From an uncultured Methylococcaceae bacterium (lineage in GTDB: Bacteria; Pseudomonadota; Gammaproteobacteria; Methylococcales; Methylomonadaceae), in the NCBI GenBank assembly GCA_903944165.1, contig CAJAQT010000155.1, positions 1-55,447 of the forward strand: a DNA stretch of 55,447 nucleotides, given 5' to 3'. A program made the position numbers and the translations under genes. Under the pieces are notes generated by a model. That model saw nothing but the letters and a program-made list of their open reading frames with translations. It did no database searches and had not been told where the DNA came from. Shown here piece by piece: positions 1 through 55,447 of the stretch (its first letter is position 1; each line of letters starts with the position of its first letter).

Positions 1-217
1 CCGCAGTAATGACCCACGTTGAATTAATTAATGTGGCTCCACATGTTAGGCCATCGAAGTTGCTATCACCGCTGTAGATTAAGCCGACTATCCACGGCCA
101 GTCGCCTCGTTGTGCATCATAACCTCCGACAATCCTGGGTTCTGAAAAAGCAAGTGTAGTAAATCCTAAGAGGAGGATAGCGCTAAGGTTTAGCTGTTTT
201 AAGGTTCTTTTTATCAT
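1..217 (-). CDS. Secreted trypsin-like serine protease (family S1), N-terminal part only
   Basis: The minus strand opens at an ATG (217) preceded by AAGGA about 6 bases upstream, and the frame runs off the window edge without a stop. About 72 codons are visible. The first 25 or so residues form a Sec signal peptide: basic MIKRTLKQ, then a hydrophobic stretch ending in TLAFS. Next comes EPRIVGG, where IVGG is the mature N-terminus typical of chymotrypsin-fold proteases, then WPWIVGL and [14 protein letters not shown]. The last leads directly into the catalytic histidine (TAAHC in the family), which lies just outside the window. There is almost no propeptide between the signal and IVGG, so signal cleavage plus removal of two or three residues would generate the active N-terminus. 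Family assignment is firm; substrate and completeness cannot be judged. It is probably independent of mnmA, which lies 39 bases upstream of its start on the same strand. Confidence 0.85.
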
Positions 218-256
218 AATGATTTTCCTTATTTATCGTCAGGTTAAAGTATGCTG

Positions 257-1366
257 TTATTTCTGTGTGTACCACGAGGATTGATTAGTTTTATGTTCAA
301 TAATACCGCCACCTAAGCAGATTTCATTATCATAAAAAACAATTGATTGCCCAGGTGTTATCGCGCGTTGTGGGGTTTTAAATGTTACTTTGCAGCGATT
401 ATCTGGCAACGGTTCAACATAACAGCCTTGATCAGCTTGTCGATATCTGGTTTTTGCTGTGCATTCTGTGTTTACTGTTAAGGGTGTTGAGCACCAGTCA
501 AGCTGCCCTGCTTCTAGGGTGTTATGCATAAGTAGTGGATGGTCATGTCCTTGCGCCACGATTAATATATTTTCAGCTAAGTTTTTATCCAAAACATACC
601 AGGGCTCGTCGGGTGAATTTTTGACGCCACCAATACCTAAGCCTTGTCGTTGACCAAAAGTGTAGTACATTAAGCCATGGTGCTGTCCAATCAAGCGACC
701 TTCTGGTGTTTTAATATCACCTGGTTGTGAGGGTAGGTAACGCTGTAAAAATTCAGAAAATTTTCGCTCACCAATAAAACAAATGCCTGTGCTGTCTTTT
801 TTCTGGTGATTTTGAAAGCCAGCTTGTTGAGCCAATAGGCGAATTTCAGGTTTATGTAAATGACCAATTGGAAACAATGTTTTAGATAGTGCCGTTTGCC
901 CCAAGGTATACAAAAAATAACTTTGTTCCTTATTGGGGTCTAATCCTTTTAGCAATTGAAAGGTATCGTTGTTTTTAATGACTTGGGCATAATGACCGGT
1001 AGCAATGTAATCAGCACCTAACTCAGTGGTGGCATAGTTTAAAAAGGCTTTAAATTTTATATGCTTATTACATAAAATATCGGGGTTTGGCGTGCGCCCA
1101 GCTTTAAATTCTTCAAGAAATACGGTAAAGACTTCATCCCAATATTCAGTTGAAAAATTAATGGTGTGAAGTGGGATGCCCAGTTGGTCGCATACCTGTT
1201 GTGCATCTTCAAGATCTTGCATTGCTGTGCAATAGTCTGTGCCATCATCTTCTTCCCAGTTTTTCATGAACAAGCCCGTGACGGTATAGCCTTGTTTTAA
1301 TAGCAGCAAGGCCGTGACAGAAGAATCTACACCACCTGACATACCTACGATGATGTTTTTAGTCAT
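257..1366 (-). CDS. mnmA: tRNA-specific 2-thiouridylase MnmA
   Basis: MnmA activates U34 of tRNA-Lys, -Glu and -Gln with ATP and inserts sulfur delivered by the Tus relay, giving the 2-thio part of mnm5s2U. The PP-loop SGGVDSS is at residues 10-16. The two cysteines of the family are visible: C99 in DILCNKH and C196 in STGICFIGE. At 369 residues it matches the usual length (about 360-370). I chose the ATG at 1366 because the family begins directly with a strand leading into the PP-loop; a TTG 12 bases upstream is in frame but has no better ribosome site. The start overlaps the end of the Nudix gene by 8 bases, so translation is probably coupled. The nudJ-mnmA pair is also adjacent in Escherichia coli. 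Confidence 0.97.
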
Positions 1367-1820
1367 GCTCAGTATCAAAAAATGAAGTTAACAAGGAGAG
1401 TGGATAACGCGGGCCCGTTAAGTAGTCATCGATGGCAATCAATACTAAAGGGCTTCTTAATCGGTGTTGTTGTGAGGCAATTTCATCGCGAGTCAGCCAA
1501 TGTGTTGCAATGATGCCTTGATCAAGCGGTTGCTGAGCATCAAAGCTATGACAATATCCCGTAAAGCACATTCGTAAAAAGGTCGGGGACGCAGGGGTTT
1601 TGCGCCAAAGTTGGATAGCAATAAGTGCTTGAGGTTCAAATTGCCAGGCAGTTTCTTCCTTAACTTCGCGTATAACCGCGCCAATTAAGTCTTCATTTTG
1701 TTCAAAATGTCCGGCTGGTTGGTTTAATTGAAGGCCTTGGGTGGTTTCTTCTTCAACCAATAAGAATTTGTTTTCCCGTTCAATAATAGCGGCAACGGTG
1801 ACGTGTGGTTTCCAAACCAT
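1359..1820 (-). CDS. nudJ: Nudix hydrolase, NudJ-like (thiamin/nucleotide pyrophosphatase family)
   Basis: A 153-residue Nudix protein. The Nudix box spans residues 37-59: G37, E43 and the REVKEE core (51-56) that binds catalytic Mg2+. The box glycine after EE (the G of REUXEEXGU) is alanine here (A58), followed by W59; the metal-binding glutamates are intact, so activity is expected. NudJ of E. coli hydrolyses nucleoside tri- and diphosphates and the thiamin precursor HMP-PP, and its gene also lies next to mnmA. This conserved neighbourhood is the main reason for the NudJ assignment over a generic Nudix call. A GAGA stretch about 8 bases upstream of the ATG could serve as ribosome site. The gene heads a two-gene unit with mnmA, divergent from clpS across 250 bases. 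Confidence 0.85.
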
Positions 1821-1994
1821 AAATTTATCTCAATTAATTAAAAATGCTGTGGTAGTTTAACTGCTGTTATCGCAGAAAAAAGACAGTAGAGGTGAAAAGG
1901 GATAGTTAAATTGTTGCTGAATAGCACTCTTTTTTAAATGTGTTGTTTAACTGCCAAGAATAACCGATAAAAAAGTTTAGATTAAGTAAAAGTG

Positions 1995-2000
1995 TATAAT
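1995..2000 (+). promoter_or_regulatory. Candidate -10 element upstream of clpS-clpA
   Basis: A perfect TATAAT lies 71 bases before the clpS start in the divergent nudJ/clpS gap (1821-2070), immediately preceded by TG. No good -35 hexamer sits 16-18 bases upstream; TTTAGA at 1976-1981 is too close. The rest of this gap is AT-rich with no other clear site. Position and match only; not otherwise supported. Confidence 0.4.
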
Positions 2001-2070
2001 TTTTTACTGCAATTGAACTTGAAATACGCCAGAAAACCCATTATGTTTAATAAAAGAAATTAATTTATCA

Positions 2071-2400
2071 ATGATTATGTCAAACTCTACTCCTTATGAA
2101 GATCACGATGATGATTTACTTTTGCAAAGTGAGCTGCCTCAATTACAGCCGCCGCCACTGTATAAAGTAGTTTTATTAAATGATGATTTTACGCCAATGG
2201 ACTTTGTTATTGAGGTTTTAATGATATTCTTTGGAATGTCTGAAGAGTTAGCTACGCAAGTGATGTTGCAGATTCATATTCAAGGTTTAGGTGTGTGTGG
2301 AACCTATACAAAAGATGTTGCGGCCACCAAAGTTGTTATTGTTAATGAATTTTCCCGTGAGCATCAGCATCCTTTGTTGTGTTCTATGGAAGTCGTTTAA
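2071..2400 (+). CDS. clpS: ATP-dependent Clp protease adaptor ClpS
   Basis: ClpS is the bacterial N-recognin. It binds proteins with N-terminal Leu, Phe, Tyr or Trp and hands them to ClpA for degradation by ClpP. The protein has 109 residues: a flexible acidic N-terminus (EDHDDD) followed by the conserved core [19 protein letters not shown], where the N-degron pocket residues N, D and M of NDDFTPM are present. [16 protein letters not shown] matches the C-terminal half of the fold. Either the ATG at 2071 or the one at 2077 could be used; neither has a strong Shine-Dalgarno sequence. clpA follows after 11 bases, the usual two-gene operon. Confidence 0.96.
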
Positions 2401-2411
2401 ATGGAGCGTTT

Positions 2412-4676
2412 ATGTTAAATAAAGAACTAGAAATAACCTTAAATAATGCATTTAAAAGTGCTCATGATAAGCGTCATGAATTTATTACTGTTGAGCATTT
2501 ATTGCTGGCATTGCTTGATAATTCAGCATCAGCAACTGTATTGAGAGCATGTAAATGCGATATTTCGTTAATTCGTGAACAATTAACTAAATTTATTAAT
2601 GAGACTATCTCGTTACTACCTCATGGTGTGCATCGAGAAACACAGCCTACCTTAGGATTTCAACGAGTGTTGCAGCGCGCAGTCTTTCATATTCAGGCAA
2701 CGGATAAAAAAGAAGTGACGGGGGCAAATTTATTTGTCGCCTTATTTAGTGAGCAAGATTCCCATGCCGTTTACTTATTGAATCAACAAGAAATAACCAG
2801 ATTAGATGTGGTTAATTTTATGGCGCATGGCGTTGGAAAAAATGACGACGATAAAGCACAGAGTGAAGATCAATTATCTGAACAGAGTCATGGGGAGTCG
2901 GAAAGCGGTAAGCCTTTAGATCGTTTTGCAACCAATTTAAATAACGAAGCTAAAGAAGGACGAATTGATCCTTTAATTGGTCGTGATCTTGAGGTTGAGC
3001 GAACCATCCAGACATTGTGTCGAAGACGTAAAAATAATCCTTTGTTAGTAGGCGAAGCGGGTGTTGGTAAAACAGCTATTGCAGAGGGGCTTGCTAAAAA
3101 AATTGTAGAACAACAAGTGCCTGAGGTTTTAGCGAATAGTGTTATTTATGCTTTAGATTTAGGCGCGTTGGTTGCGGGCACAAAATATCGAGGTGATTTT
3201 GAAAAACGCTTAAAAGCTGTTATCAATCAATTAAAAAAAGAACCCGATGCGATATTATTTATTGATGAAATTCATACCATAATTGGCGCAGGGTCTGCGT
3301 CTGGGGGGGTAATGGATGCGTCTAATTTACTTAAGCCCGCTTTAGCTTCAGGACGATTACGGTGTATTGGTTCAACAACGTATCAAGAATATCGCAGTAT
3401 TTTTGAAAAAGATCATGCCTTAGCCCGTCGTTTCCAGAAAATTGATGTAGTCGAACCTTCTGTTGAAGATACCATTTTAATTTTAAAAGGCTTGAAATCG
3501 CGTTTTGAAGAGCATCATGGCGTTGTGTATACGCCAGAAGCATTGCAAGTTGCCGTAGAACTTTCTGATCGCTATATCAACGATCGACATTTGCCTGATA
3601 AGGCGATTGATGTAATTGATGAGGCGGGTGCAAAACAGCGCATGTTGACTGAGTCAGAGCGTAAACATTCGATTGGTACTTATGAAATCGAAGAAATTAT
3701 TTCTAAAATAGCAAGAATTCCTGCTAAATCAGTGAGTTCAAATGATATTGATAAGCTGGCTAATCTTGAAAAGAACTTAAAAATGCTCGTGTTTGGTCAA
3801 GATATGGCGATTAGTGCGTTAGCGTCAGCTATCAAACTATCGCGTGCTGGTTTAAGAGATAGTCAAAAACCAATTGGTTCGTTTTTATTTGCAGGCCCTA
3901 CTGGGGTGGGTAAAACGGAAGTAAGTAGACAGTTAGCTAAAGTGTTGGGTATTGAGTTAATCCGTTTTGATATGTCTGAATACATGGAAAGACATACGGT
4001 TTCAAGATTAATCGGCGCGCCTCCTGGCTATGTAGGGTTTGATCAAGGTGGTTTGCTAACAGAAAAAATTAATAAACATCCACATGCTGTACTTTTGCTT
4101 GATGAGCTGGAAAAGGCGCATCCTGATGTGTTTAATCTTTTATTACAAGTCATGGATCATGGTACTTTAACGGATAACAATGGTCGAAAAGCTGATTTTA
4201 GAAATGTCATTTTAATCATGACCACCAATGCGGGTGCAGAAGAGGGTAGTCGAGCATCGATAGGTTTTACTTTCCAAGATCATGCAACGGATAGTATGAA
4301 GGTTATTGAAAAAAGTTTTTCGCCAGAATTTAGAAATCGTTTGGATACCGTAATTCAATTTAAACCCTTAGATTTTTCAAGCATAGGGTTTGTTGTTGAT
4401 AAATTTATTTTTGAATTAGAAGCAAAGCTTGCTGATAAGCAGGTTACTTTATCCTTAGATTCAGAAGCCAGAGTGTGGCTTGCTGAAAATGGCTGTGATA
4501 CAAAAATGGGTGCTAGACCTATGAGTAGGCTTATTCAAGAAAAAATAAAAAAACCTTTGGCGAATGAGTTGTTATTTGGTGAATTAACAAAGGGTGGGCA
4601 CGTAACTATTAAACTTGATAATAATGACTTAGTGTTTGAAATAGTTAGCAAAGAACACGTGGTATCTGAAATGTAA
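2412..4676 (+). CDS. clpA: ATP-dependent Clp protease ATP-binding subunit ClpA
   Basis: Hsp100 unfoldase that feeds substrates into ClpP; with ClpS it executes the N-degron pathway. The order is an N-terminal double Clp-N repeat (to about residue 145), an acidic linker (EDQLSEQSHGESE), AAA+ domain 1 with Walker A GEAGVGKT near residue 214, and AAA+ domain 2 with Walker A GPTGVGKT near residue 495. I placed the start at ATG 2412, preceded by TGGAGC, because MLNKELEITLN matches the family N-terminus; an upstream in-frame start at 2379 would add residues that overlap clpS. Length (754 residues) is typical. The gene ends just before a bidirectional hairpin shared with infA. Confidence 0.97.
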   Translation: MLNKELEITLNNAFKSAHDKRHEFITVEHLLLALLDNSASATVLRACKCDISLIREQLTKFINETISLLPHGVHRETQPTLGFQRVLQRAVFHIQATDKKEVTGANLFVALFSEQDSHAVYLLNQQEITRLDVVNFMAHGVGKNDDDKAQSEDQLSEQSHGESESGKPLDRFATNLNNEAKEGRIDPLIGRDLEVERTIQTLCRRRKNNPLLVGEAGVGKTAIAEGLAKKIVEQQVPEVLANSVIYALDLGALVAGTKYRGDFEKRLKAVINQLKKEPDAILFIDEIHTIIGAGSASGGVMDASNLLKPALASGRLRCIGSTTYQEYRSIFEKDHALARRFQKIDVVEPSVEDTILILKGLKSRFEEHHGVVYTPEALQVAVELSDRYINDRHLPDKAIDVIDEAGAKQRMLTESERKHSIGTYEIEEIISKIARIPAKSVSSNDIDKLANLEKNLKMLVFGQDMAISALASAIKLSRAGLRDSQKPIGSFLFAGPTGVGKTEVSRQLAKVLGIELIRFDMSEYMERHTVSRLIGAPPGYVGFDQGGLLTEKINKHPHAVLLLDELEKAHPDVFNLLLQVMDHGTLTDNNGRKADFRNVILIMTTNAGAEEGSRASIGFTFQDHATDSMKVIEKSFSPEFRNRLDTVIQFKPLDFSSIGFVVDKFIFELEAKLADKQVTLSLDSEARVWLAENGCDTKMGARPMSRLIQEKIKKPLANELLFGELTKGGHVTIKLDNNDLVFEIVSKEHVVSEM

Positions 4677-4684
4677 ATAAAGAC

Positions 4685-4719
4685 GCGTTAATAGTATGTT
4701 CAAAAAATATTATTAACGC
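4685..4719. terminator. Inverted repeat between convergent clpA and infA
   Basis: GCGTTAATA (4685-4693) pairs perfectly with TATTAACGC (4711-4719), and the stem extends inward by about four more pairs including one G-U. The loop is A-rich. It sits 8 bases after the clpA stop and covers the infA stop codon, so it can stop transcripts arriving from both sides. A bidirectional intrinsic terminator is inferred from position; the U-tract is weak on either strand. Confidence 0.6.
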
Positions 4720-4931
4720 ATGCGGAAGGAAATGCGTCCTTTTGTTAAGTCATACGGTGTCATTTCTACTTTTACACTATCTCCAGTAAGAATACGGATA
4801 TAATGTTTGCGCATTTTTCCTGATATATGTGCCGTTACAATATGTCCATTTTCTAGTTGAACCCGAAACATAGTATTAGGAAGCGTATCAATTACTTTTC
4901 CTTCCATTTCAATTTGATCTTCTTTTGCCAT
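4713..4931 (-). CDS. infA: Translation initiation factor IF-1
   Basis: IF-1 occupies the A site of the 30S subunit during initiation. The 72-residue length is the family norm, and the sequence is a single S1/OB fold: [13 protein letters not shown], then [27 protein letters not shown] and [18 protein letters not shown]. An AAGG ribosome site lies upstream. The gene is last in the co-directional run aat-ate-infA. Linkage of infA to ate, aat and clpA is common in gamma- and betaproteobacteria. Confidence 0.98.
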
Positions 4932-5020
4932 CTTTAAAGTGCCTTATTTTAAAAAAAGAGCATCATATCATAAGCATCTATTTTAAGAATAGGGCTCGTG
5001 TGGATAAAAATCAAAAACCG

Positions 5021-5728
5021 TTATAGCATTGAACATTCACTCCAATTTTCGTTAATTAACAGTTCAATGGGCTTAAAGTTTGATTTGTAATTCATTTTTT
5101 TGCACTCTTTTATCCAAAAGCCTAAATATAAAAAAGTTAATTGCCGGTGTTGAAGTTGTTCAATTTGCCATAACACGATGTATACACCCAGACTACGTTC
5201 TGAAAATTTAGGGTCAAAAAAGCTGTAAACTGCCGACCATGCGTTGTCTAATTGATCAATAATAGCGACTGCAGCAAGTTGCGTGTCAATAAAAAATTCT
5301 ACAAAAATCGTGTTACACCACTCACTGTTAAAAAAATCAAGGTAATGCGCGGGACTGGCGTGTGCCATGTCTCCCTCGCTATGTCGATGTAGTTGGTAAT
5401 TTAAAAAAAGCTCATAATGTGACGTATTAAAAATAGGCGGTTTAATGATGGCTTTAATATCTATATTTTTTTTTAAGCAGCGTTTTTGAGTTCTATTTGC
5501 TTTGAAATTACTGATATTAATTCTTGAGGGCACGCAGGCTATACACGCTTGGCAGTAGGGTTTATAAATGTCATGACCACTTCTTCTAAACCCTTGGGTG
5601 ATTAATTGAGAGTATATTTTATTATTTAGTTGCTTTGACGGATACGCATATAAAAATTGTGCATCACGATGATCTAAATAACTACAGGGTTGTTTAGATG
5701 TTAAAAAAAAATTATTTATTATTTCCAT
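5021..5728 (-). CDS. bpt: Aspartate/glutamate leucyltransferase (Bpt/Ate family)
   Basis: Transfers leucine from Leu-tRNA to proteins that start with Asp or Glu, producing a primary N-degron read by ClpS. At 235 residues it is of normal length. The N-terminal part has the ATE-family signature: PCSYLDHRDAQ, GFRRSGHDIYKPYC and the cysteine pair CQACIAC, followed by VPSRI. The C-terminal GNAT-like half includes the segments DNAWSAVYSFFDP and LYLGFWI. The start ATG at 5728 overlaps the aat stop by 10 bases, so the two transferase genes are likely translationally coupled. Leucyl rather than arginyl transfer is inferred from the bacterial Bpt branch and the aat/clpS context. Confidence 0.94.
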   Translation of the reverse strand: MEIINNFFLTSKQPCSYLDHRDAQFLYAYPSKQLNNKIYSQLITQGFRRSGHDIYKPYCQACIACVPSRINISNFKANRTQKRCLKKNIDIKAIIKPPIFNTSHYELFLNYQLHRHSEGDMAHASPAHYLDFFNSEWCNTIFVEFFIDTQLAAVAIIDQLDNAWSAVYSFFDPKFSERSLGVYIVLWQIEQLQHRQLTFLYLGFWIKECKKMNYKSNFKPIELLINENWSECSML

Positions 5729-6408
5729 GCGGGTGAAAAAGCTGGGATTTCACAAAAAAAATTTAGTAAATCAATGAATTTAGTTCGGCTAATGTTTTCT
5801 GCGCCAAGACTGACTAAGTGTTCAGAATGCACTTGGCAGTCAATGAGTTTATATCCCCACGTATAAAGCCAATTAACTAAGCTAATAAATGCTATTTTTG
5901 AGCTATCTGTTTGAGTATGAAACATTGATTCGCCAAAAAAAACTTGGCCAATGCTAATGCCATATAAACCACCCACTAATGTTGAATCCTGCCATGCCTC
6001 AATTGAATGAGCATGCCCCTGGCGATGCAGTTGTGTATAAGCCGTTATGATTTCAGGGGAAATCCACGTTTCATTGCACACTTTTCTTTTTTTAGCACAC
6101 TCGGTAATGACATGAGTGAATGCTTGGTCATAAGTAATCTTAAATATATGTTTTCTAAATGTTTTATTTAGGCTTTTGGAGATAATTATTGATTTTGGAT
6201 ATAACACTAATCTTGGGTTTGGAGACCACCACAAAATGGGTTCTCCTTGATTGTACCAAGGAAAAACGCCGTGTCGATAAGCAGTTAATAAGCGTTGTTC
6301 AGATAAGCAACCGCCCACTGCCAATAAGCCTTCGGGCTCTAAAAGTGCTGAATTGACAGACGGGAAGTCTTGATGAGGATTTTTTTTATCAAGCAGCATC
6401 AAGCTCAT
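5719..6408 (-). CDS. aat: Leucyl/phenylalanyl-tRNA--protein transferase
   Basis: Adds Leu or Phe to proteins that begin with Arg or Lys, creating N-degrons for ClpS-ClpAP. The signature segments are clear: FPSVNSALLEPEGLLAVGG near the N-terminus, then HGVFPWYNQGEPILWWSPNPR, and further on GGLYGISIGQVFFGESMFH. About 229 residues from the ATG at 6408; a TTG two codons earlier is also in frame. There is no convincing Shine-Dalgarno sequence. The start lies 14 bases after the oadB stop, so expression may depend on read-through from the oad genes. Confidence 0.96.
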   Translation of the reverse strand: MSLMLLDKKNPHQDFPSVNSALLEPEGLLAVGGCLSEQRLLTAYRHGVFPWYNQGEPILWWSPNPRLVLYPKSIIISKSLNKTFRKHIFKITYDQAFTHVITECAKKRKVCNETWISPEIITAYTQLHRQGHAHSIEAWQDSTLVGGLYGISIGQVFFGESMFHTQTDSSKIAFISLVNWLYTWGYKLIDCQVHSEHLVSLGAENISRTKFIDLLNFFCEIPAFSPAWK

Positions 6409-6422
6409 TATCAAAAATACTA

Positions 6423-7550
6423 TTATTTAATTAAGCTCAATAAGACCCCGGCAGCAACTGCGGAGCCGATGACACCTGCTACATTAGGCCCCATTGCGTG
6501 CATCAGTAAAAAATTATGTGGATTGCTTTCTAAGCCTAATTTATTAGCGACTCTGGCCGCCATTGGAACCGCTGAAACACCTGCTGCGCCAATAAGTGGG
6601 TTGATTGGTGTGCTGCTAAATTTATTCATGATTTTTGCCATGATAACCCCTGCAGCTGTGCCAATAGCAAAAGCACATGCGCCCAAGGCCAATATGCCTA
6701 AAGTTTCAGCTTGTAAAAAAGCATGGGCACTGAGTTTTGAGCCTACGGCTAAGCCTAGAAAAATAGTGACAATATTAATTAATTCATTTTGTGCGGTTTG
6801 GCTTAAACGATCAACAACGCCGCAGGCATTCATTAAGTTGCCCAGTGCAAACATGCCAATAAGTGGTGTTGCTGAAGGCAATAATAAAATAGACAGTAGG
6901 AGTAACATTAAAGGAAAGACAATTTTTTCAGTTTTACTGACGGTGCGCATTTGCTTCATTTCAATTCTGCGTTCAGCCTCTGTGGTCAAGGCACGCATAA
7001 TTGGTGGTTGAATTAAGGGCACTAATGCCATGTAAGAATATGCGGCAACGGCAATTGCACCAAGTAAATCAGGCGATAATTTAGACGCTACATAAATAGC
7101 AGTAGGGCCATCAGCACCGCCAATAATGCCAATCGCCGCAGCATCTTTTATTGAAAATTCAATTCCTGGAATAATATTAAGAGCTAATGCACCTAAAAGC
7201 GATGCAAAAATGCCAAATTGTGCAGCCGCACCAAGTAATAAGGTTTTAGGATTGGCTATCATTGGGCCAAAATCTGTCATAGCTCCAACTCCCATAAAAA
7301 TGAGCAAGGGAAATACGCCTGTTTTAATGCCGTAGTAAAGATAATATAACAGCCCGCCTTCTTCAGAAATACCCGCAACAGGGATATTGCTAAGAATAGC
7401 ACCAAAGCCAATAGGTAAAAGTAAGAGGGGTTCAAAGCCTTTTTTGATCGCCAAAAAAAGCAACAAGAAACCAACTAGCATCATAAAAGCTTGTCCGCTA
7501 GTAAAGTTATAAAGTCCAGTGCTTTGCCAAAGAGAATTAAGATTTTCCAT
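6423..7550 (-). CDS. oadB: Oxaloacetate decarboxylase, sodium pump beta subunit OadB
   Basis: Membrane subunit that decarboxylates carboxybiotin on OadA and couples this to Na+ export. The 375-residue protein is highly hydrophobic with around ten membrane segments. It shows the family segments [33 protein letters not shown] and, near the C-terminus, [18 protein letters not shown] with [19 protein letters not shown]. The conserved aspartate of GGADGPT, implicated in Na+ and proton movement in this family, is present. It is third in the order oadG-oadA-oadB, separated from oadA by 23 bases. The sodium role is inferred from family membership. Confidence 0.95.
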
Positions 7551-7573
7551 GATTAAATTTTTATAAAATGCTT

Positions 7574-9352
7574 TTATAAAGAAATTAACGCGTTACCACC
7601 AGCGACTGCGCCGCCTTCTTTAACGTGAACAGCACTTACAATGCCAGTAAATTTAGAGCGTATTTCTGTTTCCATTTTCATGGCTTCCATAACGACCACG
7701 ACATCACCTTCGGAAACGTGAGAGCCTTCATTAACAAGAATTTTTAAAATATTACCTGCCATAGGCGCATAAATTTCAGCCCCTGCTTTTGCCGTCGGAT
7801 CGCTTGGTTTATTGTCGACGCTAGTGGCGTGAATATTTAAAGGCGTGCCAACTGGACCGACAGAAACGGTAAAGTTTCTGCCATCGACATTGACAGTGTA
7901 AGTTTCAATTGACGGTGTCGTTGTTGGTAATGTTGGCGTAGCGGGTGTTAAGGTACTTGGGTGCGCTTCAAATGCGTCTGGATTTGTGCGGTTAGCAATA
8001 AATTTCCAGCCAATTTGTGCAAACATGCCATGAATTAAAGCGTCTTCGTCTATATTTTTTGCTAGGGTTACCTGTTCAGCCTTGGCTTTTTCTTGAACTT
8101 CTAAAATTAATTTAGCCATTTCAGGTTCAAGTAAATCGGCAGGACGACAGGTGATGGGCGCGTTTCCCTCTAATACTTTATCTTGTAATGCTTTGTTAAC
8201 AGGGGCGGGTGTAAGTCCATATTCACCTTTTAAAACGCCGGCGGTTTCTTTGGTAATTGTTTTGTATCGCTCGCCATCTAATACGTTAATGACCGCTTGA
8301 GTGCCAACAATTTGGGAAGTGGGCGTAACTAGAGGAATAAAGCCTAGGTCTTCACGAACGCGCGGGATTTCGCGCATGACTTCAGCAAATTTATCGGATG
8401 CACCTTGCTCTTTTAGTTGATTTTCCATATTGGTTAACATGCCGCCAGGAACTTGAGCTATTAAAATGCGACCATCAACGCCTTTTAAGCTGCCTTCAAA
8501 TTGTGCATATTTTTTTCTGATCTCTCGAAAGTAATCAGCAATAACTTCTAGTTTAGTTAAGTTTAAATTAGTTGCGCGTGGTAAGTCCTGAAGACTGGCG
8601 ACAATCGTTTCTGTGGCGCTGTGTCCATAGGTCATGCTAAGTGATGAAATTGCTGTATCAACATTATCAATACCCGCCTCAACAGCTTTGATAATGCTTG
8701 CAACGCTTAAGCCTGTTGTTGCGTGGCAATGAAGATGAACAGGGATGCTTAGATCATGCTTTAAACGACTCACTAATTCAAAGGCATCATAAGGCTTTAG
8801 TAAGCCTGCCATGTCTTTGATGCAAACAGAGTGCGCACCCATATCTTCAATTTGTTTGCCTAGATCAACCCACATATCAATAGTATGGATTGGACTGGTA
8901 GTGTAGGAGATTGTGCCTTGCGCATGACAATCGGTAGCTAACACTGCTTTAATTGTACGATTAATATTACGCATGTCGTTCATGGCGTCAAAAATTCTAA
9001 ATACATCGATACCATTAATGGCGCAACGCTCTACAAATTTATCAACAACATCGTCAGCATAATGTCGGTAACCTAAAATATTTTGACCACGAAGCAGCAT
9101 TTGTTGTGGTGTTTTGGGCATAGCGGCTTTAAGCGCGCGTAATCTTTCCCAAGGGTCTTCGCCAAGAAATCGTATGCAGGCATCAAAGGTTGCTCCGCCC
9201 CAAGATTCAATAGACCAATAACCAATATCATCAAGATTTTTACAAATCGGTAGCATGTCTTCGGTTCGTAATCGCGTAGCTAAAATAGACTGATGCGCAT
9301 CCCTTAAGACAACTTCTGTAATCGTAAGAGGTTTTGAATTGATAGTGACCAT
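7574..9352 (-). CDS. oadA: Oxaloacetate decarboxylase alpha subunit OadA (biotin carrier)
   Basis: The carboxyltransferase and biotin-carrier subunit. It moves CO2 from oxaloacetate to biotin, leaving pyruvate. The N-terminal TIM-barrel carboxyltransferase domain has LRDAHQS near residue 16 and the metal-binding HCHATTG near residue 210. The middle PYC/OADA conserved domain runs to about residue 480. A Thr/Pro-rich linker ([16 protein letters not shown]) then leads to the biotinyl domain, with the biotin lysine K559 in EAMKMETEI. 592 residues is normal. The ribosome site CAGGAG lies 9 bases before the ATG. Beta and gamma subunit genes flank it, which favours the decarboxylase over a pyruvate carboxylase B subunit. 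The 181-base gap to oadG shows no gene. Confidence 0.96.
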
Positions 9353-9533
9353 GCCTAAGTTCTCCTGAAATTTTGATGAATCTTACATTGAAAAACATCG
9401 TAACTTAATTGCTTATTATGGGTGATGCTTTATTAAGTTATTAAGTTTTAGATTTAATTAGAATAAGTTAAATTTACTGTTTGAAATTTGTATGGGTAAT
9501 TCACAGCATTAATACAGTAACAAGCATTAAAAA

Positions 9534-9770
9534 TTATTTTTTATTTCTATGCATTATCAGTGCCGCAGTAATTGCAGCAATGATTGCTTTGTCTTCTGGT
9601 GTGTTAATTTTAGCCGATGTTGATTTTATATTAACTGGCTGGTCAGGGAAAAAACGTTGTATAAATAATGACATGCCATTGATAGCAATGACCAGCATAG
9701 TAAGAAATAAAAAAACAACGGACATTCCAACAAACATTAACTCTATGCCGCGACCCATTAACTCCGTCAT
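9534..9770 (-). CDS. oadG: Oxaloacetate decarboxylase gamma subunit OadG
   Basis: Small membrane subunit that holds OadA to OadB. The frame is open further upstream, but I placed the start at ATG 9770: AAGGAG lies 8 bases before it, and MTELMGRGIELMFVGMSVV matches the family beginning. The resulting 78-residue protein has one N-terminal transmembrane helix followed by a soluble tail ending in AALIMHRNKK. It lacks the very His-rich Zn-binding tail seen in some OadG proteins. First gene of oadGAB. Confidence 0.9.
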   Translation of the reverse strand: MTELMGRGIELMFVGMSVVFLFLTMLVIAINGMSLFIQRFFPDQPVNIKSTSAKINTPEDKAIIAAITAALIMHRNKK

Positions 9771-10058
9771 GATTACACTCCTTATTTTTAAAGTATAAAT
9801 ACTCTTGTCATTTAAATTATTGTTTAAATACATTATGCAGAAAATTAAGCGGCTAAACAAACTAAAGTCGCTAAAATCAGCAGTTTTATTCTCTTAAAAT
9901 CACAAATTAGTGGAATAATTTGATAAATATATCATTTTAATTTCTAGCTAAGCAGGCATAATGATTACAGGCCTGGTTAGGAAAACAGTGACATAATTAT
10001 GCCTGTGTTGACGACCTCATGGCGTTTAAATTATTTTCATTTACTCTTTAATTAACGT

Positions 10059-11198
10059 ATGGATAGAACTTTATTTTTAGTGCAAGAGCTTGTTAAGCTT
10101 GAATCAATTACCCCCAATGATGCAGGCTGCCAAGACTTTATTTCGGCTTGTTTAACATCATGTGGCTTTACTCATGAACAAATGGATTATGTAGATACTA
10201 AAAATAGTTGGTACAGGCGAGGCACTGCTAAGCCATTGTTTGTTTTTCTTGGTCATACCGATGTTGTGCCTGTTGGTGACCCTAGTTGTTGGTTATCGCC
10301 GCCTTTTATGCCAACGATTACTAACGATAGATTATTTGGGCGTGGCGTAGCAGATATGAAAGGCGCCATTGCAGCATTTATTGTGGCAGTGGAACGATTT
10401 GTAAAGGCATTTCCAGATCATCAAGGGTCTATTGCGATGTTATTAACCAGTGATGAAGAGGGTATAGCGACCAATGGTGTCGTAAAAGTGGTTGAGCAAC
10501 TTGAGCAGCGCCATGAAAAAATAGACTGGTGCTTAGTTGGCGAACCTTCATGTAAAAATAATTTAGGTGATGTACTGCGGGTGGGTCGACGCGGCTCTTT
10601 ATGTGCAAAGCTCACTATTTATGGCGTGCAAGGCCATGTTGCGTATCCTGATCTTGCAGAAAACCCTATTCATACATGCGCTCCATTTTTACAGGCTTTG
10701 GCTAATGAATCATGGGATCAAGGCAATACATTTTTTCCGCCCAGTCGATTGCAAATATCAAACATTCATTCCGGCACAGGTGCTGAAAATGTAATTCCTG
10801 GAGAGCTTCAGATTCAATTTAATATTCGCTTTTCAACTGAATTAAACGAGCACATTATTAAACAACGTGTTGATGAATTATTAACTAAATTTGCTTTGAA
10901 GCATGATATTGAATGGCGCTTGTCAGGACAGCCGTTTCTTACGGAGGCAGGTGAGTTAGTTGCTGCAACTGAACTTGCCATTAAAAAAATTACGGGCATA
11001 AAGGTTTTAAAAGATACGGGTGGTGGAACTTCTGATGGGCGTTTTATAGCACCAACCGGTGCGCAAGTTGTTGAGTTTGGCTTACTAAATGAAACAATTC
11101 ATAAAATAAATGAAAATATTTTAGTCACTGATTTGGCTTTATTAGCTGATATTTATGAACAAATTTTAATTAATTTGTTGCTGAAGTCGACAAAATAA
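10059..11198 (+). CDS. dapE: Succinyl-diaminopimelate desuccinylase
   Basis: Zinc hydrolase that removes succinate from N-succinyl-LL-diaminopimelate in lysine and peptidoglycan precursor synthesis. The 379-residue protein is a standard M20 peptidase-fold enzyme. Metal and active-site segments are present: FLGHTDVVPVGD near residue 65, GVADMKGAIAAF (bridging Asp), TSDEEGIATNG (catalytic Glu pair) and GEPSC. The C-terminal GGTSDGRF and FGLLNETIHKINE are also typical of DapE. No clear Shine-Dalgarno sequence precedes the ATG (TTAATTAACGT upstream). It stands alone on the plus strand, divergent from oadG across 288 bases. Confidence 0.96.
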   Translation: MDRTLFLVQELVKLESITPNDAGCQDFISACLTSCGFTHEQMDYVDTKNSWYRRGTAKPLFVFLGHTDVVPVGDPSCWLSPPFMPTITNDRLFGRGVADMKGAIAAFIVAVERFVKAFPDHQGSIAMLLTSDEEGIATNGVVKVVEQLEQRHEKIDWCLVGEPSCKNNLGDVLRVGRRGSLCAKLTIYGVQGHVAYPDLAENPIHTCAPFLQALANESWDQGNTFFPPSRLQISNIHSGTGAENVIPGELQIQFNIRFSTELNEHIIKQRVDELLTKFALKHDIEWRLSGQPFLTEAGELVAATELAIKKITGIKVLKDTGGGTSDGRFIAPTGAQVVEFGLLNETIHKINENILVTDLALLADIYEQILINLLLKSTK

Positions 11199-11274
11199 CA
11201 AGCAGTCAAGGCTAAGGATTCTTATTGAAGGTAAGAAAACTATATTAATTAACTAGGGCAGGAAAACTAACATC

Positions 11275-11778
11275 ATGTATTTTTTTATAGTGCTTAATAT
11301 TGTTTTATGTATTTTCGAGCAACAAGCAAGACTAATCATTGCGCCTCTTGCCATTGAGGTGTGTTATTTTGTGCTGTTTTTAGCGTTGTTATGTTTGGTA
11401 ATTGTGTCACTTAAAAAAGCAGAGTCTGTGCTATGGCATGATGTATTTTCAAGTTTAGTCATAGTTGTTTGGTTTATATATTGGCGCTATTTATTTAAGG
11501 ATGATTCAATTATTTTTTTCTTTTTTCCGCTTTATTTCTTTAGCATGGGCGCGTTAATTGAGTTGTTTTTTTCAGCGCCAAGCAAGCATACAGATGTGGA
11601 GACACTTAAGTATATGGCATCAATAAAAGGTAATTATTTATTTAAGCCTTGGATAATAATGATGGGCGTATTAATCAGCTTAAGTCTGGAGGACAATTAT
11701 TTGTTATTTCCAGTATTGATGACGTTGTTGCTAATAAGATTAAAATTTTCAATATATCTTAACAGTGTCAGTGGTTAA
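11275..11778 (+). CDS. Unrecognised integral membrane protein
   Basis: 167 residues with roughly five hydrophobic segments: an N-terminal one (YFFIVLNIVLCIF), EVCYFVLFLALLCLVIVSL, SSLVIVVWFIYWRYLF, a very Phe-rich one (DSIIFFFFPLYFFSMGALIEL) and a C-terminal pair around WIIMMGVLIS and LLFPVLMTLLLI. A short charged loop (SAPSKHTDVETLKYMAS) separates the last two. A CAGGAAAA ribosome site lies before the ATG. I do not recognise a family. It follows dapE by 76 bases and could share its transcript, but nothing ties it functionally. Base usage is similar to its neighbours. It looks like a real gene because of the ribosome site and coherent membrane topology. Confidence 0.75.
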   Translation: MYFFIVLNIVLCIFEQQARLIIAPLAIEVCYFVLFLALLCLVIVSLKKAESVLWHDVFSSLVIVVWFIYWRYLFKDDSIIFFFFPLYFFSMGALIELFFSAPSKHTDVETLKYMASIKGNYLFKPWIIMMGVLISLSLEDNYLLFPVLMTLLLIRLKFSIYLNSVSG

Positions 11779-11802
11779 TGATTTAGGTTTAGCTAGTCCG
11801 CA

Positions 11803-12792
11803 TTAGGCGTGTTTATATTTATGTTTTTTAATGATTTTTTTATGTTTGATAAGATTTTTTGGGTGTTTGCGCTTAGTTAAGGTTGGTGTTGCCGTTGCCA
11901 TTGCCGTTGCCGTTGCACCTTTTCCACAAGATAATTGGTAAGGCGGGGACAAGGAAGATTTGCTGGTTAAGGAGCTAATATGTTTATGGTTGTTGATTTT
12001 AAAATGGTCTGCAAAGCCATCGTTCATCATATTTGACATTAATTGATAGCGTTCAAGGCTAGTCATTCCGCCCATGACAACACCAATCAAATGTTTATTA
12101 CTTTGATGTGCTGAGGAGATTAAGTTATAGCCAGAGCCACAAGTAAAGCCAGTTTTCATACCTTCAGCGCCAGGGTAATTCGCGGTAAATTTATTAATTC
12201 CACGTAATTCATGGCCTTTAAAATTAAAGCTATGCGCTGAAAAATAAGGATAAAAATTAGGGAAATCATGGCGAATTTTCCAAGCTAATAAAGCAAGGTC
12301 TCGTGGTGTAGTGGACTGCCAAGGGTGCGGTAAGCCTGTTGCATTCATGAAGTGAGAGTCATACATACCAATTGCATGCGCTTTTGCCGTCATTTTGGAA
12401 GCAAAATTTTGTTCATTCCCCCCTAAAAACTCAGCTAACACTACGGAAGCATCATTTGCGGAACGTGTTATTAATGCCAGAATTGCGTCTTGAACAGATA
12501 TTCTTTCGCCGGTTCTTAAGCCTAGTTTACTGTTTGGTTGACTTGCCGCATGCTTTGAAACAGGCATGCTGTCAGCTAAGCTAATTTGTTTTTGACTTAG
12601 TGCATGAAAGGTAAGGTAAAGCGTCATGACTTTGGTAAGGGATGCCGGATACCATGGGTGATTGGCATTGTTTTCATAAATAACATTACCAGAGTTTGCA
12701 TCTATTAATATCGATGCGTAACTGCTGTAGCTATTCTGCGGTGTAAAAAAACTGAGTATAAAAAAAATTACCGTTAATTTTTTAAAATGCAT
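11803..12792 (-). CDS. D-alanyl-D-alanine carboxypeptidase, family S11 (DacA-like)
   Basis: Periplasmic penicillin-binding protein that trims peptidoglycan stem peptides. A signal peptide (KKLTVIFFILSFF) is followed by the three active-site motifs: SLTK with nucleophile S51, SAN at 111-113 and KTG at 213-215. It has 329 residues. After the catalytic domain (about residue 260) the usual DacA C-terminal beta domain and amphipathic membrane anchor are missing. Instead there is an Ala/Thr linker (residues coded by a hexanucleotide repeat) and a Lys/His-rich end (KRKHPKNLIKHKK and on to KHKYKHA). The basic tail might bind polyanionic wall, membrane or DNA, but that is speculation. The gene converges on the preceding membrane-protein gene and stands alone. 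Confidence 0.9.
   Translation of the reverse strand: MHFKKLTVIFFILSFFTPQNSYSSYASILIDANSGNVIYENNANHPWYPASLTKVMTLYLTFHALSQKQISLADSMPVSKHAASQPNSKLGLRTGERISVQDAILALITRSANDASVVLAEFLGGNEQNFASKMTAKAHAIGMYDSHFMNATGLPHPWQSTTPRDLALLAWKIRHDFPNFYPYFSAHSFNFKGHELRGINKFTANYPGAEGMKTGFTCGSGYNLISSAHQSNKHLIGVVMGGMTSLERYQLMSNMMNDGFADHFKINNHKHISSLTSKSSLSPPYQLSCGKGATATAMATATPTLTKRKHPKNLIKHKKIIKKHKYKHA
11888..11917. repeat. Hexanucleotide tandem repeat inside the carboxypeptidase gene
   Basis: Five head-to-tail six-base units GTTGCC, GTTGCC, ATTGCC, GTTGCC, GTTGCA (plus-strand view). On the coding strand they give the alternating Ala-Thr/Met linker ATATAMATAT before the basic tail. Unit length is a multiple of three, so slippage would change linker length without a frameshift. 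Confidence 0.85.
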
Positions 12793-13219
12793 CGTTAATT
12801 ATGTTGTAGAGAAGTAAATGGCTGCATTCTATCAAATGATAAAATATATTTCATTGTTGACTATAGGTATATGCTGTTTTTGAGGTTAAACAATAAATGT
12901 CTCCTCTTTGAAAAAGAGCACCAAAATGGCAGTAAGCACTCAATTCTTCGCACAACCCTACAGGCCAAGCATATCAACGTTACCCATCGCTAGCATTCTC
13001 TGCATACACACCAGTTAGTTATTGGAAGTGCAATAAACAATTGATTAAGGTATTACGGTGACGGTCATATTTGCCGTATTAAATAATCTGACTAGACTAC
13101 GCCATGTTAAAGTGTAGTCTAGTAAGTCGTCTAACTTATTGTTTTATTTGTATATTGATGTGGGCTTCGAACCCGTGGCTGGATGATTAAAGATCAGATC
13201 GTAAGTATTTAGCTATGGT
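12793..13219. other. 427-base gene-free gap between the carboxypeptidase and MscS-fusion genes
   Basis: No convincing gene. A stretch at about 12900-13040 is less AT-rich than its surroundings and contains only a 30-codon frame without support. It might be a degraded intergenic repeat. A 10-bp perfect hairpin lies at 13091-13123. Carboxypeptidase promoter signals should be at the low-coordinate end, but I see no good -35/-10 pair. Confidence 0.5.
13091..13123. terminator. Hairpin downstream of the MscS-fusion gene
   Basis: ACTAGACTAC (13091-13100) is perfectly complementary to GTAGTCTAGT (13114-13123) with a 13-base loop. It lies about 100 bases past the stop of the minus-strand channel gene. 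On that strand it is followed by CAGATTATTTAAT, a weak U-rich stretch. Terminator role is inferred from position. Confidence 0.5.
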
Positions 13220-16180
13220 TTAGCTTGCAGCAGTTATCGCGCCTTTAGTTAAGTCAATAGTAACTTCTGCAATGTCTTTACTTTCATTCAGTCGGTTGAT
13301 CTCTTCAAAGGGTATTCTTGCCTGGGTAAACTCATGAAAAATAGCTTTCCAGACTTCATCTCTAAAGACTTTATGTTTTTTGAATTCATAAATACTAAAC
13401 GAAATAATATATTCAGCCATTACACCGCACTCAAGATATACATAGCCATTAAAATATTGTTCGGGTGTTTTAATATCATGAATGCCTTTGACACTTGCCA
13501 GCGCAGTTTTAAGATGACTCAAAATTAATTCTGGCTCATATTTTTGTGGCATGTTTAATTTAAGCCCTATTTTAGAATAATCTTCAATATAATTAACAAT
13601 TTCAGCGGCCGCAACTAAGCTATTTGGGATGCTGATAATATTGTTGTCTAAATCTTTAACTTTCAAGCTACGCCAAGTCATGTCAATGACTTGAACACGG
13701 TCAAAGGTTTTTATTTTAATATAGTCACCAATTGAAAAGGGGCGCTCAAGGTTAACTACAATGCCTGAAAAGATGTTTGCAATATTTCCTTGCACAGCTA
13801 AACCTAAAATCATCGCGAATAAACCACTTGTTGCTAATAAGCTGGATAATGGCTTATTAAATACGAACGCCACAATACAAAAGAAAAATAAGATATAAAC
13901 AAGTCCGCTAGTAAAGTTTTTAATAACGCCAGGAATTTTTCGTTGAGATTTTTTCTCCATCGGAGGCCATAAAAATAGGTTAAGTGCTAATACAATTAAC
14001 GTAGCTGGCACAATCCACCAGAGTGAATCGTAAACCATAACAATTAAATCGATACTATGGTTGGATAGGTTTTCATCAATGGCAATTTCAATGGTTAAGT
14101 TGCCGATGGCTAATAACGATACGTACCAAAAAACCACCCGCATTACCCAAGAAGACGCTAGCCAGAAGAAAATAATATCTTCTTTATACGTCAAATCTTT
14201 TTCGCTGGTAGCATTAGCATGCTTTTTCCAATTGTATTTATTATCAATTAAGCGCGCTGCAATGCTGCCTAATATGCCAAAAATACCTATGTAGACAAAG
14301 TATACGGGGTTGACGTAATCATTGAGGTTAAATCGATCTTCTGCAAGTAGAACTTCATAATCAATTTTAGAGAAATCAGGGCCAATGGCACCATAACCTA
14401 CATACATTGGTTCGCCAAAGGTTGGGATGATAGTAATCGATTGATAAAACTGTGCGGCAAGAATTTTCCAATCGGGAAGAGATTGTAAAATATGATCAGC
14501 ACTTACTTTATCTTTTAAGCTGGTATTACTATTAAGTGCCATGCCTAAGTCGTCAATAACATAAATAACGTTATTTTTATTGAAGTTTTTATGACGGAAA
14601 GATAAGCCTACGACATGACTTCCATGACGAAATTTTTCGGTTGAAAAGTCGATATTAAATTCATGTTTTATGCGGTACCGTTTAAACATAACGCCGTCTT
14701 TTTGATAGGAAAGAACGGGTTTGTCTAGGTTTAATTCTGTGCCGGCATTTATAAACATGAGGTCGGCAGGATCAAAGTTACCGCGATACCGAAACCAAAT
14801 GGAGAAGTCTAATTCAGCTGAGTTTTTAGTGAGATCTAATTTGGATACATCATGCAGTTCGATACCCGTATAAATCACATTGGTTTTGTACATAAAGCGG
14901 TCAATGACATACAGCATTTTGCCAGATTTTAATTCTTCTATGTAATTAACCGAGCTATTTGGCTTGATAGGTTGTAATTGCGTGGGCGCAGCAATAATAG
15001 TTTGACCATCGTAAACACCTATTTGTGTGGTTTTTTGTGCTTCACGATTTTTATCAAACCAGTTTTCACCTGTTGCACCATGAAGTGCTAGATCAGGTGT
15101 GTTTAAGGCGTACAGGTATTTTAAAATAATTTCTTTTTCGATGTTTCCAGCAGTTAACGATTGATTTAAGATTTCTTTTAAAATTAACTTAATTGCATCA
15201 TGACCATAGGCAGAAATCCAGTCTGGATATTCGCCAAAGCGTTGTAAATAGCTGTTTTTAAACCGTTGTTCTTCCGACCCTGAGGTGTCAAATAACAGTG
15301 GCGCAGAAAAAATAATATCGTTAGTATAGCGAGCGATATCCGCTTTGTTGTTACTAATGTCGGCAATTGTGCGGTTAAAGGCATGCGTTGAAACCACATC
15401 GGTGCCAATGATTTTGTTTTTAATATTAGCATCGCGTGCTTTGACAACAAATTTTGCAGAATCAGCCGCATTACCCACAAAGAAGATAGAACCTAAGTCT
15501 TGTTTGTCCTTTATGTTGGCAATAACCTGTTCAATGGAATTTGCTTGGTCATTCGTGTCGTAAGAAAATTCGTAATGAATTTTTGTGCCAAAACGCTCAT
15601 AGACATCGCTGAACTGTTTTGCCATATTAATCCCTTTTTGGGTATTATCATGAACGATGGTAATAATCATTAGGCCTAAAACATTACGAGAATAATTAGC
15701 CGTAAATTGTGCTTGTTTCGTTTCGTTAAATACCGTTGAGAAGAAATGCGGATTATCTTTAAAGGGCGCATTGTCGATTGACGCAAGATTTAAAAAAGGA
15801 ATTTTTTCTTTTTTAACGCTCTCTATGACTGCTTTGGTACTATTAACATCAGTTAAGCTAATAAGGCCAATAACATCATTATTCTTAACAAAATCATCAA
15901 TATTGCTAAGCAGCTGTGGATCGGCTGCAGAAAAATTTTGCACCTTGATATTTTTGGGATTGATGTATTTGGTATTGTCAATTTTTGCAATGAATGAGCT
16001 AATACCATTGTTAATAGACTCTTGGTCATGAGGGTTGGTGGTAATGATCCCTACATGAACATTATGCTTGCTTTCTTTAAACCAAATGCTATAAACAAAA
16101 AATGAAGTGATTGCACTCAGCACAATAATGCTGGCAATAATGATAAAAAGCTTTCTTCTTTCAGACATATTGGTTCTCAT
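13220..16180 (-). CDS. MscS-family channel fused to a periplasmic binding domain and a ligand-gated-channel-like beta domain
   Basis: A 986-residue mosaic. Residues 11-31 form an N-terminal membrane anchor. Residues 41-400 are a type I periplasmic-binding fold of the branched-chain amino acid receptor kind: VHVGIITTNP, then GLISLTDVNSTKAVI, KIPFLNLAS, DLGSIFFVGNAADS and YPDWISAYGHDAIKLI. Residues 425-615 are beta-rich, and the segments YTGIELHDVSKLDL, FSIWFRYRG and FNIDFSTEKFRHG recall the extracellular domain of pentameric ligand-gated channels. About five membrane helices follow (622-805). The last is the MscS pore helix (LLATSGLFAMILGLAVQGNI), followed by the MscS beta domain (SGIVVNLERPFSIGDYIKI, SIPNSLV). 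So the binding modules face the periplasm and the MscS vestibule the cytoplasm. The start could be ATG 16180 or, with GAGA upstream, 16168. The ABC exporter gene lies 113 bases upstream. Ligand unknown; gating by ligand is inference. Confidence 0.88.
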   Translation of the reverse strand: MRTNMSERRKLFIIIASIIVLSAITSFFVYSIWFKESKHNVHVGIITTNPHDQESINNGISSFIAKIDNTKYINPKNIKVQNFSAADPQLLSNIDDFVKNNDVIGLISLTDVNSTKAVIESVKKEKIPFLNLASIDNAPFKDNPHFFSTVFNETKQAQFTANYSRNVLGLMIITIVHDNTQKGINMAKQFSDVYERFGTKIHYEFSYDTNDQANSIEQVIANIKDKQDLGSIFFVGNAADSAKFVVKARDANIKNKIIGTDVVSTHAFNRTIADISNNKADIARYTNDIIFSAPLLFDTSGSEEQRFKNSYLQRFGEYPDWISAYGHDAIKLILKEILNQSLTAGNIEKEIILKYLYALNTPDLALHGATGENWFDKNREAQKTTQIGVYDGQTIIAAPTQLQPIKPNSSVNYIEELKSGKMLYVIDRFMYKTNVIYTGIELHDVSKLDLTKNSAELDFSIWFRYRGNFDPADLMFINAGTELNLDKPVLSYQKDGVMFKRYRIKHEFNIDFSTEKFRHGSHVVGLSFRHKNFNKNNVIYVIDDLGMALNSNTSLKDKVSADHILQSLPDWKILAAQFYQSITIIPTFGEPMYVGYGAIGPDFSKIDYEVLLAEDRFNLNDYVNPVYFVYIGIFGILGSIAARLIDNKYNWKKHANATSEKDLTYKEDIIFFWLASSWVMRVVFWYVSLLAIGNLTIEIAIDENLSNHSIDLIVMVYDSLWWIVPATLIVLALNLFLWPPMEKKSQRKIPGVIKNFTSGLVYILFFFCIVAFVFNKPLSSLLATSGLFAMILGLAVQGNIANIFSGIVVNLERPFSIGDYIKIKTFDRVQVIDMTWRSLKVKDLDNNIISIPNSLVAAAEIVNYIEDYSKIGLKLNMPQKYEPELILSHLKTALASVKGIHDIKTPEQYFNGYVYLECGVMAEYIISFSIYEFKKHKVFRDEVWKAIFHEFTQARIPFEEINRLNESKDIAEVTIDLTKGAITAAS

Positions 16181-16207
16181 TTATGGCATGTTGGATGAAA
16201 CACCGCA

Positions 16208-16228
16208 ACCTAGCCACGAAAGCTAGGT
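16208..16228. other. Small hairpin between the ABC exporter and MscS-fusion genes
   Basis: ACCTAGC (16208-16214) pairs with GCTAGGT (16222-16228) around a 7-base loop, in the 113-base gap between two co-directional genes. There is no U-tract on the minus strand, so a processing or stabilising element is as likely as a terminator. Confidence 0.4.
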
Positions 16229-16293
16229 CGTTTAATAAAATGTTTATTGTTTAACTAAAACAGATGATTGAATATGATTTTAGAGTTTAATTT

Positions 16294-17904
16294 TCAATTA
16301 ACAATTACACCAGATTCTAATTTAATGATTTTATCAGCTACTGAAAAATAGCGATCATCATGACTGACGGCAATAATCGTTTTGCCTTGTTGTTTTAGGT
16401 CTTTTAACAGCACTTCATAGAAATATTTTCTGAATTCAGGGTCTTGATCAGCAGCCCATTCATCGAACACATAAATCTGTTTGTTTTCCATCATTGCTGC
16501 GATGTAGGCTAAACGCTTTCTTTGTCCTGTTGATAAATCTGTATTAGAGAAACGATTATTTTTGAAGCCTGTTTTTTTCTCTAGTTTCATCGTGCTAAGC
16601 AGTTCAGTCATGCGTTTCTGATCAATGTCATCGACACCATACAGTGATTCAAATAAATGAAAGTCTGCAAAAATACTTGAGTACATCTCACGATAATGGC
16701 AGTAATCAGCTTCTTCTAGGGGTTGATTATTAAAATAGAGAGCGCCAGAGGCAGGGAAATATAGTCCTGTAATCAATTTTACTAAGGTAGATTTGCCGCT
16801 GCCATTACCGCCCACAATAAAGACGGTTTCACCTTGATTAATTTTTAAATTAATGGGGCCAATGCCAAATGTACTGCTGTTGCTAGTGTCGTGATAACAA
16901 AAATTAACCTGTTCGAGTTCAAGCGATGTGAATTCTGGAATTTCAATAGGGGTGTTGCGTAACGGTTTGCTGGCAAGATCAATTTCTGCTTCAAGGCTAT
17001 AGAGATTTTCAACCGCGACATTGGCGCGTCCAAAAATAGGTAATGCGCCTACGACAGTGCTTAATGGACCAAATAAAAACAGGACAGCAACGGTAATTCC
17101 AACAACTTCGTTAGCATTAATGAAAGTAAGAATAGGTAGGGCAAAAATAATGACGGCACAGACAATAAAGAAAGCCGTTTGCGCAAACATTAAATCAATA
17201 ACAAAATTGAGGCCAGTGGCAACTTTAATATCTTTTGCTTCTTTTGAAATAATTTTTATATGATCAAACAGTGCATTATTTTTTTTATGATTAATTTTGA
17301 TTTCTTTAAAGCCCATTAAAATACTATCAATGCCAGTAAAAAAATCAGCTTCTTTTGTTGAAGCTTCATGTAGTTGTTTATTGATGTATCGAGAGTTATA
17401 TAAATACATAAATATTGATAAAACAATGACAATCCCGGTAACAATAAAGCCAGGAATTGATAGCCAAGCAATATAAAGTAAGCAAATAACGACAACAATC
17501 ATTTGTTGGCAGGCATTGATAAGAATAATCGCAGATTCTGAAATAAGGCTGGCGTCTTGAGTAATGCGCGTAAAAATAGCTGCGTGCCCAGTTGTCTCAA
17601 TGAAAGCCAATTCGGTTTGGCGTAGTTTATTGGTGATACGAATGCGGACGCGATCAATCGCATTTTCTGCAATGACAATGGCTTGTTTTAATGAGTATTG
17701 TCGAGTGTAAATGAGCAGCAGAAGATCAGCAAAGAACAGAAAAAAGTTTTGCATTTGCAAATCTTCATTTCTGCCAACAGATGCAGCAGCGTCGTTCATT
17801 ATCATTAATAAATAGCCATTAGCTAATCCTGAAACTAAGGCAGTAAAAATGATTTGGGATTTTGGCGGGCGGCTTTCTTTGCTAAAAAAATCTAATAATT
17901 GCAT
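16294..17904 (-). CDS. ABC exporter of the cyclic-peptide (SyrD/PvdE) type
   Basis: A 536-residue half-transporter. The N-terminal membrane domain (to about residue 295) has six hydrophobic segments. The nucleotide-binding domain has Walker A GGNGSGKS (365-372), signature LSTGQ (457-461), Walker B IYVFDE ending at D481-E482, and the switch histidine H515 in AVSHDDRYF. Size and the features EWAADQDPEFRKYFY and IFADFHLFE match the cyclic-peptide transporter family, which exports siderophore precursors or lipopeptides such as syringomycin and pyoverdine. No peptide synthetase or precursor gene is in the window, so the substrate is unknown. It is followed on the same strand by the MscS-fusion gene (113 bases). 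A dimer in the inner membrane is expected. Confidence 0.88.
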   Translation of the reverse strand: MQLLDFFSKESRPPKSQIIFTALVSGLANGYLLMIMNDAAASVGRNEDLQMQNFFLFFADLLLLIYTRQYSLKQAIVIAENAIDRVRIRITNKLRQTELAFIETTGHAAIFTRITQDASLISESAIILINACQQMIVVVICLLYIAWLSIPGFIVTGIVIVLSIFMYLYNSRYINKQLHEASTKEADFFTGIDSILMGFKEIKINHKKNNALFDHIKIISKEAKDIKVATGLNFVIDLMFAQTAFFIVCAVIIFALPILTFINANEVVGITVAVLFLFGPLSTVVGALPIFGRANVAVENLYSLEAEIDLASKPLRNTPIEIPEFTSLELEQVNFCYHDTSNSSTFGIGPINLKINQGETVFIVGGNGSGKSTLVKLITGLYFPASGALYFNNQPLEEADYCHYREMYSSIFADFHLFESLYGVDDIDQKRMTELLSTMKLEKKTGFKNNRFSNTDLSTGQRKRLAYIAAMMENKQIYVFDEWAADQDPEFRKYFYEVLLKDLKQQGKTIIAVSHDDRYFSVADKIIKLESGVIVN

Positions 17905-18642
17905 AGTATGTCCAATTTTGGTGGATGTTAGTTATTTAGAATGAGCGTTTAAAAATTTGAGTTAACTGCGTAGAAATAGTTTAGTTAAAAAACAGTTTAT
18001 AAAAAGCTTGTTACGCTTAAGCAGGGACTTGAAAAGCAGATAATCGTTAAAGGTTGTTACCGTTGTTCGCAGCGCATAACTGGCAGCTAATATTTCTTTT
18101 AGGGACAAAGAATTCACATAATTAAGCTATTTTACTTTAGGAAGGCTAAATTTAGCTGCCGTTGAATAAAAAGATAAATTGTAAGCTTAAATGTTTTTTG
18201 CCGAATAACCTAGTGTTAGGGTGATATTTAATTAATGCACTGAGCGGCTGTTAAAAAACGGTGCAGCTAACTAAGAGGCTCTGTATGGGCATATATTTTG
18301 TTTTTAGTGTAAATATCTTTATTAAATTAGGGTAATATTTTATAGCGTTTAAGTGCTAATTTTAATGCCTTGTTGTGATTATCGCAAAAACATTGAGGCA
18401 AGGATTTTAATGCACAATGATGTCAATCTGGCAGTTATAAATAATGTTCAATGTTGTAGGCAATAACGTGCTGTACATAAGCAATTTTGTATTTATTCAA
18501 TCCACTTTTTCAATGGGGGAAGTGAATCGTTACACAATTTTGAAGGACGATTGTAGTGTGCTAATAGATAAATAAATTTGGGTGCTGTAGGGCAATAAAA
18601 AGAGCTAATGTGCGAAAAAAATAACCTTAACTAGGAGTAACA
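17905..18642. other. 738-base gene-free divergent region between the ABC exporter and sucC
   Basis: No open frame with coding character. It should hold divergent promoters for the exporter and sucC. The only structure I can point to is an inverted repeat with 9-base arms, GGCAGCTAA (18082-18090) and TTAGCTGCC (18152-18160), 61 bases apart. The sucC ribosome site CTAGGAG is at the right end. No tRNA or clear promoter hexamer pair was found. Confidence 0.5.
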
Positions 18643-19809
18643 ATGAATATTCATGAATATCAAGCGAAGCAATTATTTGCAAATTATCACATTCCTATAC
18701 CAGAGGGGTTTTGTGCGAACGCTCCTGATGAAGCCGTTGCTAATGCCGAGCGTTTAGGTGGTGCGGGCTGGGTAGTCAAAGCACAGGTGCATGCCGGTGG
18801 TCGAGGTAAGGCGGGGGGCGTTAAATTAGCAACCACAACAGAACAAGTGTTCACTATTAGTAGTGAATTACTGGGTAAAAATTTAGTAACGGGGCAAACA
18901 GATAGCGCAGGATTGCCAATAAACACGGTGTTAGTTGAAAAAATCTATCCTATTAAACGTGAATTGTATTTAAGTTTAGTTGTTGATAGAGCAACTGAAC
19001 GATTGATTTTTATTGCCTCAGCGATGGGTGGAATGGATATTGAAGAGGTTGCTCATCAATCACCTGATAAATTAATCTCAGTCAGTGTTCAGCCAAGTAT
19101 AGGCTTACATGATTATCAATGTCGAAAAGTGGCGTATGCGTTAGCCCTTGAGCCTTCGCAGCATAAAGCTTTAGCCGCGATCATGAAAGGTATGCTGGCT
19201 TTATTTATCGCTAAAGATGCGAGTCAAATTGAAATTAATCCATTAATTGAAACTGATCAGGGTGAATTAATGGCGTTAGACGCTAAAATTAATATTGATG
19301 ATAATGCTCTGCTGTTACATCCAGATATTTTGGCAATGCGTGATGTTTCTCAAGAAGATGCCAAAGAAAATGAAGCGCAGCAATTTGGTTTAAATTACAT
19401 TACCTTGGAGGGCAATATTGGTTGTATGGTAAATGGTGCAGGACTTGCAATGGCAACCATGGATTTGGTGAAATTAAAAGGTGGGTTGCCAGCAAATTTT
19501 TTAGATGTGGGGGGTGGTACTAATGTTGAGAAAGTGTGTGAAGCGTTTAAGCTAATACTATCTGATCAAAATGTTAAAGCCGTATTGGTGAATATTTTTG
19601 GTGGCATTGTTAAGTGCGATGTCATAGCTGAAGGAATTTTAGCGGCGATAAAACAGGTTCATGTCAGTATTCCTGTTGTGGTTCGTTTGGAAGGAACAAA
19701 TGTTGAAGAGGGGAGAGCGTTATTAAGTCATGCCGGACAGAATATTTTTGCAGCCGATGATTTAGCGCACGCTGCGGAACAGGTAGTTAAGCTTGCGGAG
19801 GTCGCATGA
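18643..19809 (+). CDS. sucC: Succinate--CoA ligase (ADP-forming) beta subunit
   Basis: The beta subunit binds nucleotide and succinate; with SucD it interconverts succinyl-CoA and succinate plus ATP in the TCA cycle. It has 388 residues. An ATP-grasp domain begins [15 protein letters not shown] and includes [18 protein letters not shown]; the C-terminal CoA-ligase domain has [27 protein letters not shown] and [11 protein letters not shown]. The last motifs ([13 protein letters not shown]) are closer to SucC than to malate-CoA ligase MtkA, which usually has another residue pattern there. A strong AGGAG ribosome site lies 6 bases before the ATG. The stop overlaps sucD by 4 bases (ATGA). No sucAB is nearby. 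Confidence 0.95.
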
Positions 19810-20684
19810 GTATTTTAATTGATCGCAATACAAAAGTAATTTGTCAGGGCTTTACGGGCAAGCAAGGCAGTTTTCATTCCGAACAAGCCATAGCCTATGG
19901 CACGCAATTAGTTGGGGGAGTGACGCCTGAGCGAGGCGGTCAGGTGCATTTGGGTTTACCTGTATTCAATACGGTTGAGGAGGCTGTTAAGCTAACGGGC
20001 GCAACAGCAAGCATGATTTATGTGCCACCTTTTTATGCGGCTGAAGCTATTTTAGAGGCTGTTGATGCGGGAATTAAATTAATCGTGTGTATTACCGAAG
20101 GTATTCCCACATTACAAATGTTGCGTGTAAAAGCGGCAATGCAAGGCATGGATACCTTGTTAGTAGGACCTAATTGTCCAGGTGTAATTACGCCAAGCGA
20201 ATGTAAAATCGGCATTATGCCAGGTAAAATTCATATGCCAGGGTGTATTGGAATTGTCTCGCGCTCAGGAACGCTAACGTATGAATCGGTTCATCAAACA
20301 ACACAGCAAGGCTTAGGGCAGAGTACGTGTGTAGGGATTGGTGGTGATCCAATACATGGTATGACATTTGTTGATGTGTTAGCTTATTTTCAAGCTGATG
20401 CCGCCACACGAGGTATTGTTATGGTTGGTGAGATTGGCGGGGGAGAAGAGGAAGATGCGGCTGATTTTATTAAAGCACATGTTACCAAGCCAGTCGTGGG
20501 CTACATTGCTGGACAAACCGCACCTGCTGGAAAGAGGATGGGGCATGCTGGCGCGATTATTACCGGTGGCAAAGGTACGGCGAGTGGAAAAATTGCCGCG
20601 TTAACAGCGGCAGGTGTGGAGGTTGTAAGGTCACCTACAGATATTGGTTTAGCAATGAAGCAGTGTTTAGATGTGGTTTCTTAG
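19806..20684 (+). CDS. sucD: Succinate--CoA ligase (ADP-forming) alpha subunit
   Basis: The alpha subunit binds CoA and carries the phosphohistidine intermediate. 292 residues. The start [21 protein letters not shown] is nearly identical to other SucD proteins. The CoA-binding Rossmann part includes [10 protein letters not shown], and later segments are [23 protein letters not shown] and GIGGDPI. The catalytic histidine is about residue 246 in [10 protein letters not shown]. Translation is coupled to sucC through the ATGA overlap. The gene ends 67 bases before a long perfect inverted repeat shared with convergent clpX. Confidence 0.96.
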
Positions 20685-20750
20685 TAGGAGCGTAGCTAAA
20701 TGCTATTAGCATGAAGATTGTCTAGTGTGAATGCTATAGTGTAGAAAAAG

Positions 20751-20788
20751 CAAACAAGGTACAAAGACCAGTCTTTGTACCTTGTTTG
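20751..20788. terminator. 18-bp perfect inverted repeat between convergent sucD and clpX
   Basis: The arm CAAACAAGGTACAAAGAC (20751-20768) is repeated as its exact reverse complement at 20771-20788, with only CA between. Preceded on the plus strand by GAAAAAG. It lies 17 bases past the clpX stop and 67 past the sucD stop, so it is probably a bidirectional terminator. The long uninterrupted stem is unusual for one. Confidence 0.75.
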
Positions 20789-20805
20789 TATTCAAGAGCG
20801 ATTAT

Positions 20806-22089
20806 TTAAAATTCGGTGCTTGCCGCTGAGGCGACTTTCTTTTCGGTTTCATAAACCAAAATGGGTGCTGAGTGACCAAGAATAACATTTTCATCAATGA
20901 CAACTTTGCAGATATTATCAGCAGAAGGAAGTTCGTACATTGTGTCGAGTAGCACGTTTTCAACAATTGTCCGAAGACCACGAGCCCCAGTTTTTCTTTC
21001 CATAGATTTACGCGCAATTGCACCTAAGGATTCATCTCTAAATTCTAATTCTGCCCCTTCCATTTCAAATAAATGTTTGTATTGTTTAATAAGAGCGTTT
21101 TTAGGTTCAGTTAAGATTTGAATTAACGCAGCCTCGTCTAATTCTTCTAAGGTTGCGACAATCGGCAAGCGTCCAACAAATTCAGGAATAAGGCCGTATT
21201 TAATCAAATCTTCTGCTTCAACTTCGGCAAATAATTGCCCGACATTTTTATCTTCTTCTTTGGATTTCACCTGAGCAGAGAAGCCGATGCCGCCTTTTTC
21301 AGAACGTGCTTTAATTACTTTATCTAAACCTGCAAAGGCACCGCCAACAATAAATAAGATGTTCGCTGTATTAACTTGCAAAAACTCTTGCTGTGGATGT
21401 TTACGTCCGCCTTGTGGCGGTACAGAAGCAACCGTGCCTTCAATAAGTTTTAATAACGCTTGCTGCACACCTTCGCCAGACACGTCGCGAGTGATGGAGG
21501 GGTTGTCAGATTTTCGTGAAATTTTATCGATTTCATCGATGTAAACAATACCTGTTTCTGCTTTCTCGACATCGTAATCACAATTCTGAAGAATTTTTTG
21601 GATAATATTTTCAACATCTTCACCCACATAACCTGCTTCAGTTAAGGTTGTTGCATCAGCAATAGTGAAGGGTACGTCGAGTAATCGGGCAAGCGTTTCG
21701 GCCAATAATGTTTTGCCCGAACCCGTTGGGCCGATTAATAAAATATTACTTTTAGCAATTTCTATAGAATTTTTCTTAAATTTACTACGTAAGCGTTTGT
21801 AGTGGTTATATACCGCTACGGCTAAGATCTTTTTAGCTCGCTCCTGACCTATAACGTAACTATCTAATTCACTTTTAATTTCTTTAGGTTTAGGTAAGTT
21901 ATTAGTAGGGAGTGCGTTGTCGCTGCTGTCAATTTCTTCGCGCATGATATCGTTGCATAATTCAACGCATTCATCGCAGACGTACACCGAAGGACCAGCG
22001 ATTAATTTTCTAACTTCATTTTGACTTTTACCGCAAAAAGAACAATAAAGTAATTTTTCATCGTCTTTTTTAAATTTATCATTACTCAT
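20806..22089 (-). CDS. clpX: ATP-dependent Clp protease ATP-binding subunit ClpX
   Basis: AAA+ unfoldase partner of ClpP, acting on SsrA-tagged and other substrates. About 427 residues. An N-terminal zinc-binding domain (CSFCGKS and CDECVELC) is followed by the AAA+ domain with Walker A GPTGSGKT near residue 118, Walker B segment [11 protein letters not shown] and the pore loop [15 protein letters not shown]-type sensor 2 appears as [13 protein letters not shown] placed the start at ATG 22089 because GGAG lies 6 bases before it; a TTG four codons upstream is also in frame. It follows clpP by 46 bases. The lon gene that often follows clpX is not here; sucD converges instead. Confidence 0.97.
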
Positions 22090-22135
22090 ACCAGACTCCA
22101 ATAGGCAACCATGCGATGGTGTTTAAGCAGTTCAA

Positions 22136-22783
22136 TTAATTATTGTCATCAGCAATGCGGTTGGTTAAAACTTTGTCGATTAAGCCATAACTAACTGCAT
22201 CGTCAGCACTTAAAAAATTATCTCTGTCCGTATCTTGCTGAACTTTTTCTATGGCCTGACCCGTATGATGAGCCAAAATTTTATTTAGTTTATCGCGTAC
22301 TAATAAAATTTCACGGGCATGAATATCAAAATCAGAGGCTTGACCTTGGAAGCCACCCAGTGGTTGATGAATCATGACGCGAGAATGTGGTAAGCAATAA
22401 CGTTTGCCATGGGCGCCACCTGCCAAAAGTAAAGCCCCCATACTTGCAGCCTGTCCAATACACATGGTGCTGACATCAGATTTAATGAATTGCATGGTGT
22501 CATAAATTGACATGCCAGCCGTCACCGAACCACCTGGTGAATTAATGTATAAGTGAATATCTTTATCGGGGTTTTCAGATTCTAAAAATAATAACTGAGC
22601 AACCACCAGATTAGCCATGTAGTCTTCAACTTGACCCACTAAGAAAATAACGCGTTCTTTAAGAAGGCGTGAATAAATATCAAACGAACGTTCGCCGCGT
22701 GCGGTTTGTTCAATAACCATAGGAACAAGACCACCTGCGGCGTGAAGGTCATTATTTTTATAGCCTGATGTAATGTTATGCAT
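22136..22783 (-). CDS. clpP: ATP-dependent Clp protease proteolytic subunit ClpP
   Basis: Serine peptidase that forms a double heptamer chamber served by ClpX and ClpA. 215 residues including a short N-terminal propeptide. The catalytic triad is intact: S114 ([11 protein letters not shown]), H139 (SRVMIHQP) and D188 (DRDNF). The conserved IYINSPGG-type segment appears as [13 protein letters not shown]. It is second in tig-clpP-clpX, 10 bases after tig. It would also serve the ClpA encoded at 2.4 kb. Confidence 0.98.
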
Positions 22784-22793
22784 GGTAAACCCC

Positions 22794-24104
22794 TTAATGA
22801 CGCTGTTTGTTCATGACGTCTTTAAACTCAACGTGTTGTTCAGTGATAATCGATTGTGCAAGTAAAAAGTCAACGGTTTGCTCTTCTAATACCACCTGAT
22901 GAATATCATTAAGACGTTTTTTATCAGCGTAATACCAGTCAATCACTTGCTGGGGATCTTCGTAACTTTTAGCTAAGTCTTCAACCTTTTCTTTAACTTT
23001 GTCTTCGTTTAAAACAATTTCGTTTTTGTGAATGATTTCACTTAAAATTAAACCTAAAGAGATACGTTCTTTGGCTTTTTCAATGAAAAGATGGCGAGTA
23101 ATATCTAAATCGTCTAAGTTACTTTTTTGTTTTTTTGCCATATCAATGTAAGGCTTCATTAAGTTTTCAACTTCTTCATCCACCAAAGCATTAGGCAAGG
23201 TCAGTTGAATTCTTTGGTTAATAGCGGCCATGACTGCATCTTTCAGTTTGTTACGTAAGGCACTGGTAAGTTCGCGTTCCATATTGGCTTTAACGTCTTC
23301 ACGGAAAGCAGCGATAGAGCCTTCTTCAAGACCGTAACTTTTTATAAAATCTTCATCAATTTCAGGAGCAATAGAGGCTTCAATTTTTGTTACGGTAACT
23401 TCAAACTGTGCTGTTTGCCCAGCAAGTTTTTCATTGCCATAATCTTCTGGAAAAGATAAGTCGAAGGTTTTAGTTGCGTTAAGGTCAAGACCGATTAGAT
23501 TATCTTCAAATCCAGGAATCATCTGATTATTACCAATAACCACAGCATAGTTTTCTACTAAGTCGTCAGTAAGCTTTTCTTCATTAAGTGTGCCAGTAAA
23601 ATTAATCGTTAATTGATCTTTTTCTTGACTAGGACGGTCATTAATTTCAATCCACTGAGCTTTTTGGTGTCTTAGTTTTTCAATCATTTCGTCAATGTCT
23701 GTTTCTTCAATATGAGAAATAGGTTTTATGACATCTAATTGAGCTAATTGAGCTAAAGGAATTTCAGGGTAGACTTCAAAAACTGCAGTGTATTCAAAAC
23801 CTTCAGAAGGCGCATCGTCAGGGGTGTTGATAAAGGGCTGGCTGACAGGGTTTAAATTTTGTTCTTGAATGGCTTTAAAGTAAGTGGATTCAATTAAGTC
23901 ACCTGCAACCTCTTGTCTTACTTGAGCGCTATACATTTTTTTGATGACGTTGTGGGGAACTTTTCCTGGACGAAAACCATCGACTTTAACTTTTTGAGCT
24001 AAAGACTTGAAGCGTTCAGCCATTTTTTCTTGCACAACAGCTTCAGGCAGACTAACAGTCATTTTTCGGCTCAATTCAGATGTCTTTTCGACAGAAATTT
24101 GCAT
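22794..24104 (-). CDS. tig: Trigger factor
   Basis: Ribosome-bound chaperone and peptidyl-prolyl isomerase that meets nascent chains. 436 residues. The ribosome-binding signature GFRPGKVP lies near residue 44 in the N-terminal domain. The FKBP-like isomerase domain (about 150-245) includes DQLTINFTG and the segment [11 protein letters not shown]. The C-terminal helical chaperone domain follows, ending in NKQRH. First gene of the tig-clpP-clpX operon. A tRNA-Leu gene on the same strand ends 104 bases... further upstream, as is common in gammaproteobacteria. Confidence 0.97.
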
Positions 24105-24207
24105 GGGTAATTACCTCACAGAATTTAATAAGAGTTTTTAATGGTGCCAGTGATAGGCGTATAGAGTTGATAAAGACAAAAGGGTGTTCTGTCTTGTTGA
24201 GATAAGT

Positions 24208-24292
<85 letters not shown>

Positions 24293-24310
24293 ACTTTAAT
24301 TTGACTTGTA

Positions 24311-24340
24311 ATTGTAGCCGTTTTTTTCTGTTTTCAGCAA
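24311..24340 (-). promoter_or_regulatory. Candidate promoter of tRNA-Leu(UAG)
   Basis: On the minus strand, TTGCTG (24340-24335) and TACAAT (24316-24311) are 18 bases apart. The -10 ends 18 bases before the mature tRNA 5' end. Spacing and hexamers fit a sigma-70 promoter. Confidence 0.55.
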
Positions 24341-24665
24341 ACTATAAATAAGGATTTTTTGGCGTTAATGAAGATTAGTGGCTTTTTTTATGAATAAATT
24401 TTGCTTAATTGCTTGATTAAAAAATCTATTTTTAATCTAAAAATGGTGATTTATTTATTTCTAATCAAGCGTTTATTTTTAATGGCTAGGTAATCAACGT
24501 GGTTGATAACGGTGTTGCTTTTAGATGGTACTGACACGCTAAAAAGAAGCTGATTTTTAATTAAAAGAGTAACATTTATTTCAGTATTTGCTGTAAAAAC
24601 TAAATAATTTGTTTGGATTGGGAGCTTAAAAACAGCGAGAAGATTAGGATAATTTAAGTTGTGCG

Positions 24666-24709
24666 TACGTGAAGCGTAGTGCAGCAGGTGCGAAAATTAC
24701 GCTTACGTA
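24666..24709. terminator. Imperfect hairpin downstream of dbpA
   Basis: TACGTGAAGCGTA (24666-24678) pairs with TACGCTTACGTA (24698-24709) with one bulged base and a 19-base loop. It begins about 50 bases after the dbpA stop on the minus strand. There is no clear U-tract, so terminator function is tentative. Confidence 0.4.
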
Positions 24710-24759
24710 TATCGGCAGAATGTTTAGGGTGATGTTAATTGATGTTATGTGTGCGTTAG

Positions 24760-26142
24760 TTAAGCTGATTTTCGTACCATAAACGTTTTGCCTTTAATTT
24801 TGCTTTTTTTCAACCAAGCCAATGCGGCATTGATTTGGTTCTGCCTAATGGCAACGAATGCTTGCTCGTCAAAAATATCAATTTTGCCGATGTCGCTGCC
24901 AGCAATGCCGCCTGCGCAGGTTAAGGCGCCTAGAATATCTCCAGGGCGCAGCTTATTTTTTCGTCCTCCGTCTATCCATAAGGTTGCCATTGGAGGTTGA
25001 AAACGCTCGTGATAATTGGTAGAGAAGGAGCCGATTTTGTCCCATTTTGCAGTGATGTGTAGATAGTCTTCAAGGGCAATGACGCGGTTCATCTCCTCGA
25101 TTAAGCACAAGGTTAAGGCTAGTCCTTGTTTGCCAGCACGACCTGTGCGGCCGATGCGATGGACATAAATTTCAGGATCCCAGGGCAATTCGTAATTAAT
25201 GACGGCCTGTAGGTCTTTGATGTCTAAGCCGCGTGCAGCCACATCCGTGGCAACTAACACCGAGCAGCTTTTATTAGCGAAACGCACCAACACTTGGTCG
25301 CGTTGTTTTTGCTCTAAGTCACCGTGCAGCGCGTGTACTGAAAAACCACTGTTAGCGAGTGCGGCCGCAAGGTCTTGGCATTCACGTTTGGTATTGCAAA
25401 AAACAACGGTCGATTCTGGATGATAGTGGGTGAGTAAATAGCCCAGTGCATTAAGGCGATTAGCCTGTTCAGTTTGGAAAAAAATTTGTGCAATCACGCT
25501 ATCGTGGTGGCTATTGTCAAGACTGATGGTGATAGGCTGATGTTGAAAACGTTTACTGATTTCTCGTATTTGCTCAGCATAGGTGGCTGAGAATAAAAGT
25601 GTTTGTCGTTGTTTTGGCGCAGAGGACATGATGGCAGAAATGATGTCAGCAAAGCCCATATCCAGCATACGGTCCGCCTCGTCCAGTACCACTACGCGCA
25701 GCTCATCTAAAAGTAATCTACCTTTATCTAAGTGCTCTTGCAATCGACCTGGCGTACCTACGACGATGTGGATGCCATGTTCCAGTGACTCTGTTTGTGG
25801 TCTGCTGGGTACGCCACCACATAAAGACAGAATTTTTACATTTTGAGTAAAGCGTGCCAGCAAGCGTAATTCTTTGCAGACTTGGTCAGCCAGTTCGCGT
25901 GTTGGGCAAATAACTAAGGCTTGGACGCTAAAGCGACTGAAGTCGAGGGCAGAAAGTAGGCCGATGCCAAACGCAGCAGTTTTGCCGCTGCCTGTTTTGG
26001 CTTGAGCAATAATATCCTTGCCAGCAAGAATAGGTGGTAAGGCTTCAGCCTGAATGGGGGTGAGTTGGGTGTAGCCAAGCGAGGCAATGTTTTCAAGCAA
26101 CGCAGGTGCTAACGGTAAAGAAGAGAAGGGAATGGTATTCAC
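24760..26142 (-). CDS. dbpA: ATP-dependent RNA helicase DbpA (DEAD box)
   Basis: DEAD-box helicase that acts on 23S rRNA hairpin 92 during 50S assembly. The helicase core has the Q motif YTQLTPIQAEALP, Walker A AKTGSGKTAAF, VLDEADRMLDMG, the SAT motif and HRIGRTGR. The last 75 or so residues (from LWIDGGRKNKLRPGDILGA) form the DbpA-type RNA-binding domain, which sets it apart from general DEAD-box proteins. I prefer the GTG at 26142 (AAGAG upstream, 460 residues, starting before IPFSSLPLAPAL) because family members begin here; an ATG at 26214 would add 24 unrelated residues. A monocistronic gene with a divergent-looking gap upstream. Confidence 0.93.
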   Translation of the reverse strand: MNTIPFSSLPLAPALLENIASLGYTQLTPIQAEALPPILAGKDIIAQAKTGSGKTAAFGIGLLSALDFSRFSVQALVICPTRELADQVCKELRLLARFTQNVKILSLCGGVPSRPQTESLEHGIHIVVGTPGRLQEHLDKGRLLLDELRVVVLDEADRMLDMGFADIISAIMSSAPKQRQTLLFSATYAEQIREISKRFQHQPITISLDNSHHDSVIAQIFFQTEQANRLNALGYLLTHYHPESTVVFCNTKRECQDLAAALANSGFSVHALHGDLEQKQRDQVLVRFANKSCSVLVATDVAARGLDIKDLQAVINYELPWDPEIYVHRIGRTGRAGKQGLALTLCLIEEMNRVIALEDYLHITAKWDKIGSFSTNYHERFQPPMATLWIDGGRKNKLRPGDILGALTCAGGIAGSDIGKIDIFDEQAFVAIRQNQINAALAWLKKSKIKGKTFMVRKSA

Positions 26143-26320
26143 GTAGGGCTCTTTTATTAGGGCGAAGGATAGCGAAGTGCGGTTCTTCAATAGCTTATGA
26201 TAACAATACCGCACGGGATTCTATAGAATTAAACGATGAGTTTTATCCTAAGGAGGTGGTCTTTGAAATGTACGCTATCACACGATCATTTAGCGTCGCT
26301 CTGTTGCGCAATATCAACGC

Positions 26321-26662
26321 TTACTTTAAGGATGTGTCATCAGTAATAGGGGGGCGCATAACGACCTCCTCTATTTTTTTGGCTAAAGTAAAGTCCTTAT
26401 CGCTAATGCCAGAGACTGAATGTGTCATTAATTTAACAATCACACTGGCGTAGGAAACGATAAGTTCTGGGTGATGATTTGCTGCTTCGGCAAGTTGACC
26501 AATAGTAGCTACCAGCATTAAGGTTTGCGCCCAGTCGAGCGTAGGATATTGACGCCATAAGCAGCCATGGCGTAACGACCATGAAGGTAGTTCTGTTGCT
26601 AAGGTGAGCGTGGTTTCTGCTTCGGAATAAATGCGTGTTGTCATTTCTTGTTGCATAATCAT
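26321..26662 (-). CDS. phhB: Pterin-4a-carbinolamine dehydratase (PhhB/DCoH family)
   Basis: Dehydrates 4a-hydroxytetrahydrobiopterin during aromatic amino acid hydroxylation. The 113-residue protein has the family histidines in NHHPEL and the segments WSLRHGCLWRQ (variant of the strand before the substrate pocket), VSYASVIVKLMTHS and GISDKDFTLAKKIE. CGAG lies about 7 bases before the ATG at 26662. No phenylalanine hydroxylase gene is in the window. Members without that partner may act in pterin recycling or molybdopterin metabolism. It precedes dbpA on the same strand by 178 bases. Confidence 0.9.
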   Translation of the reverse strand: MIMQQEMTTRIYSEAETTLTLATELPSWSLRHGCLWRQYPTLDWAQTLMLVATIGQLAEAANHHPELIVSYASVIVKLMTHSVSGISDKDFTLAKKIEEVVMRPPITDDTSLK

Positions 26663-26791
26663 TAGTTATCTCGATATGAATTAGTTATAAAATCTACCCT
26701 TATTTTAGAGTAAGACAATAGGTAGCATTAACAAATACTGCTAAAATTATGGGCAAGTAAGTCACTTTATTACACATCTTTTGGTACGCGT

Positions 26792-27178
26792 ATGACTCAA
26801 AAAACACCTCACTTAGAAAAACACAAACAACAGCAACTGGTCACTGAAGCGCGTCGCAATCAGGAACTTAGGGAGCAATCATATCGAGGGCAAGCCCTTA
26901 AATTGTACCCATGGCTGTGCGGTCGGTGTGCACGGGAGTTTACGCATAAAAATCTTGCCGAGCTCACGGTGCATCATAAAAATCATAATCATGATGATAA
27001 TCCTAGTGATGGCAGTAACTGGGAATTACTGTGCTTGTATTGTCATGACAATGAACATGCGCGCTATGAAGAAACGCGTCACACCAGCAAACAAACGCTT
27101 GGAAAAGCATCGGCGAGCGCAGCAACACATAATCCATTTGCGAGTTTAAAAAACTTAATGAATCCTAATGCTGATTAA
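26792..27178 (+). CDS. yajD: HNH endonuclease-fold protein, YajD family
   Basis: 128 residues with a lysine/arginine-rich N-terminus (EKHKQQQLVTEARRNQELR) and a compact HNH zinc-finger fold. The metal cysteines are in LCGRCAREF and LCLYCHDNEH, and the HNH core is LTVHHKNHNHDDNPSDGSNW. The pattern matches the YajD group of small HNH proteins, whose biological role is not established. The Ala/Ser-rich C-terminus looks disordered. Monocistronic, 70 bases before pqiA. Confidence 0.85.
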   Translation: MTQKTPHLEKHKQQQLVTEARRNQELREQSYRGQALKLYPWLCGRCAREFTHKNLAELTVHHKNHNHDDNPSDGSNWELLCLYCHDNEHARYEETRHTSKQTLGKASASAATHNPFASLKNLMNPNAD

Positions 27179-27249
27179 GGTGTCGTTATGTACACGTCTA
27201 TTGCTTAGCGGGCTTACCGTAAACTGTGCTTCATAATTAATTAACGTTA

Positions 27250-27879
27250 ATGACCGCCACTAACGCTTTAATCGCGTGTCCTGAATGCGATACGCTACTT
27301 GCTCTTAAAGACGTTGAGATACGTCATCAAGCCTTATGTCCATGCTGTGGTGTAGTGCTTTATCAGCCAAGAAACAAAAGTATTATGCATACTTTAAGTT
27401 TGTCCATGACAGGGTTGATTTTAATTTTGCCCGCTAATTTTTTGCCTTTATTAAGCATTAAATTACTGGGCAATAGTCAGGAAGGAACGCTTTGGAGTGG
27501 AGTGACGGGCTTATTTCAAGAAGGGCTTTGGTCGGTGGCTGTGCTCGTGCTGCTGTCAAGTATCGTGTTTCCTACAATCATTATTGTGCTCTCCTTTTTA
27601 CTCAGTGTACACCTGTATCGGCACCGAGCACATCGGCATTTAGCCTTATGGATGCGCTGCTTACAGCACTTAGAGGAGTGGGCGATGTTAGAAGTTTATA
27701 TGTTGGGAATTATTGTTGCCTGCGTAAAGTTGGCGGATACGACCGAGTTAAAATTTGGCTTAGGGCTTTATGCTTTTGTGTCTTTGCTAGTGATTAACGT
27801 GCTACTTACTCAAAATGTAGATAATCATTTATTTTGGCAACATATTACCAAGTTACAGGCTAATGACCTCAAATCCTAG
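27250..27879 (+). CDS. pqiA: PqiA family membrane protein, N-terminal half-type
   Basis: 209-residue inner-membrane protein of the Pqi (MCE) lipid-transport system. A zinc-ribbon start (CPECDTLL and CPCCGVVLY) is followed by four membrane helices, the first around SLSMTGLILILPANFLPLLSI. E. coli PqiA and YebS carry two such modules in one chain of over 400 residues; here each module is a separate gene. No Shine-Dalgarno sequence is evident before the ATG (AATTAACGTTA). The stop overlaps the next gene by 17 bases, so both halves are probably made in equal amounts. Confidence 0.9.
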   Translation: MTATNALIACPECDTLLALKDVEIRHQALCPCCGVVLYQPRNKSIMHTLSLSMTGLILILPANFLPLLSIKLLGNSQEGTLWSGVTGLFQEGLWSVAVLVLLSSIVFPTIIIVLSFLLSVHLYRHRAHRHLALWMRCLQHLEEWAMLEVYMLGIIVACVKLADTTELKFGLGLYAFVSLLVINVLLTQNVDNHLFWQHITKLQANDLKS

Positions 27880-28492
27880 TGCGTTAAGTCAAGGTTTAGT
27901 ACGTTGCCATGAGTGTGGGCAGGTAGTGCAAATTAGCTTAGTAAATAAACCTTGTCCAGTTTGTCAAAGTCAATTGCACGCCCGCACGCCACATAGTTTG
28001 CAGCGCACAACCGCGTATTTATTAAGTAGCTATATTTTGTATATTCCCGCCAATGTCTTTCCCATTATGAATGTTACGCAAATGGGCGTGACCGAAGAGC
28101 ATACTATTTTGGGCGGTATTCTTTCCTTAATCGAAAGTGATATGTTGCCCATTGCTTTATTGGTGATGATTGCTAGTATTTTAGTACCGCTCTTGAAACT
28201 AATAGGCATTACCTTATTGTTGCTTAATGTTCAGTTGCGCTGGCAACGCAATGCACGCTTATGGACTATGCTCTATCGTGCTATTTGTTTTGTAGGGCGC
28301 TGGTCAATGCTAGATATTTTTATGATTTCAATTTTAGTCGCGTTGGTAGACTTAGGCAGTGTCTCCAAAGTGATTGCAGGCCCTGCCGCCACTGCTTTTG
28401 CTGCGGTGGTTGTGTTAACTATGTTTGCTGCTAAAAGTTTTGATCCACGTTTAATTTGGGACAACCAATCAACGAGAAAATCGCGTCCATGA
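27863..28492 (+). CDS. PqiA family membrane protein, C-terminal half-type
   Basis: Second PqiA-type protein of 209 residues. It has its own zinc ribbon (CHECGQVV and CPVCQSQLH) and four hydrophobic helices, with the family motif YIPANVFPIMNV in the first. It corresponds to the second module of the fused E. coli PqiA. It overlaps the first half gene by 17 bases and pqiB by 4 (ATGA), so the operon is tightly coupled. The two halves presumably assemble in the inner membrane with PqiB. Confidence 0.9.
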   Translation: MTSNPSALSQGLVRCHECGQVVQISLVNKPCPVCQSQLHARTPHSLQRTTAYLLSSYILYIPANVFPIMNVTQMGVTEEHTILGGILSLIESDMLPIALLVMIASILVPLLKLIGITLLLLNVQLRWQRNARLWTMLYRAICFVGRWSMLDIFMISILVALVDLGSVSKVIAGPAATAFAAVVVLTMFAAKSFDPRLIWDNQSTRKSRP

Positions 28493-30072
28493 ATCCAGAT
28501 ATCGAGCCTTATTTAACTGAAGACATTACCTTAAATAAAAAATCAAGACTGCCCTTGGTGTGGTTCTTACCCGTTATTGCGCTGATTGTCAGCAGTTGGT
28601 TAATTTATAAAGCGATTTCTGAACAAGGCCCAGTGATTACCATTACTTTTCCTGATGCAGAAGGCTTAGAGGTTGACAAAACACGATTGAAATATCTGGA
28701 CGTAGAAGTAGGGAAGGTAACCGCAATCACTATTAGCAAAGATTTAAAAAGCATTAATGTCACCGCACAAATGAATGACGGAGCAGAAGCGTATCTTAAA
28801 GAACAAACACAATTTTGGGTGGTGCGTCCGCGCGTAGGTTTGGGGGGGGTATCTGGTTTAAATACTTTGTTGTCAGGCCCTTATATTGGCATTAAACCTG
28901 GCGAAGGACATGATCGAAAGCATTTTATGGGACTTATCTCCCCACCCACTTTAAAAAATAATGATGAAGGCAAGCAATTTGTTTTGGAGACCACTAACTT
29001 AGGCTCAATGACCCCTGGCACGCCCATTAATTATCATGGCGTGATTGTTGGGGAAGTGTTAGATCATCAAGTATCAGCTCAGGTTGATGCCATTAAATTA
29101 ACTATTTTTATCAAAAAACCTTACGATCAGTTGGTAAAAAAACAAACCCGTTTTTGGATTGATAGTGGTGTAGATTTATCCGCAAGTGCGGATGGTTTTA
29201 AAGTAAGAACAGGGCCATTAATTTCGTTATTAAGTGGTGGAATTGCTTTTAGAACCAGTAGTGACGCGCTACTCACGCCTACAGCAGACGAATATACTCA
29301 CTTTATTTTATATGACACTTACGATCAATCGACACAAGTTTTTTATAGCAAAACATTAACCTACGTGATGTATTTTAACAGCTCAGTGCGTGGCTTAACT
29401 GAAGGCGCACCCGTGCAACTGCGCGGTATTCCCGTCGGCAAAGTCACTGGAATCACGCTGGAGTTAGATAAAAAAACCGCTGAAATTCGCATTCCAGTCA
29501 CTGTTGAAATAGAGCCACAGCGCATCAGCATTATTAATAATCTTCCTGGTGTAAGCGATAAAGAGATGGTCGATGCGCTGATTAAAAAAGGCTTACGTGC
29601 ACAATTGCAAACGGGCAGTCTGCTTACAGGGCAATTACTGGTTGATTTGGACTTTCACCCCACGAGTAAACTTACTTTGCACACTAATAACAGTGCTTTT
29701 CTTGAGTTTCCTACCACGGCAAGCTCAATGGATCAATTTACCCATTCTGCTCAAACGATTATGGACAAAATTGCTAAATTACCCCTAGAAGACATGAGTT
29801 TAGAAATTAATAGCACACTAAAAGCCTTGCAAAGCACTTCAAAAGCCACCGACCGTATGCTGAATAGTGCCAAAACTACGTTAGATACCACGGATAAAAC
29901 CATGACTTCGGCTAATCAAGTATTAAATTCAATTGAACCAGGTTCAACAACTCGTTATGAATTAGATAAACTGTTGCAAGAATTGGGACAGACCGCAAGC
30001 TCTGTGAAACAATTAACTGATTATTTGCAACAACATCCAGACACGTTATTGCATGGTAAAAGTAAGGAATAA
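28489..30072 (+). CDS. pqiB: PqiB, triple-MCE periplasmic tunnel protein
   Basis: Spans the periplasm as a lipid-conducting tube between PqiA and PqiC. From the ATG at 28489 (AACGAG 10 or so bases upstream) it has 527 residues. A membrane anchor (LVWFLPVIALIVSSWLIY) is followed by three MCE repeats, starting about residues 45, 160 and 285: GPVITITFPDAEGLE, LETTNLGSMTPGTPINYHG and YVMYFNSSVRGLTEGAPVQLRG. The helical tail (SLEINSTLKALQSTSKA onward) is the coiled-coil needle. The frame is open upstream to a TTG at 28456, but that would overlap the preceding gene by 37 bases. pqiC follows after 2 bases. Confidence 0.95.
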   Translation: MNPDIEPYLTEDITLNKKSRLPLVWFLPVIALIVSSWLIYKAISEQGPVITITFPDAEGLEVDKTRLKYLDVEVGKVTAITISKDLKSINVTAQMNDGAEAYLKEQTQFWVVRPRVGLGGVSGLNTLLSGPYIGIKPGEGHDRKHFMGLISPPTLKNNDEGKQFVLETTNLGSMTPGTPINYHGVIVGEVLDHQVSAQVDAIKLTIFIKKPYDQLVKKQTRFWIDSGVDLSASADGFKVRTGPLISLLSGGIAFRTSSDALLTPTADEYTHFILYDTYDQSTQVFYSKTLTYVMYFNSSVRGLTEGAPVQLRGIPVGKVTGITLELDKKTAEIRIPVTVEIEPQRISIINNLPGVSDKEMVDALIKKGLRAQLQTGSLLTGQLLVDLDFHPTSKLTLHTNNSAFLEFPTTASSMDQFTHSAQTIMDKIAKLPLEDMSLEINSTLKALQSTSKATDRMLNSAKTTLDTTDKTMTSANQVLNSIEPGSTTRYELDKLLQELGQTASSVKQLTDYLQQHPDTLLHGKSKE

Positions 30073-30074
30073 CA

Positions 30075-30659
30075 ATGGCCAAACATCGCGCAACATTTTT
30101 CGTAAGCCTACTCGCAGTGCTAATGCTTACTGCGTGCAGCACAACCCCACCTACGCATTTTTATGTGTTAGAAGCGTTGCCACACACCGCGCGCGCCAAC
30201 AGTCAGGCCTTAGCGATTGGCATTGGCCCCATCACGTTACCCGCCTTGCTTGACAGAAAACAAATGGTCACGCGTCTGCACGATAACCGCGTGCAGCTGG
30301 CAGAATTTCACCAATGGGCTGAGCCACTAAAAGACACCCTGCCGCGTGTCATAGTAAAAAATTTAGCAGAACTACAGCCCAGTTATGTTTTTAGAGCATA
30401 TCCCTGGAGTGCTTATGGCAACGTAGATTATCGTATTATTATTGACATCGATAGTTTTGCAGCAGAGACCAAAAAAACCGTAAAATTATCGGCAAGCTGG
30501 GCCATTATGGATGAACGTCAGCATACGATTATCAAAAATGGCAAAATCAAGTTTGAGCACGTTTTAGCTAATCCTGCACCCGCAGCAATTGCCGAAGCCA
30601 TGAGCCAATTACTTAGCCAATTTAGCCAACGGTTAATACAAGATATTGAACTACACTAG
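30075..30659 (+). CDS. pqiC: PqiC, outer-membrane lipoprotein of the Pqi system
   Basis: 194-residue lipoprotein. The signal peptide ends in the lipobox LTAC, and the mature part starts with CSTTPPTHFYVLEALP. Segments such as LAIGIGPITLPALLDRKQMVTR and EFHQWAEPLKDTLPRVI are hallmarks of the ABC_trans_aux / DUF330 family. PqiC is thought to form an outer-membrane ring that docks the PqiB needle. Ribosome site AAGGAATAACA before the ATG. Last gene of the pqi operon; the next gene is 103 bases away. Confidence 0.94.
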   Translation: MAKHRATFFVSLLAVLMLTACSTTPPTHFYVLEALPHTARANSQALAIGIGPITLPALLDRKQMVTRLHDNRVQLAEFHQWAEPLKDTLPRVIVKNLAELQPSYVFRAYPWSAYGNVDYRIIIDIDSFAAETKKTVKLSASWAIMDERQHTIIKNGKIKFEHVLANPAPAAIAEAMSQLLSQFSQRLIQDIELH

Positions 30660-30762
30660 CTAACGAGACAGTTAGGGGGAGAAACTGCGCCCACATAACT
30701 GTTTTTATAGTTTTTAACGTGTTCCAAGCTGCCCCTAAAACACTTACTTTCACTTTATACTT

Positions 30763-31509
30763 ATGCGCTTATTACTTTTCTTGCTGTTGATCTTGCAGCC
30801 TTTACTTGCGGCAAGTGAACAGCTCATGGTGACACCTTATCGCCCGACCATTTCCAATCCAGCAGAGTTATCTGCCTTGCGGCATGTTGAGCTTGAATTT
30901 GGTGCTCAATCCACTCAGCCCGGACAAACGGTGGAGCGAGATAGCTTGCCTTTTTTACTAAAATACCCCTTTGCCGAGCAATGGGGATTAATGGTAGGTG
31001 GCGAGGCTTGGATTAATTCGCGTGATCAGGATGGTACGGTGTCTGGCTTTGGTAATACTGCAGTGATGCTTAAGCATTATCACCCCTTAAGTCAAACCTT
31101 AGCGGTGGGTATTGAAGCCGGAGCAATTCTACCCTCAGCGCGTTCGTCACTTGGGCAAGGCCGTACCGATTATTTAACCAATTTAATTGTTAGTCAGGAT
31201 ATAGCGGATCTTCGTATTGACATCAATGCGGGGGTCACCCGTCGAGGCTTTAAACAAGCAGGGGGCGAACGTTTCATGTACAACTGGGCGATAGCCGCCT
31301 CGCAAATGTTTACCCAACGCTGGGGTATCGCAGGTGAATTCTCAGGTTTATTAGCGGAACAACAGGCGGCAAGCAGTCAATTTTTAACGTCGTTTAATTA
31401 TCAACTAACACCCGCCGTGGTAGTGGATTTTGGCGGCAGTATCGGCATGACTGAAGCCACAGACGATTATGTTATATTTACGGGCGTTTCTTGGTTACTT
31501 GCCCCTTAA
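30763..31509 (+). CDS. Outer-membrane beta-barrel protein (phenol MetA-pathway / transporter-like)
   Basis: 248 residues with a signal peptide (LLLFLLLILQPLLAAS) and alternating beta strands typical of a small barrel: VELEFGAQ, LLKYPFAEQWGLMVGGEAWI, GFGNTAVMLKHY, LAVGIEAGAIL, DLRIDINAGVTRRG, WGIAGEFSGLL and VVDFGGSIGM. It ends in a hydrophobic strand, WLLAP. The pattern resembles the putative MetA-pathway/OmpP1-like transporter proteins, but no substrate can be named. It follows pqiC by 103 bases on the same strand, so it may belong to the same envelope-lipid unit; that is inference. Followed by a hairpin. Confidence 0.65.
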   Translation: MRLLLFLLLILQPLLAASEQLMVTPYRPTISNPAELSALRHVELEFGAQSTQPGQTVERDSLPFLLKYPFAEQWGLMVGGEAWINSRDQDGTVSGFGNTAVMLKHYHPLSQTLAVGIEAGAILPSARSSLGQGRTDYLTNLIVSQDIADLRIDINAGVTRRGFKQAGGERFMYNWAIAASQMFTQRWGIAGEFSGLLAEQQAASSQFLTSFNYQLTPAVVVDFGGSIGMTEATDDYVIFTGVSWLLAP

Positions 31510-31522
31510 AAAGGCGAATTAT

Positions 31523-31548
31523 GGTAAGCGCTTAATAAAGCACTTACC
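31523..31548. terminator. Hairpin between convergent barrel gene and yicC
   Basis: GGTAAG (31523-31528) pairs with CTTACC (31543-31548); inside it, after one mismatch, GCTT pairs with AAGC around AATA. It begins 13 bases after the barrel-gene stop. No U-tract follows, so the terminator call is moderate. Confidence 0.5.
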
Positions 31549-31655
31549 AATAGGCTGGGGTGGGATTGTCCTGATTATAAGCAATCTTTCTTGGCATAGT
31601 CGACCATCACATACTATTTCGGTTTAACCTTGCAGTGTATTTTGCCCCGTAATGC

Positions 31656-32522
31656 TTATTCGATGTTTTGAATTTGCTCGCGCATTTGTTCAATGAGAAC
31701 TTTTAATTCAATCGCGATTTGGGTCATTTCTTTATCTGCTGATTTTGCACCTAAGGTGTTGGCTTCGCGGTTAAGCTCTTGCATTAAAAAATCTAAGCGT
31801 CTACCCACGGGTTCGTGTTGAGTGAGCGTTCGCTGTACTTCGTTGATGTGCGTATGCAGACGATCGAGCTCTTCTGTTACATCCAGTCTTTGTGCAAGGA
31901 TAACCAATTCTTGTTCTAAGCGATCAAAATCAGGTTGGCTGATAAGCTCTAGTATGCGATTTTTATATTTCTTGTGAAGTGCGCTTAATACGCTAGGCAT
32001 GCGTTGGCTGGCTTGCTCGATATAGCTCTGGCTTTTTTGACAACGCTCTAAAAGGAGTTGTTGTAATTGTTTTCCCTCACGTTCGCGAACTATTAAAAAA
32101 TCAGCTACCGTTTTTTTTACTAAGTCCTGTAAGCATGCAAGAGTATCTGTTGCATTAAGCTCTTGCTCTTGCTGAACGCCTGGGTACGCAAGTACATCTA
32201 GTGCGGAAAACGCACTGCATGAGGGAATGAGGTCGGTGATGAGTTGAGTGGCTTCTTGAAGCGCTTTAACAGAAGCTTTATTCACATGAATCGTGTTTGA
32301 ACTCGCACCGTTTTTTTTGTGTGAAATAATACATTCTATTTTACCGCGACTCACGGCATCACTAATCAGTGTGCGTAACGTGGTTTCTGCAAAACGTAAG
32401 TGATCTGGAATTTTTATGTTTATGTCACAGTAACGATGATTAACTGAACGTAGCTCACAACTAAGCATTAAATGGTTAATTTCTGTTTCATTGCTGGCAA
32501 AAGCCGTCATACTTTTTGTCAT
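31656..32522 (-). CDS. yicC: YicC family endoribonuclease
   Basis: 288 residues, the usual length. The N-terminal segment MTKSMTAFASNE with LSCELRSVNHRYCD is the YicC signature, and the C-terminal DUF1732 part includes RLHTHINEV, GRRLDFLMQELNREANTLGAKS. E. coli YicC is described as an RNase that acts on small RNAs such as RyhB. Ribosome site AAGGTAAACA before the ATG. gmk, often nearby, is absent. Divergent from the HAD gene across 251 bases with no clear signals. Confidence 0.94.
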   Translation of the reverse strand: MTKSMTAFASNETEINHLMLSCELRSVNHRYCDINIKIPDHLRFAETTLRTLISDAVSRGKIECIISHKKNGASSNTIHVNKASVKALQEATQLITDLIPSCSAFSALDVLAYPGVQQEQELNATDTLACLQDLVKKTVADFLIVREREGKQLQQLLLERCQKSQSYIEQASQRMPSVLSALHKKYKNRILELISQPDFDRLEQELVILAQRLDVTEELDRLHTHINEVQRTLTQHEPVGRRLDFLMQELNREANTLGAKSADKEMTQIAIELKVLIEQMREQIQNIE

Positions 32523-32773
32523 TGTTTACCTTAAAGTGTTTGTGTAGGGTTTTATTGCCTTATCTTGTATTAAATTTTGATAATTTACCCAAGAAAGTGC
32601 TTATATTGTTTTACGTAATATTTTTTTACTGATTAAATCAGATTTACCAAGTAATTACCTAAAGAAATACTGATATTTTATTAATATTTTTTTTATGGGC
32701 AACGCTACATTATTGGCTCAAGCTGGTTACTCATAACACTTCACAATTATTCACTTTAACTGGAACTTACGTC

Positions 32774-33541
32774 ATGCCCACTAATGATATTTACGCGCTT
32801 GATTTTGATGGTGTTATTTGCCATAGCGCAGTTGAAACTGCGATCACTGGCTGGAAAGCCGCAGGGCATTTTTGGTCGGATATGCCCGCCCTACCTTCTA
32901 CTGAAGCGATTGATCAATTTGCCCTTATTCGTCCGTTAATTGAAACGGGTTATGAGGCCATTTTAGGTATGCGGTTGTTATTTTTAGGCTATTCTTGTGC
33001 TGAAATTTGTGCTGACTACTCGGTAAAAATTAAATGCTTAATTGAGGACTTAGGCGTTGAAACAGAAACCTTAAAGCACTGTTTTGGCACCACTCGCGAT
33101 GCCTGGATTGCAGAGGATATCAATGCTTGGCTGGCAATGAATCCTTTATTTCCTGGTGTACAACAAAAATTACAGGCGTTAACTGCAACCCATACGTGGT
33201 ACATCATCACCACCAAGCAAGAACGCTTTGTGCACAAAATTTTACACGCAAATGCTATTGATTTAGCACCTGAACGTATTTTTGGTTTAGATAGAAAGCT
33301 AACTAAAGCACAGGTTTTAAATGCTTTATTAGCAGTGCATCCAGGCGCTACACTGACATTTGTGGAAGATCGCCTTGCTACCTTAGAAACTATTCAACGT
33401 GACCCCAGCTTACGTAAGCTTAATCTGGGCTTGGCGTGTTGGGGTTACAATACTGATCACGAACAAACTCAGGCACTAACGCAGGGGGTTACGTTGTTAA
33501 GTTTGGCAAATTTTTTAGTGTTCCCCCGCGTGGTAAGCTGA
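32774..33541 (+). CDS. HAD-superfamily hydrolase
   Basis: 255 residues. The four HAD motifs are visible: the nucleophile in YALDFDGVICH, the threonine in YIITTKQ, the lysine around RKLTKAQVL and the acidic pair in FVEDRLATLE. An alpha-helical cap lies between motifs I and II (residues about 20-125). Members with this pattern occur in bacteria and plants as uncharacterised phosphatases. The substrate cannot be told. It converges on recB, 22 bases apart. Confidence 0.85.
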   Translation: MPTNDIYALDFDGVICHSAVETAITGWKAAGHFWSDMPALPSTEAIDQFALIRPLIETGYEAILGMRLLFLGYSCAEICADYSVKIKCLIEDLGVETETLKHCFGTTRDAWIAEDINAWLAMNPLFPGVQQKLQALTATHTWYIITTKQERFVHKILHANAIDLAPERIFGLDRKLTKAQVLNALLAVHPGATLTFVEDRLATLETIQRDPSLRKLNLGLACWGYNTDHEQTQALTQGVTLLSLANFLVFPRVVS

Positions 33542-33563
33542 TAACTCGCTTGTGCCGAAGTTA

Positions 33564-36500
33564 TTAAGTAAAAAGTGCGGCTAATTCTTCTACTTTTTCG
33601 CGTGCTGGTCGGTCTTGATAAACGCCACTTAATGGCTGATCTGCACTCATTCCTCGCACAAATAAATAACGCACGCCGCCAAAGTGCATTTCATAGTCAT
33701 AGCCGTCCAGACGTTGTTGTAAATAACGATGTAATACTACGGTGTAAAGCCAATATTGCAAACCATAATTATGGTGGCGCATTGCCTGTTGTAAGCGTTG
33801 TTCGGTGTAATCTGGCAGCGTGTTGGTTTTGTAATCCATCACATAATATTGACCTTGATATTCACAGACTAAATCTATAAAACCCGTTAAATACCCACTC
33901 AGCAGCTTACTGGGCAGGGCTTGATAGACGGGGCTAAACGCGAGTGCCGCATTAATTTGAGCAACATCAAGTTTTGGTAATGACACATAAAACGCTAACT
34001 CCTTTAAACATTTAGTTTCTTCAATGTTTTTTAAACAAAAGCTGGGTTCGGTTGCAGATAAGGGTGTGTGCACTAGGTTTTGCAAACACTTGGCTAGCAG
34101 TTCAGGTGCTACGAACTCAACGCCATATTGCTGGCACAATTGCTGATATTGCTCGTTATTAATATTGGCGAGTGCTAGGTCAGCATAGCGATGACTTTCT
34201 AATAATCGATGCACTACATTACCTAGCTGTGCGCCTTTGGGTATGTTTGCCCATGGTGACGTGTGCTGGTTTGCAGTGGGCGTATTGTCTTGCGGCGCAT
34301 TAGTTAAATCATCATCGTCGTCGTTGCTGTCATTGGCAAATTCTGCTGCGTCGTATGTTCGCGTATTGGCTAATGCCGTGTAACTACTCATTTGCCACGT
34401 TGTGTACCAAAGGCGTTGACGCGTTAATGCTGTTAAAGTTTGTGTAGTGTTAATTGGGTGCTGATAACGCTCTGTTGCAACGACGGGAATGTCTATTAGG
34501 GTGTGTGCAATCCCCGTTGTTGAGGCTAAAGCCCTTAATGTATCAAACTGTTCATCAAAGCTTAAATCAGACAAATTGATTAAACGGGCTAGGGCTGACT
34601 GATTAACTGTCTTTTTGTTGTGCACATCTGCCCAAATAACATAGTTTAGATATTTTGCTCGGGTTAAGGCAACGTAAGCAACACGTATGGCTTCGGCGCG
34701 GCTTTCTTGTGCGGCCATTTTTTGATGCTGCGCAAAGTCCGTTGAGCCAATGTCAATTAGCTGATGATTGTCTTGATGACAGCTGACTATCGTAGCAGTA
34801 TCGTTTTTTTTATCATTGCTCCAAAGATATGGACAAAACACCACGGGGTATTCCAGTCCTTTAGCGCGATGCATGGTGATGATTTGCACAGCATTTGCGT
34901 CACTTTCTAAACGTAACACATGATGCTCGTCGCAATCTTTCGTTGTTTTGGCCTCAATAATACGACTTTCCAGCCACTGTAAGGTTTTATTGAGACCAAG
35001 ATATTCTTCATGTACTGCCTGTTGTAGCAGTTCTATTAAATGATAAATATTAGTCATCACGCGCTCTGCGGAGGGGCATTTCGGTAAGTAGGCAATTATT
35101 TTCGAATGCGAAAGCACCTTAATTATCATTGCTAACGCACCTTGTTGTTGCCAGTATTGATGGTAATCTGCAAATTGAAGTAAGTAACTATCCATTGCCT
35201 CTTGATTGCCAAATAATTGGAACAAGGCTTGTCCATCCATGCCGTACCAAGCACAGCTTAAGGCTTGTCTTAATAAGCCTAGGTCATTAGGCTTAGCAAT
35301 TGCGCGTAGTAGTGTTAATAACGCTTCTGCTTCAGGCGAGGTAAATACTGACTCAGTGCCGTTTATGAGTGCCGGCACTCCTGCGTTGAGTAGTGCTTGT
35401 TGATACGCTTTGGCTTGATTGTTTGATTTTACCAAAATAGCTATATCGTTAGGTTGCAGCCTATTATTTGCGGGCTGTAGCGTCACTTCTTTTGTTAATA
35501 ATCGAACAATTTCTTTTACGACTGCTTGTTGAAGTTGGGCGTCTGCTTTTGTTGAAGACCAATATGATGTGTCTGCTGAGTATTGGTTTAATTGCCAAAG
35601 CTGCAAAGGTACGATGGGTTCACCGGCGAGACTTAAGTAAGCTTCGGTTGCTGATTTAGCTGGACGCACTGGTTTAAAGACTAAATCTGCTAAACAAAAC
35701 ACGTTTTCACGCTTAAATAAAGTATTCACTGCCGTCACTAAGTCAGGATGTGAGCGCCAATTTTCGCCTAAGGTGTAACGCTGCTGGGCGGTTTTTTGTG
35801 CAGCTAAATAAGAATAAATATCAGCACCGCGAAATTTATAAATAGCTTGTTTGGGATCGCCTATTAAAAATAACGCATGCGTATCGCAATTAAAAAGCGT
35901 TGAGAAAATAAACCATTGTTCGTCATCGGTATCTTGAAATTCATCAATTAAAGCAACAGAAAAACGGGTGCGTAAGGCTTGAGTTAAGTTGTCGGCTTTT
36001 TCACTTTGCAAGGCTTCGGCTAAGCGAATAATTAAATCATCAAAGGATAAGACATTGAGTTCTTGTCCACGTTGAGTTAACTCAATTCTTAAGGTCTCTA
36101 ATAAAGCACAACGAAAAGTTAATGCTAAGGCGTGTATCGCTGTACTTAATTCCGTTAATGCTTGGTTTTTTAAGTCTAATTTTTCAAGAAATTCTTGCTT
36201 ACGTTGATCGCCATGTATTTTTTTTGTGGTTTTAAATTTAGTCCCATGTAACCCCTCTTTTATGGTGTTGGTGGTAAATAAAGCAAACGCTGTTGCCGGC
36301 GGAGGTAGCTCATTTTCCCCCTCTATCCACGCGTGTAATATCGGTGCGTAGTCAGTAAATTCTTTAATATATATATCTTTAAAAAAACCTTTGTGTGTCT
36401 TAATGCGCTCAGAACAGCTATCAAACTCCTCCCTGACATTTTTAGCTAACTCACTGATAAGAAATAATTGTTTATCGACATCATAATGTTCTTGAAGAGT

Positions 36501-37187
36501 GGGTGATACGTGTAAATGCGTGTGTGCGCTTAAGGCCGCAGCTGGAAAATTCTTCACGCTAGCAAGTAATGCATCGGGTGTTTTAAAGTGCGATCTTAAC
36601 AAAGCGACCTCCCAAACAGAGCGTTCATACATCTGTTTACGCCAGAAATCATCTGCACAGGCTTGTTTAATGGCGTCAATACTAGCACTTAATTCGACAT
36701 TAAATAATTGTCCACTTTCTAAGGCATGTTCTCGTAAAACTCGCTGACAAAAACCATGAATCGTAAAAATAGCGGCCCGATCAATGTCTAATAATGCTAA
36801 GTTTAAGCGTCGTTGAATTTCTGTTTTGGGCAAGGTGAGTTGAACTTGAATTAACCATTTGGTAAGTTTTTCGTCTAACTCTGCTGTACCCTCTGCACGT
36901 GTTAACGCTTTTTGAGCTGTGGCTAGGCGACTTCGTATTCGTGTTTTTAGCTCTTCCGTGGCGGCTTTGGTAAAAGTAACCACTAAGATTTTTTCTAAAA
37001 GAAGTCCTTCTTCCACCACTAATCGTAGCACCAGCATGGCAAGTGCATAGGTTTTGCCCGTGCCCGCACTGGCCTCTAATAACGTCACACCTTTATTAAT
37101 GGGGGTGCTCACGACATCGAATTCATTAACAGTAGAATCTTGCTTTTCCATAGTGTTATCAGGTGCTTGAGTTAGATGAACAGACAT
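33564..37187 (-). CDS. recB: Exodeoxyribonuclease V beta subunit RecB
   Basis: The helicase-nuclease of RecBCD. A 1207-residue UvrD-like superfamily 1 helicase with Walker A ASAGTGKT near residue 40, VALIDEFQDTDD (motif II), IGDPKQAIYKFRGAD, LGENWRSHPDLV and TMHRAKGLEYPVVF. The C-terminal nuclease domain has the spacing D1105, D1118, K1120 in FIDLV and MDYKTN, matching the catalytic residues of RecB. The N-terminus fits either ATG 37187 or 37151. recC and recD are not adjacent on either side, so they must lie elsewhere. RecB rather than AddA is favoured by the LLEASAGTGKTYALA and EHALESG segments. Confidence 0.93.
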   Translation of the reverse strand: MSVHLTQAPDNTMEKQDSTVNEFDVVSTPINKGVTLLEASAGTGKTYALAMLVLRLVVEEGLLLEKILVVTFTKAATEELKTRIRSRLATAQKALTRAEGTAELDEKLTKWLIQVQLTLPKTEIQRRLNLALLDIDRAAIFTIHGFCQRVLREHALESGQLFNVELSASIDAIKQACADDFWRKQMYERSVWEVALLRSHFKTPDALLASVKNFPAAALSAHTHLHVSPTLQEHYDVDKQLFLISELAKNVREEFDSCSERIKTHKGFFKDIYIKEFTDYAPILHAWIEGENELPPPATAFALFTTNTIKEGLHGTKFKTTKKIHGDQRKQEFLEKLDLKNQALTELSTAIHALALTFRCALLETLRIELTQRGQELNVLSFDDLIIRLAEALQSEKADNLTQALRTRFSVALIDEFQDTDDEQWFIFSTLFNCDTHALFLIGDPKQAIYKFRGADIYSYLAAQKTAQQRYTLGENWRSHPDLVTAVNTLFKRENVFCLADLVFKPVRPAKSATEAYLSLAGEPIVPLQLWQLNQYSADTSYWSSTKADAQLQQAVVKEIVRLLTKEVTLQPANNRLQPNDIAILVKSNNQAKAYQQALLNAGVPALINGTESVFTSPEAEALLTLLRAIAKPNDLGLLRQALSCAWYGMDGQALFQLFGNQEAMDSYLLQFADYHQYWQQQGALAMIIKVLSHSKIIAYLPKCPSAERVMTNIYHLIELLQQAVHEEYLGLNKTLQWLESRIIEAKTTKDCDEHHVLRLESDANAVQIITMHRAKGLEYPVVFCPYLWSNDKKNDTATIVSCHQDNHQLIDIGSTDFAQHQKMAAQESRAEAIRVAYVALTRAKYLNYVIWADVHNKKTVNQSALARLINLSDLSFDEQFDTLRALASTTGIAHTLIDIPVVATERYQHPINTTQTLTALTRQRLWYTTWQMSSYTALANTRTYDAAEFANDSNDDDDDLTNAPQDNTPTANQHTSPWANIPKGAQLGNVVHRLLESHRYADLALANINNEQYQQLCQQYGVEFVAPELLAKCLQNLVHTPLSATEPSFCLKNIEETKCLKELAFYVSLPKLDVAQINAALAFSPVYQALPSKLLSGYLTGFIDLVCEYQGQYYVMDYKTNTLPDYTEQRLQQAMRHHNYGLQYWLYTVVLHRYLQQRLDGYDYEMHFGGVRYLFVRGMSADQPLSGVYQDRPAREKVEELAALFT

Positions 37188-37347
37188 ACAGTAAGCTGTT
37201 CAAGGGGATATCATCAGGTTAACGAGTAAAACACGGCATAATACAATAGCGTTATCGTTGTCCAGTGGCTCATTTCCGTATGACGCCTGCTAAAATAATT
37301 AAAAAATCTTGTCCCCATAATGCCGTGTGCTTAGGAGAATTGCCATC

Positions 37348-37998
37348 ATGTTTTGTTTCCAGCTGTTTAAAAAACCTGCACAGTTTGGTTTATTGTTGCT
37401 ACACGTTAGTTTCGCCCCCGCTGCGGTCAGTGCGGAGTCTTGGCAGTATCATCAAGACCTCGATCGTCTTAGTAATGAAGCATACAGCAGTGTGACTTCC
37501 CCTACTTTACCGCGCGGTTTATATGATGATTTAAAAGTGACCATTATGTGTAGGCAGCAAAGTTTGCAGGTGATTATCGATTCAGATAGTTTTATTGCTT
37601 CGCAAGATCGTCAATTTGAAATGGAATACCAACTTGATAAGCAAGCCCCCGTTACGTTGATAATGCGCACATTTCCTGACTCTAAACGTAAAGGTGTGAA
37701 TACAACTGAGGCAAAAGCACTGTTGGACGGCATGTTAGTGAGTCAGGATAAGCTGTATATTCGCGTTAAAACAATGCTGAAAGACGTGCTTGCCGCCACC
37801 TTTCCTTTAAACAATGCTCATCAAGCGCTTGAGAAAATCATGTCCGATTGCCCCACACCAAGCTCCTCTGGCACGACAGAGGCCACATTTAGCGTACATG
37901 ATTTTGAACACGCGCTGAAGCAACTTTCCCCTGACCAGCAGCAACACGTGCTTAACGCCATCAAAACTTTACTGACTACGATGAAACAAGCGCAGTAA
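37348..37998 (+). CDS. Secreted protein of unknown function
   Basis: 216 residues from ATG 37348, with TAGGAG 10 bases before it; a GTG at 37327 is also in frame but precedes the ribosome site. A signal peptide ends about AVSA-E (residues 28-29). The mature part runs through two cysteines (VTIMCRQQSL and KIMSDCPTP) that could form a disulphide, with a C-terminal helix (LSPDQQQHVLNAIKTLLTTMKQAQ). The core pattern (a strand leading to Cys, VIIDSDSFI, a strand with Gln/Asp, ILYIRVKT-like, TFPLNNAHQALEKI and Cys) weakly resembles VasI/TagO-type secreted proteins. No other T6SS gene is here, so no function is claimed. Located between recB (divergent) and mtgA (convergent). Confidence 0.7.
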   Translation: MFCFQLFKKPAQFGLLLLHVSFAPAAVSAESWQYHQDLDRLSNEAYSSVTSPTLPRGLYDDLKVTIMCRQQSLQVIIDSDSFIASQDRQFEMEYQLDKQAPVTLIMRTFPDSKRKGVNTTEAKALLDGMLVSQDKLYIRVKTMLKDVLAATFPLNNAHQALEKIMSDCPTPSSSGTTEATFSVHDFEHALKQLSPDQQQHVLNAIKTLLTTMKQAQ

Positions 37999-38035
37999 TC
38001 TGGCGTAAGCGCAGTGTTAACTGCAACATTGCATA

Positions 38036-38692
38036 TTAAGGCAAGGGTCTCATTTGCTTTAATATCCAGCGTTGTCGAGACAGTACATACGCAGACGGAC
38101 GGTCTATTTTAAGTGTTTTTGGGTTAGGCAATACCGCTGCTAATAACGCACATTGTGACCGTGTTAATTGCTTGGCTGAAACGCCAAAATAATGCTGACT
38201 AGCCGCTTCAATACCATAAATATGATCACCAAACTCTGCAATATTCATATACATTTCTAAGATACGCGGTTTATCCCATAGTAATTCTAATAAGCATGTA
38301 AACCATGCCTCTAAACCTTTACGAAGCCAACTTTTGGCAGGGATTAAAAACAAATTTTTAGCGGTTTGCTGACTTATGGTGCTCGCTCCATGCACTGATC
38401 GTCCCTTTTGATAATGCTGGAATGCGGTATTAATTGCTTTAATATCAAAGCCATAATGTGTAATAAAGTGTTGATCTTCAGCCGCAATAACGGCACTTCC
38501 AGCAAACGCCGCGATTTCGTGTCGATTTACCCAGCGATAAGCAATACTGCGGGGTAAGGTGTGTAAATTTACAACATCTTCCAATTGCTGATAGAGCATA
38601 AACATGCTCAATGGCGGTGGACACCAGCGCAATAACAGGCACATAGAAAACGAACTGACCGTAAAAAATATAATGAACTTTCTTAAATACAT
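38036..38692 (-). CDS. mtgA: Monofunctional peptidoglycan glycosyltransferase MtgA
   Basis: Polymerises lipid II into glycan strands. 218 residues with an N-terminal membrane anchor (FIIFFTVSSFSMCLLL) and a GT51 domain. The catalytic glutamate is in AAEDQHFITHYGFD; other family blocks are HGASTISQQTAKNLFL, EMYMNIAEFGDHIYGIEAAS and QHYFGVSAKQLTRSQCALLAAVLPNP (positions in the last third). No transpeptidase domain. The 3' end lies 38 bases from the unrelated convergent gene. Confidence 0.95.
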   Translation of the reverse strand: MYLRKFIIFFTVSSFSMCLLLRWCPPPLSMFMLYQQLEDVVNLHTLPRSIAYRWVNRHEIAAFAGSAVIAAEDQHFITHYGFDIKAINTAFQHYQKGRSVHGASTISQQTAKNLFLIPAKSWLRKGLEAWFTCLLELLWDKPRILEMYMNIAEFGDHIYGIEAASQHYFGVSAKQLTRSQCALLAAVLPNPKTLKIDRPSAYVLSRQRWILKQMRPLP

Positions 38693-38735
38693 ATTTCCAA
38701 GGCTAAGCAGGTCGATGTGTAGCGCTGTTGACGCA

Positions 38736-40628
38736 TTACCAATGCAGTGCGCGTAAGCGAGAGAATTTCTTTCTTTGATGCTCTTGCATTCTAATCATGA
38801 CATTAATTAATGCTTCAATCGCATCAAGAATATAGGGACCCTTATTTAACATGACACACTCGGCTCTTACTGCCATTGCTGCATCAGTAAATTCAGGACG
38901 AGACTTGACCCCTTTTTTGGCGATTGATTCTAATACTTGGGTTGCCCAAATTACGGGAACATGAGCGGCTTCACATACCCACAAAAGCTCTTCTTGTATT
39001 TCCGCTAAGCGTGCGCTGCCTAATTCAACGGCGAGATCTCCTCGGGCAATCATAATGCCTAAACTATGTTTACCAATGGTGCCAAGAATAATATCTGGGA
39101 GATTTTTTACCGCAAGATTCGTTTCTATTTTTGCAATAATTGGAATATCCGAGGCGTTACGTTTAGCAAGTTCTGCTATGAGGTATTCCATGTCTGATAA
39201 TTTTTCTACGAATGAAAAACCAATTAAATCGGCATGAGTCGCCGCAAAATCAAGATCAAGTAAGTCTTTAGTGCTTAACGGAGGAAGCTTAAGGTCTGAG
39301 TCCGGAAAATTAATGCCTTTATCACTTTGGATAGATACACCTTGGCTGCGTGCTTGAGTAACGCGTACCCAAACGCCTTGGGTGTCGATGATTTCCACTA
39401 TACCGCCTAATTTGCCATCATCAATCCAGACTGGCTGTCCAAGGGTTAATTTTTCACTAAAGCTAGATAAGGTGCAGCCAATATGTGCTGGATGGAGTAC
39501 ATTGCCATGAATATCATATTCAGCAGGGCCGCCTTCAATATCATTTTCAGTTAAAATCACATAATCATTTTTGTTTAAACGAATAGTCATTGGTTTGCCA
39601 ATGAACTCACCAAGGGTAAATGTGGTGGTTTTATCATCTGTATCTGGCGCATTCGGTTCGGTTAATTGAACGCTGCATGCTGACATTAAATAACTGCTTT
39701 GGGGGCAATTTACCAACCATTTTGTCGCAGATAATTGTCTATCCACGGTAAAAGAGCGGTGTTTATTTCGTGCGTCCAGAAAGCTAAGTCGGCTTTGTGG
39801 CGTTAAGGCATTAAATAGATTTTCTGGTATTTGGAGATGAAATAATGCGCTAAAGTCGTCATTTCTTTCTGAATCATGTAGTGATGTCGTTAAAATTAAT
39901 TGTGCAGCCGCACTACTTTGCCCATATACATTTTTTTTGACTTGAATATGATGTACTGCTGGTTCTAATTTAACAGCACCAGTGCGAATTTTATGACCCG
40001 CTAAATCCATCAAAATACGGCACATTTTGCCTGTTTCTGTTTCAGCGCGACGAACATTGCGTATCATCTGTCGCCAGATTGTTGCATTATCATGTGCACA
40101 ATTAATTCTTGCGCAGGTCATGCCTTTTGTTAAGAGGGCTAAAATTAATTCATAATCCCATGCTGTTTCCGTGGCTAACGTCACCATAACATGAACTTTA
40201 CTGTGAGTATGGAACGGACCAAATAATTCAATACTGTGCTGATCTAATAATTGTTGACCGCGATTAAAACCATATTCTGTTGGATTAGTGTCATCTACGG
40301 AATAGTTTTTATCCGTTGCGCGTTGTAAAATCCCAATAACAGAATTTAACGTTGACATCACCGACGCTTCTGAACGTCCTAATGAGGATAAGCCTGCTTG
40401 TGCCAATCTATCTTGTAAATGCCGTAGATCATATTGTCTCAGTGCTAAGTAATGCGCAAGATTGCAGGCACTTTTAGTGATTATTCCATCATGAAAATAG
40501 GCTGTGTATTTTAATAATCGATAACTGGCATGTTCCTCAACGTCATGACGAAGCTGCATTACTTCAGTGAGCAATTGTTTTAAGGTGTCTTCATAAATAT
40601 CTGAAGGTGATTGCAAGGAGAGTGTCAT
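38736..40628 (-). CDS. Pyruvate kinase-like protein, long form without the regulatory C-domain
   Basis: 630 residues, against about 470 for a usual PK. The first 145 or so residues (helical, LKQLLTEVMQLRHDVEEHASY) are an extension. The TIM-barrel then starts at VMVTLATETAWDYELI with GMTCARINCAHDN, and DLAGHKIRTG. A large middle part (residues about 220-440) stands in place of the compact B domain and includes DGKLGGIVEI. The barrel resumes with DLDFAATHADLIGFSFVE, the catalytic IIAKIE (K500), IARGDLAVE (metal ligand near D531) and ATQVLESI. CVMLNKGPYI replaces the usual MLSGETAKG loop. The protein stops soon after the barrel, so the allosteric PK_C domain is absent. Activity is likely, regulation by fructose bisphosphate unlikely. 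Confidence 0.85.
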   Translation of the reverse strand: MTLSLQSPSDIYEDTLKQLLTEVMQLRHDVEEHASYRLLKYTAYFHDGIITKSACNLAHYLALRQYDLRHLQDRLAQAGLSSLGRSEASVMSTLNSVIGILQRATDKNYSVDDTNPTEYGFNRGQQLLDQHSIELFGPFHTHSKVHVMVTLATETAWDYELILALLTKGMTCARINCAHDNATIWRQMIRNVRRAETETGKMCRILMDLAGHKIRTGAVKLEPAVHHIQVKKNVYGQSSAAAQLILTTSLHDSERNDDFSALFHLQIPENLFNALTPQSRLSFLDARNKHRSFTVDRQLSATKWLVNCPQSSYLMSACSVQLTEPNAPDTDDKTTTFTLGEFIGKPMTIRLNKNDYVILTENDIEGGPAEYDIHGNVLHPAHIGCTLSSFSEKLTLGQPVWIDDGKLGGIVEIIDTQGVWVRVTQARSQGVSIQSDKGINFPDSDLKLPPLSTKDLLDLDFAATHADLIGFSFVEKLSDMEYLIAELAKRNASDIPIIAKIETNLAVKNLPDIILGTIGKHSLGIMIARGDLAVELGSARLAEIQEELLWVCEAAHVPVIWATQVLESIAKKGVKSRPEFTDAAMAVRAECVMLNKGPYILDAIEALINVMIRMQEHQRKKFSRLRALHW

Positions 40629-40660
40629 ATTTTAGTCTGCGTTATATCCAAGAAGGGCGG

Positions 40661-41515
40661 TTAAGGCTCGAGAATAATTGGGTTGGTAAGCTCGCCAAGT
40701 TGTTCAATTTCAACGCGCACTGTTTGCCCAGCCGTTAAGTAACCACGCGGATTCATCGATACCCCTACGCCTGCGGGAGTACCTGTTGTGATAACATCGC
40801 CTGGCTCTAAAGTCATGGCTTGTGAAAGATAGGCGATTAATTCATAGCAATTGAAAAGCATATTATGAGTATTGCCATGCTGGCGTAGTTCATCATCAAC
40901 CCACGTTTTTATTGAAAGCGCATGTGGATTTTTAATTTCATCTGACGTGACTAACCAAGGCCCTAATGGACCGCAGGTGTCAAACGATTTACCAATTGTC
41001 ATGGTGGCTGAGTGTTGTTGCCAATCACGTACAGAAACATCATTAGCAATCGTAAAGCCGGCAATAACTTTGTGCGCTTCTTGAGCAGGGACGTATTTAC
41101 AGCGTTTGCCGATGATAAATGCAAGCTCGCCTTCATAATCAAGCTTATCGGATACTCTGGGTTTTTGAATCGGTGTTAAATGACCGATAATTGCACTGCT
41201 TTGCTTGTTAAAAAAACTTGGGTAAAGAGGTTTTTCTTTACCCGTTTCAAGAATATGATCAGCATAATTTAAACTGACACCTAAATATTTTCCAGGCCTT
41301 GGAATGGGGGCTTGAAGTTGAACATCAGACAATACATAGTGCGTGACGCCACGTTGAATTATTTCTTGCATACGTCGATGTATTTCGATGTCTGCGTCAA
41401 AAAATTCAAGCAGTGATGTGGGTAGCGCTGGATGTACAGAGAAATCAATAATCTGATCGCCTATAACTGCGCCTAGTCGCGAATGTTGCTTATGTGAGAA
41501 AGTGACCAGTTTCAT
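40661..41515 (-). CDS. Fumarylacetoacetate hydrolase family protein
   Basis: 284 residues of the FAH fold. Metal ligands and the active-site block are present: LDYEGELAFIIGKRCKYV, ANDVSVRDWQ, SFDTCGPLGPWLV and VITTGTPAGVGVSMNP. Family members hydrolyse or decarboxylate 2-oxo acids: acylpyruvases, oxaloacetate decarboxylases (FAHD1 type) and ureidoglycolate lyase. This one is close to the FAHD1/UGL group. Substrate uncertain. It is 32 bases upstream of the pyruvate kinase-like gene on the same strand, so an oxo-acid link is conceivable. Divergent from rpe across 97 bases. Confidence 0.88.
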   Translation of the reverse strand: MKLVTFSHKQHSRLGAVIGDQIIDFSVHPALPTSLLEFFDADIEIHRRMQEIIQRGVTHYVLSDVQLQAPIPRPGKYLGVSLNYADHILETGKEKPLYPSFFNKQSSAIIGHLTPIQKPRVSDKLDYEGELAFIIGKRCKYVPAQEAHKVIAGFTIANDVSVRDWQQHSATMTIGKSFDTCGPLGPWLVTSDEIKNPHALSIKTWVDDELRQHGNTHNMLFNCYELIAYLSQAMTLEPGDVITTGTPAGVGVSMNPRGYLTAGQTVRVEIEQLGELTNPIILEP

Positions 41516-41612
41516 CGCTTATTTTTTCCTGTATGATAGGCAGTACAGCTATTGTATAACAAAGCATCGCTGGTAAAAACACAACATAGTTAATAACAAT
41601 GAGGAATAAAAT

Positions 41613-42284
41613 ATGAATTCAAATTGGATCGCTCCTTCAATTTTGTCTGCGAATTTTGCAAAATTAGGGGAAGAAGTTGATAAGGTTTTAGAAGCAGGTG
41701 CAGATGTTGTACATTTTGATGTAATGGATAATCATTTTGTCCCAAATTTAACCATTGGGCCGTTAGTCTGCGAAGCATTAAGAAAACATGGCGTTACCGC
41801 GCCTATTGATGTGCATTTAATGATTGAACCCGTTGATCGCATTGTTCCTGATTTTGCTAAAGCAGGTGCGAGTATTATTACTTTTCATCCAGAAGCATCA
41901 GTTCATATAGACCGTACTTTACAATTAATTCATGATAATGGTTGTCAAGCGGGCTTGGTGTTTAACCCTGGAACGCCATTGCATTATTTAGATTATGTGA
42001 TGGATAAAATTGATATGATTTTGTTAATGTCAGTGAATCCTGGTTTTGGAGGGCAATCATTTATTCCTTCTGCCTTAACAAAATTACGTCAAGTAAGACA
42101 GCGTATTGATGAAAGTGGTTTGAATATTCGTTTGGAAATTGATGGCGGCGTGAAAGTAGATAATATTCGTGAGATTAAAGCTGCTGGAGCTGATACGTTT
42201 GTTGCGGGTTCGGCAATTTTTAATCAACCAGATTACAAGCAAGTTATTGATGCAATGCGAGTAGAGCTAGCCAAAGCAGGGTAA
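41613..42284 (+). CDS. rpe: Ribulose-phosphate 3-epimerase
   Basis: Interconverts ribulose 5-phosphate and xylulose 5-phosphate in the pentose phosphate and, where present, RuMP or Calvin pathways. 223 residues of a TIM barrel with all family blocks: [71 protein letters not shown] and [17 protein letters not shown] ribosome site lies 8 bases before the ATG. Monocistronic, ending at a strong hairpin. Confidence 0.97.
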
Positions 42285-42293
42285 GTAAATTAA

Positions 42294-42339
42294 AACTCGA
42301 CAGTTAATGGTTAGTTTTGTATTGATTAACTGTCGAGTT
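42294..42339. terminator. 15-bp perfect hairpin between convergent rpe and the winged-helix gene
   Basis: AACTCGACAGTTAAT (42294-42308) pairs perfectly with ATTAACTGTCGAGTT (42325-42339), loop 16 bases. It starts 10 bases after the rpe stop and ends 37 bases before the stop of the minus-strand gene. Likely a bidirectional terminator. Confidence 0.75.
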
Positions 42340-42375
42340 CAATGGAGTTATTAAAATAATGGGCTTTAAGGCTGA

Positions 42376-42576
42376 TTATTTTTTTAACGACAGCGTCTCA
42401 GTTCGGCCTTTGATATCAAAGATTAATTTATCTTCTTTTGCTAGCCAACCAATTGCGCGTTGTAATTCTGTTTTTGCAATTCCAGTTTCATTTGCAATTT
42501 TTGTTACACTAGCGGATTCGTTTTGATTAAGATATTCCCAAATTTTTCCTGCGGCATCACCAATGATTTGTTGCAT
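42376..42576 (-). CDS. Small winged helix-turn-helix protein (DUF2582 type)
   Basis: 66 residues, one winged-helix domain: GDAAGKIWEYLNQNES, then a helix-turn-helix (SVTKIANETGIAKTELQRAIGWLAKE) and a beta wing (DKLIFDIKGRTETLSL). Similar short proteins (PF10771-like) are found as free-standing genes in many bacteria and archaea. DNA binding is plausible but no target is known. It lies 50 bases past the minE stop on the same strand and may be on the min transcript. Confidence 0.8.
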   Translation of the reverse strand: MQQIIGDAAGKIWEYLNQNESASVTKIANETGIAKTELQRAIGWLAKEDKLIFDIKGRTETLSLKK

Positions 42577-42626
42577 ATAAATTACCTTTGAAGTAGTTAA
42601 AAAATAGAAGATTAATGTAAAAAGTG

Positions 42627-42893
42627 TTAATTTTTTTTATGTGAAAGATCAGGAAGTACAATATTTAGTTCTAACGTTTCTTGATGATCGTCTTGTTCAA
42701 AATTAAAAGAAATAGCTTCTTGGTCCACGTGAATGTATTTTTTTATGACTTCTAGTAATTCTTTTTGTAATTGTGGTAAATAAGAGGGCTGATTTCGTGA
42801 CGAGCGTTCGTGAGCGACAAGTATTTGCAATCTTTCTTTTGCAACTGCCGCTGTACTGATCTTGGATGATCTAAAATAATCTAGTAAATTCAT
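42627..42893 (-). CDS. minE: Cell division topological specificity factor MinE
   Basis: MinE drives the pole-to-pole MinD oscillation that keeps the Z-ring at midcell. 88 residues, a normal length. The N-terminal MinD-binding segment includes AAVAKERLQILVAHERS; the C-terminal dimer domain includes LLEVIKKYI and LELNIVLPD. The start ATG follows directly on the minD stop (TAAATG), so translation is coupled. Confidence 0.96.
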   Translation of the reverse strand: MNLLDYFRSSKISTAAVAKERLQILVAHERSSRNQPSYLPQLQKELLEVIKKYIHVDQEAISFNFEQDDHQETLELNIVLPDLSHKKN

Positions 42894-43703
42894 TTATTTA
42901 CCTCCAAATAGTTTTCCGAACAATCCTTTTTTCTCGTCAATAAATCGATGGGGTTTCTCTTCTCCTAAATAGCGAGCGACTATGTCCGCATAGGCTTGTC
43001 CAGCATCACTTTTTTCATCAAGAATAACGGGTGTGCCTGAATTTGATGCGTTAAGAACTGACTTTGATTCAGGTGTTACACCTAATAAGTGTAAGGATAA
43101 AATCTCTTGAACATCATTTACACTTAACATTTCTCCTAATTTAACCCGATCTGGCGAGTAGCGAGAGAGAATTAGGTATTCTTTAATAGGTTCTTCGTTT
43201 AATTCAGCACGACGTGATTTGCTTGCTAATAAACCTAACATACGATCAGAGTCACGCACTGATGATACTTCTGGGTTAGTGACTACAAAAGCATCGTCAG
43301 CAAAATACATGGCTAAGTGTGCGCCTTTTTCAATTCCCGCAGGTGAGTCGCATACAATATAGTCAAAGGTTTTTGATAATTCGTCTAATATTTTACCCAC
43401 ACCTTCAAGGCTTAACGAATCTTTGTCGCGTGTTTGTGAGGCAGGGAGTATATAAAGATTGTCGCAATGCTTGTCGCGTATTAATGCTTGATTAAGCGTT
43501 GCTTCACCGTTTATGACATTAACAAAGTCATAGACGACGCGCCGTTCGCAGCCCATGATTAAGTCTAGATTTCGCAGTCCTACATCAAAGTCAATGACTG
43601 CTGTTTTATGTCCTTTTTTTGCCAGTCCCATTGATACTGCTGCACTGGTAGTTGTTTTTCCAACGCCTCCTTTGCCGGAGGTTACGACGATTATTCTTGC
43701 CAC
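42894..43703 (-). CDS. minD: Septum site-determining ATPase MinD
   Basis: ParA/MinD ATPase that recruits MinC to the membrane. 269 residues. The deviant Walker A is GKGGVGKTT (10-18), Walker B-like region YIVCDSPAGIE; the C-terminal amphipathic membrane-targeting helix is at the end (KKGLFGKLFGGK). The start codon is GTG (43703), with AAGGA 8 bases upstream. minC precedes it by 23 bases and minE directly follows. Confidence 0.98.
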   Translation of the reverse strand: MARIIVVTSGKGGVGKTTTSAAVSMGLAKKGHKTAVIDFDVGLRNLDLIMGCERRVVYDFVNVINGEATLNQALIRDKHCDNLYILPASQTRDKDSLSLEGVGKILDELSKTFDYIVCDSPAGIEKGAHLAMYFADDAFVVTNPEVSSVRDSDRMLGLLASKSRRAELNEEPIKEYLILSRYSPDRVKLGEMLSVNDVQEILSLHLLGVTPESKSVLNASNSGTPVILDEKSDAGQAYADIVARYLGEEKPHRFIDEKKGLFGKLFGGK

Positions 43704-43726
43704 AAACTAGTTCCTTTGGATGATGA

Positions 43727-44458
43727 TTAGTCAATATCTTGGATGATTAAGGTATGTTCTTGAAGATAAATTTGTACGGGTTTATTGTGATAAAACGCTT
43801 GTAAATCTTCGCTAATTTTATAATTTCCTGCAATAGAAATTAGTTCTGCTTGTAAATCTGAGCAAAAAATACGCGCATTAGTGTCACCTAAAACACCCGC
43901 TAATACACGACCTTTTAAGCTATTGTATACATGAATGTTGCCTTCGGCTAAAATTTCTGCGCCCGGACTAACTTGAGAAAGAATAATTAAATCTCCACTT
44001 GAGTATATGCGCTGTCCAGATCGAACTGGCTGAGTAATCAATAATGTCTGTGACTCTTTGGCGGTTACGGGTTCGTGTGGTGCGGGAGTTTTAGGGGTTG
44101 TACTGGGTGACTGTACGTTGTGATGTTGCGAGTAAACTGGAATATGCAATTCTAGCGCTTTATTATTTTGAGCCTCGTTACCACCACGAATCCCAATAGG
44201 CAATAATCCTGCTTTTTGAATGAGTGTAGTTAATTCTTTAATATCAATTGATAAGTCATGCTCGTTTAAAAAACTTAAATCAAATACAACGGGAGAATTT
44301 TTAAAGAACTCTGGCGCAAGCGTAGTTTTTGTGCAAAGTTGTGAGTCTATTAGATTTAATGCATTCGATGAAAGCATTAAAACAGGAACGGGAAAGCTGC
44401 TGCTTTTGAATTCCAGTATAGTGTCAGTAAGTTGGTTATTTTTTGAAACTTTTGGCAT
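43727..44458 (-). CDS. minC: Septum site-determining protein MinC
   Basis: Inhibits FtsZ assembly away from midcell. About 243 residues from ATG 44458 (a TTG start four codons upstream is also open). The N-terminal FtsZ-interacting domain (to about 100) is followed by a Pro/Thr-rich linker (SPSTTPKTPAPHEPV) and the beta-helix dimer domain with VRSGQRIYSSGDLIILS, AEGNIHVYNSLKGRVLAG and LQAELISIAGNY. First gene of minCDE. No strong Shine-Dalgarno sequence. Confidence 0.94.
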   Translation of the reverse strand: MPKVSKNNQLTDTILEFKSSSFPVPVLMLSSNALNLIDSQLCTKTTLAPEFFKNSPVVFDLSFLNEHDLSIDIKELTTLIQKAGLLPIGIRGGNEAQNNKALELHIPVYSQHHNVQSPSTTPKTPAPHEPVTAKESQTLLITQPVRSGQRIYSSGDLIILSQVSPGAEILAEGNIHVYNSLKGRVLAGVLGDTNARIFCSDLQAELISIAGNYKISEDLQAFYHNKPVQIYLQEHTLIIQDID

Positions 44459-44583
44459 GCATTGAATCAATAGTAATTTTTTTCATAGATTCTAACATTG
44501 CTAAGTAAAAAAATCATTGTTCAATGTGATTGATTGCTGCTTACTTAAATATAAAAGCAGTGTAGATATTGCTTAAAAATGAA

Positions 44584-44616
44584 AAGGGAGCTTAGATGCA
44601 ATCTAAAAGCTCCCTT
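44584..44616 (-). terminator. Intrinsic terminator of rplM-rpsI
   Basis: AAGGGAGCTT (44584-44593) pairs with AAGCTCCCTT (44607-44616), and four inner pairs extend the stem. On the minus strand the hairpin is followed by TTTTCATTTTTAAG, a U-rich tract. It begins about 20 bases after the rpsI stop. Confidence 0.85.
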
Positions 44617-44638
44617 AGCATAAGTACAGAAAGAAATA

Positions 44639-45031
44639 TTAACGTTTTGAGTACTGAGGACGTTTTCTTGCTTTGTGTAAGCCAACTTTTTTTCTTTCAA
44701 CTATACGAGAATCGCGCGTTACGAACCCAGCTTTTCTAAGTGCAGGGCGTAAAGTTTCATCATATACCATCAGTGCACGAGTTAGTCCGTGACGAATTGC
44801 ACCGGCTTGACCTGAAGGGCCGCCGCCTTTTACAAACACATTTACATCAAAATTATTGACCATTTCAACGCATTCTAGCGGTTGACGAGATACCATTTGG
44901 TCAGTTTTACGACCGAAATAATCTTCAATTGTTTTCGAGTTAATGGTTATTTTTCCTGTTCCTTTTGTTGCGTAAACGCGTGCAATTGCACTTTTACGAC
45001 GACCGGTTCCGTAATACTGAGCTGCTGTCAT
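44639..45031 (-). CDS. rpsI: 30S ribosomal protein uS9
   Basis: 130 residues, the normal bacterial length. The start [18 protein letters not shown], the middle [17 protein letters not shown] and the C-terminal tail ending RKRPQYSKR (which contacts P-site tRNA) are all standard. It follows rplM by 11 bases and ends before an intrinsic terminator. Confidence 0.99.
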
Positions 45032-45042
45032 GATTTACTCGC

Positions 45043-45471
45043 TTATAATTCTAAAAATTTTGGCTGTTGGGCTTGATGTTCATGCTCAGGACCCACATAA
45101 ACTTTTAATTTTTTAAACATTGCACGCCCTAAAGGGTTGTTTGGTAACATTCCTTTGACTGCTGTCGTAATGATGCGATCAGGAAATGTGCTTCTTAATT
45201 TGCCAAGGGTGGTCGTTTTTAAATTGCCAATATAGCCAGTATGGTGTTGGTAAAGCTTGTCTTTTTCTTTATTGCCAGTAACGCCTATTTTTTCAGCGTT
45301 AACAACAATAATATAGTCGCCCGTATCAACGTGCGGTGTATATTCTGGTTTATGCTTGCCGCGTAGGCGACGTGCAATTTCAGAAGCAAGGCGACCTAAC
45401 GTCTTGCCTTCTGCATCAACTACGTACCAATCACGCTTAACTTCTGCTGGTTTTGCACTAAATGTTTTCAT
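45043..45471 (-). CDS. rplM: 50S ribosomal protein uL13
   Basis: 142 residues. Start [29 protein letters not shown] and the block [26 protein letters not shown] are family signatures. First of the rplM-rpsI pair. A well-formed sigma-70-type promoter lies upstream (45552-45525). Confidence 0.99.
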
Positions 45472-45524
45472 CGTTTTGGTTTTCTATTCGTTTTACAATT
45501 AAATCTCAATAAATAAGAGCGAGG

Positions 45525-45552
45525 ATTATACTAATAAACGGCAAATTTACAA
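45525..45552 (-). promoter_or_regulatory. Candidate promoter of rplM-rpsI
   Basis: On the minus strand TTGTAA (45552-45547) and TATAAT (45530-45525) are 16 bases apart, with the -10 about 54 bases before the rplM start. A strong match for a ribosomal protein operon. Confidence 0.7.
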
Positions 45553-45562
45553 TAAGTTTTTG

Positions 45563-46930
45563 TTAGAGTTTTATGTTTAATGCATGTAATTTACGATAAA
45601 GATGAGTTCTTTCTATGCCAACAGCAGCGGATAATTTAGCGACGCTCCCACCTGAACGTTCAAAATGATATTCTAAGTAGGCTTTTTCAAAATGATCGCG
45701 CGCCTCCCTAAGTGGAAAATTAAAAAAATCTGGGCTGAGCGAAGAGATGCTTAAGCTTCTATTCATTGTTCCTAATGCATTTTTAACTTCATCAAGTTCA
45801 ATATCCTCGCCTACGCCCAAAATTAATAATTGTTGTACTAAATTTCTTAATTCCCTTACATTGCCTTGCCAATAATAATTTCTTAAGTAATTTTGTGCTG
45901 CCATTGAAAATCGTCGAAAGGCAACTTTATCTTGGTTGACAAAATAGTCTACATAAAAACTTAAAAGAGCTGGAATGTCTTCGTTATGCTCTCTAAGAGG
46001 TTGTATCTCTAAAGTAATTTCATTTAGCAAATAATACAAATCTTGTCGAAAACGATTGGCTTTCACTTCCACGTCCAAAGAAATTCGAGTGGACGCAATG
46101 AGTCTAATATCTACATGGATTAATTCATTGCCGCCAATGCGCATAAACGTATTAGAGGCTAATGTGCTATAAAGTTTGAGTTGTGTTTCTTTGTCCATGT
46201 CGGCTATTTCAGCTAAAAACAACGTGCCGTGGTTTGCTTGCTCTAAAAAGCCAGGATAAATTTTATTGTCGTGTTCTTTGCCAAAAAACTCCACAGCAAC
46301 ATTTTCCGTAAAGATGCTGCCTACAGGTACATTAATAAAAAGACCTTTTCGATGTGGGCTGTGATGATGTAAATATCGTGCATACAGTTCTTTGCCAACA
46401 CCTGCTTCACCTGTTAACAAAATACGTGCATCATGCTGCGCCAAGCGTTTAAGTTGATCTTTGATACGCGCTACTGTGGCGCTTTTGCCGACAGGTTCTA
46501 TATCATTAACGGATTGTTGATGCTTGCTAGCAAATTGCTCTGATTTAAAGTTGCCCGATGCTAGGGCGTGCTCAACAACTAATAATAATTTAGCTAATGA
46601 CAATGGTTTTTCTAAGAAGTCATACGCGCCTAGACGCGTTGCTTCCACAGCCGTTTCTACCGAGCCATGACCAGACATCATGACCACTGGGCAAAGCTTA
46701 GTATCCTCAGCAATCCACTCTTTTAATAAGGAAATGCCATCAATATCAGGCATCCAAATGTCGAGTAGAATTAAATTAGGTTGTTTAGTTTGTTTTAATT
46801 TTTTTGCAGCAATAGCATTTTCTGCCATCGTTACTTCATAGCCTTCATCTTCTAATATTTCACTGACTAACTGACAAATATCGGTTTCATCATCAACGAC
46901 AAGAATGCGCGGTTTAATAGAATTCATCAT
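45563..46930 (-). CDS. ntrX: NtrX-type response regulator with a degenerate AAA+ domain
   Basis: Partner of the NtrY kinase encoded 5 bases upstream; the pair is linked to nitrogen, redox or envelope control in proteobacteria. From ATG 46930 it has about 455 residues: a receiver domain with phosphoacceptor near D57 (LILLDIWMPDIDG), an AAA+ domain and a Fis-type helix-turn-helix (VAKLSAAVGIERTHLYRKL). Walker A GEAGVGKE (about 174-181) is intact. The GAFTGA loop that touches sigma-54 is missing (the region reads FFGKEHDNKIYPGF), and Walker B is LFLAE, with Ala where Asp is expected. Loss of GAFTGA is known in some NtrX proteins. So it is unlikely to activate sigma-54 promoters; it may repress or act with sigma-70. 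An upstream in-frame start (46993) overlaps ntrY and adds no family sequence. Confidence 0.92.
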   Translation of the reverse strand: MMNSIKPRILVVDDETDICQLVSEILEDEGYEVTMAENAIAAKKLKQTKQPNLILLDIWMPDIDGISLLKEWIAEDTKLCPVVMMSGHGSVETAVEATRLGAYDFLEKPLSLAKLLLVVEHALASGNFKSEQFASKHQQSVNDIEPVGKSATVARIKDQLKRLAQHDARILLTGEAGVGKELYARYLHHHSPHRKGLFINVPVGSIFTENVAVEFFGKEHDNKIYPGFLEQANHGTLFLAEIADMDKETQLKLYSTLASNTFMRIGGNELIHVDIRLIASTRISLDVEVKANRFRQDLYYLLNEITLEIQPLREHNEDIPALLSFYVDYFVNQDKVAFRRFSMAAQNYLRNYYWQGNVRELRNLVQQLLILGVGEDIELDEVKNALGTMNRSLSISSLSPDFFNFPLREARDHFEKAYLEYHFERSGGSVAKLSAAVGIERTHLYRKLHALNIKL

Positions 46931-46935
46931 TGGTA

Positions 46936-49089
46936 TTAATTTTTTATATGATAAGCAGGAAATTGAAGAATAAAGCCAGCCCCTTTTTGGCAACGTGTAT
47001 CAACCCAAATAGCGCCACCATGCTCTTCAATTATTTTTTTTACAATCGTTAATCCCAAGCCAGTGCCTTTTGCTTTAGTGGTGACGTAGGGTTCAAAAAT
47101 TTCTTCAATATGCTCTTCTTTAATGCCTGGACCATCATCGTGCAGGGCAATTTCTATGAAGTGAGTGTCGTTTTTTTGTACGCGATGTAAATGTATTTCT
47201 ATTGTGCCTTTTGATTCAATTGCTTCTAAGGCGTTTTTGATTAAGTTATGGAGAATTTGTCGAATACTAATGGGATCACCATTGATGAGTAAAGGTTCTG
47301 AATGGAAATGCGTTTTAAATTTTACCCCTGATTTTAATACGTAAAGTGCTAAAACTTCTTGAATTAATAGTGATAAATCGACGATGACAGTTTGTTTTTT
47401 GGAAGGTTTAGCATATTCTGAAAAATCATCCACCATTTCTTTCATGGCTTCAACTTGTTGCACAATAGTTCTTGTTGAGCGTTGCAACATATTGGCGTCT
47501 GCAGCGTCAAGTTTAGCGGCAAGCTTATGTTGCAAGCGTTCAGCAGAAAGTTGGATGGGTGTCAGTGGATTTTTTATTTCATGCGCTAAGCGTCGCGCCA
47601 CTTCTCCCCATGCTGCATTTTTTTGCGCTTGAATTAAATCAGTGACATCATCAAATACCACGACGGCACCAATACGCAGTCCCTCTTGTGAGAATAACGG
47701 CGTCCCTCGACAAAGTAGTTCTTGACGACCTTTAGCACCTAAGAATGCAATACGCTGTTCCCAAATATCATCTGCTTGTTCCAGTAAGCGTTGAAGTAAT
47801 TTTAAGGGTTCAGATAATTCAATCGCACTATCTGTTAATTGCAGCAAGCTTCTACCAATAAAATGCGTAACGGGAATATGAAAAATTCGATACGCCGCTT
47901 GATTGACGGTACGGATGTTAAACGCCGCATCAAAGCTAATCACCCCAGCAGTTATATTCGCTAAAATAGTTTCTAAATAAGCGCGTTGATTTTCTATTTC
48001 AACGCCTGCTAAACGGGATTCATTTTGTGCTTTAGCAATGCGTTGCGTCATGGCATTAAAGGATTCAACTAAAAAACCTAAATCATCGTGAGCGGTAACG
48101 GGTACAAGCTGATCATAACGTCCAGAAGCAACCGCTTGCGTGCCTTTAACCAATTCCTTTACGGGCGCAATGATATGTCTAATGCTGATAAACGCTGCCC
48201 AAATAGCGGCGAGTAAGCTCATCAGTAAAACAAGTGACAATGCCAGTGTAAAGCTGAGTTTTAATGAATGCCTAAGAAAATGCATTTCTTTATAGCGCAC
48301 GAAGGCAAACTCGACAGAATCAGCTAAATCGGCAATTCTAACTGGCACAGGATATAGGGCTTGAAGATAATACGGTTGTTGCGCTTTTATGTTGATAATG
48401 ACACGGATCATTAGTTCATTTTGGTGTAAAGGTGTGAGGGCCACATAATCTTTGTTTTGTCTTAATTGCAACCAAATAGAATCATCGGGAAGATTGGGTA
48501 AAATATCGCTTGGATTATTGCTGCTTGAGGCAATAATTTTACCCTGTCGAGAAAATAGCGTGACTTCTGAGGCGTCAGTTTGATTTCTTAGCTGATCGAT
48601 TTCCAGCGTCATCATGCTGGGTGAGGTTGTTTCAAGTATCGTCGTGAGTTGTTGGGTCTGCTTTAAATGCCAGCGCATTCTCTGATCTAATGAGGCTTGG
48701 CTTAACTCAAGCGAGTCTTCCATAGCGCGATCAATTTCAACATTAAACCAGCTATCAATGCCTTGATGTAAAAATTGCATGGAAAAATAAAACACAATTG
48801 ACGTTGGCGAGAGTGCAAGAATGATAAAAAATGACAGCATTCTTATGGTTAATTTTGACCCAGCTTCTTTTTTTTTAAATTGTTGGGTAAGCGTAATAAT
48901 GTTGGCAATCACTAAGCCCAATAACACAATGGAACCCAGTGCATTAATAAGTAGCAGCCATGAATAAAGCTCACCTAAGGCAGAAGATTCTTGGGTTGCT
49001 GAGCTCATTAATTGTAATGACAGTAAGATAAAACTGAACAAAATAATGACAGTAAAATTAATACGTGGATTTATTTTGTGAGTGGCCAT
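46936..49089 (-). CDS. ntrY: NtrY-type sensor histidine kinase
   Basis: 717-residue membrane kinase. Two to three N-terminal membrane helices (NFTVIILFSFILLSL, LLLINALGSIVLLGLVIAN, MLSFFIILALSPTSIVFYF), a periplasmic segment (about 100-270), another helix (TLALSLVLLMSLLAAIWAAF), HAMP (HIIAPVKELVKGTQAVASG), PAS (from about 365), HisKA with the phospho-histidine in LAHEIKNPLTPIQLSAERL, and HATPase with DNLIKNALEAIE-like, DDGPGI and GTGLGLTIVKKI. It phosphorylates NtrX. The start overlaps the DUF4390 gene by 19 bases. Confidence 0.95.
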   Translation of the reverse strand: MATHKINPRINFTVIILFSFILLSLQLMSSATQESSALGELYSWLLLINALGSIVLLGLVIANIITLTQQFKKKEAGSKLTIRMLSFFIILALSPTSIVFYFSMQFLHQGIDSWFNVEIDRAMEDSLELSQASLDQRMRWHLKQTQQLTTILETTSPSMMTLEIDQLRNQTDASEVTLFSRQGKIIASSSNNPSDILPNLPDDSIWLQLRQNKDYVALTPLHQNELMIRVIINIKAQQPYYLQALYPVPVRIADLADSVEFAFVRYKEMHFLRHSLKLSFTLALSLVLLMSLLAAIWAAFISIRHIIAPVKELVKGTQAVASGRYDQLVPVTAHDDLGFLVESFNAMTQRIAKAQNESRLAGVEIENQRAYLETILANITAGVISFDAAFNIRTVNQAAYRIFHIPVTHFIGRSLLQLTDSAIELSEPLKLLQRLLEQADDIWEQRIAFLGAKGRQELLCRGTPLFSQEGLRIGAVVVFDDVTDLIQAQKNAAWGEVARRLAHEIKNPLTPIQLSAERLQHKLAAKLDAADANMLQRSTRTIVQQVEAMKEMVDDFSEYAKPSKKQTVIVDLSLLIQEVLALYVLKSGVKFKTHFHSEPLLINGDPISIRQILHNLIKNALEAIESKGTIEIHLHRVQKNDTHFIEIALHDDGPGIKEEHIEEIFEPYVTTKAKGTGLGLTIVKKIIEEHGGAIWVDTRCQKGAGFILQFPAYHIKN

Positions 49090-49655
49090 GATGTCCAGTT
49101 ACTTGAAAGTGACCATTGATGATTAAGATGAGCAAAGGGGCGCAAAGGCAGAGGTAACGCATCAAGATTAAATAATATTTTTATTTTAATTGTCGTCGTA
49201 GCGGGTGTTGATACCGCATGTTGGGCAATTACCGGCAATGCTTTTATGTGTGAGATTGATGCGAGAGCGTTGGCCAGCTGCGAGAAATTAAACGTTTCTC
49301 CCGTTTCTTCATTATTAACACGATACATGTTTAGTAAGGCATGGTATCTGAGTTGATAATGAATATTGTGTTCGATCAGTGTGTTGGCAAGAAAAAATAC
49401 CTGTTGTTCTGCTTTTATACGAATAGTCCAAAATAAAGGCACGCCATTCTGCAATGCTTCTAGTGCTTCAGGACTGAGTTGATAGGTAAAGTGTGCTGAA
49501 ACAAGATAGTAATCGTTAACTACGCTAACCTTGACGTTATTAATGCGTGCGTGGTAATCATCGGCATAACTTGTGGGTGATAAAAACAGGCAAAACACCC
49601 ACAGTACAGTAAATAAACAGTAGTTACGTAGATTATTTTTTACGCAAACGCGCAT
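49071..49655 (-). CDS. DUF4390 secreted protein (rsmB-ntrY linker gene)
   Basis: From ATG 49655 about 194 residues. Signal peptide NYCLFTVLWVFCLFLS ending near SYA, then a beta-rich domain (ARINNVKVSVVNDYYLVSAHFTYQLSPEALEAL with RIKAEQQVFFL and LNMYRVNNEE). DUF4390 proteins occupy this same place between rsmB and the ntrY kinase gene in many beta- and gammaproteobacteria; function unknown. It may modulate NtrY from the periplasm, which is inference. The frame is open further upstream into rsmB but that sequence does not fit the family. Overlaps: 23 bases with rsmB and 19 with ntrY. Confidence 0.85.
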   Translation of the reverse strand: MRVCVKNNLRNYCLFTVLWVFCLFLSPTSYADDYHARINNVKVSVVNDYYLVSAHFTYQLSPEALEALQNGVPLFWTIRIKAEQQVFFLANTLIEHNIHYQLRYHALLNMYRVNNEETGETFNFSQLANALASISHIKALPVIAQHAVSTPATTTIKIKILFNLDALPLPLRPFAHLNHQWSLSSNWTSWPLTK

Positions 49656-50922
49656 AATAAAAGCCATCCATATTTGCATCACCAGTGAGAATTTGGCGAC
49701 CATAACGACCAGCAAAGCCCCACTCAGCATTAATAATAGCGTGTTCGGCATCAGGTGTTTTTGCAATAAAGTGCTCGATTTGCAATTCATTTTCTTGTTT
49801 TAAAATGGAACACGTGGCGTACACCAGTAAGCCATTAGGTGCTAACAGTGGCCAAATAGCCTGAAGCAGCTCTGCTTGTAGTTGAATTAAGTCAGTTATA
49901 TCCTCAGCGTGACGTAAATACTTTATGTCTGGATGGCGACGGATAACGCCTAACGCAGAACAAGGTGCATCCAGCAAAATGCGCTCAAAGAGGATACCGT
50001 CCCACCACGAGGCGGTATTAAGCGCATCAGCAGTAATTAAATTTGCACTGAATTGTAAGCGCGTTAAATTTTCAACCACGCGTTCCATGCGTTTATTGTC
50101 GATATCAATAGCGGTTAAGGTACACTCAGGAGCCAGCTCTAAAATATGGGTGGTTTTTCCGCCTGGGGCTGCACATACATCTAAAACACGTTGCCCGGCT
50201 TCAAGATTTAATAAAGATGCGGCTAGTTGCGCAGCAGTATCTTGAATTGAGACAAAGCCCTCGGCAAAGTTAGGCAATTGAGTTATATCGCAAGGATGCT
50301 TAAGTTGCAGTGCCGTTGGGCAAATCGGGCTAATTTCTGCATCAATATTCTGTTGAGCAAGCAACTCAAGATACTCAGGCGGAGTGATTTTTGTCTGATT
50401 AACACGCAGTACCATCGGGGCTTGTTGATTATTGGCGGTCAATATTGCCAAGCTTTGCTCAGGCCAATCGTTGGTAATGGACTCAATTAGCCAGTGCGGG
50501 TGTGAATAACGTGTGTTGGCTTGTTGATCAGCCTGTGCGTCAAGGGTTTCACGCTCGCGCAGATAGGCTCTAAGCAGCGCATTGATTAAGGCTTTAGCCC
50601 AGGTTTTCTTTTTTAAGGCAGAAACAGTTTCTGAGACCGCCGCGTGTGGTTTGACGCGCATGAACGCTAATTGATACAAACCAACGTAAATAAGTGCTTT
50701 GACCTCACTGTCTTTTACAGGCTTTTGAGCTAAGCAAGTGAGGATAAAATTTAGTCGTTCAAGATGTCTGCATACGCCATAACACAAGGCCTGCACAAAG
50801 GCTTGATCTTTTGGGGACGTGAGTTTTTTTAAGTGCAGGTCAAGCGCTTGGGTTAAGGATTGACCATTATCTAAAACGTGAATTAAAACCTGGGCAGCGA
50901 TGTATCGTGTATTTATGCTCAA
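49633..50922 (-). CDS. rsmB: 16S rRNA (cytosine(967)-C5)-methyltransferase RsmB
   Basis: Methylates C967 of 16S rRNA with S-adenosylmethionine. 429 residues: an N-terminal NusB-like domain (about 1-130, KDQAFVQALCYGVCRHLERL), then the SAM domain with VLDVCAAPGGKTTHILEL, TAIDIDNKRM, ADALNTASWW, LDAPCSALGVIRRHPDIK (catalytic Cys) and YATCSILKQEN (second Cys). The start is TTG at 50922, overlapping the fmt stop as TTGA; GGAG lies 10 bases upstream. Confidence 0.95.
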   Translation of the reverse strand: MSINTRYIAAQVLIHVLDNGQSLTQALDLHLKKLTSPKDQAFVQALCYGVCRHLERLNFILTCLAQKPVKDSEVKALIYVGLYQLAFMRVKPHAAVSETVSALKKKTWAKALINALLRAYLRERETLDAQADQQANTRYSHPHWLIESITNDWPEQSLAILTANNQQAPMVLRVNQTKITPPEYLELLAQQNIDAEISPICPTALQLKHPCDITQLPNFAEGFVSIQDTAAQLAASLLNLEAGQRVLDVCAAPGGKTTHILELAPECTLTAIDIDNKRMERVVENLTRLQFSANLITADALNTASWWDGILFERILLDAPCSALGVIRRHPDIKYLRHAEDITDLIQLQAELLQAIWPLLAPNGLLVYATCSILKQENELQIEHFIAKTPDAEHAIINAEWGFAGRYGRQILTGDANMDGFYYARLRKK

Positions 50923-51845
50923 CCCAATGTTACTCCGTTAAATGTGTGGGCATTTAAAAATGCGTCTGCGGATATTTTTTTGCCGCCTGGAAGTTGTACC
51001 TCAAGTAATCTTAATTGACCATCACCGGTTGCAACATGTATGTGCTTATTGTCAATCGTCACTGTGCCAGGTAATAAACCCGTTGTAGGATTTGTTATCG
51101 TTTCTGCTAACCAGATTCGTAAAATATGCTCATGGAACTGCGTTTGTGCAACGGGCCAAGCATTTAATCCTTTAATTTTATTAATTAACTGCGCAGTTGG
51201 TTGGTGCCAATCTAGCTGTGCTTCAGTTTTAGTTATTTTTTCAGCATAGGTGACTAAGTCTTCATTTTGCGGTTCTGGCATAAGTGTATTATTCGCGAGT
51301 TGTGCTAATACTTTTGCTAAACCGAGCGCACCCAGTTCGGCCAGGGCATCGTGCACGGTGCTGGAGGTATCGTGCGAAGACAGTGCGTAGGTTTCTTTAT
51401 GTAACATATCACCTGCATCTAATTTTTTAATAATGCGCATGACAGTAATACCTGTTTCATTATCACCCGCCATGATTGCGCGTTGAATAGGTGCTGCACC
51501 ACGCCAACGGGGCAGTAATGAACCATGCACATTAAGGCAACCTAAGCGTGGTATATCTAACACTGCTTGAGGTAAAATCATGCCGTAAGCGACCACAATC
51601 ATTAGGTCAGGTTTAAGGTCTTCGATACGTTGCCATTGCTCTGGCGCGTTAAGCGATAATGGCTGATAAACAGGTAAATTATGCTGTAATGCTAATTCTT
51701 TTATTGGGCTAGGATGCAGTTGTCGACCACGTCCAGAGGGGCGATCAGGTTGCGTGTATACCGCACAGAGTTGCTCACGAGCAGTTAATAGCATCTGTAG
51801 ACTAGGGACTGCAAAAGCTGGGGTGCCAGCAAAAATAATATTCAT
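50919..51845 (-). CDS. fmt: Methionyl-tRNA formyltransferase
   Basis: Formylates Met-tRNAfMet using 10-formyl-THF. 308 residues. N-terminal catalytic domain [17 protein letters not shown], with [36 protein letters not shown] (catalytic Asn/His) and [13 protein letters not shown]-terminal tRNA-binding domain with [14 protein letters not shown] and [18 protein letters not shown]. Overlaps def by 4 bases upstream and rsmB downstream. Confidence 0.97.
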
Positions 51846-52354
51846 GAGGCGTGTTTTTCTAAGCGCTGGATTTTTTGTAGCTTTGATTTAATGCGATGCC
51901 GTTTTAAGTTTGATAAATAATCAACAAATAATTTTCCATCCAAATGATCTATTTCGTGTTGAATGCACACAGCAAGTAAATCCTGTGCTTCAAGCTCAAA
52001 AAGTTGACCAAATTTATCAAGAGCTTTAACGCGAATGTGTTCGCTGCGTTTGACGCTTTCAAAAAAACCAGGCACGGAAAGGCAGCCTTCTTCGGAATCT
52101 TTACTGCCTTCTTTAATTAATAACTCAGGATTAATAAGGCACAGAGGATCATTTTTTTCTTCACTAATATCAATAACAATAATACGTTGATGAATATTAA
52201 TTTGAGTGGCAGCTAAACCGATGCCATTGGCTTGGTACATGGTTTCCAGCATATCGTCGATTAGCGATTGAATTTTTTCGTCAACTAATTGGACGGGAAC
52301 AGCTTTTTTTCGCAGGCGATTATCTGGAAATTCAAGAATCGTTAAAATGCTCAA
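51842..52354 (-). CDS. def: Peptide deformylase
   Basis: Metal hydrolase that removes the N-formyl group from new proteins. Motif 1 GIGLAATQ, motif 2 EEGCLSVPG (metal Cys) and motif 3 QHEIDHLDG (metal His pair and catalytic Glu) are all intact. About 170 residues. I chose the TTG at 52354 over the ATG at 52366: GGAG at 52364-52361 lies 6 bases before the TTG, while nothing resembling a ribosome site precedes the ATG, and the protein then begins as [11 protein letters not shown], as in the family. First gene of def-fmt-rsmB-DUF4390-ntrY-ntrX. Confidence 0.95.
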
Positions 52355-52557
52355 CAAGTTCTCCATTAGATAAAATTAAGTTGACGAATTCTATATGAAA
52401 TCACCTCATCTGCAAACAAGCCAGCAAGTGTAGAGATTCTCATCATGACAAAAATCCCTGATGACTCTGAGTAAGCATGGCGTTTGTTCAGTTACTTAAC
52501 GACGGAAGAGCAGCATGAATAAACGATGACGCGCGTTAAGTGCACGCACTGCGTAAG

Positions 52558-52583
52558 CGTGTTTACAGCAACGTGTTTACAGC
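52558..52583. repeat. Tandem 12-base direct repeat upstream of the efflux genes
   Basis: CGTGTTTACAGC occurs at 52558-52569 and 52572-52583, 14 bases apart start to start. It lies about 140 bases before the membrane fusion protein start. A pair of half-sites for a regulator is possible. Confidence 0.55.
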
Positions 52584-52624
52584 TAAGCAAAGCCTGCACT
52601 TTTCAGATTCTATTAGACGATTAA

Positions 52625-52643
52625 AATAATCGCGATCATTATT
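52625..52643. promoter_or_regulatory. Candidate Fur-box-like palindrome
   Basis: AATAATCGCGATCATTATT matches the 19-base Fur consensus GATAATGATAATCATTATC at 13 positions. It lies 78 bases before the efflux operon start. AT-rich surroundings make chance matches common, so this is tentative. Confidence 0.3.
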
Positions 52644-52720
52644 ACATTCTGAGCAATTTTGTAACATACTGTTTAACTATGTTTTTACAGATTTAAATCA
52701 TCATTGAAATTTTAAAAGAT

Positions 52721-53665
52721 ATGAAAGTTAACTACATTCTGCCCATTTTATCTTCATTAGGTTTGGTTTTTGCTGTGTATTCCACCATTAGTGGAAACCA
52801 AACGTTACCGATTGCTGCGGCAATTGCTCAACCCGCCTCAGCACCCTATGCGTCGTTCATCGCAGGGTCAGGAATTGTTGAAGCAAGTAGCCAAAATATT
52901 GCTATTGGCGCACCCGTATCACGCTTAGTCACACAGTTAGCCGTGCAGGTTGGCGACAAAGTTAAGTTAGGTCAGGCATTATTTTATCTTGATAATCGTG
53001 AGGTCTTGGCAGAAAAGTTAATGCGTGAAGCCGACGTAGCAAAAGCCAAAGCGGAACTGGGGGTTGCACGCGCAAGCCAGCAAGAAGCGCAGACTTTATT
53101 TGATTTACTCAATGCTGTCTCTGATGCACGAGCTATCAATACAGAAGATAAAGTGAAAAGACAACATACCTTGCTTGTAGCAAGCGCACGCACCACCAGT
53201 GCGCAGTCCAGTGTTCAGCAAGCCGAAGCGGCGCTTGCCAATGTTCATGTCTTACTCGAGCGCTTGATTATACGTGCACCTATAGCAGGTGAAATATTGC
53301 AAGTTAATGTTCGACCAGGCGAGTTTGCCGCAGCAGGCAGCGCACCTACGCCACTTATTTTATTGGGAAATTTAGACGCGTTTCATGTTCGGGTTGATAT
53401 TGATGAAAATGATGTGTGGCGATTTTCTAAAAAAGGTAAAGCCATTGCTTATTTGCGGGGCAATCGAACGTTTAAAACAGATTTATCATTAGCTTATATT
53501 GAGCCATTTGTAGTGCCCAAAAAATCATTAACAGGCGATAGCACAGAGCGGGTAGACACGCGCGTATTGCAAGTGCTGTATCAGTTTTCTGGGCAACAAT
53601 ATCCCGTGTATGTCGGTCAGCAAATGGACGTATTTATTGAAACCTTTGAAGACCCCAATAACTAA
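52721..53665 (+). CDS. Periplasmic membrane fusion protein (HlyD/DevB type)
   Basis: 314 residues. One N-terminal membrane helix (ILPILSSLGLVFAVYST), then a lipoyl half-motif (GSGIVEASSQNIAIGAPVSRLVTQLAVQVGD with KLGQALFYLD), a short coiled coil (about 105-185, Ala/Gln-rich), the second half-motif (IIRAPIAGEILQVNVRPGEFA) and a beta-barrel domain. The short hairpin is like adaptors of ABC exporters (MacA/DevB). It is 5 bases upstream of the outer-membrane channel gene; no inner-membrane pump is between or beside them. Confidence 0.88.
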   Translation: MKVNYILPILSSLGLVFAVYSTISGNQTLPIAAAIAQPASAPYASFIAGSGIVEASSQNIAIGAPVSRLVTQLAVQVGDKVKLGQALFYLDNREVLAEKLMREADVAKAKAELGVARASQQEAQTLFDLLNAVSDARAINTEDKVKRQHTLLVASARTTSAQSSVQQAEAALANVHVLLERLIIRAPIAGEILQVNVRPGEFAAAGSAPTPLILLGNLDAFHVRVDIDENDVWRFSKKGKAIAYLRGNRTFKTDLSLAYIEPFVVPKKSLTGDSTERVDTRVLQVLYQFSGQQYPVYVGQQMDVFIETFEDPNN

Positions 53666-53670
53666 GGCTC

Positions 53671-55161
53671 ATGATGATGATAATTAAAGCGGTAGGGCTA
53701 AGTGTAGTATTGGCGGCCTTAACAGGATGCATGATCGTAGGCACTGATTATCACCCGCCTAAGCTTGATGTGCCCAAGCAATGGCAAGGCGGCACGGTTG
53801 ATCAGCAACAGCGCGTAACGGATAAGTGGTGGGAACGCTTTCATGATGCGAACTTAAATCGCTTAATTGCCGACGTAATTAAGCAGAATATAGAATTAAA
53901 ACAGGCTCTCTTACGGATTAAAGAAGCAAGAGCTCAGCGCTTAGTGGTTTATGCCACAGGATTACCTAGTGCTTCTGTAAAAAGTAGTGCCAGTCAGCGA
54001 TTAAATAACAGCACTTCTTCAGCGCAATCTGTGGGTGGTTTTGGTGTAGGTGATCAACTGATCAGTATTTTTCAAAGTGGCTTTGATGCGCAATGGGAAA
54101 TAGATTTATTTGGTGGTGCGCAACGCACGGCAGAAAATGCAGATGCGTTAGTCGAGGCCGAGATAGAGTCAAGTCGTGCCGTCTTAATAACCCTTCAAGC
54201 TGAAGTTGCCAGAAATTATGCTGAATTACAGACAAATCGTGCGTTATTGCGTATTGCTCAGCAGCAGCGAGATATTCAGCAACAACGTGGTGTATTAATA
54301 CGGGTACGAGAAAGCTCAGGATTAGGTAGCACTGTAGATGTTGCAGAGAGTGATGCCTTAGTTGCAGAAAGTGACGCTAAAATAACGCAAATTAATCGAG
54401 ACATTGACATAACTAAACATGCGCTCAGTTTATTACTTGGCGTAGCCGCGAGTGAACTACCTAGCTATTTAGGCAATAGCACAGTCTTAGCATTGATTAA
54501 CGATACGACCATTCCCAGTTTACCTTCAGATTTGCTCAAACGGCGGCCAGATATTCGTCGAGCAGAGCGTCAATTAGCCGCCAGTAACGCCTCTATAGGT
54601 ATTGCCATTGCTGAGATATATCCAAAATTAAACTTAACGGCTTTTTTAGGATTGCAAAATATGCGTATAACTGATGTTACGCCGTTGGGTAAATCATGGT
54701 CGACAGCTGCCTCATTAAGCATGCCGCTGTTTAATTGGGGGAAAATACACGCCAATATTAAAAGTAAAGAAGTGCAATTTGAGCGTGCGTTGTTAGCGTA
54801 TCAACAAGTAATATTGGTTGCCTTTAATGAAGTCGAAGATGCTTTAGTGAGCTTAAGTAACGAAACCACACGGCACGATGCCCTTATTCGGGTAGTGCAA
54901 ACCAAACAACTCGCGGTAAGCTTAGCGGATGCGCGTTATCAAGCAGGGGTAATGAGTTATCTTGATATGCTGCAAAATAAGCATAATGCTTTACAAGCCC
55001 AAGCCGAAGAGACCCGTAGTCAGCTGATTCTTTCTACCCAACATATTGCCCTGTTTAAAGCCTTAGGTGGCGGTTGGCAAACACTATCAGAAGTAAAGGG
55101 AGAGTGTTTAGCCTGTAAAAAAACCCTAGCAGAGCATGCCCGTAAATTACTGACTCGATAA
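53671..55161 (+). CDS. Outer-membrane efflux lipoprotein, NodT/OprM family
   Basis: 496 residues. Lipoprotein signal peptide with lipobox LTGC; mature start CMIVGTDYHPPKLDVP is typical of NodT family. The two OEP repeats are evident: QWEIDLFGGAQRTAENADALVEA, and PDIRRAERQLAASNASIGIAIAEIYPKL in the second, with SMPLFNWGKIHANI and YRAG-like YQAGVMSYLDMLQNK. Forms the trimeric channel across the outer membrane and periplasm. The C-terminus after residue 475 (CLACKKTLAEHARKLLTR) has two Cys and is unlike most members. It works with the adjacent fusion protein; substrate unknown. Confidence 0.92.
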   Translation: MMMIIKAVGLSVVLAALTGCMIVGTDYHPPKLDVPKQWQGGTVDQQQRVTDKWWERFHDANLNRLIADVIKQNIELKQALLRIKEARAQRLVVYATGLPSASVKSSASQRLNNSTSSAQSVGGFGVGDQLISIFQSGFDAQWEIDLFGGAQRTAENADALVEAEIESSRAVLITLQAEVARNYAELQTNRALLRIAQQQRDIQQQRGVLIRVRESSGLGSTVDVAESDALVAESDAKITQINRDIDITKHALSLLLGVAASELPSYLGNSTVLALINDTTIPSLPSDLLKRRPDIRRAERQLAASNASIGIAIAEIYPKLNLTAFLGLQNMRITDVTPLGKSWSTAASLSMPLFNWGKIHANIKSKEVQFERALLAYQQVILVAFNEVEDALVSLSNETTRHDALIRVVQTKQLAVSLADARYQAGVMSYLDMLQNKHNALQAQAEETRSQLILSTQHIALFKALGGGWQTLSEVKGECLACKKTLAEHARKLLTR

Positions 55162-55295
55162 ATGAAAACCTAGATAAAAAGTAAGGATGCAGTCCTCAGC
55201 GTTATTGAGAGGCGTTAGGGGGATTTTATTAGATACCATCAAGCCTTTATGCCCTTTGGAAGCCTTCAAACAAAAGCGGAGGCGGGGGGGCATTA

Positions 55296-55326
55296 AAAGC
55301 AAAACAAGTAAGCCGTATTTTGCTTT
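55296..55326 (+). terminator. Hairpin downstream of the efflux genes
   Basis: AAAGCAAAA (55296-55304) pairs with TTTTGCTTT (55318-55326), loop 13 bases. A run of seven G lies just before it (55284-55290). It is 135 bases past the stop, so only a weak terminator candidate. Confidence 0.35.
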
Positions 55327-55398
55327 CTCTAAGCATTCTTAATGCGTGAGTGCGGTATTGACTGCAACATGCTGGTCACTACGCTCACTATGCACAAC

Positions 55399-55440
55399 AG
55401 GCTTGGCTGATGATTTTTATAAAAATCATCAGCCAAGCCT
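55399..55440. repeat. 42-base perfect palindrome near the window edge
   Basis: Bases 55399-55419 are the exact reverse complement of 55420-55440, with no loop; the arms begin AGGCTTGGC and end at a TTTTTA/TAAAAA centre. Sequence past it is only 7 bases. It could be a bidirectional terminator between converging genes or part of an element that continues outside the window. The rest of 55162-55447 has no gene. Confidence 0.8.
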
Positions 55441-55447
55441 CCTGGCC

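Follow-up and report, generated by a model that had tools for sequence, protein, structure and literature searches.

Fusions of a type I periplasmic binding protein (PBP) to a pentameric ligand-gated channel (pLGIC) were described in bacteria by Tasneem et al. 2004 (PMC549065). The available part of that paper presents the bacterial receptors as preserving the ligand-binding domain (LBD) and the 4-TM core, gives the Cys-loop acid and the terminal basic residue as universal features, and contains no occurrence of 'mechanosensitive'. According to the available part of PMC4560390, bCNG channels are an MscS pore with a cyclic-nucleotide domain, and tension gating is absent from some members of the MscS superfamily. 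DeCLIC is a pLGIC with an additional N-terminal module (PMC9897478, in the part available). As far as their accessible text goes, a pLGIC phylogeny (PMC4795631) discarded sequence beyond the two signature domains and has no occurrence of MscS, and PMC8584932 treats the pLGIC and MscS channel kinds separately. Among the matches listed in a search of open-licence PMC titles and abstract starts, none described a pLGIC ectodomain on an MscS pore.

The window analysed here, the whole stretch of 55,447 nucleotides, encodes a 986-residue protein whose closest records are from Methylococcaceae. The open frame runs exactly from 13220 to 16180 on the minus strand (ATG start, 986 codons), and this one protein is predicted from its sequence to join three modules, in the order Liv-type PBP (residues 40-400), pLGIC-ectodomain homologue (421-620) and YnaI-like MscS pore (625-960). 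The features are as follows.

13220..16180, minus strand: gene of the putative PBP-LBD-MscS channel, 986 aa (open frame, domains, orthologues)
16076..16159, minus strand: N-terminal signal anchor or first transmembrane helix, residues 8-35 (hydropathy)
14981..16063, minus strand: Liv/HAAT-type periplasmic binding domain, residues 40-400 (Peripla_BP_6; family profile against 4gnr)
14321..14920, minus strand: LBD, predicted pLGIC-ectodomain homologue, residues 421-620 (sequence and profile matches)
14615..14632, minus strand: remodelled Pro-loop FRHGSH, residues 517-522 (alignment with pLGIC-pore relatives, [YFW]PxDx[QH])
13301..14308, minus strand: MscS module with about five transmembrane helices, residues 625-960 (YnaI/MscS matches, HMM, hydropathy)
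13754..13852, minus strand: presumed pore-lining helix TM3, residues 777-809 (hydropathy; within the MscS alignment range)
13589..13783, minus strand: MscS beta domain MS_channel_2nd, residues 800-864 (Pfam, E 5e-14)
16294..17904, minus strand: YojI/cyclic-peptide type ABC exporter, context outside the channel (TIGR01194)

An earlier note had read the protein as an amino-acid-receptor-type binding fold, a pLGIC-like beta domain and an MscS pore helix with beta domain, and all three assignments survived comparison with Pfam, phmmer searches of PDB sequences and homology analysis of the middle domain. For the pore, MS_channel_2nd was found by Pfam above its cut-off, YnaI was the best PDB match by phmmer (residues 715-864, E 3e-13), and MscS itself matched at 745-866 (E 2e-10). 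The pore and beta domain are thus held in common with E. coli YnaI, MscS, MscK and MscM. MscK and MscM carry large N-terminal additions, which to our knowledge are neither a PBP nor a pLGIC ectodomain, and we likewise know of no Liv-type PBP in the N-terminal module of DeCLIC, which also differs from the window protein in having a pLGIC pore. The 4-TM pore (Neur_chan_memb) was absent in a Pfam search of the window protein, and in the 31 full-length family members scanned at E 0.01. Hydropathy indicated the N-terminal anchor and, following the LBD, about five helices (622-646, 669-701, 712-741 and 751-784, the last overlapping the pore helix at 777-809); if this count is right, the LBD lies in the periplasm and the MscS beta domain in the cytoplasm.

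At the N-terminal end, Pfam placed Peripla_BP_6 at residues 92-361 (E 9e-18, above cut-off), phmmer matched a Liv-type binding protein among PDB sequences at 92-387 (E 3e-5), and the PBP profile of the family matched 4gnr at 3e-40. The Thr of the SAT-type motif has a role in amino-acid binding by Liv/HAAT proteins. This Thr was kept in only 4 of 23 MscS-class PBPs, compared with 7 of 8 in the pLGIC class, and the window protein has Ile135 at the position. Hence the earlier reading of a 'complete amino-acid-receptor' domain was too strong, and the PBP ligand need not be an amino acid.

The middle region matched no Pfam family, either in the full-chain search or when searched by itself. The three beta segments that the earlier note had quoted from it sit at residues 437-450, 459-467 and 508-520. 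Searched alone, the window's middle domain matched a pLGIC from the same family of bacteria (L017) at E 4.5e-10, and L017 in turn matched solved pLGICs, namely a GLIC/glycine-receptor chimera (9e-12), a GABA-A subunit (2e-9) and ELIC (below 1e-6). Comparison of the LBD profile with a pLGIC ectodomain profile gave E 6.5e-40 over 183 columns, and with just five PBP-less pLGICs it gave E 4e-21; shuffled, reversed and unrelated profiles all stayed below 1% probability, as did the controls of the smaller comparison. The profile of MscS-fused LBDs alone had 0 matches in the PDB up to E 10, and therefore the bridge proteins carry the link to solved pLGICs; ectodomain only, the bridge set matched GLIC at 4.4e-14. 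By these comparisons residues 421-620 are homologous to pLGIC ectodomains, and at the sequence level the middle is not an unrelated fold. Compared with GLIC, ELIC and other solved pLGICs, to whose ectodomains its LBD is related through the bridge proteins, the window protein lacks both the 4-TM pore and the P-x-D of the Pro-loop. Both classes retain the core residues, the beta-7 Asp in 42/42 MscS rows and 18/18 pLGIC-pore rows, and the column of Trp571 in 42/42 and 17/18. We also considered the beta-2 Trp (Trp462 in the window protein) as the Trp of orthosteric loop D, and dropped it since the register against GLIC was unsupportive.

The fusion recurs as a family of 42 LBD-MscS rows, each counted once for its own LBD, and some of them truncated where a contig stops. 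The whole architecture was present in 10 of 301 genomes of the order, the window's own included, and in one further genome it was split across two contigs; two named MAGs of Methylococcaceae have it too, with identities of 96% and 63%. Pfam, run on 31 full-length members (window included) drawn from 44 MscS-class places, found MS_channel_2nd in 31/31, Peripla_BP_6 in 29/31 and a C-terminal cNMP-binding domain in 6/31, the last being absent from the window protein. The two of these 31 without Peripla_BP_6 (L128 and L129) are LBD-MscS proteins that lack a PBP, and one locus cut at a contig end (L131) was placed in no class. The window's genome is a 225-contig assembly and we found no support for chance or an assembly artefact, an explanation that can hardly be credited and is refuted by relatives in many genomes, where the architecture lies in single ORFs at a distance from contig ends, and by copies on circular plasmid records of Azospirillum. 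The copy in Azospirillum B510 is annotated 'ABC transporter substrate-binding protein', an example of how annotation hides the family. In viral contigs, searches with the window's middle domain and with the family alignment found no relative.

The same PBP-LBD head also occurs on pLGIC pores, sometimes within one genome. L044 and L067, for example, combine it with Neur_chan_memb, and the single chain of L044 matched a Liv-type PBP at 3e-26 and GLIC at 1e-5 across ectodomain plus pore. The PBP-I/pLGIC fusions already described share with the window protein the order of N-terminal type I PBP and then pLGIC LBD, but they keep the 4-TM pore, whereas the window protein has an MscS pore and has lost the P-x-D pair (PMC549065, part available). 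In a tree that left out 8 of 64 rows (seven truncated fragments, and L004 as a near duplicate), 28 of 38 MscS-class rows formed one clade; the LBD-MscS fusion required at least two changes on it, a single origin was not rejected (AU p 0.285), and the placements of L021, L034 and L063 are unsure.

The P-x-D pair of the Pro-loop couples the ectodomain to the pLGIC pore. It was present in 18/18 pLGIC-pore rows versus 0/41 MscS rows, the pLGIC-pore HMM used for class sorting having been built from 11 of the 18 rows that it labels; after clustering at 70% identity the counts were 12/12 versus 0/27, and these are not independent events because MscS-class rows are mostly one clade. Single residues persist among the 41 MscS rows (P alone in 10, D alone in 5), and the window protein reads FRHGSH. 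In the alignment, then, the Pro-loop signature is lost in MscS-fused LBDs. Loss of the pre-M1 Arg is not secure: this column has Arg in 18/18 pLGIC-pore rows and, among 42 MscS rows, Arg in one and Lys in five, with Glu in the window protein, but an Arg lies within a few columns in 37/42 MscS rows, the window's included (26 as an Arg-Asp pair), in a stretch of uncertain alignment. The lost signature lends itself to a rather unlikely explanation, that the LBD is a rigid spacer left from a PBP-pLGIC ancestor which merely relays the movement of a sensing PBP. Against this, the LBD needs a job of its own in L128 and L129 because neither has a PBP. Moreover, between the window and L004 the dN/dS was 0.016 for the LBD, 0.024 for the MscS module and 0.059 for the PBP, the remaining pairs being saturated; the LBD is under strong purifying selection, with the lowest dN/dS of the three modules in this pair.

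The gene neighbourhood bears on two further explanations. A YojI-type ABC exporter gene (TIGR01194, 386.6 bits, cut-off 286.2) lies 113 nt upstream of the window's gene on the same strand, and such a gene also adjoins the channel gene of L004. Among 44 MscS-class genes, 17 had a type I secretion HlyD gene within 5 kb, eight of the 17 coming from one genus, versus 0/20 pLGIC-pore genes; these controls were 13 plus 7 added later, the latter being the 7 of 65 loci that fell below the LBD score cut in the neighbourhood rule, and at one control locus (L112) the pore is in its own 139-aa frame. In Azospirillum sp. B510 the gene stands ahead of type I secretion genes. Judged from this neighbourhood, many relatives may serve secretion of large surface proteins. 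The frequency of exporters nearby would suit a non-channel receptor that uses its MscS membrane part as scaffolding and senses, for instance, on behalf of the neighbouring exporter or secretion system. We consider this very unlikely given how well pore helix and beta domain are kept (MS_channel_2nd in every scanned member) and that many of the columns which are invariant, or nearly so, in the family alignment fall in the pore region. The HlyD association, together with the mostly lost SAT Thr and the lost Pro-loop signature, is also what would be expected if the protein were a tension-gated MscS whose PBP and LBD serve in assembly, in anchoring or in binding other proteins, docking for example on a secretion complex or partner. 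We regard such non-gating roles as unlikely, because the same head sits on pLGIC pores, where it reads most plainly as a receptor, because selection on the LBD is very strong, and because the cNMP domains of some members suggest that ligands control pores of this type.

The three-module architecture suggests a ligand-controlled valve, and the fairly probable reading is of an inner-membrane MscS-superfamily channel that is ligand-controlled or ligand-tuned through its periplasmic PBP and pLGIC-type LBD. A small molecule would bind the PBP, and possibly the LBD as well; closure of the PBP would rearrange a ring or cluster of LBDs, which would pull or tilt the first, peripheral helix after the LBD (622-646), and movement of this helix would shift the helices of the MscS pore from the closed to the open arrangement or back. 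Tension might continue to modulate such a valve. There is precedent for an MscS pore under ligand control, since six of the 31 members carry a cNMP domain as an extra module, as in bCNG. Like bCNG, the window's family places a ligand-binding domain on an MscS pore, but the window protein is without cNMP domain and its sensors would be on the opposite side of the membrane (for bCNG, PMC4560390, part available). We further entertain, at somewhat short of even chances for the whole, a widely kept bacterial exchange of pores across unrelated channel superfamilies, in which a Cys-loop-family ectodomain with a rebuilt docking loop drives an MscS pore. The ectodomains might form a ring of seven, or five-fold and seven-fold parts might be mismatched. 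Preceded by a PBP and, in some members, followed by a cNMP domain, such a channel would be a multi-input ligand-gated valve working with secretion systems of large surface proteins. pLGICs are pentamers and MscS pores are heptamers. A review of the MscS superfamily reportedly appeared in ChemBioChem in 2012. The PBP-MscS class may already be catalogued there, because added domains, ligand-binding ones included, distinguish MscS subfamilies (PMC4560390, in the part available).

Bacterial pLGIC ectodomains had been described as always keeping the 4-TM pore (PMC549065, in its available part). That this head also occurs on an unrelated pore, in every case without the Pro-loop signature, amounts to a natural experiment in how head and pore communicate. 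It could be used to learn whether a Cys-loop-type ectodomain is able to assemble and signal other than in its customary pentamer, and whether MscS channels are able to act as chemical receptors.

The earlier note had read an open reading frame here with a periplasmic binding fold towards its N-terminus and an MscS pore towards its C-terminus, and frame, fold and pore were all borne out. An exporter gene precedes it, 113 nt upstream:

13220-16180, minus strand: channel candidate of 986 aa
16294-17904: cyclic-peptide-type ABC exporter, YojI-like (TIGR01194, 386.6 bits)

Pfam placed Peripla_BP_6 at residues 92-361 (E 9e-18) and MS_channel_2nd at 800-864 (E 5e-14), both above the curated cut-offs, and gave no match in the window protein between them; in a PDB sequence search the N-terminus matched a Liv-type binding protein and residues 715-866 matched YnaI and MscS. 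The two nearest named records come from Methylococcaceae MAGs and are 96% and 63% identical over the full protein length. For the window and the closer of these two, the near copy L004 (the remaining pairs are saturated), dN/dS (Nei-Gojobori) was 0.059 in the periplasmic binding domain (PBP), 0.016 in the middle domain and 0.024 in the MscS module; selection maintains all three modules, the middle domain most strongly.

When 301 genomes of the order were searched with the middle domain alone (residues 405-650), 14 gave a match, of which 10, counting the window's own, encode the entire protein, one encodes it split across two contigs, and three encode proteins of ~350-370 aa resembling pentameric ligand-gated channels (pLGICs), with a P-x-D Pro-loop ectodomain followed by helices. 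The best of these three, L017 (E 4.5e-10, 32% identity to the window middle domain), had no significant Pfam match (Neur_chan_memb E 0.95) and matched a GLIC/glycine-receptor chimera (9e-12), a GABA-A alpha subunit (2e-9) and ELIC (near 1e-7) over both ectodomain and pore; its relative L019 matched Neur_chan_memb at E 0.0017. A profile built from ten middle domains, hereafter LBDs, was positive in 13 of 369 genomes sampled across the class and, in a sample of the phylum, in 39 of 398. Matches were sorted with our own HMMs for PBP, LBD and MscS and with a pLGIC-pore HMM trained on 11 of the proteins being sorted, and removal of repeats reduced 71 rows to 64; as loci were taken for the best matches only, these contain at least 42 LBD-MscS and at least 18 LBD-4TM proteins, the other 4 being cut or unclassed. 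In a profile-profile comparison, the alignment of 28 MscS-fused LBDs to 13 that are 4TM-fused spanned 183 columns (probability 100, E 6.5e-40), and nine controls (six shuffled, one reversed, one PBP, one MscS) stayed below 1%; with only five PBP-less pLGICs as the partner set the value was 99.4% (E 4e-21). The 4TM set matched GLIC at ~1e-30 with the pore included; when restricted to the ectodomain it still did so at 4e-14. Pfam's models for pLGICs detect such bacterial proteins poorly (Neur_chan_memb 6/13, Neur_chan_LBD 1/13). Because the MscS-fused LBD profile by itself gave no PDB match, homology runs as a chain, from the window LBD to the bacterial pLGIC ectodomain and from there to solved pLGICs.

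The Pro-loop docks on the pLGIC pore. Tasneem et al. 2004 (PMC549065) describe bacterial receptors as preserving LBD plus 4-TM as their core, and treat an acidic Cys-loop residue and a terminal basic one as universal. Its P-x-D pair was present in 18/18 aligned pLGIC-pore rows versus none of the 41 MscS-pore rows covering the site, where a single P occurs in 10 and a single D in 5; after clustering at 70% identity the contrast was 12/12 versus 0/27. The usual loop end among MscS rows is Gly-x-His or some variant of it (Gly 31/42, His 26/42), and the window loop reads FRHGSH. The beta-2 Trp (40/40 MscS rows covering the column, 18/18 pLGIC-pore rows), the beta-7 Asp (42/42 and 18/18) and the Trp571 column (42/42 and 17/18) are kept; the domain core was thus conserved while the pore-docking loop was rebuilt. 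The pre-M1 Arg occupies its column in 18/18 pLGIC-pore rows versus 1 of 42 MscS rows, with Lys in 5 further MscS rows; an Arg lies within a few columns in 37 of the 42, the window included, thus this loss may be an alignment effect. At the level of sequence, the exchange of pore has a signature in the LBD, namely the loss of P-x-D. Since the rows are related by descent, the contrast represents one or few events observed many times. In a tree of 56 LBDs, 28 of 38 MscS rows formed one clade (support 100/99) and at least two pore changes are required; a single MscS clade was not rejected by the AU test (p 0.285).

A Pro-loop signature and a 4-TM pore define the pLGIC family, and because both were absent from the window protein when tested, we file it, on its sequence features, as a new architecture within the MscS superfamily and not as a pLGIC family member. 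PBP-pLGIC fusions are already described (PMC549065), as are MscS channels with ligand domains (bCNG, named in PMC4560390); among the literature matches listed, which comprise titles, abstract starts and passages, none describes a PBP and a pLGIC ectodomain on an MscS pore.

The PBP profile of the MscS class matches Liv-type proteins (4gnr, 3e-40) and, more weakly, metabotropic glutamate receptors, and the Liv-type assignment of the window PBP is clear. We take the 'SAT' motif Thr to be a ligand contact in Liv-type binding proteins; it is present in 7/8 pLGIC-class versus 4/23 MscS-class PBPs, and the window has Ile135 there. A plain amino acid bound in the usual pose is less likely in the window's own clade.

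A cyclic-peptide-type exporter likewise adjoins L004 and lies four genes off in relative L079, and the one in the window is a possible functional partner of the channel. An HlyD homologue within 5 kb was found at 17/44 MscS-class versus 0/13 4TM places (Fisher p 0.006), in a count that took its reference genes from L024 and in which some flanks end at contig ends; seven further 4TM places had none (total 0/20), and L099, also of the 4TM class, carries a TolC gene plus one type I ABC gene.

MscS-class places with type I secretion genes within 5 kb
L024, L025, L074, L086-L090, L092, L117, L118, L120-L124, L132

These 17 places span 8 genera, with 8 in genus g408. Above the cut-off, the window genome has three HlyD genes and the richest of 12 genomes twelve, and arithmetic from HlyD genes per genome puts chance closeness at ~1-4%. 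The order is channel-ABC-HlyD-TolC in L090, L092 and Azospirillum B510, TolC-ABC-HlyD-channel in L074 (= L008; window's genus, 69% identity), where the channel gene adjoins these type I secretion genes, and ABC-DUF4915-channel-TolC-HlyD in L086 (DUF4915 protein at 11799-12833), which argues against a single inherited block. In the window, a type I system is absent from the 5 kb around the channel gene. Large exoproteins lie near the channel gene in some relatives: a VCBS protein in Azospirillum B510, a TPS-secreted exoprotein behind ShlB (L078:2-7656) and a PATR-repeat exoprotein (L085:11504-19501). The giant protein adjoining L092 has no Pfam family, that adjoining L077 looks from its start motif like a polyketide synthase rather than an adhesin, and giant genes also adjoin the channel gene in L091 and L119. 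Beside the L074 channel gene is a cassette (5478-8599) that encodes an SPFH/Band 7 protein together with a separate Liv-type binding protein and a small protein of the DUF697 type; L005 has genes that match it by BLAST, and L079:5020-5571 encodes a small protein similar by eye to the DUF697 one.

About five helices follow the LBD in the window protein; with that number, the LBD would be periplasmic and the MscS cage cytoplasmic. Judging from MscS folds, we assume that the LBD connects to the outermost helix rather than the pore helix, so that any motion a ligand induced in PBP and LBD would act at the pore rim. MscK and MscM carry large N-terminal domains, placed much as may be proposed for PBP and LBD here.

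Both pores can occur in one genome. G332 encodes PBP-LBD-MscS proteins (L028, L040) and a PBP-LBD-4TM protein (L044), a single chain matching Liv-type binding proteins (3e-26), then GLIC over ectodomain and pore (1e-5), with Neur_chan_memb at 6e-6; G539 has the PBP-LBD-MscS protein L033 alongside L043, a plain pLGIC-like protein whose class rests on our pLGIC-pore HMM, Pfam giving no pLGIC match. In the pLGIC-like gene L112 (G541:C1), LBD (L037) and pore (L112:8894-9310) lie in separate frames, possibly because the gene is broken or mis-sequenced. The Azospirillum B510 relative L024:5533-8601 (WP_012976639.1) is annotated merely as "ABC transporter substrate-binding protein", which hides the channel. 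Two LBD-MscS proteins have no PBP, and other members bear a C-terminal domain in addition to it, giving up to four modules per chain:

L129, 654-2936 (G244:C209; longer reading of L021, same gene; window's genus): LBD-MscS with C-terminal globin, E 8e-16
L128, 8430-10748 (L034): LBD-MscS with C-terminal cNMP-binding domain
L116:7753-11547, L084:7308-11453, L080:8327-11878: PBP-LBD-MscS with C-terminal cyclic-nucleotide-binding domain

The globin makes L129 a possible candidate for a gas- or redox-sensing MscS channel. Among full-length members surveyed with Pfam (31 of 44 MscS-class places), MS_channel_2nd was found in 31/31, Peripla_BP_6 in 29/31, a cNMP-binding domain in 6/31 and a globin in 1/31. 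This distribution indicates that the MscS pore of the family can carry sensors on either side of the membrane.
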